NCBI RefSeq assembly: GCF_030027245.1
Contig: NZ_JASERT010000001.1
Location: 2,224,501-2,288,500, forward strand
Source: Asticcacaulis sp. EMRT-3
GTDB lineage: Bacteria; Pseudomonadota; Alphaproteobacteria; Caulobacterales; Caulobacteraceae
Reading direction: 5' to 3'
Length of the DNA stretch: 64,000 nt
Shown: one piece after another, positions 1 to 64,000 of the stretch
Numbering within the stretch: position 1 is the first letter of the stretch
How the letters are laid out: each line of letters opens with the position of its first letter
Translations under genes and position numbers: made by a program
Notes under the pieces: generated by a model
The model's database searches: none
Told to the model about the DNA's origin: nothing
Seen by the model: only the letters and a program-made list of their open reading frames with translations

Positions 1-8
1 TGTAACCT

Positions 9-2300
9 ATGTCATCCACTTTCCGCCGCGCGGGCCGTCTGGGCTTGCTCGCTTCCTCCGCCATCACGTTATCACTGATCGCCGGTGTGGCCTTTGCGCA
101 AGATTCCGCCAGCCAACCCGACCAGCCCGACGTTTCGGACAGCGCCATCAAGACCATTATCGTCAAGACCGAGCGCTCGAAAGCCGCCGCCACCGCGCCC
201 ACGAAAGCCTCGGTGGACGCCACCCAGCCGCAATCGATCATTTCGCGCCCCTATATCGACCTCGTCGTGCCGGAAACCGGCGACTTCACCAGCGTGGCCC
301 AGATCGCGCCGAGCGTGTCGGGCACCCAGGGCAATGGCGCCGGTTATGGCGACGCCAAGCTGGTCTTACGCGGCTTCCAGGACGGCGAATATAATATCAC
401 CTATGACGGCATCGCCTATGGCGACACCAATGATCCGTCGCACCACTCCAACACCTTCTTCCCGGCCTCGACCATCGGCGCGCTCGTCGTTGATCGCGGC
501 CCCGGCATGGCGGGCGATCTCGGTCAGGCCAATTTCGGCGGCGCGATCCACATGTATTCCAACAAGGTGACCGACGATACCAGCTTCACGCAGAAGCTGT
601 CCTATGGCTCGTTCAATTCGTATCAGGCCGTGTCGATCATCCAGACCGGCATCATCCCCGATACGGGCGGTGCAAAGGCGCTGGTCAATCTGCAAACCCG
701 CAAGACCGACGGCGCGCTCAGCTATTTCGGCCTGAAGAGCGATAACTGGGAATTCAAGATCGAAAAGCCGTTCGGCGACAACTGGAAACTGACGGTTCTG
801 GCCACGCATAACCAGAATTTCAGCTATCAGCCCGATAATGACGGCGCCACCCTGGCTCAGGTGGCGAAGTACGGCAAAGACTTCTACATGACCAATGATC
901 CGTCGAGCCCGACCTATTACAAATATAACCGCATCCTGAAGAACACGGCCTTTGCCTATGCCAAGCTGGAAGGCGATCTCGGCCACGGCTGGTCACTCGA
1001 CGATACGGTCTATACCTACTACTATTCCAACAAAACCCTGTCGGCGCTCGATGTCACCGGCCAGACGCCGCTTGGCACCTATGGCTATGCGGCGGGCGTC
1101 GATCCGCTGACCTCGACCGCCAAGCCGACCATTGCCAATGGCGACCCGACCGGCATGAGCGGCTATGACAAGTTCAACTATTACGACGTCAACGGCAACA
1201 TCCTGCGCGTCAATAAGCAATTCAGCTTCGGCACGCTGAAAATGGGCGGTCTGGCGGAAACTTCGGACACCTTCCGCCACCGTTATGATTATCAGATCAA
1301 TCCCAATGATCCTTATGACACCAGCATCAAGGATTACCGCGAAAAGAACTGCGTCACGGCCGAAACCATCGGCACCACCAATGTCAAGTGCAACCCGGAC
1401 GACCGTTCGGTGCAGTATGATGAGCGCTCGTGGTGGACGCAGTATCAGCTCTTCGCTGACTTCATCTGGACGCCGACCGACAATCTGACCATCACGCCAG
1501 GCCTGAAGAACATCCAGTTCACGCGCAATCTGGCCGGCAAGATCAAGGCCAAACCGACCCTGTCCTATATTTCGACGCCGGAAGCGGAAACCTTCCGCAA
1601 GACCCTGCCCTTCCTGACCGTCAATTACAAGCTGCGCAAGAACTGGTCTGTCTATGGCCAGTACGCCCAGGGCTTCCTGGTGCCGCCGCTGAAGGATCTG
1701 TACGTCAACGATGTCAGCCAGAACACGGTCGAACCCGAACAGACCACCAATTACCAGTTCGGCTCGGTCTATAATGGCAGTCATGTTTCGCTCGATGGCG
1801 ATGTCTATCAGATCGACTTCAAGAACAAGTTCGCCTGCAATAATGTCTATTGCTACAATCAGGGCGCCGTTACCTATAAGGGCATTGAAGGTCAGGCGGC
1901 CTATGCCTTCGATTTCGGCCTGACCGTCTTCGCCAACGCTTCGATGAACTCGGCCAAGTCGGACACGAGCCACCTTCAGATCGGTCAGGCACCGAAATCA
2001 ACGCTCGGCTTTGGCGGCATCTATCACTCAGGCCCGGTCAAGGCGGCCCTGACCTTCAAGCAGGTCGGCGAGCAATGGGCGGATGACGGCGAACCGGCTG
2101 ATTACAAGATCAAGGCCTATAATAATGTCAACCTGGCCCTGTCCTATGATTTCGGCCAGCGTTACACGGCCAAGATTCAGGTCGATAATCTGCTCGACAG
2201 CCGCAACATCACCAAGATCACCATCAATGGCGCGCCTTACGACCAGTATTATTATCAGGCCCCGACCAATGCCATGCTGACCCTGTCGGCCAGGTTCTAA
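9..2300 (+). CDS. TonB-dependent outer-membrane receptor
   Basis: Outer-membrane ligand-gated beta-barrel of 763 residues that would import a siderophore, vitamin or glycan using TonB energy. Residues 1-30 form a Sec signal ending in AFAQ. A TonB-box-like stretch (KTIIVKTE) lies near residue 48, followed by a plug domain (SVSGTQGNGAGYG, then LRGFQDGEYN) and a long barrel rich in alternating Tyr and aromatic residues, ending in Phe (LSARF), as outer-membrane proteins do. Length is normal for the family. The ATG at 9 directly precedes the signal peptide; its promoter lies outside the window. The substrate cannot be read from the sequence; the next gene encodes a secreted phosphoesterase, so a phosphorylated ligand is possible but unproven. 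Confidence 0.9.
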   Translation: MSSTFRRAGRLGLLASSAITLSLIAGVAFAQDSASQPDQPDVSDSAIKTIIVKTERSKAAATAPTKASVDATQPQSIISRPYIDLVVPETGDFTSVAQIAPSVSGTQGNGAGYGDAKLVLRGFQDGEYNITYDGIAYGDTNDPSHHSNTFFPASTIGALVVDRGPGMAGDLGQANFGGAIHMYSNKVTDDTSFTQKLSYGSFNSYQAVSIIQTGIIPDTGGAKALVNLQTRKTDGALSYFGLKSDNWEFKIEKPFGDNWKLTVLATHNQNFSYQPDNDGATLAQVAKYGKDFYMTNDPSSPTYYKYNRILKNTAFAYAKLEGDLGHGWSLDDTVYTYYYSNKTLSALDVTGQTPLGTYGYAAGVDPLTSTAKPTIANGDPTGMSGYDKFNYYDVNGNILRVNKQFSFGTLKMGGLAETSDTFRHRYDYQINPNDPYDTSIKDYREKNCVTAETIGTTNVKCNPDDRSVQYDERSWWTQYQLFADFIWTPTDNLTITPGLKNIQFTRNLAGKIKAKPTLSYISTPEAETFRKTLPFLTVNYKLRKNWSVYGQYAQGFLVPPLKDLYVNDVSQNTVEPEQTTNYQFGSVYNGSHVSLDGDVYQIDFKNKFACNNVYCYNQGAVTYKGIEGQAAYAFDFGLTVFANASMNSAKSDTSHLQIGQAPKSTLGFGGIYHSGPVKAALTFKQVGEQWADDGEPADYKIKAYNNVNLALSYDFGQRYTAKIQVDNLLDSRNITKITINGAPYDQYYYQAPTNAMLTLSARF

Positions 2301-2323
2301 ACCTACTTCCCAGACCCCCGGCG

Positions 2324-2353
2324 GGGCGGCCCCTTGGCTGCTCCGCCCTTTTT
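2324..2353 (+). terminator. Probable intrinsic terminator after the TonB receptor
   Basis: GGGCGG (2324-2329) pairs with CCGCCC (2343-2348) and is followed by five T. The stem is short and the loop 13 nt, so strength is uncertain. Confidence 0.5.
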
Positions 2354-2366
2354 CATGTGTGGTGAT

Positions 2367-3761
2367 ATGATGAAAACGCTGAAAGTTCTTGCAAGCCTTC
2401 TGGCGGTCAGCAGCCTGAGCGGGCTGGCCCCTATGGCCCATGCCGAAGATACGGCTTATGTCGTGCTGGGCGCAGGCCGCACCGCCGAGGCGCGCCTGAT
2501 CACGCAAAGCGCGCATTGCCCGAACATCACCATTGACGGCCGCAAGCGTCAGATGCAGGCGCGCGCCCTGCCCGCCACCGAAGCGCAGCGCCCCACCCAG
2601 TCCAAACCCGAACTGTCCAAACCATCCGCATTTCCTGTGCTGGTTTGCGAAGCCCCCCTGCCCGCCGGTACGCGCACAGCCCTGATCGGTCATCAAACCC
2701 TGCCGGTGCGCAAAGCCCGTCTTGACCGCCTCGTCGTCATCGGCGATACCGGCTGCCGCCTCAAGGACGCCGACCACGCCTGGCAGGCCTGCAACGACCC
2801 GAAAGCCTATCCGTTCGCCCAGGTGGCGCGCGAAGTCGCCGCCTGGCACCCCGATGCCGTCATCCATGTCGGCGATTATAATTACCGCGAAAACCCCTGC
2901 CCCGCTGATCAGAAAGGCTGCACCGGATCACCGTGGGGCTATGGCTGGGATACATGGAACGCCGATTTCTTCGCGCCGGGCGCACCGATGCTGAAGGTCG
3001 CGCCACTCATTCTGGCGCGTGGCAATCATGAAAACTGCTCACGCGCCGGCCAGGGCTGGTGGCGTTTCCTCGATCCGCGCCCGCTGGAACGACACCATGA
3101 CTGCAATAATCCGGCCTATGATGCTGAGGGCGATTACAGCCCGCCCTATGCGGTCGATTTTGGCGGCGGCGCGCAGATTGTGGTGATGGATCTGTCGCAC
3201 GCTGGTGGCACGGCGATCCCTCAGCATGACCCGCGTTTCGCGCAATATACGGCCACCTATGATCAGGTGGAGGCGATGACGAAACACGCCCGCTTCACCT
3301 TCACCGTCGATCACTATCCGTTTCTGGCCGTCGCCGCCGATGAGATCACCCACGCCATCGTGGCGGGCAATGCGGCGCTGGCCTCCACCTTCGGCGCGCG
3401 TAATCCCTATATCATGCCAAAGGGCGTCGATGTGCTGCTGTCGGGCCATGTCCATCTGTGGGAACAGGTCAGCTTCGCCAAGCATTTCCCGTCGCAGTTC
3501 GTGGCCGGGTTTTCCGGCACGCAGGAAGATATTGTGCCCCTGCCCGCCAAGGTGCCCGCCGGTCTGGAGCCGGTGCCCGGCGCGGTCATCGCCCATTTCA
3601 GCTCGTGGATCGACGGTTTCGGCTTTATGACACTGGAACGCACGGGCCCTACAAGCTGGCGCGCCGAAGTGCATGACGGCATGGGCCGCGTCGTCAATAC
3701 CTGCCAGATCAGGGGCCGCATCTCGACCTGCGTAAAGGCGGTCGTCCAAGAGGCCAGATAG
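2367..3761 (+). CDS. Secreted calcineurin-type metallophosphoesterase
   Basis: Predicted periplasmic or secreted phosphoesterase. The ATG at 2367 starts a Sec signal (MMKTLKVLASLLAVSSL... ending MAHA); a TTG further upstream is open but would bury the signal. Metal-binding blocks of the calcineurin-like fold appear in order: GDTGCR, GDYNYREN, GNHENC and GHVHLWEQ. The Asp, Asn and His residues expected to bind two metals are all present. Cysteines near the first block and at the C-terminus (TCQIRGRISTC) suggest disulfides, fitting an exported enzyme. It follows the TonB receptor by 66 nt in the same direction, with a possible terminator between. Substrate unknown; phosphomonoesterase or phosphodiesterase activity are both possible. 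Confidence 0.85.
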   Translation: MMKTLKVLASLLAVSSLSGLAPMAHAEDTAYVVLGAGRTAEARLITQSAHCPNITIDGRKRQMQARALPATEAQRPTQSKPELSKPSAFPVLVCEAPLPAGTRTALIGHQTLPVRKARLDRLVVIGDTGCRLKDADHAWQACNDPKAYPFAQVAREVAAWHPDAVIHVGDYNYRENPCPADQKGCTGSPWGYGWDTWNADFFAPGAPMLKVAPLILARGNHENCSRAGQGWWRFLDPRPLERHHDCNNPAYDAEGDYSPPYAVDFGGGAQIVVMDLSHAGGTAIPQHDPRFAQYTATYDQVEAMTKHARFTFTVDHYPFLAVAADEITHAIVAGNAALASTFGARNPYIMPKGVDVLLSGHVHLWEQVSFAKHFPSQFVAGFSGTQEDIVPLPAKVPAGLEPVPGAVIAHFSSWIDGFGFMTLERTGPTSWRAEVHDGMGRVVNTCQIRGRISTCVKAVVQEAR

Positions 3762-3858
3762 GGCGTGTCCGCGAACCTTCGGCGACATCAATATCAGTGG
3801 CGCGGACGATGACGAACAGCATCAGACCGAGAATATCCGTGATAATGTGCCCCCGATA
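3762..3858 (-). pseudogene. Possible IS5-type transposase remnant
   Basis: Read on the minus strand from 3858, the codons give YRGHIITDILGLMLFVIV, then RATDIDVAEGS. This resembles the segment around GRKRHIVTDTLGLLL found in IS5-family DDE transposases. There is no start codon and no rest of the gene, so it would be a fossil fragment. Its 5' end coincides exactly with the palindromic repeat at 3856-3901, which may have inserted into it or mark the breakpoint. The match is from memory of the family and is short, so this is tentative. Confidence 0.4.
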
Positions 3859-3901
3859 CCAACTTGTGCAGACCAGAATCTATTTAGGTGCAAGTTGGTA
3901 T
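3856..3901. repeat. 46-bp palindromic repeat, copy 1
   Basis: Perfect 11-bp arms ATACCAACTTG (3856-3866) and CAAGTTGGTAT (3891-3901) around a 24-nt core. A second copy at 43885-43934 has the same arms and a core differing at about five positions. The rest of the 3762-4095 gap holds the possible transposase scrap, no convincing gene, and the ATP synthase terminator. Confidence 0.8.
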
Positions 3902-4034
3902 AAGCCCAGACGCATCGAAATCTGTTCGCAGCTTTACCGCCATGTCAAACGCCTCCCCATCAGAGGGGCGAGTCAGGGTTCGTCAGCTTCCGAAAATCAC
4001 AAACGAGTCAAAGGTCGCGCACCTCGGTTCCAGC

Positions 4035-4069
4035 AAGAAAAAAGCCCCTCGGCGGCAACCGAGGGGCTT
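4035..4069 (-). terminator. Intrinsic terminator of the ATP synthase operon
   Basis: An 11-bp perfect stem (AAGCCCCTCGG at 4042-4052 with its complement at 4059-4069) has, on the minus strand, a following U-rich run from the A-rich stretch 4035-4041. It lies just downstream of atpC. Confidence 0.9.
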
Positions 4070-4095
4070 AATTGATAAGACCTTCTCCCCGTCCT

Positions 4096-4389
4096 TCAGT
4101 GGACGGTTTCGAGATACTCGACCGCGTGTTCGGCCAGAATGGTCATGCCGTCTTCATTGACATCGGCAAAACCGCCCTGCACCTGAAAGACGCGCTTGCT
4201 ATTGCCATCCAGAATGGTCACCGAGCCTTCGGCCAGTGTGGTCATAAACGGCGCATGGTGGGCCAGCACGCCGAATTCGCCTTCGGAACCGGGCGCGACC
4301 ACCTGATCGACCTCGCCTGAAAACAGTTCGGCTTCGGGCGTCACCAGCGAGACGTGCAGCTTGCCCGATGTAGAATTTGGGTCAGCCAT
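4096..4389 (-). CDS. atpC: ATP synthase F1 subunit epsilon
   Basis: Epsilon subunit of the F1 sector, the small rotor-stalk protein that couples gamma to the c-ring and inhibits hydrolysis. The protein starts MADPNSTSGK at the ATG 4389, one nucleotide past the atpD stop codon; a longer open frame upstream merely shadows atpD. The N-terminal beta-sandwich signature is clear (LHVSLVTPEAELFSG, then PGSEGEFGVLAHHAPF). At 97 residues it lacks most of the C-terminal two-helix domain of E. coli epsilon, common in alphaproteobacteria. Last gene of atpHAGDC. Confidence 0.93.
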   Translation of the reverse strand: MADPNSTSGKLHVSLVTPEAELFSGEVDQVVAPGSEGEFGVLAHHAPFMTTLAEGSVTILDGNSKRVFQVQGGFADVNEDGMTILAEHAVEYLETVH

Positions 4390-4390
4390 C

Positions 4391-5908
<1,518 letters not shown>

Positions 5909-6784
5909 TTACAGGGCTTCCGCGCCGGCGATGATCTCGATCAGTTCGGTCGTGATCTGGGCCTGACGCTTGCGGTTATACTGAAGATTGAGGGCGTTGA
6001 TCATTTCACCGGCATTGCGCGTGGCATTGTCCATAGCGCTCATCTGAGCGGCATAGAAACCGGCATTGTTTTCGAGCAGGCTGGCCAGAAGCTGCACGCC
6101 GAGATTCCGCGGCAGCAGGGTTTCCAGCAGCTCTTCCTCGCTCGGCTCATATTCATAGACCGCGCCGTGAATATCCTCGGCGGCGTTGAGATCAACCTGA
6201 GCAGGGATCAGGCGCTTTGAATCCGGCACCTGAGCGATCACCGACTTGAAGTGCGAATAGAAGAGCGTCACCACATCGGCACGGCCTTCTAAGAATTCGC
6301 GCGTAATCAGCTCGGCAATCGGCTTGACCACATCCATCGTCAGCACCTTGGTGCCCGACAGATCGAAGCTTTCCAGCATCCGGTCGGCATAGGTGCGCTT
6401 CATCTGGTCGCGGCCCTTGCGACCGATGCACAGGATGCGCACGGTCTTGCCTTCGGCGATCTGGGCATTGATGAATTCACGCGCGGCACGCACGATGTTC
6501 GAATTGAACCCGCCCGCCAGACCGCGATCCGCCGTGGCCACCACCACGAGCTGGTGGCTTTGCGAACCATTGCCAACCAGCATTTGCGGCGCGGAATCGC
6601 CACTGATGCCCTTGGCCAGATTGGCGATCACCGCCGCCATATGCCTGGCGTAGGGACGGGCGTTTTCCGCCGATTCCTGCGCGCGCTTCAGCTTGGCCGC
6701 CGCCACCATCTGCATCGCTTTCGTGATCTTCTGCGTGGCTTTCACGCTTCCGATCTGATTGCGCATGTCCTTTAAGCTAGCCAT
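5909..6784 (-). CDS. atpG: ATP synthase F1 subunit gamma
   Basis: Central rotor shaft of F1, 291 residues. The N-terminal helix [20 protein letters not shown] followed by [16 protein letters not shown] is the family hallmark, and the C-terminal helix ([20 protein letters not shown], then [16 protein letters not shown]) completes the coiled coil. Separated from atpA by 134 nt that hold three stem-loops, unusually long for this operon. Confidence 0.97.
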
Positions 6785-6797
6785 ATAATTATCTCAC

Positions 6798-6913
6798 CGC
6801 AAAATGCTGACAGGAGCATTTTGCGCTGGCTCCATATTGCCAATCCGAAGCTTGAAGCGTTTCATCGCTTCGGATTGACGTTTTTTGTTGAAGAGGTTTG
6901 ATCAAGATCAAAC
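6798..6913 (-). repeat. Three consecutive stem-loops between atpA and atpG
   Basis: Three perfect inverted repeats lie in series: CGCAAAATGCT (6798-6808) with 6815-6825, CAATCCGAAGC (6841-6851) with 6867-6877, and GTTTGATC (6896-6903) with 6906-6913. None is followed by a clear U-run in the direction of transcription. They could set mRNA stability or differential expression of the alpha and gamma subunits, or be a small repeat cluster. Confidence 0.75.
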
Positions 6914-6918
6914 TTTCC

Positions 6919-9011
<2,093 letters not shown>

Positions 9012-9326
9012 GCCAAATTCCTAAAATAAAAGGGCGTCCCTTGAACGGGGCCCCAATGAAGACTTGTCCCCAATGAAACTTTCTCCAACAGAAAGACCTG
9101 GGGTTTTACAGAGACACGGAAAGGCGGGCGCAAAACCAGCGCCTCCGGCCTCCCTCAAGCCGCGCGCGTCCTTAGCATAGGCTTTTTGGCACCGCAACTG
9201 ATCCGGCTGGCTTTTGTCCAAAATATCTTTTGTCATCCCACCTTGAGATTTAAGGCTTTTCTTTTATTTAAAAGAGGCTGTTACCTGACAGCACAAAAGA
9301 CCTGATTTAAGGCGCGAGATAGTTTC
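9012..9326. other. Intergenic region atpH / terC (promoter region)
   Basis: This 315-nt divergent gap must carry the atp promoter (minus) and the terC promoter (plus). Visible are a 10-bp direct repeat CCCCAATGAA (9051-9060 and 9069-9078) and an AT-rich stretch near 9249-9275 with a CTTTT/AAAAG stem. I see no convincing gene in it. Confidence 0.5.
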
Positions 9327-10061
9327 ATGGACGTTATAACGGCACTTATACTCGACCCCGCAGCCTGGGCTGCGCTTTTGACTCTTATTGTCATGGAAAT
9401 TGTCTTGGGGATCGATAATCTGGTCTTCATTTCGATCCTGACCAATAAACTGCCGGAACACCAGCGCGGCAAGGCGCGCGCCATCGGTATGTTTGCTGCC
9501 CTGGGCCTGCGCGTGGCCCTGCTCGGCTCGATCTTCATCATCGTATCACTGAAAAAGCCGATCTTCGAGCTGTTCGGCCACGGCTTTTCGTGGCGCGACC
9601 TGATCCTGATCGCAGGCGGGCTGTTTCTTTTATATAAGGCCATCACCGAGATCATCGAAAGCACGGAAGGCCACAAGAAGGCCAGCGACGAAAAGCCGCA
9701 GGTGCGGGTGCCCGGCATGGCGGCGGCCATTGTGCAGATCCTGCTGCTCGATCTGGTCTTTTCGGTCGATTCGATCCTGACGGCGGTCGGCATGACCGAT
9801 CACCTGCCGATCATGATCGTGGCGGTGCTGGTGGCCGTGGGGCTGATGTTCGCGGCTTCCGGCCCGATCTCGGCCTTCATCGCCAGCCGCCCGTCCATCG
9901 TCATGCTGGCGCTCGGCTTTTTGCTGATGATCGGCGTCATGCTGGTCATGGAAGGCTTCGGCCAGCACGTCGATAAGGGCTATATCTATGCCGCTATGGC
10001 CTTTGCCGGTTTTATCGAGGTGTTGCAGATGCTGCGCCGCAAGGCCCCCGATAAAGACTAG
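9327..10061 (+). CDS. TerC family integral membrane protein
   Basis: Inner-membrane protein of 244 residues with about seven hydrophobic segments. Both TerC signature motifs are present, EIVLGIDNLVFIS near residue 24 and DLVFSVDSILTAVG near residue 144; the acidic residues inside the membrane resemble those of metal-ion exporters such as Alx and MeeF/MeeY. The family is linked to tellurite resistance and manganese export to membrane-associated metalloproteins; which role applies here is not visible. Its TAG stop codon is formed by the left CTAG end of the repeat at 10058-10173. Confidence 0.9.
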   Translation: MDVITALILDPAAWAALLTLIVMEIVLGIDNLVFISILTNKLPEHQRGKARAIGMFAALGLRVALLGSIFIIVSLKKPIFELFGHGFSWRDLILIAGGLFLLYKAITEIIESTEGHKKASDEKPQVRVPGMAAAIVQILLLDLVFSVDSILTAVGMTDHLPIMIVAVLVAVGLMFAASGPISAFIASRPSIVMLALGFLLMIGVMLVMEGFGQHVDKGYIYAAMAFAGFIEVLQMLRRKAPDKD

Positions 10062-10173
10062 AGCGGTTTGCCTTCTGACTGAATCGGTCAAAGGAATGCA
10101 ACCCACTCTACATTTTACGTTTTCAGGATCTCGCATTCAATTTGTAAGTCAAATTAAACGCTCGTTGCTCTAG
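10058..10173. repeat. CTAG-bounded 116-bp repeat, copy 1
   Basis: Begins CTAGAGCGGTTTG and ends GTTGCTCTAG, with inverted CTAGAGC/GCTCTAG termini. A second copy in the same orientation lies at 37270-37386, with about 90 per cent identity by eye and one indel. Here the left end supplies the terC stop codon (TAG at 10059-10061) and the right end supplies the murI stop codon on the opposite strand (10170-10172). Confidence 0.9.
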
Positions 10174-11039
10174 GCGGCCCTGACGACATCCGCGCTTTCA
10201 AACACAAGCGGCGCACCCCAGAAGCTGGCCGCCAGGGCCGAGGCCGGGCCGGGCTGGCCGGTGGTCAGGAAGACGCGCCCGCCGCCGTGCCCGATCTCAT
10301 AATCCGGGTGGCGCTCTATATAGCTGCTTAAGGCCCGCGCCACCGCTTCGGGCTGGCCGATCAGTTGGGTGGTGTCCGGCAGGTTTTCGCGGAACAGATC
10401 GGCAATGATCTCATAATGGGTGCAGCCCAGAATAGCGCGGTCGGGATAACGGCCAATCCGACTTTTCAGCGCCGCGACATGGCTTTTGATGACAGCGCTC
10501 AAATCCTTGCGCGGCGCGTCGCGTTCGATCATATCGGCCAGACCCGAACAGGCCTCGGTGAAGACACCGATATCGGGTCGGCGCTTGTCGATCTCGATCT
10601 CGTAAACGCGCGACCGCGCCGTGGCGGCGGTGGCGAAAATCCCGACCACATCACGCTTTTCCAGCGGGGTCAGGCTCGGTTCGGCCTCATGCGCCCACGG
10701 CAGACCGGTGGCGGCCTCGATGGTCGGCACGATAATGCCGAGAATATTGACCGGACGGCGACTGACCTTGCGATAGTGCATCAGCCAGTTTTCCTGCAAA
10801 CGGCGCAGCGCCGCCGCCGAGGCCGTGTTACAGGCCAGCACCACCAGAGACGCCCCCGCATCGAACAGGGTTTCGCAGCAGCTTTGCGTCAGGGCGACGA
10901 TCTCTTCGCCGGGCCGGTCGCCATAGGGGGTGTTTTTCTGATCGGCCAGATAGAGAAAATCAGCCTGCGGCAGGTGGGCGGTCAGGGCGCGGTGGATGGA
11001 CAGGCCGCCAATGCCGGAATCGAAAACGCCAATGGCCAT
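10170..11039 (-). CDS. murI: Glutamate racemase
   Basis: Converts L-glutamate to D-glutamate for peptidoglycan precursors, in the cytoplasm. The N-terminal MAIGVFDSGIGGLS motif holds the first catalytic-site block. The two catalytic cysteines are visible in VLACNTASAAA and AILGCTHYEI. I chose the ATG at 11039; a GTG at 11048 is possible but adds only three residues. Length of about 289 residues is slightly above the usual 265-285. The C-terminus (VVRAA) ends where the repeat begins, so insertion may have reset the stop codon. Confidence 0.93.
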   Translation of the reverse strand: MAIGVFDSGIGGLSIHRALTAHLPQADFLYLADQKNTPYGDRPGEEIVALTQSCCETLFDAGASLVVLACNTASAAALRRLQENWLMHYRKVSRRPVNILGIIVPTIEAATGLPWAHEAEPSLTPLEKRDVVGIFATAATARSRVYEIEIDKRRPDIGVFTEACSGLADMIERDAPRKDLSAVIKSHVAALKSRIGRYPDRAILGCTHYEIIADLFRENLPDTTQLIGQPEAVARALSSYIERHPDYEIGHGGGRVFLTTGQPGPASALAASFWGAPLVFESADVVRAA

Positions 11040-11190
11040 GCAACGCACCGAAAATTTAGAGAAATATCGCTTTTAAGCCTTCTAGTGCTTTTGCCCTGAT
11101 CCGTAAAGCGGGCGCGCAGCCGGATTTGCCCTTGCATCCTGACGGCCAAGCCCGTAAATCGCGCCACAAACTCATACAAGGTTCAAGGCC

Positions 11191-12426
11191 ATGTCCGCTC
11201 CCACAGATAAGCCCGTCCGTAAAGTCGTTCTCGCCTATTCGGGCGGCCTCGACACCTCGATCATCCTGAAGTGGCTGCAAACTGAGTATCAGGCCGAAGT
11301 GGTCACCTTCACCGCCGATCTCGGTCAGGGCGAGGAGCTGGAACCGGCGCGCAAAAAGGCCGAGCTGCTCGGCATCAAGCCGGAAAACATCTTTATCGAA
11401 GACCTGCGCGAAGAATTTGTCCGCGATTACGTCTTTCCGATGTTCCGCGCCAATACGGTCTATGAGGGCCAGTATCTGCTCGGCACTTCGATTGCCCGCC
11501 CGCTGATCGCCAAGAAGCAGATCGAGATTGCCCGTAAGGTGGGCGCTGATGCGGTGTGCCACGGCGCCACCGGCAAGGGCAATGATCAGGTGCGTTTCGA
11601 GCTGGGCTATTATGGTCTTGAGCCCGACATTCGCGTTATTGCGCCGTGGCGCGAATGGGAGTTCGCCTCGCGCGAAGCCCTGCTCAACTTCGCCGAACAG
11701 CACCAGATCCCCATCGCCAAGGACAAGCGCGGCGACGCGCCGTTTTCGGTCGATGCCAATCTGCTGCACTCCTCCTCCGAGGGCAAGGTGCTGGAAGATC
11801 CGGCGGTCGAAGCGCCGGAATTCGTCTATCAGCGCACGATTGCCCCCGAAGCCGCGCCGGACACCCCGACCGTCTTCACCATCGATTTCGAACGTGGCGA
11901 CCCGGTGGCCATCAATGGCGAGGCCATGTCGCCCGCCACCCTGCTGGCCAAACTGAACCAGCTTGGCCACGATAATGGCGTCGGTCGTCTCGATCTGGTT
12001 GAAAACCGCTTTGTCGGCATGAAGTCGCGCGGCGTTTATGAAACACCGGGCGGCACCATCCTGTTGGCGGCGCACCGTGGCATTGAATCGATCACGCTCG
12101 ACCGTGGCGCCATGCACCTGAAGGACGAGCTGATGCCGAAATACGCATCCATCGTCTATAATGGCTTTTGGTTCTCGCCGGAGCGCGAAATGCTGCAAGC
12201 GGCCATCGACTATAGTCAAGCCAAGGTGACGGGCCGCGTCACGGTCAAGCTTTATAAGGGCAACACCACCATCATCGGCCGCGAGAGCCCCTATTCGCTG
12301 TACGATCAGGAACTGGTGACGTTCGAAGAGGGCAAGGTGGCCTATGATCACCGCGATGCCGCCGGTTTCATCAAGCTCAATGCGCTGCGCCTTCGCGTGG
12401 CCGCGAAGCGCGATCGGCGCGGCTAA
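11191..12426 (+). CDS. argG: Argininosuccinate synthase
   Basis: ATP-dependent ligation of citrulline and aspartate, the penultimate step of arginine synthesis. The ATP-binding P-loop [15 protein letters not shown] begins near residue 14; [19 protein letters not shown] segment ([19 protein letters not shown]) and [17 protein letters not shown] are family hallmarks. 411 residues, normal length. Divergent from murI with a 151-nt gap. Its stop codon touches the start of the three-hairpin repeat. Confidence 0.97.
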
Positions 12427-12554
12427 CTGATGGGGTTTGGGGCCCGAGGCCCCAAGTCTTCCTCCTTCTTTTCCGTCTTTCGCCCGCAAGGGGCGGAAGG
12501 CGGAAAAGAAAAGATGCAGGTTTGTGGGGTCGCCGACCCCACGCCCCATCAGTT
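12425..12554. repeat. Three-hairpin mosaic repeat, copy 1
   Basis: Outer arms AACTGATGGGG (12425-12435) and CCCCATCAGTT (12544-12554) enclose three nested hairpins: TTGGGGCC/GGCCCCAA, a pyrimidine-rich CTTTTCC-type stem with its purine-rich partner, and GTGGGGTC/GACCCCAC. The same three modules, in reverse order, make up 52021-52135. It may also act as a terminator for argG. Confidence 0.85.
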
Positions 12555-12641
12555 GGTCAGCGCCACCCCCAAAATTGCCACATTGACGGATCAAACTCCT
12601 GATCCATAATGATAAGCATCCGTTGTGGGGAGAATCTGTAA

Positions 12642-13178
12642 ATGAAACGTCTTGGTATCGCCTTGGCCGCCGCGGCCAGCCTGACCCTTCTGTCCGCCTG
12701 CGCCACCGCCACCCCCTATCAGGCGGCCAGCCTGACCTCCGGCAGCTATCATCCCGGCTATACCGATACCCGCATCGAAGACGACCGCTACCGCATCGGC
12801 TTTTCCGGCAATGACCTGACCTCGCGCGAAACGGTCGAGAACTATATGCTCTACCACGCCGCCGAACTGACCCTGAAGGCCGGTTATGACTGGTTTGAGG
12901 TCATCAAGCGCGACACCGACCAGAAAACCCGCACCGTCTCCACCCCCGATGACCCGCTGTGGGGCAATATGTCGTGGCGCTTCTATGGTCGCAGCCGCTG
13001 GAGTGGCTGGGGCATGGGCTTCGATGACTGGGATTCGGTGCAATATACGCGCTATGAAGCCAATGCCGAAATCCTGATGCACAAGGGCGCCAAACCCGAT
13101 GGCGACCCCGCCGCCTATGACGCCCACGCCGTCAAGGCCAATCTCGAACGCCAGATCGTCCGGCCCGTTCCGAAATAG
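12642..13178 (+). CDS. CC0125/CC1285-type lipoprotein
   Basis: Envelope lipoprotein of 178 residues. The signal MKRLGIALAAAASLTLLSAC ends in a lipobox (LSAC) with Cys at residue 20. The conserved block GYTDTRIEDDRYRIGFSGN followed by DLTSRETVENYMLYHAAELT and GYDWFEV matches a lipoprotein family I know from Caulobacter, named after loci CC0125 and CC1285. Function unknown. A strong bidirectional terminator follows. Confidence 0.8.
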   Translation: MKRLGIALAAAASLTLLSACATATPYQAASLTSGSYHPGYTDTRIEDDRYRIGFSGNDLTSRETVENYMLYHAAELTLKAGYDWFEVIKRDTDQKTRTVSTPDDPLWGNMSWRFYGRSRWSGWGMGFDDWDSVQYTRYEANAEILMHKGAKPDGDPAAYDAHAVKANLERQIVRPVPK

Positions 13179-13185
13179 CTTCAGC

Positions 13186-13216
13186 AAAAAGGCCGGTGCT
13201 GAACCGGCCTTTTTTC
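13186..13216. terminator. Bidirectional intrinsic terminator
   Basis: A GGCCGGT/ACCGGCC stem with A5 before it and T6 after it separates the lipoprotein gene from the convergent DUF6065 gene. Confidence 0.88.
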
Positions 13217-13987
13217 TTATCTGCGTGATTTGGGGCGAAGAATTTTCGGGGTCTTGAGGCGGCGCTTATTCATGTGCTCCTCGATCTTCTCCACCCCGCC
13301 TGACGGGGCCGGCTTCTCGCCACGGAAATAGAACTTCTGCCACTGTTCCTTAACCGCTTCGGGATCGCGGCGCGTCAGGCTGTCATTAAATTCGCTGCGC
13401 ATCTTCGCCCAGGCCTGAAACTGGTTTTTCAGATCGGGATCGCTTTCCAGCGTCTTGATCACCGGCTGAATCTCGTCCTGCTTTTTGTGCTCGACCACCT
13501 GAATGAAGCAAAACGGCTCGCCCTTCTTGAAGCTGACCGCGCCGGGGCGCGTCATCAGCCAGTTCATGGTGAAGGGAAAGGGCAGCCAGTCGGTTTCGAC
13601 CAGCCCATTGAGCGGCTGGATGCCGTCCTTGACATGGTTGGGCGCACCCGATGCCTGCACCGCAAAGCCCGGCGGCGTGCGGAACATATAGCCGGTGTGA
13701 AACGTCACGACGCCGTGCGTAAAGTGCGATGTCACCAGATGTTCGAGATTATAGTTCGGGTCGGTGTCACAGCCGATAATCAGGTCGTCCTTGCCCTTGC
13801 CGCCATTCCAGATAATGGTGAAATCGACCGGGCAGAGGATTTCCCAGCCGGTCGTATTGGCCATCGTCAGGGGCAGGCAGCGATAGGGAAAACGCGATTG
13901 AAACGCATCCATCCAGTCGCGCTCGGGCCGTCCCGGCACGATTTCGGGCGGATAGGTGGTCATGACAAAGCATTCAAGTTCCATCAT
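13217..13987 (-). CDS. DUF6065 family protein
   Basis: Cytoplasmic protein of 256 residues with no signal peptide or membrane segment. The segment RDWMDAFQSRFPYRCLPLTM and the following NTTGWEILCP match a family I recall as DUF6065, seen in scattered proteobacteria and sometimes near biosynthetic clusters. It has a lysine/arginine-rich tail (NKRRLKTPKILRPKSRR). Two adjacent ATG codons (13987, 13984) serve as start. Function unknown; neighbours give no hint. Confidence 0.6.
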   Translation of the reverse strand: MMELECFVMTTYPPEIVPGRPERDWMDAFQSRFPYRCLPLTMANTTGWEILCPVDFTIIWNGGKGKDDLIIGCDTDPNYNLEHLVTSHFTHGVVTFHTGYMFRTPPGFAVQASGAPNHVKDGIQPLNGLVETDWLPFPFTMNWLMTRPGAVSFKKGEPFCFIQVVEHKKQDEIQPVIKTLESDPDLKNQFQAWAKMRSEFNDSLTRRDPEAVKEQWQKFYFRGEKPAPSGGVEKIEEHMNKRRLKTPKILRPKSRR

Positions 13988-14046
13988 TTGCCTCTTGATG
14001 ATTCCGGCTTTTCTATCTCAGGCGATATGGGTAAGACTTGGGCCGC

Positions 14047-14556
14047 ATGACCGGCACCCGTTACACGCCTGAAAAACTGCTCGCAGCCTTAGACGATTTG
14101 GGGCTGAAAACAAGCACGCATCACCACGAAGCCGTGTTCCGCGTCGGCGAAGGCGACGACATCAAGGCGCAACTGCCCGGCGCCCACACCAAAAACCTGT
14201 TTTTGAAGGACGATAAAGGCCAGCTCTGGTTGATCTCCGCCGAACAAACGACGCAGATCAACCTGAAAGCCCTGCCGAAAATGATCGGTTCCGGGCGATT
14301 GAGCTTCGGCTCGGAGCAGCGGCTGTTCGATGCGCTGGGCGTGCGTCCCGGTTCGGTGACGGCGCTGGCCCTGATCCATGATCCTGAGCATAGGGTGAAA
14401 TTCCTGCTCGATAAGGTGCTGGCCGAGGCCGAAACCGTCAACTTCCATCCGCTCACCAATACCGCCACCACCGCCCTGAGCCAGAGCGATTTCCGCGCCT
14501 TTCTGGCATCCTTGGGCCGCGAACCGGTGGTGGTGGATTTCACGACGGTGGTTTGA
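14047..14556 (+). CDS. Prolyl-tRNA editing deacylase (ProXp/YbaK type)
   Basis: Free-standing trans-editing domain that hydrolyses mischarged Ala-tRNA(Pro) or a similar product. The YbaK fold signature is visible: [32 protein letters not shown] with a conserved Lys, and [14 protein letters not shown]. Length (169 residues) fits the PrdX/ProXp-ala class. Start is ATG 14047; a TTG nine nucleotides earlier is weaker. Confidence 0.85.
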
Positions 14557-14560
14557 GGGA

Positions 14561-14723
14561 ATCCACAGATGAACACAGATATTCAGGCCTGTTTCACGCT
14601 ACCGCTATCGTAATAGCGCGACAGGCTATGAACGGCGCGAAGCGCCTGATAGCCATGTCCTGGGCAACGCCTTTTTGCACAGTGGTCGCGAATCATCTGT
14701 GTTTATCTGTGTGCATCTGTGGA
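14561..14723. repeat. Inverted repeat leader upstream of GxxExxY gene
   Basis: ATCCACAGATGAACACAGAT (14561-14580) faces a longer inverted counterpart (14694-14723) built from ATCTGTG units and ending ATCTGTGGAT. The 113 nt between contain a nested stem (GGCTAT/ATAGCC). Similar ATCCACAGAT-type repeats are, from memory, common beside GxxExxY genes. Confidence 0.7.
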
Positions 14724-14763
14724 TAATAAACAAAGCGTGACACAAGAATCTAGGGGGGAAGGT

Positions 14764-15138
14764 ATGTCTCAAAGCGATCGTGATCCACAAACCTACGCCG
14801 TCATCGGCGCGGCAATGGAAGTTCATAATATACTGGGCATGGGTTTCCTCGAAGCTGTCTATCAGGAAGCCTTGGCCGTGGAATTCGCGGATCAAGGCAT
14901 ACCTTACAGACGCGAACATTCTCTGCCTGTCCGGTATAAAACAACAGTTCTGGCCTGCGCCTATAGGGCGGATTTCGTTTGCTTTGATAACTTTATCGTC
15001 GAGATCAAGGCTTTGTCGCGTCTTTCAGGCGCTGAAGACGGCCAGATGCTGAATTACCTCAAAGCGTCCGGTATCAAAAAAGGCCTGCTTCTGAATTTCG
15101 GAACCAGCCAATTGGCTTATCGTCGCTTTGTCGTGTGA
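14764..15138 (+). CDS. GxxExxY family protein
   Basis: Small protein of 124 residues of the GxxExxY family; the name motif is present as [11 protein letters not shown]. It has a PD-(D/E)XK-like core: [19 protein letters not shown] with Asp and EIK in nuclease-like spacing, then [21 protein letters not shown] nuclease-like fold is inferred, activity not shown. The strong ribosome binding site GGGGGGAAGG fixes ATG 14764; a GTG at 14719 inside the repeat is unlikely. Such genes are often mobile and repeat-associated. Confidence 0.85.
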
Positions 15139-15223
15139 CATCTGCGCGTTCGCTTCGGTTGGTCGCTTGACTCCGCTGCCTCGGAAGACCATCTGACAAG
15201 CATACAGTTTGAGAGGCGACAGC

Positions 15224-16096
15224 ATGGCCAGCAACGATCCCAATATTATCGACGGTTCCGAACAGACCTTCATGAACGATGTCGTCGAGGCCTCGATGAC
15301 CACGCCGGTGATCGTCGATTTCTGGGCGCCGTGGTGCGGGCCGTGCCGTCAGTTGGGCCCCGCGCTTGAAAAGGTGGTGGGCGAGCAAAAAGGCAAGGTG
15401 AAGCTGGTCAAGATCGATGTCGATCAGAACCAGGCCATCGCCGCCCAGCTTCGCGTCCAGTCGATTCCCACCGTCTATGCCTTTGTCGGTGGCCGTCCGG
15501 TCGATGCCTTTATGGGCGCGAAATCGGAAACCGAACTGCGCACCTTTATCGAGAAACTCGGCATTGCGGACTCAGGCCCGACGGTCGAGGACACGCTGGC
15601 CTTGGGCGCTCAGGCGCTGGCGCAGGGCGACGTCACCTCGGCGCTCGAAGCCTACAGTTTCATCCTGGAGCAGGACCCGGAAAACCCCAAGGCGCTGGCC
15701 GGTATGGCGCGCGTCTATCTGAAGACCGGTCAGGCCGAGCAGGCGCGCGCCTTCCTCGATCAGGCCCCGAAAGACATCAACGACCCCGACATCGCCGCCG
15801 TGCGCGCCATGCTCGAACTGGCCGGCGACGGGCCCACCGACATCCCGGCCTTACGCGCAAAAGTGGCCGCCAATGACCGCGATTTCGAGGCGCTGTATGA
15901 TCTGGGCCGGGCATTGGCAGCCCAAGGCGATACCTCGGAAGCCATCGACACCTTGCTCGAAATCGTCAAATACGAGCCGGACTGGAACGGACAGGCGGCG
16001 CGTCAGTATCTGTTCAAGATTTTCACAGCAGTCGGTAATGACTCCCCCGTCGTCAAGGCGGGCCGCCGCCGCCTGTCCTCCATGCTGTTTTCGTAA
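15224..16096 (+). CDS. Thioredoxin-TPR co-chaperone (CnoX/YbbN type)
   Basis: Cytoplasmic redox chaperone of 290 residues. The N-terminal thioredoxin domain has the complete active site WCGPC at residues 37-41, unlike E. coli CnoX, which lacks the redox pair; Caulobacter CnoX keeps it. The C-terminal half contains TPR-like helices ([40 protein letters not shown]). Start ATG 15224 has GAGAGG upstream. The Trm112-like gene follows by 10 nt, probably co-transcribed. Confidence 0.88.
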
Positions 16097-16106
16097 AGAG
16101 ATAAAG

Positions 16107-16316
16107 ATGAGCGACCTTGATTCCGCCAAGCCCGATGCCGAAATCGACCCGCGCCTGCTGGAGGCGCTGGTCTGCCCGGTCACGCGCCGCCCGCTCACCT
16201 ATGACAAGGCGGCCCAGGAACTGATCAGCCCCACCGCCGGCCTGGCCTTTCCGGTGCGTTCCGGGGTACCGATCATGCTGGTCGATCAGGCGCGCCGGTT
16301 CGATCCGGTGAAGTAA
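16107..16316 (+). CDS. Trm112-like zinc-ribbon-type protein
   Basis: 69-residue protein of the Trm112/YcaR family. It contains [20 protein letters not shown] and [17 protein letters not shown], the family's two conserved blocks; only one Cys of the zinc-binding CPxC pair remains (CPVT), usual for bacterial members. Eukaryotic Trm112 activates methyltransferases; bacterial role unclear. Confidence 0.9.
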
Positions 16317-16321
16317 TAAGA

Positions 16322-16355
16322 ACCCCGCATCATTTTTGATGCGGGGCCATTTTAT
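16322..16355 (+). terminator. Intrinsic terminator after Trm112-like gene
   Basis: CCCCGCATCA pairs with TGATGCGGGG across a T-rich loop and is followed by CCATTTTA. It separates the operon from the convergent small gene. Confidence 0.85.
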
Positions 16356-16358
16356 TCC

Positions 16359-16538
16359 CTAGCGTTTGCTATTGGGAGTAATACGTATCGGCTTCCAGGT
16401 TGCCCCCGGAGTAGTTGTGGGAGGCAAAGGCTTGTTGTCGGGAACCGTCGTAAAATTTGGACGAGGCCCGCCACGGGGGCCGACTTCTTGAAAAATTCCA
16501 CCTTTGTTGCCGGTGGATTGGCCTGGTTTCTGACCCAT
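16359..16538 (-). CDS. YjzC-like small protein (59 residues)
   Basis: Small gene on the minus strand. ATG at 16538 is preceded by AAGGAG with 8-nt spacing, an excellent ribosome binding site. The translation starts MGQKPGQSTGNKGGIFQEVG, then PRGGPR, and later KPLPPTTTPGATWKP. This order (G-x-K-x-G-x-S-G, then VGPRGG, then PLPPT-P-P-G) is what I recall of YjzC-like proteins, short basic proteins of unknown function. It ends in a basic tail (PNSKR). It stands alone next to an AT-rich, possibly foreign intergenic block. Confidence 0.72.
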   Translation of the reverse strand: MGQKPGQSTGNKGGIFQEVGPRGGPRPNFTTVPDNKPLPPTTTPGATWKPIRITPNSKR

Positions 16539-16897
16539 AGGTCAAGCTCCTTAGAAATAAGAATAATATTCTGCGAAGCATTGCTATTTTAGAGCTTTTA
16601 AAAGCTGCAATTTGAACTAGAATCCAAACTTAGGAGATGCTTCGCGTCTTCTGCTAGAGGGGAGGATCGATTTATGCCGCTAAACATTGGATCGACCTTC
16701 CCTCACACTCGTTTTGATCGCTAACGCCAACCGCTACGAATAATTTGGTTGATTTTCTGGGCAGAACACCTCCGACTCGCATATGTTGTATACAAGCGAT
16801 AATAAACCACAAAATGCGGTTATGTTGGAGTCGATTTGTTGGTTTCGTTGTGACTTTTTAGTTAATGCACAGTTAAAAGCATAACCAATTAAAATTA
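16539..16897. other. AT-rich intergenic block with a CtrA-type box
   Basis: 359 nt visibly richer in A+T than the surrounding genes. It carries the promoter of the small minus-strand gene and a perfect TTAA-N7-TTAA motif at 16862-16876. A 16-codon reading frame with a good Shine-Dalgarno sequence starts at 16674 but has no other support. No other gene seen. Confidence 0.5.
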
Positions 16898-18178
16898 CTA
16901 CACATTTTCGCCCTTCAGCAACCTCGGCAAGTCACCCGTGGCGGCACCCGCATCCTCCATCACGAAGGTGCGCAAGGCTGGCACGCGGTTGAAGATGCCC
17001 ATGCCGACATCGCGCACCGTGCGCACCAGCGGGTTGCCGGTCGAAAACAGCCGCACGAAACCATCCATGATCGCGGCGGTCGAGACATTATCGAAGCGCC
17101 GCCATTTGGCATAACGCTCCAGCACCAGATCGGAGCCCAGGTCTTCGCCCAGCCGCGCCGCTTCGATTAGCACTTCGGCGAGGGCCGCCACATCCTTCAG
17201 GCCGAGATTAAGCCCCTGTCCGGCAATCGGATGGATGCCGTGGGCCGAATCGCCCACCAAAGCCAGCCGCCCCTTGTGCATCTCCTGCGCTAATCCTAAG
17301 CCCAAGGGATAGATGAACTTATCGCCTATCAGCTCGACCTCGCCCAGGAAATCACCGAAACGCGCCATCAGATGCGCATGGAACAGTTCGGGCCGCACGC
17401 TCATCAGCGCCTTCGCCTTGGCGTGTTTTTCCGACCAGACGATGCAGGCGCGGTTCCCGGTCAGAGGCAGGATGGCGAAAGGCCCGGTCGGCAGGAAATG
17501 CTCATAGGCCACATGGCCGCGCTCAAGAAGCGAAGCGTTAGCGCTACGAGAAACTGGCGGCTTTTCCATCTTCACCGTGCAGACCACGGCGCTCTGGTCG
17601 TAGTTCCAGTGGATGTGGTGAATGCCCGCCTTGTCGCGCAAAGAGGAACGCCGCCCTTCCGCCGACACGATCAAAGGCGCACGCAAAACCTCACCCGTAT
17701 CAAGTTCGATCTCGGCCATCGACGCGGTTTCACGGCTGTCGCTGACCGATACCGGGCTGAACAGATCGACGCCGCTTTGGGTGATCGCCTCGTACAGCGC
17801 CTTCCGGGTCTGGCGGTTTTCGACCATATAGCCGAGCGGCTCATCGCCGGTACTATCTGAGATTTCACTCGCCGTAAAATGCAGGAAAAACGGCAGGGGC
17901 TTGGGCGAGGCCGCCCCCGGCAAATGGCCATCGCTGACCACAATCTCATCCATGCGGCAGGCATGGTGTTCCAGCACCTGACCGACGCCGAGCGCCTGCC
18001 ATTGCCGGAAACAGGCATAGGCAATCGCCGAGGCGCGCCCGTCATAGGCCACATCGAGTATATCATCAAACGACTGGCGCTCGACCAGCGCCACGTCCAG
18101 CCCGCCCTGCTTCAGGGCCAGGGCCAGGGTCATGCCGGCCATGCCTGCGCCTGCGATCACCACATCATAGTTTTTCAT
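16898..18178 (-). CDS. UbiH/UbiF-type FAD-dependent hydroxylase
   Basis: Flavoprotein monooxygenase of the ubiquinone hydroxylase family. The dinucleotide-binding motif VVIAGAGMAGMTLALALKQGG is at residues 6-26, the second FAD motif GDSAHGIHPIAGQGLNLGLK near residue 300, and a DG-like motif (VSAEGRRSSLRDKAG) in between. Position on the benzoquinone ring cannot be assigned from sequence. ATG 18178 has AGAGGTG upstream; the GTG at 18187 is less likely. Divergent from ftsK. Confidence 0.88.
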   Translation of the reverse strand: MKNYDVVIAGAGMAGMTLALALKQGGLDVALVERQSFDDILDVAYDGRASAIAYACFRQWQALGVGQVLEHHACRMDEIVVSDGHLPGAASPKPLPFFLHFTASEISDSTGDEPLGYMVENRQTRKALYEAITQSGVDLFSPVSVSDSRETASMAEIELDTGEVLRAPLIVSAEGRRSSLRDKAGIHHIHWNYDQSAVVCTVKMEKPPVSRSANASLLERGHVAYEHFLPTGPFAILPLTGNRACIVWSEKHAKAKALMSVRPELFHAHLMARFGDFLGEVELIGDKFIYPLGLGLAQEMHKGRLALVGDSAHGIHPIAGQGLNLGLKDVAALAEVLIEAARLGEDLGSDLVLERYAKWRRFDNVSTAAIMDGFVRLFSTGNPLVRTVRDVGMGIFNRVPALRTFVMEDAGAATGDLPRLLKGENV

Positions 18179-18358
18179 GAAAAACACCTCTGCCTTTTAT
18201 CATAGAGGCCGCCCCGAAAAGCGCAATGCACAGAGGTCGCGTGCCCCTTTCCGCCGTCGAAAAATGCGCGCCCATCGCACATCGTAAACAGGTTTTAACC
18301 ATTTCCGTGGCAAGTGGGAGCCTTGCTGCTTCCTCTCTCTTCCTGTTTTGAATGTGAT

Positions 18359-20791
18359 ATGGCCACACTGACCGCAACCCTCTGGACCGCTTTTGATACG
18401 CACCTGCGCGCCATCTGGCGCTCGGCACCAATGGCGCGGATGCGGGGTGCCTTTATTACGCTGGCCGGAGCGGTGGGCATGGTGTCGCTGGCCACCTATA
18501 ATGCCGACGATCCCAGCCTCAACACGGCGTCGAGCGGCGAAGTCCATAATGCGCTTGGCTATTACGGGGCGATCATGGCCGACATTGCCGCCCAGTCGCT
18601 GGGGCTGGCCGCCTGGCCCGCCGCCGCCCTGATGGTCTATTTTGGCCTGCAACGCACCTTCCATCCCGATCCCGACCAGACGCGCGGCAAGCTGCGCCTG
18701 CACGCCTTATGGGCCGTGCTGTTCGTGCTGGCCCTGGCCGCCGCCATCGCGCCGCTCAACAGCGGCAGCGATCCGGTGGTGGCGCGCAGCTTTGGCGGTT
18801 TCTGGGGCGCGGGCCTTAACCACCTGCTGTTCGCCCTGTTCGATTTCATGCACCTGCCGGGCGCGCTGATCGTGGCCAGCCTGATCTTCGCCGGTATCGC
18901 CGTCTTTGCCTTCAACCAGACCTTCAGCCTGAAATTCGACGCCTATTTGCGCGCCGGTCAGGCTACGGCCTCGATGCTGGCCGAGGCGATGGGCCGCCTG
19001 ACCCACCGCGCCACCTCACCCGATGAGGATGCCGCGCCCGTGCGCCCGAAACGCGCCCGCAAGACCAAGACCTTTATCGATGAAGGCGCCTATGACGGCG
19101 CCATCGACGAAGATCCCGGCTTTTCACCGCGCATGGCCTTTTCGCCGGAAGACGACAGCGTGCCGGACTTCGCGCCGCGCATCCTGTCCGATAAGCCGGT
19201 AGCCGCGCCTGTGGTCAGCGACATCAAACCGCTGAAGCCCTCAGCCCGCGAAGCCGCTGAAAAACAGCCGGAATTCGAATTCCTGCGCCCCGGTCATTTC
19301 CGCCTGCCTGAGCTGTCCATCCTCGCCAAGCCCAAGCCGCGCAGCCATACCTTCGACGAAGACTCCTTGCGCCAGAACGCCCGGATGCTGGAAAGCGTGC
19401 TGGCCGAATTCGGCGTCAAGGGGGTGATCGACCAGATCCGGCCCGGCCCGGTGGTGACACTCTACGAACTGGCCCCGGCGGCGGGTGTGAAGGGCGCGCG
19501 CGTCGTGGCCCTGGCCGACGACATCGCCCGCAACATGTCGGCGCGTTCGTGTCGCGTCTCGATCGTGCAGGGCCGCAACGCCATCGGTATCGAACTGCCC
19601 AACCAGAAGCGCGAAACCGTTTATCTGCGCGACCTGCTGGCCAGCCGCGAATATGAAAATACCGGCCACACCCTGCCGATGGCGCTGGGTGAATCGATCG
19701 GCGGCGACCCCTATATCACCGATCTGGCCAAGATGCCGCACCTTCTGATTGCGGGCACCACCGGTTCGGGTAAATCGGTCGGCGTCAATGCCATGATCCT
19801 GTCGATCCTGTACCGCCTCGATCCTGAGCAGTGCAAATTCATCATGATCGACCCCAAGATGCTGGAACTTAGCGTCTATGACGGCATTCCGCATCTGCTG
19901 ACCCCGGTGGTCACCGATCCGAAAAAGGCGGTGGTGGCGCTGAAATGGACGGTCAAGGAGATGGAAGACCGCTATCGCCGCATGTCGAAGATCGGCGTGC
20001 GCAATGTGGCCAGCTATAATGAACGCGCCCGCGCCACCGCCGCCGAGGGCAAGAATTTCGTGCGCAAGGTGCAGACCGGTTTTGATGAAACCGGCCAGCC
20101 CGTCTATGAAATCGACGAAATGGTGCCCGAACCCATGCCCTATCTCGTCGTGGTCATCGACGAGGTGGCCGACCTGATGATGGTGGCGGGCAAGGATATT
20201 GAGGGCGCGGTGCAGCGTCTGGCTCAGATGGCGCGCGCCGCCGGCATCCACCTGATCATGGCCACGCAGCGCCCGTCGGTCGATGTCATTACCGGCACGA
20301 TCAAGGCCAATTTCCCGACGCGTATCTCGTTTCAGGTCACATCGAAGATCGATTCGCGCACCATTCTGGGTGAACAGGGGGCCGAACAACTGCTCGGCCA
20401 GGGCGACATGCTCTATATGGCGGGCGGCGGGCGCATCACCCGCCTGCACGGGCCGTTCGTCTCCGATGAGGAGGTCGAGGCCGTGGCGCAATATCTGCGC
20501 GATCAGGGCACGCCCAACTATCTCGAAGACGTCACCTATGGCGGCGATGAGGAGAGCAGCGAAGGCGGCGCGGGCGAAGGCGGCGGATCGGGCGATGATC
20601 TTTATGACAAGGCCGTCTATTACGTCACTTTTGATCGCAAGGCCTCCACCTCCTATATCCAGCGCAAGCTCCAGATCGGTTATAACCGCGCTGCCTCGCT
20701 GATGGAGAAGATGGAGATGGAAGGCGTGGTCGGCCCGGCCAACCATGTCGGCAAGCGCGATATTCTGGTCGGCCCGCCTCCGGGGCATTAG
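18359..20791 (+). CDS. ftsK: DNA translocase FtsK
   Basis: Septal DNA pump that clears chromosome termini and activates XerCD at dif. From ATG 18359 the protein is about 810 residues: four hydrophobic segments in the first 200, an acidic and basic linker, the alpha-beta motor with Walker A GTTGSGKS near residue 466 and Walker B-type LVVVIDEVADLMM, and a C-terminal gamma winged-helix domain (YVTFDRKASTSYIQRKLQIG) that reads KOPS sites. The linker is short compared with E. coli, as in alphaproteobacteria. A GTG at 18314 would add 15 unconvincing residues. Confidence 0.96.
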   Translation: MATLTATLWTAFDTHLRAIWRSAPMARMRGAFITLAGAVGMVSLATYNADDPSLNTASSGEVHNALGYYGAIMADIAAQSLGLAAWPAAALMVYFGLQRTFHPDPDQTRGKLRLHALWAVLFVLALAAAIAPLNSGSDPVVARSFGGFWGAGLNHLLFALFDFMHLPGALIVASLIFAGIAVFAFNQTFSLKFDAYLRAGQATASMLAEAMGRLTHRATSPDEDAAPVRPKRARKTKTFIDEGAYDGAIDEDPGFSPRMAFSPEDDSVPDFAPRILSDKPVAAPVVSDIKPLKPSAREAAEKQPEFEFLRPGHFRLPELSILAKPKPRSHTFDEDSLRQNARMLESVLAEFGVKGVIDQIRPGPVVTLYELAPAAGVKGARVVALADDIARNMSARSCRVSIVQGRNAIGIELPNQKRETVYLRDLLASREYENTGHTLPMALGESIGGDPYITDLAKMPHLLIAGTTGSGKSVGVNAMILSILYRLDPEQCKFIMIDPKMLELSVYDGIPHLLTPVVTDPKKAVVALKWTVKEMEDRYRRMSKIGVRNVASYNERARATAAEGKNFVRKVQTGFDETGQPVYEIDEMVPEPMPYLVVVIDEVADLMMVAGKDIEGAVQRLAQMARAAGIHLIMATQRPSVDVITGTIKANFPTRISFQVTSKIDSRTILGEQGAEQLLGQGDMLYMAGGGRITRLHGPFVSDEEVEAVAQYLRDQGTPNYLEDVTYGGDEESSEGGAGEGGGSGDDLYDKAVYYVTFDRKASTSYIQRKLQIGYNRAASLMEKMEMEGVVGPANHVGKRDILVGPPPGH

Positions 20792-20931
20792 GGGTCAGCG
20801 GCGGGGGGCTTCGCATCGGTCGTTCGATCCGTGCTTGCCTTTCGTTCACTCCGGCTTCACTTTACGGCCACTTTCCGGCGCTGAAATGTCTTTTTCGCGC
20901 CCTGCAATTGCCTTGGCGGGCATTTAGGTTG

Positions 20932-20973
20932 CTAGAGCCTGATGCATAGGTTCTAGAGCCTGATGCATGGGTT
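20932..20973. repeat. 21-bp tandem direct repeat, two units
   Basis: CTAGAGCCTGATGCATAGGTT is followed immediately by the same unit with one substitution (A to G at position 17). Each unit begins with CTAGAGC, the same end motif as the 116-bp element, and contains the palindrome ATGCAT. Confidence 0.85.
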
Positions 20974-20985
20974 TGCATCGCTTAC

Positions 20986-21141
20986 TTCCCTTCTCCCCTT
21001 GGCTTAAAAGGGGAGAAGGTGGCCTGAACGGAGTGAAGGTCGGATGAGGGGCTTGATGGGTACACAAAGAATGCCCCTCACCCGGTCGCCATCGCTGCGC
21101 TTGGCTCCCGTCCTCTCCCCGCTTCGCAGGGAGAGGGGAAG
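20986..21141. repeat. Long structured intergenic repeat, copy A
   Basis: Starts with a CTTCTCCCCTT/GGGGAGAAG hairpin, continues through GTGGCCTGAACGGAGTGAAG and GGATGAGGGG, then ATGCCCCTCACCCGGTCGCC and ends in a CTCTCCC...GGGAGAG hairpin. An inverted copy lies at 23331-23482. It resembles the intergenic mosaic elements of Rhizobiales and Caulobacterales. Confidence 0.85.
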
Positions 21142-21196
21142 ACAGCGATTCCAAGTCAAATCATTCTAGACAATCGCCAAACACGAAAGACACCGC

Positions 21197-21865
21197 ATGT
21201 CCCTGACCCGCCGCCTGTTGCTGACAGCCTTAGCCGCTGCCGCCCTGTCATCCACCGCCCTGCCCGTCATGGCGCAAAGCGGCAAGAACCAGTTCTCCGG
21301 CCTGATCGCCGTGCCCAGTTTCAATGCCGCCGACAAGGCGCGCATCGCCGAGGCCACGCGCAGCCTGCAAGACATTTCGAGCGCATTGGGCCGGTTCGAA
21401 CAGACCGATTATCGCGGTCGTATCACCCACGGCACCTGGTATCTGCAACGCCCCGGCAAGATGCGCTTTGAATATGATCCGCCCTATTCGGTGGTGATCG
21501 TCTCCGATGGCAAAACCGTCAGCATGTGGGATCCGCGTCTTGAAACCGTTGATCGCGTCCCTCTGAGTGAAACCCCGCTGTCGCTGTTTCTGGCCCGCCA
21601 GGTGCGTCTCGATCAGGGCGTGGTGGTGACCGCCGTCACCTCCGATGCGCACGGCTTCTTCCTGCGCGCCCGCGACCGCCGCCAGCAGGTGGAGGGCTCG
21701 GTCACGCTCGGCTTTGATCAATTGCCGGGTGGCAAGGCCCGCCTGCGCGAATGGACGATCATCGACGCCCAGAACCGTTCGACCAATGTGCGCCTGACCA
21801 GCTATGGCCCCGGCGTCAATCGCCCGGATTTATTTGTGCTTAATAAGCATCAGGTCGAAAAATAA
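21197..21865 (+). CDS. lolA: LolA-like outer-membrane lipoprotein carrier
   Basis: Periplasmic shuttle that takes lipoproteins from LolCDE to the outer membrane. Residues 1-26 are a Sec signal (MSLTRRLLLTALAAAALSST ending in VMAQ). The LolA core is clear: ALGRFEQTDYRGRITHGTWY, then QRPGKMRFEYDPPYSVVIVSDG and later ETPLSLFLARQVRL. 222 residues is slightly long. An intrinsic terminator follows at 22009-22041. Confidence 0.9.
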   Translation: MSLTRRLLLTALAAAALSSTALPVMAQSGKNQFSGLIAVPSFNAADKARIAEATRSLQDISSALGRFEQTDYRGRITHGTWYLQRPGKMRFEYDPPYSVVIVSDGKTVSMWDPRLETVDRVPLSETPLSLFLARQVRLDQGVVVTAVTSDAHGFFLRARDRRQQVEGSVTLGFDQLPGGKARLREWTIIDAQNRSTNVRLTSYGPGVNRPDLFVLNKHQVEK

Positions 21866-22008
21866 CGGCCAATTCACATTTTATCTTGCAGTTTTTTTCG
21901 TTGAGTGTTATTTTTCACACATCGGATCGCACTTCGGTCGGTCAGGCGTTCAGCGCTTTCTGAACATACGTTTTTTCTTTTTTCTCTTCGTGTTATGTGC
22001 CAAATCTC

Positions 22009-22041
22009 GCCCGGTTCCCCTCTCAGGAACCGGGCTTTTTT
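22009..22041 (+). terminator. Intrinsic terminator after lolA
   Basis: Perfect 10-bp stem GCCCGGTTCC (22009-22018) with GGAACCGGGC (22026-22035), followed by T6. Confidence 0.92.
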
Positions 22042-22070
22042 GCGCCCGTCTCTGGAATTTTGGAGGTCTT

Positions 22071-22871
22071 GTGCGGCTCAGCCTTGCTTCGTGGAATATC
22101 AATTCGGTGCGGCTGCGCATCGATCAGGTGGCGCGCTTTGCTGCCGAACAGGCGCCTGATGTCCTGTGTTTGCAGGAGATCAAGTGCCAGAGCCACGAAT
22201 TTCCGCGTGAAGCTTTTGAGGCGATGGGCTATCCGCACCTGCTGGTCACCGGCCAGAAGGGCTGGCACGGCGTGGCCTTGGCCTCAAAAATCCCGTTCGA
22301 GGTGCTGGAAACCCCGGCCTTTTGCCGCCGTGGCGAGGCGCGCGCTCAGGCGATTACAATCGGCGGGGTGGAGATTCAGAACTTCTATATTCCGGCGGGC
22401 GGCGACATTGCTGACCGGATCGAGAACGACAAGTTCGACCACAAGCTGACCTTTTACGAGCGCCTGACCGAAAGCCTGTATAACCGCCCTGCCGATGCGC
22501 CCCTCTTGATCTGCGGCGATCTCAATATTGCACCGGGCGAATTCGACGTCTGGGGCCACAAACAGATGCTGAAAACGGTCAGCCACACGCCGCCGGAACT
22601 GGCCGCCTTCCAGATATTGATGGAGGCCGGTGACTTTCACGATCCTTTCCGCGCCGCCTATCCCGACCCGCAGAAGATTTTTTCGTGGTGGAGCTATCGC
22701 GCCGCCGATTTCCGCAAATCCAATCGTGGCTTGAGACTCGATCACATCCTGCTCAATCCGGCCTTGCGCGCCCAGATCAAGGGCGAGGTGCAGGCCGTGA
22801 TCCACGACACGGTGCGCGAATGGCAGCGCCCGTCCGACCACGCTCCGATCCAGGTCAGTTTCGAGATTTAG
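22071..22871 (+). CDS. xth: Exodeoxyribonuclease III
   Basis: AP endonuclease and 3'-5' exonuclease for base-excision repair. Catalytic blocks seen: LASWNINSVRLRIDQ (metal Asn), CLQEIKCQ (Glu), GDLNIAPGEFDVW (Asp and Asn), and the terminal SDHAPIQV (Asp-His). The start is a GTG at 22071 with GGAGG seven nucleotides upstream, just past the lolA terminator; the open frame continues upstream through the terminator but this is not coding. 266 residues, normal. The next gene starts one nucleotide after its stop. Confidence 0.95.
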   Translation: MRLSLASWNINSVRLRIDQVARFAAEQAPDVLCLQEIKCQSHEFPREAFEAMGYPHLLVTGQKGWHGVALASKIPFEVLETPAFCRRGEARAQAITIGGVEIQNFYIPAGGDIADRIENDKFDHKLTFYERLTESLYNRPADAPLLICGDLNIAPGEFDVWGHKQMLKTVSHTPPELAAFQILMEAGDFHDPFRAAYPDPQKIFSWWSYRAADFRKSNRGLRLDHILLNPALRAQIKGEVQAVIHDTVREWQRPSDHAPIQVSFEI

Positions 22872-22872
22872 A

Positions 22873-23295
22873 ATGCCCGACTTAGCCGAGAGCCTGTTGC
22901 CCGCCGGGATTCTGGCGAAAGCCGATTTTCGCTTCAACGAATATGCCTGGCGCGTGGCCGACCTGCCCGACGTGATTGCGGCGGCGCAAGAGATGGGCCT
23001 GCTCAATCTGGGCGGCCAGTTGCAGATTCGTACGCCCGAAGCCATCGGCGAATGCTATTGGGTGGCCACCGACCCGTGCGCCCATGTGGCCGAAGACCTG
23101 CCGTGGGAGGTGCGTGTGCGCATGTCCGCTGAATTATCGTTGCGCGATCTGGCCGAGATTCAGGCCGAGTTCGACTTCGCACAGGAGATAACCGAAGCCT
23201 TCCCCGAACCGGTGGCGGCCTTTATCGCCGCGGGCGGCGATCTCAACGCGGCCATCTGGTTTACGTGGTATGTAGCAGAGGAAGAGGCGAGCTGA
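22873..23295 (+). CDS. Hypothetical protein co-transcribed with xth
   Basis: 140-residue acidic cytoplasmic protein that I do not recognise. It starts one nucleotide after the xth stop codon, so the two are almost certainly one transcript. It contains DFRFNEYAWRVADLPDVIAA, then LLNLGGQLQIRTPEAIGECY, and ends AIWFTWYVAEEEAS. No signal, membrane segment or catalytic motif seen. Coding is supported by the tight spacing and typical codon use. Confidence 0.75.
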   Translation: MPDLAESLLPAGILAKADFRFNEYAWRVADLPDVIAAAQEMGLLNLGGQLQIRTPEAIGECYWVATDPCAHVAEDLPWEVRVRMSAELSLRDLAEIQAEFDFAQEITEAFPEPVAAFIAAGGDLNAAIWFTWYVAEEEAS

Positions 23296-23330
23296 AATTG
23301 CCAAGGCCTGATGCCTTGTTCTGAAATTGC

Positions 23331-23482
23331 CTTCCTCCCCTCTCCCTGCGAAGCGGGGAGAGGACGGGAGCCAAGCGCAGCGAAGGTGACCGGGTGAGGG
23401 GCATTCTTTATTTGCCTGCCAAACCCCTCATCCGGCCTTCACTATGTTCAGGCCACCTTCTCCCCTCACGAGGGGAGAAGGG
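23331..23482. repeat. Long structured intergenic repeat, copy B (inverted)
   Basis: Reverse-oriented counterpart of 20986-21141: CTCTCCCTGCGAAGCGGGGAG comes first and the CTTCTCCCC...GGGGAGAAG hairpin last. Together they bracket lolA, xth and the following gene, about 2.2 kb. It fills most of the 221-nt gap after 23295. Confidence 0.85.
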
Positions 23483-23516
23483 AAAATCAGGTGATGCACG
23501 TTGATATTCTCGTGCT

Positions 23517-23954
23517 TTAATTGCGCAGCGTCCAGCCATCATATGTGCCGTCTGCATGTTTGGCGGCAGCGGAAAGCTCATGCCGGATTTCATCCATCTT
23601 CTCAGATGACGGAATGAGTCTCAGAGTAATCGTCAAGCCCCAACCATGATCGTTTTTATCGATATGGCTTTCGATCATATCGAAATTACGCGTGAGTCCA
23701 AAGGACACTTCACCAGCCTTTTCTTCACTGTCAAACGACATGTGGAAATCAACAAGCTGCTCAGGCTTGAGATCATAACCATCGTGCCAGTAATCGTAGA
23801 ACCTTTTGCCATCTTCAGAATTATAGCGCTTAGAATTCTTCTGTTGGCCAGATTTGGCGGCATAAATGATCACGCGGACAAGCCGGATACACAGGAAAGC
23901 AGCCCCAACCGCCCAGAGCCAGTGGCGATACCTGACCAAAAAATCCCAGACCAT
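23517..23954 (-). CDS. Membrane-anchored protein with RraB-like domain (tentative)
   Basis: 145 residues. One N-terminal membrane segment (LWAVGAAFLCIRLVRVIIYA, about residues 13-32) is followed by a basic stretch (KSGQQKNSKRY) and a soluble domain. The C-terminus, EIRHELSAAAKHADGTYDGW, resembles the EYDGW end of RraB, the RNase E inhibitor, and related domains; the resemblance is limited to this region. Topology suggests a cytoplasmic domain tethered to the inner membrane. It lies 21 nt downstream of the response-regulator gene and could be co-transcribed. Confidence 0.6.
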   Translation of the reverse strand: MVWDFLVRYRHWLWAVGAAFLCIRLVRVIIYAAKSGQQKNSKRYNSEDGKRFYDYWHDGYDLKPEQLVDFHMSFDSEEKAGEVSFGLTRNFDMIESHIDKNDHGWGLTITLRLIPSSEKMDEIRHELSAAAKHADGTYDGWTLRN

Positions 23955-23975
23955 GCGTTCCCCCCAAAACGATCA

Positions 23976-24662
23976 TTAGAACTGCAATCTATACCCGCCC
24001 GCATCGGTCATCAGCAGGCGCGCATTGGCCGGATCGGGTTCGATCTTTTGCCGCAGACGATAAACATGCGTTTCGAGCGTGTGCGTCGTCACTCCGGCAT
24101 TATAGCCCCAGACCTCGGTCAGCAATTCCTCGCGTGACACCGGCTTGCCGCCGGCGCGATACAGATATTTGAGGATATTGGTTTCTTTTTCGGTCAGGCG
24201 CGTCTTCTTGCCGTTCTGATCGACCAGCACCTTCAGGGCCGGTTTGAACTCATAGGGCCCGATGCGGAAGGTGGCGTCTTCCGAGGTTTCGTGGCTGCGC
24301 ACCTGGGCGCGGATACGCGCCAGCAGAACCGCAAAGCGGAACGGCTTGGTGACATAGTCATTGGCCCCGGCATCGAGGCCCAGGATCGTGTCGGAATCCG
24401 ATACCTGCCCGGTCAGCATGATCACCGGCGTGGTCAGGCCGCCCTTGCGCAACATGCGGCAGGCTTCGCGGCCATCCATGTCGGGCAGATCGACATCGAG
24501 CAGGATCAGGTCGGCATTGATGCTCTTGCCCAGCTTCAGACCTTCGGTGCCGTTCGACGCCTGAACCACCTTGAACTCTTCGTGCAGTTCGAGCTGCTCG
24601 GCCAAAGCCTCGCGCAGTTCGTCGTCGTCATCGACAATGAGGAGGGTTTTTTGTTGAACCAT
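23976..24662 (-). CDS. cenR: OmpR-family response regulator, CenR-like
   Basis: Two-component DNA-binding regulator, 228 residues. The receiver domain has acidic residues DDDD near residue 12, phosphoacceptor Asp in LILLDVDLPDMDG (about residue 55), Thr in VIMLTGQ and Lys in YVTKPFR. The winged helix ends NAGVTTHTLETHVYRLRQKI. The sequence strongly recalls Caulobacter CenR, the essential envelope-integrity regulator paired with kinase CenK; CenK is not next door here, nor is it expected to be. Symbol assigned from memory of the sequence. Confidence 0.75.
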   Translation of the reverse strand: MVQQKTLLIVDDDDELREALAEQLELHEEFKVVQASNGTEGLKLGKSINADLILLDVDLPDMDGREACRMLRKGGLTTPVIMLTGQVSDSDTILGLDAGANDYVTKPFRFAVLLARIRAQVRSHETSEDATFRIGPYEFKPALKVLVDQNGKKTRLTEKETNILKYLYRAGGKPVSREELLTEVWGYNAGVTTHTLETHVYRLRQKIEPDPANARLLMTDAGGYRLQF

Positions 24663-24709
24663 GATCCTGTATCTTGGGTTTTTTGTTATGGTTGAGCGCA
24701 GACGGCACC

Positions 24710-25249
24710 ATGGTCAAGATGTTTACCGCCCGTGCGGATGGCACGTTTTTCTCAGACCAACATAAGGTGCGTTGCGCGCTGGGGAAAGGGGGCGTTCGTC
24801 CTGCAAACGAGAAAAGAGAGGGGGATGGCGCGTCACCGGCCGGAATCTGGCCGATTCGCCACGTTTTTTACCGTCCCGACCGGCTGGCAGCCCCCGAAAC
24901 GCAGCTTAAACTTATACCACTCACCCCCGATGATGGCTGGTGTGACGATTCGAAAGCCGCCCAATATAATCGCCACGTCAGATTGCCGTTTGCCGCCAGC
25001 CACGAAACCCTGTGGCGCGACGATCATCTGTACGACGTGATCGTGGTGCTCGGCCATAATGACGACCCGCCCGTGCCCGGCATGGGTTCGGCCATTTTCG
25101 CCCATATCGCCAAGCCCGATTACAGCGGCACCGAGGGCTGCGTGGCGCTGGCCCTGCCCGACATGCTGGCCTTACTGCGCGTGGCTGAACCGGGGGACGC
25201 GATTGAGATTGTTACGGGGCGTGGGGTCGATTGGCCCCAAACCCCGTAG
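24710..25249 (+). CDS. L,D-transpeptidase (YkuD domain)
   Basis: YkuD-family enzyme that makes 3-3 crosslinks or attaches proteins to peptidoglycan. The catalytic motif is visible as VLGHNDDPPVPGMGSAIFAH (His), then YSGTEGCVALALPDM (Ser-x-x-Gly-Cys type). Alternative starts are ATG 24710 and 24719. No signal peptide is evident, although the enzyme should act in the periplasm. Its last residues (GRGVDWPQTP) are encoded by a deleted copy of the three-hairpin repeat. Divergent from the cenR-like gene (47-nt gap). Confidence 0.85.
   Translation: MVKMFTARADGTFFSDQHKVRCALGKGGVRPANEKREGDGASPAGIWPIRHVFYRPDRLAAPETQLKLIPLTPDDGWCDDSKAAQYNRHVRLPFAASHETLWRDDHLYDVIVVLGHNDDPPVPGMGSAIFAHIAKPDYSGTEGCVALALPDMLALLRVAEPGDAIEIVTGRGVDWPQTP
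25214..25247. repeat. Internally deleted remnant of the three-hairpin repeat
   Basis: ACGGGGCGTGGGGTCGAT joined to TGGCCCCAAACCCCGT reproduces the two outer ends of the 52021-52135 element with the middle missing. It forms a hairpin and encodes the C-terminus of the L,D-transpeptidase. Confidence 0.7.
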
Positions 25250-25253
25250 CGTC

Positions 25254-25940
25254 TCACCGCGCGCCGAACAGCGCCGAACCGACGCGGATTTCGTTGGAAC
25301 CGAAAGCCAGAGCCGTTGCAAAATCATCGCTCATCCCCATGCTGAGATGGCCCATACCGTTGCGCGCCGCAATCTTGCCCAACAACGCAAAATACGGCCC
25401 GCGCGGCCCCTCCACCGGAGGGATGCACATCAGGCCTGTAATATTCAGACCATAGGTGTCGCGCGCCGTTTTCAAAAACGCATCGGCTTCTCCCGGCAAA
25501 ACGCCCGATTTCTGCGTCTCCTCGCCGATATTGATCTGCACAAAAAGCGCCGGATGGCGGCCCTGTTTCTGGATTTCATCAGCGATCGCGCGGGCGATCT
25601 TGTCGCGGTCGAGGCTTTCGATCACGTCGAAAAACGTCAGGGCCTCGGCGGCCTTATTGCTTTGCAGAGGGCCGATCAGGCGCAGATCGAGATCGGGATA
25701 GGCACCGCGCACATCGCCCCAGCGCGTCATGGCCTCCTGCACGCGGTTTTCACCAAACCGGCGCTGTCCGGCCAGTAATACCGGCTCAACCGCTTGCCAC
25801 GGCTGGTTTTTCGATACCGCCGTCAGATAAGCTGCATCGGACGCGCGGCCCGCCGCCTTCAGGGCCTTGTGCATCCTTGCCATCAGCTTAAGATAGGCAG
25901 AGGCTGTTTCGGCTTCTGGCCCGGTATCTGGCAATGACAT
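25254..25940 (-). CDS. YggS-family PLP-binding protein
   Basis: PLP homeostasis protein (PLPBP/YggS), 228 residues. The PLP-lysine segment is TAVSKNQP, with FGENRVQEA and LIGPLQSNKA following; the phosphate-binding end is LSMGMSDDFATALAFGSNEI and RVGSALFG. It controls vitamin B6 pools and amino-acid balance without known catalysis. ATG 25940 overlaps the divergent thiE-like start by seven nucleotides. A TTG at 25946 is possible. Confidence 0.93.
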   Translation of the reverse strand: MSLPDTGPEAETASAYLKLMARMHKALKAAGRASDAAYLTAVSKNQPWQAVEPVLLAGQRRFGENRVQEAMTRWGDVRGAYPDLDLRLIGPLQSNKAAEALTFFDVIESLDRDKIARAIADEIQKQGRHPALFVQINIGEETQKSGVLPGEADAFLKTARDTYGLNITGLMCIPPVEGPRGPYFALLGKIAARNGMGHLSMGMSDDFATALAFGSNEIRVGSALFGAR

Positions 25941-26569
25941 ATGCAACCCGTTTTCAATATCTCTATGACAAGGCGCGCCTTTTAGCGCATAGCGGCCCTG
26001 CGATAAAGCCGGGCGCCTTGCCGCCTCTGTTTTTCTTCACCGACCCCAAGCGCACGCCTCACCCCGAAGACATAGCCAGCCTGCTGCCGATGGGCTGCGG
26101 TATCGTCTATCGTCATTTCGGCGAGACTCATGCTCTGCAACGCGCCCGGCTTTTGCGCCGCATCGCCGATGATCGCGGCCTGACCCTGCTGATCGGCGAG
26201 GATGCGGCCCTGGCGCTGGAGGTCGGTGCCGACGGTATCCACCTGGCCGAACGCAGCCGGGCCCGCGCCGAAAGCCTGAAACTGGCCGCGCCCGAACTGA
26301 TCCTGACCATCGCCTGCCATGAGGCGGACAATCTGCAAGATTTGCCGGAACGTGATGTTCTGTCTGCCGTCTTTATCTCGCCGGTCTTCGCCAGCCATAG
26401 TCCGTCAGCACAGGGCAAGGCGGCGCTCGGCCTCAAGGGCCTGCGCGCCTTCACCGAGGCGACCAGCCTGCCCGTCTATGGTCTGGGTGGCATCAATTGC
26501 GACACGATTACGCAACTGCACAACAGCGGACTGGCCGGGGTGGCCTGCATCGATGCGTTTACGGCCTAA
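25934..26569 (+). CDS. thiE: Thiamine-phosphate synthase-like protein
   Basis: TIM-barrel of the ThiE/TenI family, 211 residues, joining thiazole phosphate and HMP diphosphate, or a TenI-like relative. Visible blocks: PLFFFTDPKRTPHPED, ALEVGADGIHLAERS, VFISPVFASHSPSAQGKAAL and the terminal PVYGLGGINCDTITQLHNSG. ThiE usually has VGVSCH and DYVGFGPVFPT; here IACHEADN and AVFISPVFASHS are divergent, so TenI-like function is an alternative. Its ATG lies inside the coding start of the opposite gene. Stop codon overlaps that of ntrZ. Confidence 0.75.
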   Translation: MTYATRFQYLYDKARLLAHSGPAIKPGALPPLFFFTDPKRTPHPEDIASLLPMGCGIVYRHFGETHALQRARLLRRIADDRGLTLLIGEDAALALEVGADGIHLAERSRARAESLKLAAPELILTIACHEADNLQDLPERDVLSAVFISPVFASHSPSAQGKAALGLKGLRAFTEATSLPVYGLGGINCDTITQLHNSGLAGVACIDAFTA

Positions 26570-27024
26570 AATTTAAACGTGGTTTCGAGGCGGACGCGCG
26601 GCTGCTTTCTGGCGTCCTGCGCCACCACCGCATTACCGGCTTCCGATTTCAGCGGGTCGGATTTTTCGCCGAAACCGAGGCTGCCGCCAACGCGCAGCGA
26701 GGGGGTCAGCTTATAGAAGGCGCCTGCGTCAATATCATTGATACCCGACGGGCTCATCTCAGGCTGGCTGACATCGAACTTGACGCCCCACTTGCTGCTG
26801 AGATCGAACTGATAGGTCTTGGACTGCAATTTGTTGAAACTGGTCGAAGAGTCGCTGATATAGCTGTCGGAACCGGACGCCATCGACGTCAGGGCCAGCG
26901 AAGAACTGGCACTATTGGCCCTGACCGTCTTTTGCGCCGTCACGGCCAGAGCATGGCTGGAGGTTCCGGCCAAAGCCAGAATCACCGCACTCAGCATCAG
27001 GTTCGTTACAGGTTTCATCGCCAT
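26566..27024 (-). CDS. ntrZ: NtrZ-type periplasmic regulator
   Basis: Small periplasmic protein, 152 residues, with a Sec signal (MAMKPVTNLMLSAVILALAG ending near SHALA). The block FDLSSKWGVKFDVSQP, the segment DIDAGAFYKLTPSLRVGGSL and the terminal KQPRVRLETTFKF are characteristic of NtrZ, which in Caulobacter inhibits the histidine kinase NtrY. The NtrY gene is not in the window. ATG 27024 or 27018 are both possible. Convergent with thiE, overlapping by four nucleotides (CTAA). Confidence 0.82.
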   Translation of the reverse strand: MAMKPVTNLMLSAVILALAGTSSHALAVTAQKTVRANSASSSLALTSMASGSDSYISDSSTSFNKLQSKTYQFDLSSKWGVKFDVSQPEMSPSGINDIDAGAFYKLTPSLRVGGSLGFGEKSDPLKSEAGNAVVAQDARKQPRVRLETTFKF

Positions 27025-27498
27025 TAAAGATCAGGTTACAGGTCGCAGTCAGTGTTTTTTTGGGGGTAGCCAGTCTGAAAAACAGACAAGTTACACATAC
27101 TTACACACACATTTTGACATGCATGTGTCAAAAACCGATTAAGCCTTCTTGCCGCAGCGGTCAATTTGATATGGGGGCAAAAACGCCTCATGGATGTTTT
27201 CGCGCAGTTGATGTGTTGATTCCGCCACGCTTCTCACAGTTACAGTTTGGATCTTCGGCAGGTGCGCACGTTTGTCTGTTGCGATGGCGACGTAATTCCG
27301 GCGCAGAAATATCCCGCCTGCCGCATATCCGCCCTTATTTGCTGTTGAGTTAACAAACTTGTGAGCGCCCTCTTGTCACACCCCCCGACCGCCATGCTAT
27401 AGAGGCCGGGCGCTGTGCAACGGCGGGAAAATAAAAAGACTTCGCGTCGGCAGGCACTTGCCGCTCGCGGGTTGCGAAAGATGCGGAGCGATCTTTTC
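27025..27498. promoter_or_regulatory. Divergent regulatory region ntrZ / DUF3576
   Basis: 474 nt without a gene. On the ntrZ side it has a 20-bp inverted repeat TTTGACA-TGCATG-TGTCAAA (27113-27132) and a GTCTG/CAGAC hairpin (27074-27088). On the other side TTGTCA (27373-27378) and GCTATA (27396-27401), 17 nt apart, look like a housekeeping promoter for the DUF3576-leuS genes; GCTATAGA fits the Caulobacter -10 style. Confidence 0.55.
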
Positions 27499-28038
27499 AT
27501 GATAAGCATGCGTAAACCTGCCCTTAAGGCCGCCATGGCGATGGCCGCGCTCGGCATGTGCCTGAGCTTCACCGCCTGCGCCAGCATGGGCAGCAAGGGC
27601 GGTGCCACCACTGCCTCGGCCAATACCACCGAGCCGGAGCAGGATCAGAAAATTCCCCTGTCGCATCTGTTTGGCGGCGGTCACAAAAAGACCAGCGCCT
27701 ACAATGCCCAGGCCGGGATTGGCGTCAATGCCTATCTGTGGCGCGCCTCGCTCGACACCATCGCCTTCATGCCGCTGGCCTCGGCCGATCCGTGGGGCGG
27801 CACCATCATCACAGACTGGTACGCCAATCCTGAAAAGCCCGACGAGCGCTTCAAGATCACGGTCTATATCCTCGATTCACGCCTGCGCGCCGATGCGCTC
27901 AATGTGACGGTCAATAAGCAGGTTCTGCAAAATGGCCAATGGGTCGATGCCGATGTGTCGCAGCAGACACAGATCGACATTGAAAATGCCATTCTGAGCC
28001 GTGCGCGCGAACTGCGTCTGTCGGATGTCAAAAACTAA
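27499..28038 (+). CDS. DUF3576 lipoprotein
   Basis: Predicted envelope lipoprotein. The signal ends AALGMCLSFTAC, with the lipobox Cys in FTAC. The conserved DUF3576 block follows: GVNAYLWRASLDTIAFMPLA, then SADPWGGTIITDWY and ERFKITVYILDSRLRADAL. Function unknown; the family is widespread in alphaproteobacteria, often next to leuS as here (28-nt gap). Starts at 27481, 27499 and 27508 are all possible; GGAG lies about 11 nt before 27499. Confidence 0.88.
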   Translation: MISMRKPALKAAMAMAALGMCLSFTACASMGSKGGATTASANTTEPEQDQKIPLSHLFGGGHKKTSAYNAQAGIGVNAYLWRASLDTIAFMPLASADPWGGTIITDWYANPEKPDERFKITVYILDSRLRADALNVTVNKQVLQNGQWVDADVSQQTQIDIENAILSRARELRLSDVKN

Positions 28039-28066
28039 ACCCACCTGCCGGATCCCCTAAAAATTA

Positions 28067-30622
28067 ATGGCACGCTACAATCCTAAAGACGCCGAACCCC
28101 GACAGCTCAAACGTTGGGATGAAGCCGAGCTGTTTCTGACCAAAGTCGATCCGGTTAAGCCGAAATATTATGTGCTTGAGATGTTCCCCTATCCTTCGGG
28201 GCGCATCCATATGGGCCATGTGCGCAACTATGCGATGGGCGATCTGGTGGCCCGTTTCAAGCGCGCGCGCGGCTTCAATGTGCTGCACCCGATGGGCTGG
28301 GACGCCTTCGGTATGCCGGCGGAAAACGCCGCCATGGAGCGCAAGATCCACCCGAAGGGCTGGACCTACGATAATATTGCCAATATGCGCGGCGAGTTAA
28401 AGCGTCTGGGCCTGTCGATTGACTGGTCGCGTGAATTCGCCACCTGCGATCCGGCCTATTATGGCCAGCAGCAGAAATGGTTCATCGAACTTCTGAAAAA
28501 CGATCTTGTCTATCGCCGGGAAAGCCAGGTCAACTGGGATCCGGTCGATATGACGGTGCTGGCCAATGAGCAGGTGATCGACGGCAGGGGCTGGCGTTCG
28601 GGGGCCGTGGTCGAGAAAAAGAAGCTGACCCAGTGGTTCATGCGCATCACGCGCTTTGCCGATGACCTGCTGGAGGGTCTGTCCACGCTGGAGCGCTGGC
28701 CCGAAAAAGTCCGCACCATGCAGGCCAACTGGATCGGCAAGTCGCTCGGCCTGAAGATGCGCTTCCCGTTTGCAGGGCGAGACGGTGCGGTCGAGGTCTA
28801 TACCACGCGGCCCGACACCCTGTTTGGCGCATCCTTCATCGCCATCGCCGCCGATCATCCGCTGGCCATCGCTGAATCGGAAAAAAATCCCGAACTGGCG
28901 GCCTTTCGTAAATCGCTGGCCACGGGCGGCACCACCCAGGCCGAGATCGATACCGGTGAAAAGCTCGGCTTCGACACCGGGCTGAAGGTGGAGCACCCGT
29001 TCAAGCCCGGCGAAACCCTGCCCGTCTGGGTGGCTAATTTTGTGCTGATGGATTACGGCACGGGCGCGATTTTCGGCTGCCCGGCCCACGACCAGCGCGA
29101 CCTCGATTTCGCCCGCAAATACGGCCTGCCGGTGCGCGAAGTCGTTCTGCCGCAAGGGGCGGACGCCGACAGCTTCACCGTCGGCAAAGACGCCTATACC
29201 GGCCCCGGCCACATCTTCCGCTCCGGCTTTCTCGACGGACTCGACATCGAGGCCGCCAAGCAGGCGGCGATCGACAAGATCGAAGCCATGCAGCTTGGCG
29301 AAGGGGCCACTGTGTTTCGCCTGCGTGACTGGGGCGTGTCGCGCCAGCGCTACTGGGGCTGCCCGATCCCGATCATCCACTGCGAAGCCTGCGGCGTCGT
29401 GCCTGTGCCCGACGACCAGTTGCCGGTGGTGCTGCCCGAAGATGTCACCTTCGATGTGCCCGGCAACCCGCTGGAACGTCACCCGACCTGGAAACACGTC
29501 AAATGCCCGCATTGCGCAGGTGACGCGCGGCGCGAAACCGACACGCTCGATACCTTTGTCGATTCCTCGTGGTATTTCGCCCGCTTCACCGATCCGAAAT
29601 CACCGACCCCGATCAATAAGCAGGCTGCCGATTACTGGCTGCCGGTCGATCAGTATATTGGCGGCATCGAACACGCTGTTTTGCACCTGCTCTATGCCCG
29701 CTTTATCACCCGCGCCCTGAACCATTGCGGTTATCTCGACGTGAAGGAGCCGTTCGCGGGCCTGTTCACGCAAGGTATGCTGACGCACGAAACCTATAAG
29801 GACGCCGCCGGTCAGTGGGTTGAGCCCGCCGATGTCGATGTGATCAGCGAAGACGGCGCACGCGTGGCCAAACGCCTGTCGAGCGGCGAAATTCTGACGA
29901 TTGGCGACATTGAAAAAATGTCGAAGTCGAAGAAGAACACTGTCGCGCCCGAAGATATTTTCAACACCTATGGCGTGGATTCGGCACGTCTTTTTGTTTT
30001 GTCCGATTCGCCTCCCGAACGCGATGTGCAGTGGTCCACCTCCGGCGTCGAGGGTTCGTGGCGCTTCACGCACCGCGTCTGGGATCAGTTCGACGGCCTG
30101 CCTGATGAAGATGTTCCGTGTACGGACGAAGCCGCCGCGCTGGAGCTGCGCAAGGCTGCCCATAAGGCCGTCAGCTTCGTCACCGATGGTTTTGAAGGCT
30201 TCCGTTTCAACGCCGCCATCGCCAAACTCTATGAGCTGGTGACGATCATCCGTAATGTCGAAATCGCCGTGGTCGGCTCTGCCGCGCGCCGCGAAGCGCT
30301 GGAGCTGCTGGTCGGTCTGATCGCGCCGGTCACACCGCATCTGGCCGAAGAATGCTGGACGCGCCTGGGCAAGCCGGGCCTGATCGCCGACGCGCCCTGG
30401 CCGAAATTCGATCCGGCCCTCGCCCAGGATGACGCCTATGTCATGCCGGTTCAGGTCAATGGCAAGCGGCGCGGCGAAATCCTGATCCCGGTCGGGGCTT
30501 CCGAAAGCGAAATTCGTGAAACCGCGCTTGCGGACGAAGGCGTTAAGCGTCATCTTGACGGCGTTTCGATCCGCAAGATCATTATCGTGCCGAACCGGAT
30601 CCTCAATTTCGTGGTGGGATAG
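28067..30622 (+). CDS. leuS: Leucyl-tRNA synthetase
   Basis: Class I aminoacyl-tRNA synthetase, 851 residues. The HIGH motif is HMGH in [15 protein letters not shown] near residue 47, and KMSKS is in [10 protein letters not shown] near residue 616. An editing domain lies between ([16 protein letters not shown], the conserved Thr-rich site). Zinc-binding cysteines CEACGVVP and CPHCAG are also seen. Followed one nucleotide later by lptE. Confidence 0.98.
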
Positions 30623-30623
30623 A

Positions 30624-31202
30624 ATGCGCAGACTGTCACGATTGTCCGGCCTTGCTGCCGCCCTGACCCTGGCCGTGGCTCTGCCTTTGTCGGGTTGCGG
30701 ATTCGTGCCGCTCTATGCCCAGAAGGGCGTCACATCGGGCCTGTCGGAGATCGATCTCGTGGTGCCACAGACGCGCACCGGCTATTTCCTCGAACAGAGC
30801 CTGCGCAACCAGTTGGCCAATGACGCCGCGACTCCTAAGCTGTACACGCTGAAAATCGCGCTCAAGGAAAACCATTATGGCATCGGCTATCAGGTCGATG
30901 ACACCTCGACGCGCTCGGAAATTACGGCATCGGTCAGCTATGTGCTGATCGACAAGGCCAGCGGCAAGACCCTCTATCAGGACGGTTTCAGTGACACGGT
31001 CACCTATGACACCACCCGTTCGCCCTTCACCGGCGTGGTGTCGCAGCAGGATGGTCAGAAGCGTATAGCCACCGATATTTCGCAGAAGATCCAGACGGCG
31101 CTGGCCCTCTATTTTCATGGCGATGCGCCCGCGCCGAATGTTGTGAACAGCTTGCCCGGCGATGGCGACTCGACTTCTGAAACGGCCAAGCCTGCGTCAT
31201 GA
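30624..31202 (+). CDS. lptE: LPS-assembly lipoprotein LptE
   Basis: Outer-membrane lipoprotein that plugs LptD during lipopolysaccharide insertion. The signal MRRLSRLSGLAAALTLAVAL ends in LSGCGFVPLYA, the typical LptE lipobox and N-terminus. 192 residues. ATG 30624 lies one nucleotide past the leuS stop; the open frame continues further upstream as a shadow of leuS. Overlaps holA by four nucleotides, so the three genes are translationally coupled. Confidence 0.92.
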   Translation: MRRLSRLSGLAAALTLAVALPLSGCGFVPLYAQKGVTSGLSEIDLVVPQTRTGYFLEQSLRNQLANDAATPKLYTLKIALKENHYGIGYQVDDTSTRSEITASVSYVLIDKASGKTLYQDGFSDTVTYDTTRSPFTGVVSQQDGQKRIATDISQKIQTALALYFHGDAPAPNVVNSLPGDGDSTSETAKPAS

Positions 31203-32251
31203 AGCTCGCCAAACGGGCCGAGATCGACGCTTTTTTCGCCAAGCCCTCGCCTGCCATTCTGGGTGCTCTGATCTATGGCAAGGATCGCAGTCAGGTGATC
31301 GAACGCGCCACGGGACTGGCCCGGCAGATCGTCAGCGACATCAATGATCCGTTCAATGTGTCGGTGCTGACCGATACCGACATCGACAACGATCCCGCCC
31401 GTCTCGAAGGCGAATTGCAGGCCCTGTCAATGATGGGCGGGCGGCGTCTGGTGCGTCTGAAATTCTTTTCCGAAAAAGCGGCGCTCGACAAGGCGGTGGC
31501 CGCCACCCTGAAAGCCCATGCCGCCGGTGATTTCAACCGCGAGGCCTTTATCGTCATCGAGGCCGGGGGTCTGGGGGCCGATTCTGCCCTGCGCCGTCTG
31601 GCCGACAGCGATAAGAGCCTCGTCAGCATCGCCTGTTATGAGGATGAAACCGGCGATGTGGTGCGCATGGCGCGCGAAACCCTGTCGGCCAATGGCGTAG
31701 CCCTATCAACCGCCGCGATGGATATTTTCGTGCAGCGCCTGCCCAAGGAGCGCGGCATTGCCCGTCAGGAAATCGAACGCCTGATCCTGTTTATCGGCCC
31801 CGGTTCGCACAAGACCTTGAGCGAAGTCGAATTGCAGGATTTTCTCGGCGTCGAGCCCGAAGCCTCTTTGTTCAAGGCGGCGGCTGATGCGTTCGGCGGC
31901 CGCATGAAGGCGACCCAGGCCGGCTTGCGCCGCGCCTTTGCCGAGGGCGAAAGCGGCGCCGATGCCCTGCGCGCCTTAAGCCAGCATTATAACAAGCTGA
32001 AGCTGCTCAAAAGCCTGCTCGAAAAGGGCGCGGGCACCAAGGAGGCAACACGCGCCGCCGGGGTTTTCTGGAAGGACGAAAACGACATGCTGCGTCAGGC
32101 CCAGGCCTGGAGCTTTCCTCCGCTTGACGCCCTGGCCGCCGACCTCATTCAGGCCGACAAGGCGTGCAAATCGACCGGCATGCCCGATCTGCTGATTTCA
32201 GAGCGCCTCTATCTGCAAGTGGCGGGCAAGGCGGCGCGCGCCGGATTGTAA
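31199..32251 (+). CDS. holA: DNA polymerase III subunit delta
   Basis: Clamp-loader subunit that opens the beta clamp, 350 residues. Typical start KLAKRAEIDAFFAKPSPAIL and later LIYGKDRSQVIER, the beta-contacting N-terminal domain; MMGGRRLVRLKFF and LPKERGIARQEIERLILF follow. ATGA overlap with lptE. The next core gene, parB, lies about 12 kb away beyond the carbohydrate locus. Confidence 0.95.
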   Translation: MKLAKRAEIDAFFAKPSPAILGALIYGKDRSQVIERATGLARQIVSDINDPFNVSVLTDTDIDNDPARLEGELQALSMMGGRRLVRLKFFSEKAALDKAVAATLKAHAAGDFNREAFIVIEAGGLGADSALRRLADSDKSLVSIACYEDETGDVVRMARETLSANGVALSTAAMDIFVQRLPKERGIARQEIERLILFIGPGSHKTLSEVELQDFLGVEPEASLFKAAADAFGGRMKATQAGLRRAFAEGESGADALRALSQHYNKLKLLKSLLEKGAGTKEATRAAGVFWKDENDMLRQAQAWSFPPLDALAADLIQADKACKSTGMPDLLISERLYLQVAGKAARAGL

Positions 32252-32444
32252 ACGTCCGCGCTTTTGCTTTCTGCGGATGCGTCCTCCAGACACAGCAAGA
32301 CAATTGCCGGTTCCGGCAGAGTGTGTTATCGCTCCGGTAATACTCAGACATATAAACATGGCAGGGACGTAATTTCAGGACGCCATCACCGCCATGCTGA
32401 TGAGGCGCGCCCTGAACACAAATATAAACATGCGAGGAAACACC

Positions 32445-34013
32445 ATGAAATATGCCATGACCGCCAGTCTTTTCGCACTGGCCGCGGCCTTCGTCCTGCC
32501 GGTCATGGCGACCGCAGCGCCAGCAATCCAGCTCACGGTCGATGGCGATAAGCCCGGCGCCACCATCGACCGCCACATCTTCGGCCAGTTCGCCGAACAA
32601 CTGGGTCATGGCATCTATAATGGCATCTGGGTCGGCAAGGATTCCTCCATCCCCAATACGCGCGGCATCCGCAATGACGTGGTGGCGGCGCTGAAAGCCA
32701 TCAAGGTGCCCGATGTGCGCTGGCCGGGCGGCTGCTATGCCGACAGCTATCACTGGCGCGACGGCGTGGGGCCTGAACGCACCACGCGCGTCAATACGGC
32801 CTGGGGCAATGTGGTCGATTCCAACGCTTTCGGCACCGATGAATATATGGACTTCATCCACCAGATCGGCTCCGAAGCCTATGTGTCGCTCAATGTCGGT
32901 TCCGGCACGGTGGGCGAGGCGCAGGACTGGATGGAATATATGACCGCCGACCAGCCAACCACCTTGGCGAAAATGCGCGCCGCCAATGGCCACCCCGCGC
33001 CGTACCGCGTGGCCATGATGGGGATCGGCAACGAAAGCTGGGACTGCGGCGGCCTGATGACGCCCGATGAATATACGGCTGAGTTACGCAAATATGCCCG
33101 TTTCGTCGGCAGCTATAACAGCAAGGAACCGACGCTGAAAATCGCTGTCGGCCCCGGCACGGACGACACCACCTGGACCGAGGCGGTGATGAAAACATGG
33201 AAGGAACGGCGCGGCTGGTCGTTCGATTTCCAGGGCCTGTCGCTGCATTCCTATACGGTCTATGACGGCTGGCCGCCGCATATGCCCTCCACCGGTTTCG
33301 ATGAAGACGCCTATGCCCATGTGCTGAAGGAAACCCTGAAAATGGGGCCGCTGATCGACAAGCAGGCCGCCGTCATGGACAAGTATGATCCTGACAAGAA
33401 GGTGGCGCTGGTGGTCGATGAGTGGGGGGCGTGGCTGGCCCCGACGCCGGGCTCAAACCCCGCCTTCCTGATGCAGCAGAACAGCCAGCGCGATGCTGTG
33501 CTGGCTGCGCTCAATATCAATATTTTCGCCCGCCACGCCGACCGCGTGCGCATGGCCAATATCGCCCAGATGATCAATGTGTTGCAGGCCATGATCCTGA
33601 CCGATGGCCCGAAAATGGTGCTGACGCCGACCTATCATGTCTTCAAAATGTACGTGCCGTTCCAGGACGCCACCTTCATCCCGGTCACCTATGATGCAGG
33701 CGCTTACGTGCATGGCGACACCACCCTGCCGCGCCTCGACGCCATCGCCGCCCGTGATAAGAACGGCACGATCTGGCTGTCCCTGACCAATCTCGATCCC
33801 GACCAGCCGCTGGAGGTCGATGCCGCCGCGCTCGGCTTCAAGGCCAGCTCGGCCAGCGGCCAGACTCTGAGCGCGCCTGCGGTGGACAGCGTCAATGATT
33901 TTGACCACCCCGACACGGTGACGCCGAAAGCCATCCGCGGCAAGTTGAAGGACGGCGCCATCATGCTGACCCTGCCGCCCGCCTCGGTGACCGTGGTGTC
34001 GCTACAGCCGTAA
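32445..34013 (+). CDS. GH51 alpha-L-arabinofuranosidase (exported)
   Basis: Retaining arabinofuranosidase, about 522 residues, with a Sec signal MKYAMTASLFALAAAFVLPV ending in ATAAP. The start of the catalytic domain IDRHIFGQFAEQLGHGIYNG is classic GH51. The acid/base Glu is in GIGNESWDCGG and the nucleophile Glu in VVDEWGAW. The C-terminal beta-sandwich ends in PPASVTVVSLQP. GAGGAAA before ATG 32445 is a good ribosome binding site. It would remove terminal L-arabinofuranose from arabinan or arabinoxylan. Co-directional with the GH27 gene, 36 nt downstream. Confidence 0.92.
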   Translation: MKYAMTASLFALAAAFVLPVMATAAPAIQLTVDGDKPGATIDRHIFGQFAEQLGHGIYNGIWVGKDSSIPNTRGIRNDVVAALKAIKVPDVRWPGGCYADSYHWRDGVGPERTTRVNTAWGNVVDSNAFGTDEYMDFIHQIGSEAYVSLNVGSGTVGEAQDWMEYMTADQPTTLAKMRAANGHPAPYRVAMMGIGNESWDCGGLMTPDEYTAELRKYARFVGSYNSKEPTLKIAVGPGTDDTTWTEAVMKTWKERRGWSFDFQGLSLHSYTVYDGWPPHMPSTGFDEDAYAHVLKETLKMGPLIDKQAAVMDKYDPDKKVALVVDEWGAWLAPTPGSNPAFLMQQNSQRDAVLAALNINIFARHADRVRMANIAQMINVLQAMILTDGPKMVLTPTYHVFKMYVPFQDATFIPVTYDAGAYVHGDTTLPRLDAIAARDKNGTIWLSLTNLDPDQPLEVDAAALGFKASSASGQTLSAPAVDSVNDFDHPDTVTPKAIRGKLKDGAIMLTLPPASVTVVSLQP

Positions 34014-34049
34014 CCGGCCCCGCGGATCGCATCTGACAAGGAACGAAAA

Positions 34050-35267
34050 ATGAAGATTTTACGCGGTTTGGCGCTGTTTCTGGTGGTCGGTCTGCCACTG
34101 ACGGGCTGGTCGGGTACGGCCCTGGCCCAGCACACAACTGAATATGCGCAGCTTCTGCCCAAGCCCGAAGTGGCCATGACGCCACCGATGGGCTGGAATT
34201 CATGGAACCATTTCCAGTGCAATATCGATGAGGCCAAGATCAGGGGTGCAGCCGATGCGATGGCGGCGTCGGGCATGAAAGACGCTGGCTATCAATATGT
34301 CATCATCGATGATTGCTGGCAGGTGGGGCGTGATGCGCAGGGCAATATCGTCGCCGATCCGGTCAAGTTTCCGTCCGGCATCAAGGCTTTGGCCGATTAT
34401 ATTCACAGCAAGGGCCTGAAGTTCGGCATCTATTCCGATGCGGGCACCAAGACCTGTGGCGGACGGCCCGGTTCGCGCGGCCATGAGTTTCAGGATGCGA
34501 AGCAATATGCCGCCTGGGGGGTCGATTACCTGAAATATGACTGGTGCTATACGGGCAGCGACGACGCCCGGGCCAATTACGCCATCATGGCCACGGCTTT
34601 ACGCGAATCAGGCCGCGACATCGTGTTTTCCATCTGTGAATGGGGCACGCATAAGCCCTGGGAATGGGCGGCGGCGGATGGCCATCTGTGGCGCACCACC
34701 GGCGATATTACCGACGCCTTTTATCGTGGCCATCATAAGGGCTGGGATAATGGCGTGCTCGATATTCTCGATGAGCAGGTCGGCCTTGAAAAATACGCCG
34801 GGCCCAATCACTGGAACGACCCGGACATGCTCGAAGTCGGCAATGGCGGCATGACCGATAATGAATACCGCGCCCATTTCAGCCTGTGGGCCATGCTGGC
34901 CGCGCCTTTGATCGCCGGCAATGATCTGTCAAACATGAGCGAGGCCACCAAAACCATCCTGCTCAACAAGGACGTGATCGCCGTCGATCAAGATACACTC
35001 GGCCGCGAAGGCCATCGCGTCTCGAAGGACGGCGATTTCGAGGTCTGGGCGCGTCCTCTCAGCAATGGCGACACGGCGGTCATCCTGCTCAATCGCTCAG
35101 CCGCCATGCACCGCATGACCGCCGACTGGAAGGCGCTGGGCTTAACCAACAAGGCTGACGTGAAGGATCTGTGGTCGAAGGCGGTCAAAAAGAACGTCCA
35201 GACCGGCTATACAGCGGATGTACCCTCGCACGCCGTGGTGATGATCCGCGTCACGCCGAGGCCATAA
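34050..35267 (+). CDS. GH27 alpha-galactosidase (or beta-L-arabinopyranosidase)
   Basis: Exported retaining glycosidase of 405 residues, Sec signal ending in TALAQ. The GH27 signature PPMGWNSWNHFQCNIDE is at about residue 45. Nucleophile Asp in YLKYDWCY, acid/base Asp in LWRTTGDI, and the substrate-binding pair in YVIIDDCWQ. The intact DD pair favours alpha-galactosidase, but GH27 also contains beta-L-arabinopyranosidases and the arabinose context keeps that open. Closed by a strong terminator. Confidence 0.9.
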   Translation: MKILRGLALFLVVGLPLTGWSGTALAQHTTEYAQLLPKPEVAMTPPMGWNSWNHFQCNIDEAKIRGAADAMAASGMKDAGYQYVIIDDCWQVGRDAQGNIVADPVKFPSGIKALADYIHSKGLKFGIYSDAGTKTCGGRPGSRGHEFQDAKQYAAWGVDYLKYDWCYTGSDDARANYAIMATALRESGRDIVFSICEWGTHKPWEWAAADGHLWRTTGDITDAFYRGHHKGWDNGVLDILDEQVGLEKYAGPNHWNDPDMLEVGNGGMTDNEYRAHFSLWAMLAAPLIAGNDLSNMSEATKTILLNKDVIAVDQDTLGREGHRVSKDGDFEVWARPLSNGDTAVILLNRSAAMHRMTADWKALGLTNKADVKDLWSKAVKKNVQTGYTADVPSHAVVMIRVTPRP

Positions 35268-35274
35268 AAGCAAA

Positions 35275-35309
35275 AGAGAGCGCCGGTGGCAGACACCGGC
35301 ACTCTTTTT
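35275..35309. terminator. Terminator between convergent GH27 and GH127 genes
   Basis: GCCGGTG (35282-35288) pairs with CACCGGC (35294-35300), extended by AGAG/CTCT, then T5. The A-rich stretch on the other side makes it weakly bidirectional. Confidence 0.85.
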
Positions 35310-35324
35310 ATCAGGCTTTCTTTT

Positions 35325-37259
35325 TCAGGTCTTGGCCGTATTGAGATAGACGGCGAAACGGTTCCATGAGTCCGACAGGGGCGCGAAACGCACCTCTCCG
35401 CCATCGCTGGCCGCCACATAGGTGAGCGGCGCGCCCGCCACGGGCCTCGCCAGTTGATCGAGCGGCTGACCGCTTGTGAAGGCGGGGATCGCCATCGGCA
35501 GCTTGGCGACATCCGGCCCCTGAGCCTGGCTTAGTTGCGCAGATATGTCGCCACGCGGCAGTTGCGCTGCCAGCACGACCGGGCCGTAGGTCAGAGCCTG
35601 CAAGGCGGGCCGGTCTTCGAAGCCATCGGCACCCAGCTTCATCGGCAGGCGCAGTTCGATGTGGTCGCCCTTTTGCCAGACGCGCGACAGACGGGTATAG
35701 CCGCCCGGATCGGCCACCGCATCCACCGCCTGTCCGTTGAGGCGCAAACCGGCCTGGCCGTCCACCCAGGCCGGAATACGGATATGCAGCGGCCAGGCCT
35801 TGCCATTGCTGGCCTCGACAGTCAGGGTAACGGTATCGGCGCGCGGGAAATCCGTGACCTGGCTGAGGCGCACCCCCTGTTCGCGCCAGTCGAGCGTCGA
35901 GGGCATGAACAGATTGACCCAGACGCCGTCATGATCGTGCAGATAGATCATGTCTTCCAGCTTGGAAAACTCTTCAATGCCCGTGCCGGTGCAGCACCAG
36001 TAGGTGTCTGTGTCGGTACACAGCGTCTTCCAGGCACCCGGCGCCATCGACAGGAAATAGGTGGTGTTGCCGGTCTGCGGATCGATCGTGCCAAGGCGGT
36101 GATTGAGCAGGTTGCGCTCATAATAGTCCATATAACGCGCCTGAGGTGCCTGCATGAACAGGGCGCGCGTCAGTTTGAGCATATTGTAGCAACAGCAGCA
36201 TTCCTGATGATTGGGGCTTTCGGCCCATTCGGCGGCAAGCTGGCCCGGCGGCTTGAGCCAGTGTTCCTTATTGCTGGAGCCACCGGTGACATAGCTGCGC
36301 GACTGGGTAACCGTGTCCCAGAAGAAGCCGGAAATACCGTTGTAATAGGCATCGCCGGTGATGTCGTAACGCCGCGCCGCGCCGATCACCTGAGGGATGT
36401 GGGTATTGACGTGCAGGCCGGTCAGTTCATCGACGCGCGCTGCCAGAGGCACGAACAGCCGATCCTTGCTGAAACGGTCGCCAACCGCGATCCAGCGCCG
36501 GTCACCACTCAGCCGGGCGAGATTATAGAGCGCCTCGTTCATGCCGCCGAACTCATCGTTCATAATGTCCTGCATGTGGGCGCGCGTCTTGTCCTTCGTC
36601 CAGTTATCGACCCATTCGCCCATGCCGGTGGCGACGGTAAGCGCCTGAGCGTTCTGCGCGTGTTCGTGCATATCGAGCAGCCCGGCCAGAATCTTGTGAT
36701 AGGTATAGAAGGGTGCCCATACCGGCTGGCGCGCATCGAGCCGGACGAACAGTTCTTGCGGAAAAGCGCTGAGATAGCCGCCCTGATTGAGCGCTGTCTG
36801 GCAGGCGGCCAGGGCGGCCACCAAGGCGTCGCCGCGCGTCTTCAGATCGGCATCGCGGCGATGGCCATAGGCCAGCGCGCAGGCCGACAGATAGTGGCCG
36901 GTGAAGTGGCCGCGCAGCTCGCAGGACGGGTCTTCCCAGCCGCCGAGCGGTTGCGCCTTTGTTGGCAGGCCGGCATTGAGCCGGAAGGTGTGCAGCAGAC
37001 GCTCAGGATCCTGACGCAGCATGAAGGCGCGGTTGGCCTTTTGCGCGTCCAGAAACGGGCCGCTATTCAGACGAACCTGTCCGCCGCCAAATGGTGCGAG
37101 GCGCGGCCCACCAGCCGAATCGCCGATCGGCAGGGCGCGCGCACCTGTAGCGCCCAGTGCGTACAGGGCCAGTGGCGCGGCCATGAAGCTCCGGGTGAGG
37201 GTGCGGCGTGTCAGTCCGCGTTGAGGGCCGTAGGGCTTGCCATGTTTTTCAGGTGTCAT
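35325..37259 (-). CDS. GH127 beta-L-arabinofuranosidase
   Basis: Glycoside hydrolase family 127 (DUF1680), about 644 residues. The N-terminus has a twin-arginine-type signal (LTRRTLTRSFMAAPLALYAL then GATGARA). The zinc-site and catalytic cysteine residues known in HypBA1 are recognisable: Glu and Cys in NHQECCCCYNML and the Cys pair in TYWCCTGTGIEEFSKLEDM, with the catalytic Cys in the second. It would act on beta-linked L-arabinofuranose such as in hydroxyproline-rich plant glycoproteins. ATG 37259 is chosen; upstream frame runs into the repeat. Confidence 0.9.
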   Translation of the reverse strand: MTPEKHGKPYGPQRGLTRRTLTRSFMAAPLALYALGATGARALPIGDSAGGPRLAPFGGGQVRLNSGPFLDAQKANRAFMLRQDPERLLHTFRLNAGLPTKAQPLGGWEDPSCELRGHFTGHYLSACALAYGHRRDADLKTRGDALVAALAACQTALNQGGYLSAFPQELFVRLDARQPVWAPFYTYHKILAGLLDMHEHAQNAQALTVATGMGEWVDNWTKDKTRAHMQDIMNDEFGGMNEALYNLARLSGDRRWIAVGDRFSKDRLFVPLAARVDELTGLHVNTHIPQVIGAARRYDITGDAYYNGISGFFWDTVTQSRSYVTGGSSNKEHWLKPPGQLAAEWAESPNHQECCCCYNMLKLTRALFMQAPQARYMDYYERNLLNHRLGTIDPQTGNTTYFLSMAPGAWKTLCTDTDTYWCCTGTGIEEFSKLEDMIYLHDHDGVWVNLFMPSTLDWREQGVRLSQVTDFPRADTVTLTVEASNGKAWPLHIRIPAWVDGQAGLRLNGQAVDAVADPGGYTRLSRVWQKGDHIELRLPMKLGADGFEDRPALQALTYGPVVLAAQLPRGDISAQLSQAQGPDVAKLPMAIPAFTSGQPLDQLARPVAGAPLTYVAASDGGEVRFAPLSDSWNRFAVYLNTAKT

Positions 37260-37269
37260 TCTGGCCTCG

Positions 37270-37386
37270 CTAGAGCGGTTTGCATTCTGATTGAATCGGT
37301 CAACGGAATGCAACCCGCTCTCCATTTTACGTTTTTCCGCATCTCGCATTCAATTTGTAAGTCAAATTAAACACTCGTTGCTCTAG
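37270..37386. repeat. CTAG-bounded repeat, copy 2
   Basis: 117-bp counterpart of 10058-10173, same orientation, bounded by CTAGAGC and GCTCTAG. The identical block ATCTCGCATTCAATTTGTAA (first part of a 35-nt near-identical stretch) is shared. It lies between the esterase stop codon (37433) and the GH127 start, 11 nt before the latter, so it is in the presumed polycistronic mRNA. Confidence 0.9.
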
Positions 37387-37432
37387 CTGAATCGCTGGGC
37401 GGCGGGCAGGCTTTCCGCCCGCAGCCTGATGC

Positions 37433-38506
37433 CTATTGCGCGTCGTCGAACTTCAGGTGCTGGCTGAAGAAGGGTAATACATGGTTCTGGAAGCGGTCGG
37501 CCACGGCGCTGGTATGGGTGCCGCTATACAGTTCGAAACTGTTGGCGATGCCATAGCTGTCCAGCACCTCATGCAGCTTCTTCGTATCGACATTGAGCCC
37601 GTCCTGATCGCCGACATCCATCGCGATGGCGTTATATTGCCTCAGGTTCGAGATATACTGGTCGATCATGGCCAGAGGTGCATTGGCCGCCCATTTGGCC
37701 AGAATGTCGGGCTGCGCCACGCCATCCCTGGTAGGCAGATCAAGATAGAGGGGCGGTTTTTTCGGATCGGGCGACCAGGCCGCCGCCGTCGCCAGTGTGG
37801 CGCGCGCGAACCAGTCGGCCTTGACGGCCTCGTCTTTCGTCGTGATCGCTTCCAGCTTTTTGGCCATCTCGGCGTCCGGGGCGGCGCGCGCCGACAGGCA
37901 GCACGGGCTCATAATATAGAGGGCACCAAAGACATCGGGATATTTCATGCCGATGCGTGTCGTGCCGTACCCGCCCATCGAATGCCCGGCCAGACCGCGG
38001 CTGTTGCGATTGGGGATGGTGCGGTAATGGGCGTCGATATAGGCGACCAGATCATGGGCGATGAAGCCCTCGAAATTGCCGACCGTCGGTGAGTTGGAAT
38101 ACATTGAGCCATTATGCAGGGTGCGCCCGTCGGGCAGGACGATGATCATGCCCTTCGTGCCCGTGGCGAAGGCCCCTTCGATGGTTTGCGGCGTGTGGAT
38201 TTCATGCGTCCACATCTCATTGTCGATTGAATAGCCGTGCAGGGCATAGACGACCGGATAGTGCTTGTTCGGGTTCTTGTTATAGTCGGGCGGCAGATAG
38301 ACGATCACCTTGCGGTCGGGCGATTCGCCTTCGAGATTGCCCTCCAGCGCCTTGGAGTGGACGATGATGTTCTGCACAATGACCGGTGCCGCACCCGGCA
38401 CGACGGCAGGCACAACGGTCTGTACCTGCGCCCATGCCGGCAGAGCCGGTAAGGCGATGGCCAGCGTCGCCGCCAGCAGCCCCTTGAGAAGGAAAGATGT
38501 TTTCAT
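37433..38506 (-). CDS. CE1-type esterase (feruloyl/acetylxylan esterase-like), exported
   Basis: Alpha/beta hydrolase of 357 residues with a Sec signal (MKTSFLLKGLLAATLAIALP ending PAWAQ). Nucleophile Ser in GLAGHSMGGYGTTRIG; VVYALHGYS forms the oxyanion-hole region; probable acid Asp in AMDVGDQDGLN and His in YSGTHTSAV. Similar to the esterase D / acetylxylan and feruloyl esterase group, which would deacylate hemicellulose side chains. Middle gene of the presumed minus-strand operon GH51-esterase-GH127. Confidence 0.87.
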   Translation of the reverse strand: MKTSFLLKGLLAATLAIALPALPAWAQVQTVVPAVVPGAAPVIVQNIIVHSKALEGNLEGESPDRKVIVYLPPDYNKNPNKHYPVVYALHGYSIDNEMWTHEIHTPQTIEGAFATGTKGMIIVLPDGRTLHNGSMYSNSPTVGNFEGFIAHDLVAYIDAHYRTIPNRNSRGLAGHSMGGYGTTRIGMKYPDVFGALYIMSPCCLSARAAPDAEMAKKLEAITTKDEAVKADWFARATLATAAAWSPDPKKPPLYLDLPTRDGVAQPDILAKWAANAPLAMIDQYISNLRQYNAIAMDVGDQDGLNVDTKKLHEVLDSYGIANSFELYSGTHTSAVADRFQNHVLPFFSQHLKFDDAQ

Positions 38507-38529
38507 GACGTTTTCCCTGATGCGATGGC

Positions 38530-40668
38530 TTAAAGCCCGCCGGTTATATCAAATTCATAGATGACGGTGGAGGTGGCCGGCACACTGAGTTTGCCATCAT
38601 TCAGCGCCGCCGGGCTGGTGGCGATGGTGACGCCGGGCGTTTGTCCCACCTTGTTGGCGGCATCGAGCGTGGCGCCCGCCAGCCGGTAGGCCGTGCCGGT
38701 GGCGGCCAGTTTCAGCCTGCCCAGGGTCAGCACCAGATCGCGCGGCTCGTAGGTGGCGTTGACCGTGCCGATAATCAGCTTCTTCTTGTCGGGGCTCAAG
38801 GCCGCGATCACATCCACCGGCCAGGTCGGGCTGCCCGCCACCACCTGCGGATGATCGAAGCCAACCGGATATTTCGGGTCGGGCCAGGGCGTGCCGCCGG
38901 TTACCTTGACGGGAATAACGCCCGCGCCGAAATGCTCACCATACAGCTTGAACACCAGACCGGTTGTGTTCAGCGTCGAGGCGCTGGGCGTCTGGTCGAG
39001 CGTGGCCGGCCCCATCGTGAAGGCCGACATGCGGATGGCGTCGGTATGGCGCAGCATTTCCTGCAACACCATCGAATAGGCCAGCGATGTCTTCAGATCG
39101 GGCGGCGACGGGAAATAGGCATATTCGTCGATCGACAGGAACATGTCCTTCTTGTCGATCACCGGATATTTCTGGCGGTAGATGTTCCACTCATCGGCCT
39201 TCATCAGCACATTATTCGAGGGCTGACGGGCGAATTCGATCAGCTCGTCATCGGCCGGCGCATCGGGTCGTGCTTCGGCCGTGTCATACCAGTGTTCGGT
39301 GACGCCGCTGAAATAGTCCGACGCCTTGGCCAGCAGGCCGCCCGTCCAGTCGAGTTCGGTGCCGAATTTCGGCAATATGCTTTGCAGATTGGAGTTTTCC
39401 TTGTCCACCCCCGGCCATTTGCGCTGGTCGGGCATGGCCCCGGAAGCCAGCAGGATGATCGACGGATCGGCCTTCTTCATGCGTTTGGCGAAGTCGATAT
39501 GCTTATAGATGTAATATTGCAGAGTCGTCTTGCCGATCTGCCAGTCGCCATAAGGCTCGTTGCCAATGTCCCAATAGGTGATGCCATAAGGGGCCGGATG
39601 GCCGTTTTTGGCGCGCAGGCCGCCCCAGTAGGAACTGGCCGGGCCGTTCAGATATTCGACCTCCTCGGCGGCGGAATTGGCGTCGCCCAGACCCGCATTG
39701 ACCGTGACATAGGGCATGGTGCCGATCAGGCGGCATAGTTCCATCCATTCGTCCATGCCGATGTCATTGGTCTGCATGGCATCCCAGGCGTGGTCGAACA
39801 TCGGCGGGCGCTTGTCCTGCGGGCCGATGGCGTCGTGCCAGTCCCAGTTGGACAGATAATTGCCGCCCGGCAGCCGCCACATGCCCGAATGCAGGCTTTT
39901 CAGTTGCGCCACCGCGTCGGCGCGCCAGCCATCGAGATTATCGGCGGGCATCAGCGACACCGCGCCGATACGCAGATCGCCCGTGCCCGTGCCCGTGCCC
40001 GTGGCAGTGATCTCCAGCCGGGCCTGGTCGCTGGCGGCTGAGGGCTTGAAGCTGAAACTGACCGTCTTCCACGCGCCGCCCGTGGCGGGCAGCTTCACGC
40101 TCTGCCGGTCGTTCGGCCCGTCGCCCCAGACGAGGCTGACCTGACCTTGCGCGCCCGAAGGTATGGCCACCACGATGCGGCCCGTATAGGCCTTGTCCGC
40201 CACCACGCTCAAACCCGATTGCGAAATGCCGCGCGGATCGCTGCCCGCCAGGCTGATGCGCGGGCTCTGATCGCCGACGTAAGCATCTTTCGTGTCCATC
40301 ACCACGGCATCAGCGGGGCCAACGGGCCGCCAGTGCTTGTCGGGGCCGGTGCGTGAAGGGCGGGCGGGCGGCGCATCCTGGCCTTTCGGCACGATGGGGA
40401 AGTAGAATTTGCGGTCGTCGAGCATTTCGGCCCAAAGCGTGCGATCCACGGCGCGGCCAATCGGCTCGACGAACATGCCGTACTCATAGGGGCTGATGGC
40501 GCGCTCTGTCTGGCTGGCGTCGATGCCGACCGTGATCGGAAAGAGCGGGATCGAAGGCGAGGTCGCCGGGCTTTGCGCCTGGGCGGCCAGCGGAGCCAGA
40601 CCGAGCGGGCTCAGGCACGCCATGACGGCCAGCCCACTGGTCAGCCTGTATAATAAACCCTTTTTCAT
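38530..40668 (-). CDS. GH51-type alpha-L-arabinofuranosidase with carbohydrate-binding-like insert
   Basis: 712 residues, much longer than the first GH51. Sec signal ends LAAQAQS. After ISPYEYGMFVEPIGRAVDRT comes an insertion of about 140 residues with beta-sandwich character (SPRISLAGSDPRGISQSGLS to LRIGAVSL), like a CBM4/9-type module. The barrel follows: MWRLPGGNYLSNWDWHDAIG, acid/base Glu in YWDIGNEPYG, nucleophile Glu in LSIDEYAYF. A Thr-Gly repeat (TGTGTGTG) at the end of the insert is encoded by four hexanucleotide units. First gene of the minus-strand operon. Confidence 0.88.
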   Translation of the reverse strand: MKKGLLYRLTSGLAVMACLSPLGLAPLAAQAQSPATSPSIPLFPITVGIDASQTERAISPYEYGMFVEPIGRAVDRTLWAEMLDDRKFYFPIVPKGQDAPPARPSRTGPDKHWRPVGPADAVVMDTKDAYVGDQSPRISLAGSDPRGISQSGLSVVADKAYTGRIVVAIPSGAQGQVSLVWGDGPNDRQSVKLPATGGAWKTVSFSFKPSAASDQARLEITATGTGTGTGDLRIGAVSLMPADNLDGWRADAVAQLKSLHSGMWRLPGGNYLSNWDWHDAIGPQDKRPPMFDHAWDAMQTNDIGMDEWMELCRLIGTMPYVTVNAGLGDANSAAEEVEYLNGPASSYWGGLRAKNGHPAPYGITYWDIGNEPYGDWQIGKTTLQYYIYKHIDFAKRMKKADPSIILLASGAMPDQRKWPGVDKENSNLQSILPKFGTELDWTGGLLAKASDYFSGVTEHWYDTAEARPDAPADDELIEFARQPSNNVLMKADEWNIYRQKYPVIDKKDMFLSIDEYAYFPSPPDLKTSLAYSMVLQEMLRHTDAIRMSAFTMGPATLDQTPSASTLNTTGLVFKLYGEHFGAGVIPVKVTGGTPWPDPKYPVGFDHPQVVAGSPTWPVDVIAALSPDKKKLIIGTVNATYEPRDLVLTLGRLKLAATGTAYRLAGATLDAANKVGQTPGVTIATSPAALNDGKLSVPATSTVIYEFDITGGL
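39979..40002. repeat. Hexanucleotide tandem repeat inside GH51 gene
   Basis: Four perfect GCCCGT units, encoding Thr-Gly four times on the minus strand. A change in unit number keeps the reading frame and alters linker length only. Confidence 0.9.
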
Positions 40669-40736
40669 GAATTATAGTCTCCCTGTATGGATAGATGACG
40701 GCGTCTTTTTATGTGATGGTTGTGCCGTAACGTTTT

Positions 40737-40750
40737 TGATAGCGCTATCA
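40737..40750. promoter_or_regulatory. LacI-family operator, minus-strand side
   Basis: TGATAGCGCTATCA is a perfect 14-bp palindrome with the central GCGC typical of LacI/GalR-type operators. It lies about 70 nt upstream of the GH51 start codon. Caulobacter XylR uses an operator of the same TAGCGCTA core, as I recall. The regulator gene is not in this window. Confidence 0.75.
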
Positions 40751-41177
40751 TGACATAGCTGCCTTGTCCGCCTGCCAGCCATAATGGCCGAATTGCACAT
40801 GCACGGTTCATAAATCGTCCCTGTCGCGCCTTACCGGCGTTCTTTAAGCTTATGTATCAGCATACCGCGGAGCGCCTCCCGAAAATGCGTCGCGCTTTCG
40901 CAATAGACCCCATTTGTCAGACTAAACTCTGAGTTTCTCCGTTTTTCAAGTAAAATAGATTGAATCGAAAGCGGCACGCAGAGGATGGGCGCTGGACGGT
41001 AAGCCATATTCAGGCGCGAATTTCCCGACAATCACACGGCAAACCATGATCTGCACCGGTTTCAATCCCATCTGAATCCAGAAAATCCTTACGTCTGTCC
41101 CTGACCCTCCGGGCGGAACGGAAAAGTGTCGCTTGTAAAATTAACTTTCATTTGTAGGACTTATGCGCTAAAAATGG

Positions 41178-41191
41178 TGGTAGCGCTATCA
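41178..41191. promoter_or_regulatory. LacI-family operator, GH3 side
   Basis: TGGTAGCGCTATCA matches the other operator at 13 of 14 positions. It ends 44 nt before the GH3 start codon, a position suited to repression by blocking RNA polymerase. Confidence 0.75.
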
Positions 41192-41235
41192 TCTGCACGA
41201 TGCGGCCTTATAAATATAAATCAGGGAAAAATCAG

Positions 41236-43887
41236 ATGTTACGATTGGGTACTTCCACCTTGGCCATCGCCTTCTGCCTGGCGTCATTGCCGCTTTCACC
41301 CGCTATGGCGCAGGACGCGACGACCGGATCATCGGTACGCGATGAAGCCAATAGCAAGGCCGAGGCGATTGTGGCGCAGATGACGCTCGATGAGAAGATC
41401 GGTCAGCTCGTCAATGTCGCCCCCGCCATTCCGCGCCTCCATATCCCGGCCTATAACTGGTGGACTGAATCCTTGCACGGCGCACTGGGCGCGGTGCCGA
41501 CCACCAACTTCCCCGAACCGATCGGTCTGGCCGCCACCTTCGATGCGCCGCTGGTCGGCGATGTGGCGGGGGCCATCTCAACGGAGGTGCGCGCCCTGCA
41601 TACACTGGGCCGCCAGACCGGCAAGCTCGGCCATATCGGCACGGGGCTCGATACCTGGTCGCCCAATATCAATATTTTCCGCGATCCGCGCTGGGGCCGC
41701 GGTCAGGAAACCTATGGCGAAGACCCTTATCTGACGGCGCGCATGGGCGTGGCCTTTGTTAAGGGGATGCAGGGGCCCAACCCCGACCTGCCCTATGTCA
41801 TCTCCACGCCCAAGCATTTCGCCGTCCATTCCGGCCCTGAGCCGACGCGCCATATTGCGGATGTCTTCGTCTCGACCCACGACATCGAAGACACCTATCT
41901 GCCCGCCTTCCGCGCCGCCATCGTCGAGGGCAAGGCCGGTTCGATCATGTGCGCCTATAACAGCATTGACGGCCAGCCGGCTTGCGCCAATGACCTGCTG
42001 CTGAAAGATCACCTGCGCGGCGACTGGGGCTTCAAAGGCTATGTCGTCTCCGATTGCGACGCCGTGACCGACATATCCGAGCACCACAAATATGCCGCCG
42101 ATCCGGCGGAAGCCGTGGCCGTGGCGCTCAAGGCGGGCGTCGATAATGAATGCAATACCCAGACCCTGTCCGACACGCCGGGCCTCGGCAAACGTTATAA
42201 AGAAGCCTATGAGCGCGGCCTGATCGGCATGAACGACATCGACCGCGCGCTGGTGCGGTTGTTCTCGGCGCGCCTGCGCAATGGCGATCTGCCGGGCATC
42301 CGCACCGATGCGCCCGTGCCGGTCAGCGCCATCAATACGCCCGAACATCAGGCCCTGGCGCTGAAGGCCGCTATCGAGAGCCTTGTCCTGCTCAAAAATG
42401 ACGGCACCCTGCCCTTCAAACCCGATGTGAAGATCGCCTTGGTCGGGCCTCTGGCCGATGCCACCCGCGTGCTGCGCGGCAACTATTCCTCACCGCAGAG
42501 CGCGCCGCCGATCTCAGTGCTGGCGGGCTTACGTCAGGCCATGCCGGACGCCAAAATCGCTTACGCGCCCGCCGCGCCTTCGATTACCGACGGCAATCCG
42601 ATCCCGGCCTCGGCCTTTATTGGCCCCTATGGCAAGCCCGGTCTGCAAGCCGACTATTATAATGCCAGCGGTATTGGCGCCGACGGCAAGGCCACCGGCT
42701 ATGAGGACAAGCCCGCCGCCATCCATAGCGAAGCCGGTCTGGCCTCATCCGCCGATCAGCTCAAGGGCGTCAGCGAACACAATAAGATCGTCTGGACGGG
42801 TGATCTGGTCGCGCCGGAAACGGGCACCTATCGCATCGGCGTTTCGGGCGTGATCGGTACGATGCAGGTGGACGGTAAGCCCGTCATCAATGTTACCACC
42901 TATTCCAACTGGGGCGATCCGATCAATCTGGTTGAGGTGAGCCTGAAAAAAGGCCAGCACTGTCCGCTGCATTTCGAGATGGCCTCGGACAAGTCGTTCG
43001 GCGCGTCGATTGTCTGGCAGCGCGTCTCGGCCCACCCGGACGCCGAGATGCAGGCCGCCGCGAAGACCGCTGATGTGGTGGTGGCCGTGGTCGGCCTGAC
43101 CTCCGATCTGGAGGGCGAGGAGAGCAAGCTGCACGTGACCGGCTTTGATGGCGGCGACCGCACCTCGATCGACCTGCCTGCCGATCAGATTGAACTGCTG
43201 CAAAAGGCCAAGGCGCTGGGCAAGCCTTTGGTGGTGGTGCTGATGAATGGCAGCGCCATCAATCTGGCCTGGGCCAAACAGAATGCCTCAGCCATTGTCG
43301 AGGCCTGGTATCCGGGCGAATCGGGCGGGCTGGCCGTCGGCAAGGTGCTGGCGGGTGCCGCCGATCCGGGCGGGCGTTTGCCGCTCACCTTCTATGAAAG
43401 CGTCAAGGATCTGCCGCCGTTCGATGATTACAGCATGAAGGGCCGCACCTATCGCTATTTCACCGGCACGCCCGTCTATCCGTTCGGCTATGGCCTGAGC
43501 TATACCAGCTTCGCCTATGGCCCGCTGACAGTGACGCCGGTAAATGGCGCGGTTGAAAACGGCGTCACTGTTACCGCCGATGTCAGCAATACCGGCACGC
43601 GCGAAGGCGGAGATGTCGCCGAACTGTACCTGACGCCGCCCGCCTTCGATGGCGCGCCGCGTCTGGCCCTGCGCGGCTTCACGCGCGTCTCGCTCAAACC
43701 CGGCGAGCATCAACAGGTCACTTTCACCCTGTCGCCGCGCGACCTGAGCTTCGTCACGCGCGACGGCATCCGCCAGCTCACCCCCGGTCACTATATGATC
43801 AGCGTCGGTTCCGGCCAGCCGGAAAGCGGCAGCGCGAATCAAAGCGCGCCGCTCGACATCAGCCGGCAGGTCAAGATCGCCGACTGA
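41236..43887 (+). CDS. GH3 beta-xylosidase / arabinofuranosidase-type with PA14 insert
   Basis: Exported glycosidase of 883 residues; Sec signal MLRLGTSTLAIAFCLASLPL ending PAMAQ. GH3 catalytic domain: WWTESLHGALGA, NIFRDPRWGRGQETYGEDP, KHFAVHSGPEPTRH, and nucleophile Asp in GYVVSDCDAV. A PA14 domain is inserted in the C-terminal sandwich (KPGLQADYYNASG to ASIVWQRVS), then a fibronectin-III-like end. WWTESLHG and SDCDAV resemble the beta-xylosidase/arabinofuranosidase branch. ATG 41236 is chosen over 41200, which lies only 9 nt from the operator. Confidence 0.92.
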   Translation: MLRLGTSTLAIAFCLASLPLSPAMAQDATTGSSVRDEANSKAEAIVAQMTLDEKIGQLVNVAPAIPRLHIPAYNWWTESLHGALGAVPTTNFPEPIGLAATFDAPLVGDVAGAISTEVRALHTLGRQTGKLGHIGTGLDTWSPNINIFRDPRWGRGQETYGEDPYLTARMGVAFVKGMQGPNPDLPYVISTPKHFAVHSGPEPTRHIADVFVSTHDIEDTYLPAFRAAIVEGKAGSIMCAYNSIDGQPACANDLLLKDHLRGDWGFKGYVVSDCDAVTDISEHHKYAADPAEAVAVALKAGVDNECNTQTLSDTPGLGKRYKEAYERGLIGMNDIDRALVRLFSARLRNGDLPGIRTDAPVPVSAINTPEHQALALKAAIESLVLLKNDGTLPFKPDVKIALVGPLADATRVLRGNYSSPQSAPPISVLAGLRQAMPDAKIAYAPAAPSITDGNPIPASAFIGPYGKPGLQADYYNASGIGADGKATGYEDKPAAIHSEAGLASSADQLKGVSEHNKIVWTGDLVAPETGTYRIGVSGVIGTMQVDGKPVINVTTYSNWGDPINLVEVSLKKGQHCPLHFEMASDKSFGASIVWQRVSAHPDAEMQAAAKTADVVVAVVGLTSDLEGEESKLHVTGFDGGDRTSIDLPADQIELLQKAKALGKPLVVVLMNGSAINLAWAKQNASAIVEAWYPGESGGLAVGKVLAGAADPGGRLPLTFYESVKDLPPFDDYSMKGRTYRYFTGTPVYPFGYGLSYTSFAYGPLTVTPVNGAVENGVTVTADVSNTGTREGGDVAELYLTPPAFDGAPRLALRGFTRVSLKPGEHQQVTFTLSPRDLSFVTRDGIRQLTPGHYMISVGSGQPESGSANQSAPLDISRQVKIAD

Positions 43888-43934
43888 TACCAACTTGCGC
43901 AGCCCAGAACCTGTTTGGGTGCAAGTTGGTATCA
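43885..43934. repeat. 50-bp palindromic repeat, copy 2
   Basis: Arms TGATACCAACTTGC (43885-43898) and GCAAGTTGGTATCA (43921-43934) are perfect; the core is CCCAG...TTGGG-like. The left arm contains the GH3 stop codon TGA (43885-43887). Partner of the copy at 3856-3901. The rest of the gap to parB holds the terminator at 44039-44079 and no gene. Confidence 0.85.
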
Positions 43935-44038
43935 GTATTATTTGCAGCTCAAACGCCGCCATTTCTTTTAAGAAGAATGGGCTCCTCGCATAAGCTCGGA
44001 CGGCCAGTCGGCCAGATTGGTATGAGACATCCGCCCAT

Positions 44039-44079
44039 GAAAAATGCCGACCTGACGACATCAGGGCGGCATTTTTTTT
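44039..44079 (+). terminator. Intrinsic terminator after GH3
   Basis: AATGCCGACCTGA and TCAGGGCGGCATT pair with one mismatch around a short loop and are followed by T8. Confidence 0.85.
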
Positions 44080-44174
44080 GTTCGCGCCACGGCCTCTGTC
44101 GTGAATTTAATCGTCCCTGTGCACAAGGACTGCGGTCAAATTCGCCTGAGACGCTGTTATGCGAAAATATATAA

Positions 44175-45074
44175 TTATTTCATTAGCTTACGGCACAAGT
44201 CATCGAGCTGTTCGAGGCTGGCATAGGTCAGGCGCAGCTCCCCCTTGCCGCCACGGTCATCCAGCTTAACCTTGAGGCCCAGCGCCTCCTGCAAATCCTG
44301 TTCGAGCGACAAGGTGTCGGCATCGCCGGAGGACGGCGCTGGTCGCTTCGCCGATTTCGTTTCCGGCGCGTCGCCATCGCGCACCAGAGCCTCGGTCTGA
44401 CGCACCGACAGGCCCTTGTCGATGATAATCTTCGCCAGCCCTTCCGGGTCAGCCGCCGTCACCAGGGCGCGGGCATGGCCCGCCGACAGGCGGCCCTGAA
44501 GGACATGATCCTGCACCGCTTCCGGCAGATTGAGCAGGCGCAGCACATTGGCGATATGGCTGCGGCTCTTGCCGACCACCTGCGCCAGCGCATCCTGGGT
44601 ACGGCCGAAGCGATCCATCAGCACCTTATAGGCGCGCGACTCTTCAATCGGGTTGAGATCGGCGCGCTGCACGTTTTCGATAATGCCGATTTCCAGCACT
44701 TCAAGATCGTCGAGTTCGCGGATGATGACCGGCACCGTATGCAGACCGGCGCGCTGGGCGGCGCGCCAGCGGCGTTCACCGGCGATGATCTGGAATGACC
44801 CGGCCTGACCGGGGGCCGACCGGACGAGGATCGGCTGCAATACCCCCTTCTCGCGGATCGACGACGCCAGTTCCTCGATGTCCGCCTCATTGAACACCCG
44901 GCGCGGCTGATCGGGGTTGCGCACCAGCAATTCAATCGGCTGTTCCAGCCCCTTGCCCGTGTCGCGCCCCGTTTCGCGCGTCGAGGCGGGCGCTTCCGCC
45001 GTCACCGCCGCCGCGCCCTGATCGCCCAGAAGGGCCGACAGGCCGCGACCCAGACCTCTTTGTTTTTCCGACAT
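44175..45074 (-). CDS. parB: Chromosome partitioning protein ParB
   Basis: Centromere-binding CTPase clamp, 299 residues. Start RGLGRGLSALLGD is the ParA-contact N-terminus. CTP-binding motifs include PNDQPRR-type NPDQPRRVF and GERRWRAAQRAG; the helix-turn-helix is QDALAQVVGKSRSHIANVLR. The C-terminal dimerisation domain ends LYASLEQL-like (LTYASLEQLDDLCRKL). It should load at the three parS sites 1.5-4.8 kb upstream. In Caulobacter ParB also anchors to PopZ and recruits MipZ. Confidence 0.97.
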   Translation of the reverse strand: MSEKQRGLGRGLSALLGDQGAAAVTAEAPASTRETGRDTGKGLEQPIELLVRNPDQPRRVFNEADIEELASSIREKGVLQPILVRSAPGQAGSFQIIAGERRWRAAQRAGLHTVPVIIRELDDLEVLEIGIIENVQRADLNPIEESRAYKVLMDRFGRTQDALAQVVGKSRSHIANVLRLLNLPEAVQDHVLQGRLSAGHARALVTAADPEGLAKIIIDKGLSVRQTEALVRDGDAPETKSAKRPAPSSGDADTLSLEQDLQEALGLKVKLDDRGGKGELRLTYASLEQLDDLCRKLMK

Positions 45075-45117
45075 ATTTACCTTTCCTGTCAGGCCCTCGC
45101 CTGATTAGGCCGCCAAT

Positions 45118-45972
45118 TTAAGCTGCCTGGGCCTTGCGTGAGCGTTCACGCGCCACCAGCTCCTTGGCCAGCTTGATATAGGCCTGACTGCCCGAACATT
45201 TCATATCATAGATCAGGGCCGGTTTGCCGAAGGACGGCGCTTCGGACACCCGCACATTGCGCGGTATGACCGTGTCATAAACCAGCTCACCGAAGTGCGA
45301 ACGCACGTCGCGCTCGACATGACCGGACAGGGCGTTGCGCCGGTCGAACATGGTCAGCACAATACCTTGCAGGCCCAGTTTAGGATTGAGACTGCCGCGC
45401 ACCAGATCAATGGTGCGCATCAACTGGCTTAAGCCTTCCAGCGCGAAGAACTCACATTGCAGCGGCACCAGCACGGCATCGGCGGCGCTCATGGCATTGA
45501 CGGTCAGAAGATTGAGCGAAGGCGGGCAATCGATCAATATATAGTCATAGGGCGGAGCGGCCTGATCGAGGCCATCCAGCGCATCGCGCAGCCGGTAGGA
45601 GCGGCGCTCCGCCTGACCCAGTTCGATTTCCACGCCGGACAGATCAGGATCGGACGGCAGCAGCCACAGGCCCGGCACCGATGTTTTAACAGCCGTATCA
45701 CCAATCGGTCTTTGATCGACGATCACATCATAGAGCGAACTGGCGCGTTGCGAGCGCGGTACGCCTAAGCCCGTTGAGGCATTGCCCTGCGGATCAAGAT
45801 CGACCAGCAGGACGCGCTGGCCGATAGCCGCCAGGGCGGTGCCGAGATTGATCGCCGTTGTCGTCTTGCCGACGCCGCCTTTTTGGTTGGCGACGGCCAG
45901 AACGCGGATTTTACGGTCTGCATTGAGCAAAATATCTTTAGACGGCGTTTCTGACGGCAGATTATCGGGCAC
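45118..45972 (-). CDS. parA: Chromosome partitioning ATPase ParA
   Basis: Walker-type ATPase that moves ParB-parS complexes, 284 residues. The deviant Walker A KGGVGKTTTAINLG starts at residue 31; VLLVDLDPQGNASTGLG holds the Walker A' Asp. A 20-residue N-terminal leader precedes the core. The start is a GTG at 45972, overlapping the rsmG 3' end by 11 nt; no in-frame ATG precedes the core. ParB follows after 43 nt. Confidence 0.97.
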   Translation of the reverse strand: MPDNLPSETPSKDILLNADRKIRVLAVANQKGGVGKTTTAINLGTALAAIGQRVLLVDLDPQGNASTGLGVPRSQRASSLYDVIVDQRPIGDTAVKTSVPGLWLLPSDPDLSGVEIELGQAERRSYRLRDALDGLDQAAPPYDYILIDCPPSLNLLTVNAMSAADAVLVPLQCEFFALEGLSQLMRTIDLVRGSLNPKLGLQGIVLTMFDRRNALSGHVERDVRSHFGELVYDTVIPRNVRVSEAPSFGKPALIYDMKCSGSQAYIKLAKELVARERSRKAQAA

Positions 45973-46606
45973 GGCGCAGCCTCTCGATATGGATCAGGCG
46001 ACCACGCGGGTCGCTTAAGGAGTCATAAATCTCTACGTCAAAGTGCCAGCTTTTACCAGCTTCCGCCAGTTCACTTTCGACGTTTTCCCCTTTTAAAAAC
46101 CACGCATCGGCACCATTGCCGATAAGGGTTTCAGCAAAGCCGAGTAGCTTCGTCATCGGGGCCACGGCACGCGCCGTCACCACATCGACCTTGAGGTTAA
46201 TTTTTTCGGCGCGTTCATTAACCACCTTGGCCGGAAGCTCAAGCCGATCCACCACCATTTGCAGAAAGCGGCAGCGCTTGATCAGGGATTCGACCAGCCA
46301 GACGCACGGTTCCGGCCCCTGCGAATGCTTGAGGAGGATGGCCAGCACCAGACCGGGAAAGCCCGCCCCCGCCCCCAGATCGGCCCAGCGGCGCGCATCA
46401 GGGCGGCGGTCGAGCAACTGCGCTGAATCGAGCACATGGCGCGACCAGTAATCGGGCAAGGTGGCGGGCCCGACCAGATTCATCACTTCATTTTGCTCGG
46501 CCAGAATCTCATAAAAGGTTTGCAAATCCTCGATAGCCGCCTGTTTCACGTGAAACACCAGCCGCGCCGCCATCTCGGTCGGCGTCATCCCCATCGCTGC
46601 GTTCAT
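45962..46606 (-). CDS. rsmG: 16S rRNA (guanine-527-N7)-methyltransferase
   Basis: SAM-dependent methyltransferase RsmG (GidB), 214 residues. The SAM-binding loop [16 protein letters not shown] and the [10 protein letters not shown] block are diagnostic; [15 protein letters not shown] follows. The N-terminal peptide VFHVKQA is encoded by a parS site. ATG 46606 overlaps the mnmG stop codon (ATGA). Confidence 0.96.
46542..46557. promoter_or_regulatory. parS site 1 (within rsmG)
   Basis: Perfect TGTTTCACGTGAAACA palindrome, the canonical ParB-binding site, inside rsmG codons for FHVK. Confidence 0.97.
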
Positions 46607-48465
46607 GCCGAACGCTTGCCCTGATTGCGGACGTAAAGCAGCAGGGTTGAGAGCGCGCCCTGCGTCATGCCTTCGATGCGCCCCGCCTGCCCCAGGGTTT
46701 GCGGGCGAATGCGGTTCAGCTTTTCGCGCGCCTCATTCGACAGGCCCGCAATCGCCAGATAATCGAGATCATCCGGCAGGGTCAGGTTTTCATCCTTGCG
46801 GAAATTGTCGATCTCGGCCTTTTGCCGCGCCATATAACCGGCATAGAGGGCGTCGATTTCGATCTGCTCGAACAGGGCCGCATCCCACTCAGCCACTTCC
46901 GGCCACAGGGCTTCCAGCCTTTGGCGCGTGCAGCTATCATAGGCCATGAGTTGCATCAGATTGCGTCTCTGGCCATCACCATTGACTAAAATACCCTGCG
47001 CCAGCGCCTCTTTCGGCGTGGCGTTCAGCTCCGCCGCCCGCGCCCGGATAGCGGCCAGAGCCTCACGTTTCGCCACCCATGCCGCCTGACGCACCGCCCC
47101 CACCACGCCCATCGCCATACCGCGATCGGTCAGGCGCTGATCAGCATTATCGGCGCGCAAACTGAGGCGAAATTCGGCGCGCGAGGTGAACATGCGGTAA
47201 GGTTCGGTCACGCCGCGCGTCACCAGATCGTCGATCATCACGCCGATATAGGCCTCATCGCGGCCCAGAAGCACCGGCTGCGCACCCCCTGCCCGCGCCG
47301 CCGCATTGATGCCGGCCATCAGGCCTTGCGCCCCCGCCTCCTCATAGCCGGTCGTGCCATTGATCTGACCCGCCAGAAACAGGCCCGACAGGCGCTTCAG
47401 TTCCAGCGTCGGATTCAGTTCGCGCGGATCGACATAGTCATATTCAATCGCATAGGCGTAGCGTCGCACCACCACGTCTTCCAGCCCCGCAATGGTGCGC
47501 AGGAAAGCATCCTGCGTCGCCTCGGAAACGCTGGTCGAAATGCCATTCGGATAGACGGTGTCGTCGTCATAGCCTTCGGGTTCAAGGAAAATCTGGTGCG
47601 AGGTCTTGTCGGCAAAACGCACCACCTTGTCCTCGATGGACGGGCAATAGCGCGGCCCGCGGCCCGAGACATGCCCGCCATAGACCGCCGATTCCTGAAG
47701 GCGTTCGGCGATGATGGCGTGGGTTTTTTCATTGGTATAGGTGATGCCGCAGGCGATCTGCGGACGGTCAATCGCCGCCGTCATGGTCGAAAACGGCTGG
47801 ATAAGCTCATCGCCCAATTGCTTTTCGAGCCGGTCCCAGTGGATAGTGCGGCCATCAAGCCGTGCCGGCGTACCGGTTTTCAGCCGCCCCATATCGAGTT
47901 TGAGATCATAAAGCCGCTGTCCCAGCCCATTGGATGGCGCATCACCCCAGCGACCGGCGGGTGTGCGCTGATCGCCGATATGGATCATGCCGCGCAGGAA
48001 GGTGCCCGTGGTCAGAACCACGGCCTTCGCCTGATAGCGGAGGCCCGCACCGTCGATCACACCCGTCACCACGTCATGATCAACGATCAGGTCTTCGACG
48101 GCGGCTTCGATAATGGTCAGGTTCGGCGTTTGCGCCAGTTCGGCCTGCATGGCCTCACGATAGAGCTTGCGGTCGATCTGAGCGCGTGGGCCGCGCACGG
48201 CGGGCCCCTTGGAGCGGTTCAGCACCTTGAACTGCATCCCGGCCTTGTCGGCCATGCGGCCCATCAGCCCGTCCAGCGCATCGATTTCGCGCACCAGATG
48301 GCCCTTGCCAAGGCCGCCAATCGCCGGATTGCACGACATTTCGCCAAGCGTTGCGAATTTATGGGTCAACAAAAGCGTGTCCGCACCCATGCGCGCCGAG
48401 GCCGCCGCCGCCTCGCAACCGGCATGGCCGCCACCGACCACAATCACATCCCAAAGCTTCGTCAT
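46603..48465 (-). CDS. mnmG: tRNA uridine-34 carboxymethylaminomethyl modification enzyme MnmG
   Basis: FAD-binding partner of MnmE (GidA) that adds the cmnm5 group to wobble uridine. From ATG 48465 the protein begins [20 protein letters not shown]; the FAD motif GGGHAG is at residues 11-16. The [13 protein letters not shown] region, [17 protein letters not shown] and [20 protein letters not shown] motifs are all present. About 620 residues. A 10-residue upstream extension is open but unlikely. Confidence 0.97.
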
Positions 48466-48549
48466 TCTTACGCACCATACCCGACAGGAAGCCACGGCCT
48501 ATAGCAGATCGGGCGCGTCCGGTCGAATCGCAATGGCCGTCAAATGATG

Positions 48550-49887
48550 CTATTTGCCGATACAGAAGGTCGAAAAAATGATGTCGAGCACGCCTTCGAC
48601 ATCATAGCGGCCAAACAGGGCGTCGAAGCTGGCCAGCGCCGAACGGACATTTTCCGCCGACAGTTCGGGTGCGGCAGACAGCGCACGCGCCGCCTGTTGC
48701 AATTGATCGCGTGCCTCGTTCAGCCGGTCGATATGGCGCTGCCGCGTCGCCGCCGGGAAGGTCTGGTTGGCCAGTGCTGACCCGACCCGCTCTTCAATGG
48801 CCGCCACGCAGTCTTCCAGCCCCTGCCCGAGCGCCACACTGACGGCGAACAGCGATGTTTCACGTGAAACACGTAAACCTGCGATGGCGGCGCGCTCGCC
48901 CTCACCGGCCTCATCGAGCTTGTTAAACACCATCAAATCTTCGTGTCGCCAGTCGTCCGGCAGGGCGGGGTTGGTGGCGTCGATCACCCAGATGCGTAAG
49001 TCGGCCTCGTCGGCCTTGGCGCGTGCCCGCCTGATCCCCTCGGCCTCGACCGGTTCGGCGGTTTCGCGCAAACCCGCCGTGTCGTAGAGCAGCACGGAAT
49101 AGGGCCCGACGCGGAGTTGCGCCTCGATGATGTCGCGTGTCGTACCGGCAATCGGCGTGACAATGGCAGCCTCGGCCTTCAGCAGCGCATTGAACAGGCT
49201 CGATTTACCGGCATTGGGTTCGCCAAGGATAACGATGCGGTAGCCTTCGCGGATCTGCCGTCCGCGCTGCGCATCGCTTACCGCAGCGCCCAGCCGCAGC
49301 GCCAGACCGTCGATGCGTGCGCGAATGGCCTCGGCCAGTTCGTCGGGCAGGTCTTCATCCGGGAAGTCGATATAGACTTCGAGGCGCGCCAGCAGATCGA
49401 GCAGTTCGGCGCGCCACTGTTCATATTGCGCTTTCAGCCCGCCGCCAAGCTGGGTCAGGGCCTGTCTGCGCTGGGCTTCCGTTTCGGCATCGACCAGATC
49501 GGCAATCGCCTCAGCCTGAGTCAGGTCGAGCTTGCCATTTTCCAGCGCTCGCCGTGAAAACTCACCTGGCCCGGCCAGCTTCAGACCCAGTTCGGTCAGG
49601 ATGGCGTAAAGCCGATCGAGAATGGCCCGTGCGCCATGCACATGCAGCTCAACGCACTCTTCGCCGGTAAAGCTGTGCGGCGCTTTGAACCATAGCACCA
49701 CGGCCTGATCAATCAACTCACCCTGATAGATGAGCGGCGTATAGCTGGCGTGACGCGGCTGCAAAACCTTGTCCGTCAGGTGGCCGACGGCCTCAAGCGC
49801 GCGCGGCCCGGACAGACGCACCACCGCCACCCCAGCGCGGCCCTGCGCGCTGGCCAGGGCAAAAATCGTCTGTTTCACGTGAAACAC
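48550..49887 (-). CDS. mnmE: tRNA modification GTPase MnmE
   Basis: GTPase partner of MnmG, 445 residues from the GTG at 49887. G1 motif GEPNAGKSS at 222-230, G2/G3 TPIAGTTRD and DTAGLRE, and the catalytic C-terminal CIGK (last four residues, family CxGK). The start is ambiguous: GTG 49887 gives MFHVKQTIFALA, GTG 49878 gives VKQTIFALA, which matches usual MnmE starts better. Both lie in or against parS site 3. Confidence 0.96.
   Translation of the reverse strand: MFHVKQTIFALASAQGRAGVAVVRLSGPRALEAVGHLTDKVLQPRHASYTPLIYQGELIDQAVVLWFKAPHSFTGEECVELHVHGARAILDRLYAILTELGLKLAGPGEFSRRALENGKLDLTQAEAIADLVDAETEAQRRQALTQLGGGLKAQYEQWRAELLDLLARLEVYIDFPDEDLPDELAEAIRARIDGLALRLGAAVSDAQRGRQIREGYRIVILGEPNAGKSSLFNALLKAEAAIVTPIAGTTRDIIEAQLRVGPYSVLLYDTAGLRETAEPVEAEGIRRARAKADEADLRIWVIDATNPALPDDWRHEDLMVFNKLDEAGEGERAAIAGLRVSRETSLFAVSVALGQGLEDCVAAIEERVGSALANQTFPAATRQRHIDRLNEARDQLQQAARALSAAPELSAENVRSALASFDALFGRYDVEGVLDIIFSTFCIGK
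48856..48871. promoter_or_regulatory. parS site 2 (within mnmE)
   Basis: Perfect TGTTTCACGTGAAACA in a different reading frame from the other sites; encodes VSRET in the MnmE GTPase domain region. Confidence 0.97.
49871..49886. promoter_or_regulatory. parS site 3 (at mnmE start)
   Basis: Perfect TGTTTCACGTGAAACA that overlaps the mnmE initiation codons; it lies 15 kb or less from the other landmarks and about 5 kb from the predicted origin. Confidence 0.97.
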
Positions 49888-49892
49888 GGCGC

Positions 49893-50153
49893 TTATTTAT
49901 CGGCCTTATTGCCGAAGCTGTTCATGCTGGCCGTGGCCGCCGATTGCATCAGTTTGAAAAACTGGTCCTGCGCCGTGACACCGAGGCTTGACCAGTTTTT
50001 GAGCATCTCATCCGGTTGCATGGATTGCATATTCTGCGCCATGCGCGCCTTCATCTGCTCCATCATATAGTCGTTGAGCGGTTCAACATCCGGCAAGCCT
50101 AAGAAGGTGCGCGCCTCTTGCGGCGTACATTCGACATTGACCGTGACCTTCAT
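49893..50153 (-). CDS. DUF6489 family protein
   Basis: 86-residue cytoplasmic protein starting MKVTVNVECTPQEARTFLGL with PDVEPLNDYMMEQMKARM, as in the family I recall as DUF6489 in Caulobacterales and sphingomonads. Met-rich helix, no membrane segment, function unknown. ATG 50153 is chosen; the upstream in-frame extension crosses the hairpin at 50199-50227. mnmE starts 5 nt or less after its stop codon, so the two are coupled. Confidence 0.8.
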   Translation of the reverse strand: MKVTVNVECTPQEARTFLGLPDVEPLNDYMMEQMKARMAQNMQSMQPDEMLKNWSSLGVTAQDQFFKLMQSAATASMNSFGNKADK

Positions 50154-50198
50154 GTGGGATGCTCCCGATGCGGACGAATCGCCCTGATTGAAACAGAC

Positions 50199-50227
50199 AA
50201 CCCGATATGAGCCTGTCATATCGGGTT
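50199..50227. terminator. Strong hairpin between rho and DUF6489 genes
   Basis: AACCCGATATG (50199-50209) pairs perfectly with CATATCGGGTT (50217-50227). On the minus strand the following sequence (GTCTGTTTC) is only weakly U-rich, so terminator or attenuator function is uncertain. Confidence 0.55.
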
Positions 50228-50346
50228 GGCAAGTCTTCTCCCCCGTCCCTGTAAGGTCTGGGTATATATAAGTTTCCGATTTGCGTAGCAAATCGGCAAG
50301 CGCGACTGCGCGTCCGAGCCTTTGCGAGGCACTCTTCTTTAGCTAA

Positions 50347-50375
50347 AATACATAAGGCCAAAGGCCTTATGTATT
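50347..50375 (-). terminator. Intrinsic terminator overlapping the rho stop codon
   Basis: A 13-bp perfect stem (AATACATAAGGCC and its complement, 3-nt loop) has the final rho codons and TAA stop in its 5' arm and is followed by TTTT on the minus strand. Confidence 0.75.
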
Positions 50376-51776
50376 CATGCTCTGGAAGAATTCGCCATTG
50401 TTCTTGGTCTGGCGCAATTTATCGCTGAGGAACTCAATCGCGTCCTGTGCCCCCATCGGGTTGAGGATGCGGCGCAGCACATAGGTTTTTTGCAGGTTCG
50501 ACTTGTCGGTCAGCAATTCTTCCTTGCGCGTGCCGGATTTCAGCACATCCATCGCCGGGAAGACGCGCTTGTCGGCCACCTTGCGGTCGAGCACGATTTC
50601 GGAGTTACCCGTGCCCTTGAATTCTTCGAAGATCACTTCGTCCATGCGCGAACCGGTATCGATCAGGGCGGTGGCGATGATGGTCAGCGAGCCGCCTTCT
50701 TCGATGTTACGCGCCGCACCGAAGAAGCGCTTCGGGCGTTGCAGGGCGTTGGCGTCAACACCACCGGTCAGCACCTTGCCGGAGGACGGCACCACGGTGT
50801 TGTAGGCGCGGCCCAGACGGGTGATCGAATCGAGCAGGATGACGACATCGCGCTTGTGTTCGACCAGGCGCTTGGCCTTTTCGATGACCATTTCGGCCAC
50901 CTGAACGTGGCGCGTCGCCGGTTCATCGAAGGTGGACGAGATGACCTCGCCGCGCACGGTGCGCTGCATGTCGGTCACTTCTTCCGGGCGTTCGTCGATC
51001 AAAAGCACGATCAGATAGCAATCGGGATGATTGGCGGCCACCGACTTGGCGATGTTTTGCAGCATGACCGTTTTGCCGACGCGCGGCGGGGCCACGATCA
51101 GGCAGCGCTGGCCCTTGCCGAGGGGGGCCACGATGTCGATGATGCGGCCGGAGCGGTCTTTCAGGGTCGGGTCTTCGATCTCCATCCACAGGCGCTCATC
51201 GGGATAGAGCGGGGTCAGATTGTCGAAATGCACCTTGTGGCGGATGTTTTCGGGGTCTTCGAAATTGATCGTCTGCACCTTGGTGAGCGCGAAATAGCGT
51301 TCGCCTTCGCGCGGTGAGCGGATCAGGCCTTCTACGGTATCGCCGGTGCGCAGGCCGTGGCGGCGAATCTGCTGCGGGCTGAGATAGATGTCGTCGGGGC
51401 CGGGCAGATAATTGGCTTCGGGCGAGCGCAGGAAGCCGAAGCCGTCCTGCAACACTTCGACCACGCCGGAGCCGGTGATTTCGGAGCCGTCATCCGCCAG
51501 CGCCTTCAGCACGGCGAACAACAGGTCTTGCTTGCGCAGGTTAGAGGCGTTCTCGATGCCCATGCCTTCGGCGAAGGTGACAAGCTCGGTCGGGGTCTTG
51601 TCTTTCAGGGTTTGCAGCGACATTTTCTGGCCGCTTAAGGGGCCTACGCCGTCTTCGGAATCGTCGTCGCCTTCGCCTTCGTCGCTGTCGAGGTCGTTAT
51701 CCAGTGATTCACCCAGAGTCTCACCAAGCGTCTCAGCGGGGGTGTCGGGCAGGTCGTTGTCGGTTTCGTCGCTCAT
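50367..51776 (-). CDS. rho: Transcription termination factor Rho
   Basis: Hexameric RNA-dependent ATPase, 469 residues. Carries an extra acidic N-terminal tail of about 50 residues ([20 protein letters not shown]) before the usual start [17 protein letters not shown]-binding fold [21 protein letters not shown]-loop [12 protein letters not shown] near residue 230, Q-loop/R-loop region [20 protein letters not shown]. The acidic tail is outside the conserved core and is variable in bacteria. Confidence 0.97.
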
Positions 51777-52143
51777 GACGGGTCTTTCTGTAAAGGACGA
51801 ACAGGCGCAGGTCTTGGCGGGCTTGTCAGCCTGCCGGTTGCGGTGGTGTTCATGTGCCTTTCAATATAAGGTCTTGAAAAGGCTATGGTTTTTTAAAGGA
51901 TGCGGCTCTTCCACAGAACATGGCGCCGTGAATTGGGTCTTGCGCGGCAGGGGGTGGGGTCGCCTGCGCAAAATCAGGGTGATCTGTACAGGATTGGCGG
52001 CAGGCGTCAAATGAATTTTCGGGGCGTGGGGTCCGTGACCCCACATCTGTCTTTATCTTTTCTTGGGCCTTTGCCCAACGGGCAAGGCCAAAGAAAAGAC
52101 AGAGGAAGGCTTGGGGCCACAGGCCCCAAACCCCGACGATCCT
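51777..52143. other. Intergenic region rho / hemJ
   Basis: 367 nt. It contains the rho promoter and leader (nearest rho) and the three-hairpin repeat copy 2 (52021-52135) immediately after the hemJ stop codon. No gene seen. Confidence 0.6.
52021..52135. repeat. Three-hairpin mosaic repeat, copy 2
   Basis: Modules GTGGGGTC/GACCCCAC, CTTTTCTT...AAGAAAAG with an inner GGGCC...GGCC stem, and TTGGGGCC/GGCCCCAA, the reverse complement of the order at 12425-12554. Outer ends CGGGG/CCCCG. It begins 9 nt downstream of the hemJ stop codon. Confidence 0.85.
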
Positions 52144-52602
52144 TCAACGCGCCCCATATTCCAGCGTTACCGACAACACCATGATGATGGCCAGCACGAA
52201 CGGCACCTCATTGATCATCCGCCAGAACTTCTCCGTGCCAATGTCTTCGCCGCGGTCGAGCTTTTTGAAGCGCACACTGAGGAAATGGTGATAGCCGGTC
52301 ATCGCCACAACCCCCAGCAGCTTGACGATAATCCACGTCCCCAGCAACCCGACCCAGTGATTATGAAAGCGCAGCCAGATCAGGCTCAGGCCAAAAATCC
52401 ACGCCGCGATCATCGACGGGTTCATGATCAGCCGCAAAAGCTTGCGTTCCATCACCCGGAAAACCTCGGTCACCTGCGGCTTGTCACGGTTCTGGATGTG
52501 GTAGATGAACAGGCGCGGCAGATAGAGCAGCCCCGCCATCCACGCGATCACCGCCAATATATGCAGGCCGCGCGCCAGATCATACCAGTTCACCGAACCC
52601 AT
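52144..52602 (-). CDS. hemJ: Protoporphyrinogen oxidase HemJ
   Basis: Inner-membrane protein of about 152 residues with four hydrophobic segments, oxidising protoporphyrinogen IX. Conserved His in RGLHILAVIAWMAGLLYLPR and Lys/Arg in KLLGVVAMTGYHHFL, with RMINEVPFVLAIIMV. ATG 52602 starts two nucleotides past the hemH stop; a TTG at 52623 is less likely. Functions just before ferrochelatase, encoded next door. Confidence 0.93.
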   Translation of the reverse strand: MGSVNWYDLARGLHILAVIAWMAGLLYLPRLFIYHIQNRDKPQVTEVFRVMERKLLRLIMNPSMIAAWIFGLSLIWLRFHNHWVGLLGTWIIVKLLGVVAMTGYHHFLSVRFKKLDRGEDIGTEKFWRMINEVPFVLAIIMVLSVTLEYGAR

Positions 52603-52604
52603 AA

Positions 52605-53651
52605 CTATCTCCGTTTCGGACAAAATCTGTGACAGGCGGCGCAGTCATGATCGCCGATAATCGCCGCCTCGGTGCCGATCGCCTTCAGCACTTCGTCATT
52701 CAGCGCCTTGATATAGTCGCCATTCACGCCCAGCGCCGGCACGCGGATATAGTCCGCCACCCCCGCCTCACGCGCCAGATGCCCATATTCAATATCCAGT
52801 TCGACCAGGGTTTCGATATGCTCCGACACAAAGGCCACCGGCACCACAATCACCGACTTGCCATCCCTGCCCGCCTGACGGATCGTATCGTCCGTCGAAG
52901 GGCCGATCCATTTTAACGGCCCCACCCGGCTCTGATAACAGATGGTGTGTTCGACATCGGTATTCAGCATGGCCATGATGCGGGCCACCGACGCCTCAAC
53001 CTGTTCAGAGTAAGGATCACCGCGCTTGACGATAGTCTCCGGCAAGCCATGCGCCGAAAACAGGATGCGGTAGTTTTCCGGCGCGCTCAGGCGCTTCAAT
53101 ACCGCCGCCACCGCATCGGCATGGGCCTTGATGAAATGGCCATTACCGGCATAGCAGCAGACATAATGCACCTTCGCCTTGCCGCGATAGGCCTTCTTGA
53201 AGGCCTCGAAACCCGAAAGCGTGGTGGTTGAGGAAAACTGCGGATAGAGGGGCAGCACCACAATCTGGTCGGACCGATAGGCCTCGATCTCACGCACCGT
53301 CTCGGCGATGAACGGATGCCAGTAGCGCATACCGGTAAAGACGCGCGTCTCCATGCCTTGGGTGTTTTTGCTAATATAGGTTTCCAGCGCCTGCCTCTGC
53401 GCCTCGGTTTCCTTCAGGATCGGCGACCCGCCCCCCATCAGGGCATAATTGGCCCGCGCCATCGGGGCACGGCGGCTCGAAATCAGCGCCGCCACGCCCT
53501 GGCGCAAACCAAAAGGCAGGTTGATAATATAACGGTCGGCGAACAGATTATAGAGAAAGCCCCTTACATCCTCAGGCTTGTGCGGCCCACCCAGATTGAA
53601 CAGCAAAACCGCTGTCCGCTTCGGTGCCGTTGTGCTTATCTTACGATCCAT
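52605..53651 (-). CDS. hemH: Ferrochelatase
   Basis: Inserts ferrous iron into protoporphyrin IX, 348 residues from ATG 53651. The motif LFSAHGLPETIVKRGDPY is diagnostic, with AVLLFNLGGPHKPEDV at the N-terminus. The C-terminus DHDCAACHRFCPKRR and an internal Cys pair (YVCCYAGNG) recall the [2Fe-2S]-binding ferrochelatases described for Caulobacter. An ATG at 53687 overlaps hemE and is less favoured. Confidence 0.95.
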   Translation of the reverse strand: MDRKISTTAPKRTAVLLFNLGGPHKPEDVRGFLYNLFADRYIINLPFGLRQGVAALISSRRAPMARANYALMGGGSPILKETEAQRQALETYISKNTQGMETRVFTGMRYWHPFIAETVREIEAYRSDQIVVLPLYPQFSSTTTLSGFEAFKKAYRGKAKVHYVCCYAGNGHFIKAHADAVAAVLKRLSAPENYRILFSAHGLPETIVKRGDPYSEQVEASVARIMAMLNTDVEHTICYQSRVGPLKWIGPSTDDTIRQAGRDGKSVIVVPVAFVSEHIETLVELDIEYGHLAREAGVADYIRVPALGVNGDYIKALNDEVLKAIGTEAAIIGDHDCAACHRFCPKRR

Positions 53652-53652
53652 A

Positions 53653-54696
53653 TCAGGCTCTGATCCTTTGCAAGGCCTGCTCGACATGGGCTATCGGCGT
53701 ATCGGGAAAAATGCCGTGGCCGAGATTGAAAATAAACGGCCCCTGCCCCCAGGCTTGCCTTATACGTTCGATCTGGTCATCCAGAGCTTTGCCGCCGGAA
53801 CGTAAGGCCACCGGATCGAGCGCGCCCTGGATCGTCACCTTCTTTTGCAGTTCCACACCCAGCTTCAGCGGCGTGGCCGTGCCGAGCCCCAGAGCCTGCA
53901 CCTCAACCGCGTCGATATAGTCGTGGCAGCGCGCCTCAGCGCCACGCGGAAAGCCGATGATCGGCAAGGTCACACCCAGTTCGCGCACGCGCCGGATCAG
54001 TCGGATATGCGGCTGAATGATCAGTTGATCGAACAGAGGATCGGGAAAGCCCTCCGCCCAGCTCTCGAAGATTTTCAGCACCTGCGCCCCGTGATCAGCC
54101 TGCATCTTCAGATACTGGGCCGAGGCCTCGATGACGATGTCGATCAGCGATGCCACAAGCTCCGGCTGCTCATAAACGAAGGCGCGGATCAGGCTGCGGT
54201 CATGCGCCTTCTTGCCATTGAGCATATAGGTCATCACCGTCCACGGCCCGCCGCAAAAGCCGATCAGCGTGGTGCGGGCCCGATCAAGCTGCGCCGCCAC
54301 GCGCGCAACCGTTTCACCAACATTTTTCAAAGCCTCGCCCGCCTGCCCGGCCTTGTCACGCATAGCCTCTAACGATGGCAGGTCACCGAGGATCGGCCCT
54401 TCACCCGCCGCAAAGGTCAGATCCTGACCGAGCGCCAGCGGGATCATCAGGATGTCCGAAAAGAGAATGGCGGCGTCGAAACCGAAACGCCGTATCGGCT
54501 GCAAGGTGGCCTCAGCCGCCTTTTCGGGATTGAGACAGAAATCAACAAAGCCCGAGGTGGAGGCACGTAACTCACGGTATTCCGGCAGGTAGCGCCCGGC
54601 CTGTCGCATGAACCAGACCGGCGGCGTTGTCAGGGTCTGGCCCGAAAGCGCGTTTAACAGAGGGGCCGCAACAATCGATGCCAGAGGAAGGGTCAT
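53653..54696 (-). CDS. hemE: Uroporphyrinogen decarboxylase
   Basis: Decarboxylates uroporphyrinogen III to coproporphyrinogen III, 347 residues. The signature PPVWFMRQAGRYLPEYRELR is at the N-terminus and GFCGGPWTVMTYMLNG midway. Adjacent to the predicted origin, as hemE is in Caulobacter crescentus, where its promoter overlaps Cori. Start codon ATG 54696. Confidence 0.97.
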   Translation of the reverse strand: MTLPLASIVAAPLLNALSGQTLTTPPVWFMRQAGRYLPEYRELRASTSGFVDFCLNPEKAAEATLQPIRRFGFDAAILFSDILMIPLALGQDLTFAAGEGPILGDLPSLEAMRDKAGQAGEALKNVGETVARVAAQLDRARTTLIGFCGGPWTVMTYMLNGKKAHDRSLIRAFVYEQPELVASLIDIVIEASAQYLKMQADHGAQVLKIFESWAEGFPDPLFDQLIIQPHIRLIRRVRELGVTLPIIGFPRGAEARCHDYIDAVEVQALGLGTATPLKLGVELQKKVTIQGALDPVALRSGGKALDDQIERIRQAWGQGPFIFNLGHGIFPDTPIAHVEQALQRIRA

Positions 54697-55222
54697 AAAG
54701 TCAACTCGTATGAAAAGCGCCTTCCTTCATGACCTATACTAAAAGAAAAGAAAAGGGTTTGAAGTGGTTATAGAGGGCCGGACAAGTCGGAAAACCGGCG
54801 CAGATTTGGCGCGATTCACGGCTTTTTCACAAGCGGCAGCGGACAGGACAAGCGCCTTTTCACAGCCTGGGGAGAGCGTGGATAATTAACCAAATATTAG
54901 GATTGCTTAAGAATTCCTTAACGCACCTCCAGCAGAGCCTGTGCAGGGTTAATGAAAGATTAACTTACGCACATGGTCACCGATCGTCTTTATACATTTT
55001 TAACTTTTTGCCGAAGACCGGGACAAAATGCCGCCTTATCCACCCCTATCCACCGGCGAACCGGCTTTTGGCTTTTTCGCCCCAGGTTTTCCCAAACAGC
55101 ACCCGCAACTGTCCCCAAAACAACGCACATATTTTTTGCATTTTCAGGCGGACCTTATTTTTGCGCGGGCGTGACGCGCGAAAATTGGTTATGAACCTGC
55201 ATATATCTGAAAGGTTCAGCCC
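54697..55222. other. Predicted chromosomal origin of replication (oriC/Cori-like)
   Basis: 526-nt AT-rich gap between hemE and the PPSR gene, the location of Cori in Caulobacter. CtrA-type boxes: TTAA-N7-TTAG (54886-54900), TTAA-N7-TTAA (54907-54921) and TTAA-N7-TTAA (54949-54963). DnaA-like boxes: reverse TTATCCACG (54877-54885), TTATCCACC (55036-55044), CTATCCACC (55046-55054). TCCCCA hexamers like the Caulobacter W-box: reverse at 54868-54873 and forward at 55112-55117. One GANTC methylation site (54813-54817). The first DnaA box abuts the first CtrA box. No gene. A 7-bp TGAACCT/AGGTTCA repeat precedes the PPSR start. Confidence 0.9.
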
Positions 55223-56089
55223 ATGGTCGCCCTGCCGCCCAAGTCATCGCTTTCGAAAATCGGCACCTATTTCCACGTCCACCTTGTCTCCGATTCGACC
55301 GGCGAAACCCTGAATGCCCTGGCCAAGGCGGCGGCGGCGCGTTTTGAGGGTATCCTGCCGATTGAGCATATCTATGTGCTGATCCGTTCGGAAAAGCAGC
55401 TAGAGCGCAGTTTGCAGGAAATCGAGAGCTTTCCCGGCATTGTGTTGCACACCATGGTCGATGTCGAACTGCGCACCATGCTGGAAACACGCTGCCGCGA
55501 ACTCGATATTCCGGCGATTGGCGTACTCGATTCGCTGGTGGTGGCCTTTTCGCGTCATCTGGGCGCGGCTGTCTCCAAGCGGGTGGGCGCGCAGCATAAT
55601 CTCGACAATGAATATTTCGAGCGCATTGAGGCGCTCAACTATGCCATCGCCCATGATGACGGCGCGATGGCCGACAAGGTGCGTCAGGCCGATGTGGTGC
55701 TGGTCGGGGTGTCGCGCACCTCAAAGACACCGACCTGTATCTATCTGGCGCATCGCGGCATCAAGGCGGCCAATATTCCGCTCGTCCCCGGCCATGAACC
55801 GCCCGAAGAACTCGATCAGCAGGATGTGCCGTTGATCGTCGGCCTGATCGCCTCGCCGGAACGGCTGATCCAGATCCGCAAGAACCGCCTGCTAACGCTT
55901 AATGACGACAAGCCCTCCTCCTATACCGATCAGGAAGCGGTGCGCGAAGAAATTATCCGCGCGCGCCGGCTGTTTGAGCGCAAGGGCTGGCCGGTGATCG
56001 ATGTGACGCGGCGCTCGATCGAGGAAACCTCGGCCACCATTATCAGCCTGCTCAATGAAAAACGTACCGGCAGGCTTGGTGGTATATAG
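55223..56089 (+). CDS. PPSR-family kinase-phosphorylase (DUF299)
   Basis: Bifunctional regulator of pyruvate phosphate dikinase or PEP synthase, 288 residues. P-loop-like VGVSRTSKTPTCIYLAHRG near residue 155 and terminal DVTRRSIEETSATI are hallmarks. In Caulobacter the gene next to Cori (RP001) belongs to this family as I recall. ATG 55223 follows a hairpin that partly covers the AAGG ribosome binding site. Confidence 0.92.
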   Translation: MVALPPKSSLSKIGTYFHVHLVSDSTGETLNALAKAAAARFEGILPIEHIYVLIRSEKQLERSLQEIESFPGIVLHTMVDVELRTMLETRCRELDIPAIGVLDSLVVAFSRHLGAAVSKRVGAQHNLDNEYFERIEALNYAIAHDDGAMADKVRQADVVLVGVSRTSKTPTCIYLAHRGIKAANIPLVPGHEPPEELDQQDVPLIVGLIASPERLIQIRKNRLLTLNDDKPSSYTDQEAVREEIIRARRLFERKGWPVIDVTRRSIEETSATIISLLNEKRTGRLGGI

Positions 56090-56136
56090 GTGTGCGGCAT
56101 ATAGCCATTATCCCTGTCCATCACATATAAGACTGC

Positions 56137-56733
56137 ATGACCCATCACCTGACCCTCGCCTCCGCCTCGGCCTCGCGCGCTGCTCTGTTGAGCGGTTCGG
56201 GCCTCAGCTTTGCTAAGATTCCTGCTGATCTCGATGAAGAGCAGATCAAGGACGATGCCCTGGTGCGCGGCTTGAGCCCGAAAGCCATCGCGCTCGAACT
56301 GGCGCGCGCCAAGGCCCTGCATGTGTCCTTGCGCACCTCCGGTCTGGTTCTGGGCGGCGATCAGGTCTTGCAGCTTGACAACGACCTGATCAGCAAATCG
56401 GCCTCGCTTGATGAGGCGCGCGCGCTGCTCAAGCGCATGAGCGGCCAGAGCCATTATCTCCATGCCGGTCTGGCACTGGCCGAAAACGGCCAGTTGATCT
56501 GGTCGCATGTCGAAACCGCCGAAATGACCGTGCGCACACTGAGCGACGCCTTTATCGACCACTATCTCGACCAGACCGGTGACAAAATCTTATCGAGCGT
56601 CGGCTGTTATCAGCTCGAAGATATGGGTATTCATCTGTTCGACGCCATTCGCGGCGATTATTTCACCGTTCTTGGCCTGCCGCTGCTGCCGCTGCTGGCC
56701 CAGCTTCGTCATTTGAAGGTTATTCCGGCATGA
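56137..56733 (+). CDS. maf: Maf-family nucleotide pyrophosphatase
   Basis: House-cleaning pyrophosphatase of 198 residues. The Maf start LTLASASASRAALLSG and GLVLGGDQVLQLDN are diagnostic, with the SASASR substrate loop intact. Overlaps aroE by four nucleotides. Confidence 0.9.
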   Translation: MTHHLTLASASASRAALLSGSGLSFAKIPADLDEEQIKDDALVRGLSPKAIALELARAKALHVSLRTSGLVLGGDQVLQLDNDLISKSASLDEARALLKRMSGQSHYLHAGLALAENGQLIWSHVETAEMTVRTLSDAFIDHYLDQTGDKILSSVGCYQLEDMGIHLFDAIRGDYFTVLGLPLLPLLAQLRHLKVIPA

Positions 56734-57587
56734 GCACGCTGATCGAAACCCTGCCGACGGGTGCGGCTCTGGTGGCCGGTATCGTCGGCCAGCCCGTCCA
56801 TCATTCCTTAAGCCCGTTCCTGCATACGGCCTGGCTGCGCCAGATGGGGCTGAACGGCGTCTATGCACCGTTTGGCCCGAAGGACGAGCACGGTTTTGAC
56901 CGGCTGATCCTGTCGTGCCGTTCCAATGGCATCAAGGGCCTGAACATCACCGCCCCTTTCAAGGCGCAGGCCCTGGCCCTGGCCGATACGGTCAGCGAGA
57001 CGGCGAAAAAGGCCGGTTCGGCCAATCTGCTCACCTTTGATGACGAAGGCTATATCCATGCCGATTCCACCGATGGCCACGGCCTGATCCGTGCTTTTGA
57101 GCTACAGGCCCCCGATTGCGATCTGGCCTCGGCCCCGGTGGTGGTGCTGGGCGCGGGCGGTGCGGCGCGCGCCGTGGTGGCGGCCCTGCTGGATCGCGGC
57201 TGCCCGGAGGTGCGCATCGTCAACCGCACCCTGGCGCGCGCCGAAGAGCTGGTTTTCGCCTTTCAGAACAACGTCACCGCCTTTGATCTGAGCCAGACCA
57301 CGCGCGCCTTTGAGGGTGCCGCCGCCGTCATCAATGCGGCGTCCGGCGGGCCGCATCCGCCACTCGAAGCCCTGCCCGCCACTGCCGCCGTGATGGACAT
57401 GACCTATCGCCCGCTCAGGACGGCGTGGTTGCAGGCTGCCAGCGCGCGTGGTCTGGTCACGGTTGATGGCCTTGATATGCTGATCGAACAGGCCCGCCCG
57501 TCGTTTCAGGCCTTTTATGGCGTTGCGCCGTGGCCCGGTTTCGATATTCGCAAACTGGCGCTTGAGTTTCTGGGGGAAGCCAGGTGA
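56730..57587 (+). CDS. aroE: Shikimate dehydrogenase
   Basis: NADPH-dependent reduction of 3-dehydroshikimate, 285 residues. GQPVHHSLSPFLHTAWL binds shikimate; KGLNITAPFKAQAL has the catalytic Lys; VLGAGGAARAVVAALLDRG is the nucleotide-binding loop. ATG 56730 overlaps the maf stop; coaE overlaps its end. Confidence 0.95.
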   Translation: MSTLIETLPTGAALVAGIVGQPVHHSLSPFLHTAWLRQMGLNGVYAPFGPKDEHGFDRLILSCRSNGIKGLNITAPFKAQALALADTVSETAKKAGSANLLTFDDEGYIHADSTDGHGLIRAFELQAPDCDLASAPVVVLGAGGAARAVVAALLDRGCPEVRIVNRTLARAEELVFAFQNNVTAFDLSQTTRAFEGAAAVINAASGGPHPPLEALPATAAVMDMTYRPLRTAWLQAASARGLVTVDGLDMLIEQARPSFQAFYGVAPWPGFDIRKLALEFLGEAR

Positions 57588-58183
57588 TCCGCCGCCTCCC
57601 CATAAAAATCGGCCTGACCGGCTCGATCGGCATGGGCAAATCGACCATCGCCGCCATGTTCGCTGCCGAAGGCGTGCCGGTCTGGGATGCCGACGCCGCT
57701 GTGCACCGGCTCTATAGCGGTAATGCGGCGCTGATCGACGAACTGAGCGCGGTTTTCGGCGATGTGGCGGGCGAGGCGGGCATTGACCGCGCCAGACTAT
57801 CGGCTGCCGTCCACGCCCTGCCGGAGGGCTTCGACCGGCTCAATGCGCTGGTGCATCCCCATGTCGTGGCCGACCGTGAGGCCTTCATCGCCGCCCACCC
57901 CGATGCGCCCGTCGTGCTGGCCGATATTCCGCTTCTCTATGAAACGGGTGCCGATCAGCATCTCGACAAGGTGGTGGTGGTCAGCGCCCCGCCTGAGGTG
58001 CAAAGCGCCCGCGTCCTGGCCCGGCCCGGCATGGATCAGGCCCGTTTCGCCGCTATTCTGGCGCGGCAAATGCCCGATGTGGAAAAACGCGCCCGCGCCG
58101 ACTATCTTATCGATACAGGCCAAAGCCTTGAGGCCTGCCGCGATCAGGTGCGCGCCATTCTGGCCGATCTCAGCGCCTCATAA
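57584..58183 (+). CDS. coaE: Dephospho-CoA kinase
   Basis: Last step of coenzyme A synthesis, 199 residues. Walker A GSIGMGKST at residues 13-21 and VPVWDADAAVHRLY follow. ATG 57584 overlaps the aroE stop codon by four nucleotides, so maf-aroE-coaE are translationally coupled. Confidence 0.95.
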   Translation: MIRRLPIKIGLTGSIGMGKSTIAAMFAAEGVPVWDADAAVHRLYSGNAALIDELSAVFGDVAGEAGIDRARLSAAVHALPEGFDRLNALVHPHVVADREAFIAAHPDAPVVLADIPLLYETGADQHLDKVVVVSAPPEVQSARVLARPGMDQARFAAILARQMPDVEKRARADYLIDTGQSLEACRDQVRAILADLSAS

Positions 58184-58224
58184 ACCGCTGGACAAATCAC
58201 CCGCCGTTAAAGCACTAAAGGATC

Positions 58225-58923
58225 ATGGCCCTCGAAATCGTCCTCGATACAGAAACCACCGGCATTGACCCCAAGCGCGGTCACCGCCTGATCGAAATCG
58301 GCTGCATCGAGATCGAGGATCTGTTGCCGACGGGCCGCACCTTTCACCGCTATCTCGATCCCGAACGCGAGATCGAGGCCGATGCTATCCGCGTCCACGG
58401 CATCAGCAACGAAAAGGTGCGCGGTATGCCAAAATTCGCCCATATCTGCGATGAGATGCTCGATTTCATCGCTGACCGCAAGATCATCGCCCACAATGCC
58501 GCCTTCGACCGCGGCTTCATCAATATGGAGCTGGAGCGCCATAACCGCGCCGTCACGCCGGACGAACAATGGATCGACACACTGGCCATTGCGCGCGGAC
58601 GGTTTCCCGGCGCGGCCAATTCGCTCGACGCCCTGTGCCGCCGCTTCAATATTTCCCTGGCCGAACGCGATCTGCACGGCGCGCTGATCGATGCCCGCCT
58701 GCTGGCCTCGGTCTATCTCGAACTGCTGGGCGGCAAGGAGCGTGGCCTCGATCTCGAAATGGTGGGGGCGCGCGCCGAAGCCGCCGCCGCCGCCAATCAT
58801 ATAAGCTATGGCCCGCGCCCGCGCCCGCTGAACAGCCGCATCACCTCAGCCGAGGCCGAGGCGCATGAGGCCTTTGTCAAAAAATACCTGAAGGACAAGG
58901 CGCTGTGGACTTATTCGCAATAA
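58225..58923 (+). CDS. dnaQ: DNA polymerase III subunit epsilon
   Basis: Proofreading 3'-5' exonuclease, 232 residues. DEDDh residues seen: LDTETTG (D8, E10), NAAFDRGFIN and HGALIDARLLASVY. C-terminal linker (AEAAAAANHISYGPRPRPLN) ends in a helix that binds the alpha subunit. Immediately downstream of coaE by 41 nt. Confidence 0.96.
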   Translation: MALEIVLDTETTGIDPKRGHRLIEIGCIEIEDLLPTGRTFHRYLDPEREIEADAIRVHGISNEKVRGMPKFAHICDEMLDFIADRKIIAHNAAFDRGFINMELERHNRAVTPDEQWIDTLAIARGRFPGAANSLDALCRRFNISLAERDLHGALIDARLLASVYLELLGGKERGLDLEMVGARAEAAAAANHISYGPRPRPLNSRITSAEAEAHEAFVKKYLKDKALWTYSQ

Positions 58924-58951
58924 AAAAACCCGGCCTTGCGACCGGGTTTTT
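58922..58951. terminator. Bidirectional terminator dnaQ / secB
   Basis: AACCCGG (58927-58933) pairs with CCGGGTT (58942-58948); A7 lies on one side, T5 on the other. Confidence 0.9.
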
Positions 58952-58985
58952 CGATAAAATTACCTGAAAAATCAGGCCCAAAAAA

Positions 58986-59519
58986 TCAGGCATTCCCGGC
59001 CACGGGCCCGCCATTGGCGCGTTGTGCTTCGAGCTGGGCGCGTTGCTGCATATAGAGCGTGCCGAAATCGATCGGATCGAGATAGAAGGGCGGGGTAAAG
59101 CCGCCATCTGCCGTGGCGTCGGCCACGATGCGGCGGGCGAACGGGAACAGATAGCGCGGGCATTCGACCAGCAGCGTCGGCTCCACCAGGGCTTCGGGCA
59201 TGTTGCCGAGCTGGAACAGGCCGCCATACACCAGTTCGATGGCGAACATCGCGCCTTCGCTGGTCGAGGCCTTGACGTTGAGCTTGATATCGACTTCGAA
59301 CAGGCCATCGGGGCGACCCTTGGCGCTCATCTCGACGCCGAGATCGACATCGGGGCGCGATTCCACGCGCAGGCTATTGGGGGCGCGCGGATTTTCAAAC
59401 GAAAAATCGCGGATGAACTGAGCCAGAACCTGCATCTGGGCGGCGGGCGGCTGCTGAGACAGGTCGGCGTTCTGATCGGGGTTTTGTGCGGCGGGGGTCG
59501 TCGTATCGTTATCGGTCAT
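58986..59519 (-). CDS. secB: Protein-export chaperone SecB
   Basis: Tetrameric export chaperone, 177 residues. Core [20 protein letters not shown] and the [20 protein letters not shown] segment are diagnostic; C-terminus binds SecA in relatives but here ends NGGPVAGNA. Divergent from the Tim44-like gene, sharing a 184-nt promoter region. Confidence 0.95.
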
Positions 59520-59703
59520 GAAATTCAGGGCTCCGAAATGGGTCAGGCAAGGCGCTCCAGCGCGTCACCGGCGGCGTGTGACACGCCTGCTAACAGATAA
59601 GAAAATTTTAAGCAATCAAACGAAGAGTTCACCTTCTCAACTTTCTTCCTATATATGGGTCAGGTGCGGCATAAAAGACCGCGATCAAGCCGAAGAGAAT
59701 ACC

Positions 59704-60321
59704 GTGAACAATGTTGCCGTCCTGATTATATTCGCTGTGCTGGCCCTGGTCATTCTGGTGAATCTCTACAATGTGCTGGGCCGCAAGGTGGGCTTCCGCT
59801 CCGAAGACAAGGCTCTGGGCGCGCAAAAGCCAAACGAGATCGAATCGGGCGGCAAGCTGGAACGGCCCGCCGAATCGCGCAATCCGAGCCTCGATGCCTT
59901 GAAAGCGCGCGATGTCAATTTCAACGAGACGAACTTTCTCGAAAAGGCGCGTGAAACCTATGAGCAGGTGGTGCTGGCCTTCCACAAGGGTGAGCTTGAG
60001 CCGGTGAAGGATCGCCTGAGCGAGAAGGTATATGCGAGCTTCAGCGACGCCGTGGCGGCGCGCACCGAAGCGCCGAAACAGATCCTGAGTTTTGTCGAGT
60101 CGCCCAAGGCCGACATCGACACCATCGAATATAAGGACGAGCAGGCGCAGTTGCGCGTGCGCTTCCTGTCGGAAATGGTTTACGAAACGCAGGCGGGTGA
60201 AAACGGCGAGGCGGCGCAAAAGCTCTATCGCCGCGCCGCCGAATACTGGACCTTCCAGCGCGCCTATAAGAATATGAACGGTTCGTGGATCCTCGCTCGC
60301 GTCGAGGCGGCCAAGGCGTGA
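59704..60321 (+). CDS. Tim44-like domain protein (TimA type)
   Basis: Inner-membrane protein of 205 residues: GTG at 59704 starts an N-terminal membrane helix (VAVLIIFAVLALVILVNLYN), then a Tim44-like domain (FLEKARETYEQVVLAFHKGE, SFVESPKADIDTIE, AEYWTFQRAYKNMNGSWILA). Tim44 relatives aid membrane protein biogenesis. GAAGAGA upstream of the GTG supports the start; an upstream frame overlaps secB on the other strand. mltA overlaps its stop. Confidence 0.9.
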   Translation: MNNVAVLIIFAVLALVILVNLYNVLGRKVGFRSEDKALGAQKPNEIESGGKLERPAESRNPSLDALKARDVNFNETNFLEKARETYEQVVLAFHKGELEPVKDRLSEKVYASFSDAVAARTEAPKQILSFVESPKADIDTIEYKDEQAQLRVRFLSEMVYETQAGENGEAAQKLYRRAAEYWTFQRAYKNMNGSWILARVEAAKA

Positions 60322-61544
60322 GGCTTGGGCTTGTCTTAAGTGCAGGGCTGGCTCTGCTGCTGGCGGCGTGCGCCACTGTGCCCGTTACGCCGCCCGTTAC
60401 GCCGCCCGTGACCTCCCCTGTTTCGCCGTCTGTCAGCCCCGAAAGCCCGAGTCTCGGGGCGGATCAAACACCCGGTTCGCCCTCGCAAACCTATAATCCT
60501 GTCGCCATGTCGCAAAGGCTCGACACCCTGCCGGGCTGGAGCGGCACCGATCCGTTTATCGCCATTGAGGCCCTGCGCGCGGCCTGCGCCTATAAGAATG
60601 GCGGCCCCTATGCGGCGGTGTGCGCCTCTATGGCCCGGCAGGATTTTGAAAGCCCTGAGCAGATCATGGCCTTTCTCGACAGCCATTTGCAGGTCGAGGC
60701 GGTGTCGTCTGCCGATCAGACAACCGGCACCCTCACCGGCTATTATGTGCCTGATTACGATGCGCGCCATCAGCCCGATGCCGAGTTTTCGCAAGCTGTG
60801 CGCGGCAAGCCGTCTGATCTCGTCTATGTTAATGGCGCGCAGATGACGCCTGCACAAACGGGCAGCCATGTGGCGGCGCGCAAAGTGGGCGGCCTTTATC
60901 TGCCCTATTATACGCGCGCCGAGATTGAGGCCCAAACCCCCAGCCAGATGCCTGCCGATCCGATGACCGACTATTATATGCGCCCGGAAGACTATTTCTT
61001 CATGCAGCTTCAGGGTTCAGGCTTTCTCGACCTGCCCGATGGCAGCCGTGTCTATGCCGCCTATGCCGCCGATAATGGCCAGCCCTTCGTCGGTATCGCC
61101 AGGGTGATGGTGCAGCAGGGCTTACTGGCACCGGGCGCCACGTCGGGCGACAATATCCATGCCTGGCTGGCTGCCCATCGCGGCCCGGAAGCGCAGGCCC
61201 TGATGAACGCCAATCCGCGCTATGGCTTTTTCACCATCCAGCCTGACCAGACCGAGCCTCTCGGTGCGGCGGGTCTGGCCTTGCCGCCCGGTTCGGCCAT
61301 CGCCGTCGATCCGGCCTACCATCATCTCGGCGACCTGTTCTGGATCGACGCCCATGCCGGGGCTGCTGGCCTCGATAATGCCTTCCCGGCCTATCAACGG
61401 CTGGTGGCGGCGCTCGATACCGGCGGGGCGATTAAGGGCGATGTCCGCGCCGATCTCTATGTCGGCCACGGTCAGCGCGCCGGCACGGAAGCGGGCCGCA
61501 TCAAGCATGTGCTGCGCATGTACCGTATCGTACCGGCGCAATAA
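60318..61544 (+). CDS. mltA: Membrane-bound lytic murein transglycosylase A
   Basis: Outer-membrane lipoprotein that cleaves glycan strands. GTG 60318 overlaps the previous stop (GTGA); the signal VRLGLVLSAGLALLLAAC has the lipobox LAAC. A Pro/Ser/Val linker of about 35 residues (VTPPVTPPVTSPVSPSVSPE) follows, encoded by a 12-bp repeat (60381-60404). The catalytic 3D-type domain contains SAIAVDPAYHHLG and ALDTGGAIKGDVRADLYVGHG, with the conserved Asp residues. 408 residues. Confidence 0.93.
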   Translation: MRLGLVLSAGLALLLAACATVPVTPPVTPPVTSPVSPSVSPESPSLGADQTPGSPSQTYNPVAMSQRLDTLPGWSGTDPFIAIEALRAACAYKNGGPYAAVCASMARQDFESPEQIMAFLDSHLQVEAVSSADQTTGTLTGYYVPDYDARHQPDAEFSQAVRGKPSDLVYVNGAQMTPAQTGSHVAARKVGGLYLPYYTRAEIEAQTPSQMPADPMTDYYMRPEDYFFMQLQGSGFLDLPDGSRVYAAYAADNGQPFVGIARVMVQQGLLAPGATSGDNIHAWLAAHRGPEAQALMNANPRYGFFTIQPDQTEPLGAAGLALPPGSAIAVDPAYHHLGDLFWIDAHAGAAGLDNAFPAYQRLVAALDTGGAIKGDVRADLYVGHGQRAGTEAGRIKHVLRMYRIVPAQ

Positions 61545-61549
61545 CCGTT

Positions 61550-61954
61550 TTAAAACAGCAACATCAAAGCGCGCACGCACAAAACGCCCAGCACACCGGA
61601 GCTGGCCAGAAACAGGCAAAAGCGGATGGTGGTGATATTGCTGGTCGATTGCACCACCGAATGCAGCACACGCAGGGCCACATACAGCCAGGCCAGATAT
61701 TCGAGATCGAGATTGCTCATGCCGCTGATGTGAATGCCCAGGCACAGGGCATAGAACAGGGTGGGCTGCTGCATCAGATTGTTATAATTATCCGCCGACC
61801 ATTGCACCTGCGGCGGCAGACGGCGCACGGCCTCACCGCTGTGCAGCCGCGCCTCGCTCAGCGCATAGCGCACAAGCGAAGGCAATCGCCTGACATAGAG
61901 CCAGATGAGCATCACCATCGACCAGGCAACAAGAGCGAGAACGGGTTTGATCAT
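61550..61954 (-). CDS. MAPEG family membrane protein
   Basis: 134-residue protein with four hydrophobic segments. The family motif WSADNYNNLMQQPTLFYALC is at residue 52, and LRVLHSVVQSTSNITTIRF follows. MAPEG proteins are glutathione-dependent or eicosanoid-type enzymes in animals; bacterial members are unassigned. Convergent with mltA (5-nt gap). Confidence 0.88.
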   Translation of the reverse strand: MIKPVLALVAWSMVMLIWLYVRRLPSLVRYALSEARLHSGEAVRRLPPQVQWSADNYNNLMQQPTLFYALCLGIHISGMSNLDLEYLAWLYVALRVLHSVVQSTSNITTIRFCLFLASSGVLGVLCVRALMLLF

Positions 61955-62113
61955 ACAGGCCGGATTATGGGCCTAAATGCTAAAATAAGGTTGAGTTAAG
62001 CTTATTTTTTAACCTTTTCCCGCCGCCCGCATCACGAAAAGCGTGAAGAGCCGCGAGTCCGGCGCCAAGCCATGAAAAGGGTGCCGGCGCCATTCGACCT
62101 GGCTGAGTAGCAA

Positions 62114-62147
62114 AAAGCGGCCCCTGAATGATTCAGGGGCCGCTTCA
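62114..62147 (-). terminator. Terminator of the downstream TonB receptor gene
   Basis: A 14-bp perfect stem (AAGCGGCCCCTGAA at 62117-62130 with 62134-62147) is followed on the minus strand by U5 from A-rich 62114-62118. It ends the transcript that begins beyond the window. Confidence 0.9.
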
Positions 62148-62173
62148 TTACGTGGTCTTCCAATTCATGGGGG

Positions 62174-64000
62174 TCAGAACTTGTAGGTGACGCCCACCTT
62201 CACCTGATACAGACCCGATGTGTAATAGGTCGGCGACTTTGTCTGATAGGAGTTATACTGGTAGTAGTTACCAGACGCCGCACAGCTATTATCGACGTTT
62301 TTGGGCGGATTGCCATTGCCTACGGAGGTAGCTGCCGCCGCCTGACAGTTGGTCGCAACAACCGCTCCGTAATTATACGGGTAGCTGTATTGTGCCACAG
62401 TGCCCCACTTCGGGTTAATCAGGTTGCCAAGGTTTTGAACGTCCAAATAGAGTTGAAACTTACCCCAGCGTGAGCTGATAGCCGGCAGTTCCTGCGTTAT
62501 GCGCAGATTGGTCAGGAAGGTTGCCGGTGATTTGAAGGCGTTGCGCGGAGCGATGGATCCGGCGTACTTGATCAGGCCTGTGTCGTGCAGGAACTGATTG
62601 AAGCCCGATACATCGAAGCCTGCCTTGTAATGGACGCGGGCGTCGGAATTCGCCGTCACATTACCGCTAGAGTCGGACGCTGGAACGTAGAGAAGTTCAG
62701 TGTCATAACCGGTGTAGGTTGCGTTTTGACCATAAAGGCCCGTGCCATTATTTGCCGAACTTGATGTGTCGTCAAAAGTGAAGCTGTAATGCTGACCGGT
62801 TCGGTATTGGTTGTAGAGGTATATGCCCGTCACATTGTCGCCAAAGAATTTGTGCTGATAGCTGACCGTCAACTTGGCCATCCGGTCAATCATGTAGTTC
62901 GAATTGCTGGCAACTGGGTTGGCATAGTCTGAGGTCGAAAGGGACTTCATATTTGATGTGGCAATCGAGCTGGTTCCAGAGTTCACATCCGTCGAATTCG
63001 AACTGACGGCACTCAAGTCTAGGGACAGCCCGTTAGCCCAGCCCGCATGCCACGCCTTGCTTAGGGTCACAATAAGCTGGTCGGCCTTGCCGAGACCCAC
63101 GGTATCCAACACAACATCCTGACGATTGGCACGAGCTATGCCTTTCGCTGTCGTGTTGAAAAACTCCGGTCGACCATCCGGCGCACTGCCACTGTAGAAC
63201 TGCTCTTGGTAAATATCATACCAATACGTGGCCGCATCGAACTTCGTCGCGTCGTATTCCATCGAAAAATGGTAGTTGTCACCAAGGCTGCCCATGTCAA
63301 AGGTTTTGGCAAAACCAAGAGAGGCTTTCCAGACACTCGGTATCTTGAAATCGGGCGCAATCGCGTTGGTCGTACCGGTTCCGGCCCCAGCATTGGCCGC
63401 ATTCACGCTTTGCAGATAGGTCCCGACGTCAGTGCCGCCGACATTGGTAAGAGCTGCCAGGCAGTCCGGCGTAGTCGGTGTTTTGGCACTGCCGGCATAA
63501 CAGTTGGCGTAACCCAAAAGGTTTCCGGTATTGGAATAGCTGTCAGAAATCCACACATTGGCCTGACCGCCCTGAAACTTGCCGATGCCACCATATACAG
63601 TCAGGGTATCGTCGATTGCCGGGTGCCAGGTGAAGCTGACGCGGGGTTGCAATGAACTCAGACCGTCAAGTCCCTTGGTATTGCTGAAACCGTAATTGGC
63701 CAGGAAGGTGGGATTCGCCTTCGGTTGTTGATTGGAGCTGTAGCTGTCATAGCGCAGGCCATAGGCTAGGGTGAAACGCGGAGTGACGCGCCAGGTATCC
63801 TGAATGTAAGCGCTGTTGGTACTATAGCTGAAGCTGGCAGCGCCGTCGGCTTTGACGTTGTCATACGAATTATCATACGAAACGGAGTTCGCATCACCTG
63901 CTGCTAGAGCATCAATGCCCGATGCATATTTTGCAGTCCCCGAAGAGCCATTTTTGTTGAAGGTGTAAACACCATTCGAATAGGCAACGAACGCATTGAA
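62174..64000 (-). CDS. TonB-dependent receptor, partial (5' end outside window)
   Basis: Outer-membrane receptor fragment of at least 608 residues. The frame stays open to base 64000, so the signal peptide and plug are missing. Visible barrel segments include AYIQDTWRVTPRFTLAYGLR and later LQPRVSFTWHPAIDDTLTVY, and the protein ends QVKVGVTYKF with the terminal Phe. The Asn/Ser/Tyr-rich, Oar-like character suggests a large TonB receptor, perhaps for oligosaccharides. Its GC content is visibly lower than in neighbouring genes, a possible sign of transfer. Confidence 0.9.
   Translation of the reverse strand, partial: FNAFVAYSNGVYTFNKNGSSGTAKYASGIDALAAGDANSVSYDNSYDNVKADGAASFSYSTNSAYIQDTWRVTPRFTLAYGLRYDSYSSNQQPKANPTFLANYGFSNTKGLDGLSSLQPRVSFTWHPAIDDTLTVYGGIGKFQGGQANVWISDSYSNTGNLLGYANCYAGSAKTPTTPDCLAALTNVGGTDVGTYLQSVNAANAGAGTGTTNAIAPDFKIPSVWKASLGFAKTFDMGSLGDNYHFSMEYDATKFDAATYWYDIYQEQFYSGSAPDGRPEFFNTTAKGIARANRQDVVLDTVGLGKADQLIVTLSKAWHAGWANGLSLDLSAVSSNSTDVNSGTSSIATSNMKSLSTSDYANPVASNSNYMIDRMAKLTVSYQHKFFGDNVTGIYLYNQYRTGQHYSFTFDDTSSSANNGTGLYGQNATYTGYDTELLYVPASDSSGNVTANSDARVHYKAGFDVSGFNQFLHDTGLIKYAGSIAPRNAFKSPATFLTNLRITQELPAISSRWGKFQLYLDVQNLGNLINPKWGTVAQYSYPYNYGAVVATNCQAAAATSVGNGNPPKNVDNSCAASGNYYQYNSYQTKSPTYYTSGLYQVKVGVTYKF

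Follow-up and report, generated by a model that had tools for sequence, protein, structure and literature searches.

Much of what is known about CtrA-controlled origins rests on one species. In Caulobacter crescentus, according to the parts of the published accounts that we draw on (PMC1914354, PMC4285127, PMC6399470, PMC4468827), the origin (Cori) lies between hemE and a COG1806 gene with parS within about 8 kb, and it combines TTAA-N7-TTAA CtrA boxes with adjacent weak DnaA sites and TCCCCA W-boxes. Binding of CtrA keeps DnaA off Cori (sections of PMC4468827 and PMC4285127). The same sections of PMC4468827 present the view that strong CtrA sites are combined with weak DnaA sites at Cori, mention promoter activity inside Cori, and report only a mild disturbance of the cell cycle when all five CtrA sites were weakened. 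Origins between hemE and COG1806 were also proposed for Rickettsia, by the same criteria (excerpts of PMC1914354); these share the flanking genes with our locus, and it is the genes that we compare. Our literature search found no paper on an Asticcacaulis origin, which is not to say that none is in print, and the portions of PMC8116508, PMC3973325, and PMC6169604 that we consulted contain nothing on it.

We analyzed a 64,000-nucleotide stretch of the genome of Asticcacaulis sp. EMRT-3 (the window; positions 2224501-2288500 of contig C1). The genome is 3.32 Mb in 4 contigs, and C1 is 2,855,210 bp. In the window, hemE and the gene for a PPDK/PEPS regulator (PPSR) diverge from an intergenic gap (Table 1), and a preliminary description, made from the letters of the sequence, had placed a chromosome origin with CtrA sites there, as at Cori. 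The family matches of the two genes bear out this setting. We propose that the gap is the chromosomal replication origin of this Asticcacaulis species and is orthologous in place to Cori; from the sequence evidence, we put the probability of this at about 0.92. The proposal is well supported by a unique pair of CtrA boxes, by parS and parAB nearby, by a dif-like site roughly opposite, by the conservation of the gap, and by the presence of a CtrA gene (412 bits, against a family cut-off of 350) and of one DnaA gene. Judged by its sequence the origin is clear, and it is expected for the family.

Table 1. Features in and near the hemE/PPSR gap (window coordinates; counts are genomes in the 25-row Asticcacaulis alignment; likeness is resemblance to a DnaA box, ranked among 874 position-strands).
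Feature	Coordinates	Strand	Remarks
parB	44175..45074	-	PF02195, PF17762, PF23552
parA	45118..45972	-	PF13614, 209 bits; named ParA from its position beside parB
parS GTTTCACGTGAAAC	46543..46556	.	exact
parS GTTTCACGTGAAAC	48857..48870	.	exact
parS GTTTCACGTGAAAC	49872..49885	.	exact
hemE	53653..54696	-	TIGR01464, 345 bits
hemE/PPSR intergenic gap, putative chromosome origin	54697..55222	.	526 bp
Weak DnaA-like box TTTTTCACA	54823..54831	+	likeness rank 3; CACA 25/25
Promoter -35-like TTCACA	54859..54864	+	from window scan, TTCACA-N16-GATAAT
Weak DnaA-like / W-box CTCTCCCCA	54868..54876	-	likeness rank 6; genus forms ATTCCCACA, TCATTCACA, CTTTTCACA
DnaA box of the preliminary description, TTATCCACG	54877..54885	-	likeness rank 5 of 874; TTATCC 24/25, next AC 1/25
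Conserved run GGATAATTAACCAAAT	54880..54895	.	longest conserved run in the gap; invariant over 16 consecutive columns in 4 species; also the longest run at >=80% in 25 genomes
Promoter -10-like GATAAT	54881..54886	+	overlaps CtrA box 1 by one base; 16-nt spacer, 10/12 matches
Most AT-rich 40 bp of gap, candidate unwinding region	54882..54921	.	22.5% GC; covers CtrA boxes 1-2
CtrA box 1, TTAACCAAATATTAG	54886..54900	+	ends TTAG; left half TTAA 23/25, right half variable
CtrA box 2, TTAAGAATTCCTTAA	54907..54921	+	exact TTAA-N7-TTAA; left TTAA 24/25, right TTAA exact 16/25
CtrA box 3, TTAATGAAAGATTAA	54949..54963	+	exact TTAA-N7-TTAA; both halves 25/25
Weak DnaA-like box TTACGCACA	54965..54973	+	one base from CtrA box 3; likeness rank 4; CACA 25/25
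Weak candidate CtrA box TTTATACATTTTTAA	54989..55003	+	1 mismatch; <=1 mismatch in 5/25
DnaA-like TTATCCACC, not conserved	55036..55044	+	likeness rank 24 of 874
DnaA-like CTATCCACC	55046..55054	+	likeness rank 7
W-box type CTGTCCCCA	55109..55117	+	likeness rank 2; TCCCCA (55112) 17/25
Conserved CACA element, faintly DnaA-like	55121..55129	+	CACA 25/25; likeness rank 12
PPSR gene (COG1806)	55223..56089	+	PRK05339, 338 bits

The best named matches to HemE are from Asticcacaulis sp. AC466 and AC402 (82% identity each) and A. endophyticus (76%). The divergent gap is present in all 25 Asticcacaulis genomes (element counts for the genus were read from all 25 rows of the gap alignment) and at 78 of 80 named loci. 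The two loci left out (L063 and L071) had no PPSR that we could find; L042 was retained despite a partial PPSR, and with the window this gives 79 gaps. At 48% GC, against 60% for the window, the gap is more AT-rich than its surroundings.

The three CtrA boxes within 78 nt that the preliminary description had listed are all there: two are exact and one ends in TTAG. Dinucleotide shuffling of the gap, repeated 20,000 times, gave two or more exact boxes 6 times, three or more TTAA-N7-TTAR boxes 2 times, and three or more matches to TATCCAC 0 times, so by this measure the cluster of CtrA and DnaA-like sites far exceeds chance. In the whole genome there are 38 exact CtrA boxes (versus 21 for the backward-read pattern), and the gap has the sole pair under 800 nt apart: its two exact boxes start 42 nt apart, and the next-closest pair is 818 nt apart. 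We assessed uniqueness by the exact CtrA pairs; the genome-wide list of DnaA sites gives 100 of 182 places. In the 25 genus gaps together there are 57 exact CtrA boxes, versus 0.7 expected in shuffles. These CtrA and DnaA assignments are motif matches, that is, predicted sites.

The genome has three parS sites at up to one mismatch. All three are exact and all lie 5-8 kb from the gap; a control gave 0. (A scan at up to three mismatches is not significant by itself, as 25 of 100 shuffles reach three matches; the exact genome-wide result is the evidence that counts.) All three sites are inside the coding sequence of rsmG or mnmE; two code for FHVKQ, close to the start of RsmG and MnmE.

GC skew fits less well. 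We sampled C1 in 60 stretches of 20 kb, which together cover about 42% of the contig. The preliminary description expected a skew minimum at the gap, and this is only roughly so: the sampled maximum, at 0.83-0.86 Mb, is where it should be opposite the gap (0.852 Mb), but the sampled cumulative minimum is at about 2.42-2.45 Mb, or 140-170 kb from the gap (2.279 Mb), which counts against the origin reading. Between 1.97 and 2.45 Mb of C1, on both sides of the gap, there is little skew and its sign is mixed. Inversions of segments near the origin could account for such an offset, but this is a guess. The window taken alone has its cumulative minimum at 59,012, about 4 kb beyond the gap; this is local noise on a falling slope. 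The position of dnaA also counts against us: the genome has a single DnaA gene, at C1:2080143-2080625, about 199 kb from the gap. The dnaA gene of C. crescentus is close to its origin.

Could the cluster instead be a divergent hemE/PPSR promoter region under CtrA control, with the origin elsewhere, for example at the skew minimum or at dnaA? Besides the displaced minimum, a CtrA box and ATATCCACA start 73 nt apart at 2.441 Mb, and two more places have one box of each kind: 31.0 kb, with a distance of 125 nt, and 2.753 Mb, with 182 nt. Each of these places has just one box of each kind, and it is the present gap that parS and parAB adjoin, so we think an origin elsewhere is very improbable. We rejected 2.441 Mb, near the skew minimum, where the single CtrA box and the single NTATCCAC are located as a CoaBC-like ORF ends, ahead of a dUTPase-like ORF (both named by eye from their translations). 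The places at 31.0 kb and 2.753 Mb, each with a single CtrA box and a single NTATCCAC, were rejected as well, and so was the dnaA locus, which in the stretch examined has one CtrA box but lacks NTATCCAC.

A dif-like site at 0.813 Mb on C1 is roughly opposite the gap, which, provided that C1 is a closed circle, would give replication arms of about 1.39 and 1.47 Mb. The E. coli dif sequence was of little help: in about 116 kb around the skew maximum, its best match had 16 of 22 arm bases, equal to three other stretches and hence background, and an E. coli-like pattern was not found in the whole genome at up to three mismatches. We took a pattern from the best scan match, so its match in this genome is circular. 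In 30 relatives, at up to two mismatches, this pattern was found in 17 of 18 other genomes of the genus, with 1-3 places per genome, and, among 12 more distant relatives, in 4; the backward-read control had no match in the 31 genomes. This recurrence is evidence for a dif site but does not prove it. The 250-kb contig C2 carries another dif-like site (C2:70807-70832) that differs from the pattern by one mismatch, and this suggests a second replicon resolved by XerCD; several genomes of the genus have two or three dif-like places on different contigs. A search of the genome for the RepC family (PF03428) gave no match, and the control for this search was positive in just 1 of 14 genomes.

The arrangement differs in detail from Cori, as the preliminary description had said. 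The G-box TGATCCACA is in 0 of the 25 genus gaps, and TGATCCAC is in 15 of the 79 family gaps but in none of the 4 from Asticcacaulis. The window gap has two exact CtrA boxes and one near one, versus four exact ones in C. vibrioides (L032); counting boxes with one mismatch, it has two exact and two others, not the five of C. crescentus. No match to the IHF consensus WATCAANNNNTTR was found in the gap at up to one mismatch; this result covers the consensus used, not the C. crescentus site itself.

The pair that most resembles the G-box/CtrA pair of Caulobacter was missing from the preliminary description. On the minus strand, CtrA box 3 and its CACA element read TGTG-N6-TTAA-N7-TTAA. Eight Caulobacter-like loci carry TGTGGATCATCCGTTAA-N7-TTAA (a ninth has one base different), which contains the published G-box TGATCCACA in reverse (excerpts of PMC4285127). 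By sequence, the nearest parallel is thus box 3 with TTACGCACA at 54965, and not the pair at 54877 to which the preliminary description pointed. Across the family, TGTG-N3-14-CtrA in the same orientation is found in 28 of the 79 gaps (0.0 expected in shuffles; the opposite orientation is found in 8), so 51 gaps are without that form. Where the module sits varies: in all 4 Asticcacaulis loci it is mid-gap, 185-267 nt from PPSR, whereas in 14 other loci, including 9 with TGTGGATCA, it is 22-56 nt from PPSR. Brevundimonas is closer to Asticcacaulis, with TGTG-N7-TTAA-N7-TTAA at 170-245 nt from PPSR in eight loci (7 titled Brevundimonas). Also, GGATAATCCTTAAC is found in 3 of the 79 gaps, two of them titled Brevundimonas. 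Brevundimonas differs in having 0-2 exact CtrA boxes, and none of the 75 gaps from outside Asticcacaulis, Brevundimonas included, contains GGATAATTAAC.

All three DnaA-type boxes that had been listed are in place: TTATCCAC occurs at 54878-54885 on the minus strand (as a 9-mer, 54877-54885, directly against 54886) and at 55036-55043 on the plus strand, and the third, CTATCCAC at 55046-55053, has one mismatch. The reverse TCCCCA at 54868-54873 is also as described, and there is a second W-box that had gone unmentioned, at 55112-55117 (plus strand). When we scored DnaA-box likeness over 874 position-strands in the 25 genomes, seven stood out, with means of 2.16-2.84 mismatches (the next had 3.28): 54823+, 54868-, 54877-, 54965+, 55046+, 55109+, and 54886+. 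The last of these is CtrA box 1 itself, which warns that likeness to a DnaA box is not binding. The other six are weak DnaA-like sites on either side of the CtrA boxes. For none of the seven do more than 4 of the 25 genomes come within one mismatch of TTATCCACA. Two CACA-type sites that are better conserved, 54823 and 54965, were absent from the earlier list. All 25 genomes keep a CACA core at each of 54828, 54970, and 55126. This pattern fits the idea of strong CtrA sites paired with weak DnaA sites, with predicted weak sites that differ from those of Cori.

The junction between the minus-strand box at 54877-54885 and CtrA box 1 at 54886-54900 needs more discussion. The two sites do abut, and the preliminary description read the junction as a place where DnaA and CtrA would compete. 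It pointed at the right spot, as GGATAATTAACCAAAT is the longest conserved run of the origin and, among the genomes drawn, is confined to the genus: its first 15 bases are single-copy and about 360 nt or less from PPSR in 14 of the 16 Asticcacaulis genomes drawn, and are absent from the 103 other family genomes drawn (21 other genera). What is conserved, however, is GGATAA; the AC that would complete the DnaA box is kept in 1 of 25 genomes, and a promoter -10 fits at least equally well.

One reading is that 54877-54885 is a real DnaA box that competes directly with CtrA at 54886-54900, like the G-boxes of Caulobacter. TTATCC makes up the 5' two thirds of a DnaA box and, immediately next to the CtrA box, is kept in 24 of 25 genomes, the site ranks fifth in DnaA-box likeness, and both G-boxes of C. 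crescentus are near or over CtrA sites (sections of PMC4468827). But TTATCCAC is found here in the window genome alone, while the three CACA cores are kept throughout, and this makes direct competition at this site doubtful.

The other reading, to which we give about even odds, is that TTCACA-N16-GATAAT drives rightward transcription across the CtrA boxes, that CtrA at box 1, over the -10 and the start site, silences it, and that DnaA uses the other, weaker boxes. GATAAT is kept in 24 of 25 genomes, and the window site has 10 of 12 matches to a promoter. In 20 of the 25 genomes there is a -35 with five of six matches (TTCACA or TTAACA) 15-19 nt away, with a spacer of 16 nt in 15 of these and 17 nt in 5; the remaining 5 genomes have a -35 with four of six matches, and 2.7% of shuffles reach five or more. 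On the other hand, the -35 was sought after the -10 had been noticed, the shuffles preserve single-base content only, and the 25 genomes are related, so the 20 are not 20 independent cases. Not every genome has the five-of-six -35 with a 16-nt spacer, the -35 lies partly on CACA/TTAA sequence whose conservation may have other reasons, and the scan of the window gave 2 sites that share one -10, versus 0.5 expected. Since the -35 was found post hoc and in related genomes, we consider the promoter evidence suggestive and not proof. A promoter here is a rival on mechanism and is compatible with the gap being the origin; the site could be both a promoter and a DnaA box.

Two related genomes of the genus, L173 and L174, have TTTACC instead of TTAACC in CtrA box 1 and retain GGATAATT. 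This change leans towards selection on the -10 over the CtrA half-site.

Tentatively, the core of the Asticcacaulis origin may be GGATAATTAACCAAAT, a genus-specific element that fuses a promoter -10 to a CtrA box through shared bases. CtrA would shut the origin mainly by repressing transcription and opposing melting at the AT-rich segment, and DnaA would act via weak sites only, unlike the G-box/CtrA competition of Caulobacter. We think this combination less likely than not. Our main reading of the origin starts from its layout: the three CtrA boxes are in a row over and next to the 40 bp with the highest AT content in the gap, with weak DnaA-like boxes on both sides, and the promoter-like sequence is conserved in the genus and its -10 runs into CtrA box 1. 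In 21 of 25 genomes, the 40-mer richest in AT falls over boxes 1 and 2, partly because the TTAA boxes are themselves AT-rich. On this main reading, phosphorylated CtrA would bind boxes 1-3 in a non-replicating cell, where it would cover the promoter and the AT-rich segment and exclude DnaA from the neighboring weak boxes. Once CtrA is removed, DnaA-ATP would assemble over the weak boxes, the AT-rich segment would melt, perhaps aided by transcription through it, and replication would start.

What the genus alignment adds to an expected origin is a possible fused promoter/CtrA element, putative DnaA sites that are all weak, and a further CtrA box that appears to turn over. In the 25 origins, CtrA box 3 with its CACA element and the -10/CtrA fusion are kept, while the further CtrA box and the exact DnaA boxes turn over. 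These are concrete sites at which different modes of CtrA action (exclusion of DnaA, block of transcription, or prevention of melting) might be separated.

The further CtrA box (up to one mismatch) is upstream of the others, aligned at 54840 in 14 genomes and at 54847 in 5, or 19 of 25 in all. The window genome is among the six that lack it. On the tree, its turnover needs two changes, although the six lacking genomes as one clade are not rejected (p-AU 0.136). The CtrA-like box at 54989 is confined to 5 of these six genomes. We do not claim that it compensates, because matches with one mismatch are common and the stretch may be shared by descent.

Upstream of the junction, positions 54856-54876 form a palindrome (CACAG-C-CTGTG) in which two DnaA-like boxes are face to face. 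In the window one arm is CTGGG, and at 54868-54876 (minus strand) the window is alone among the 25 genomes in having CTGGG in place of NTGTG. The perfect palindrome TTCCCACAGCCTGTGGGAA is found in 3 of the 25 genomes, and a looser form is found in 13, including those 3 and the window.
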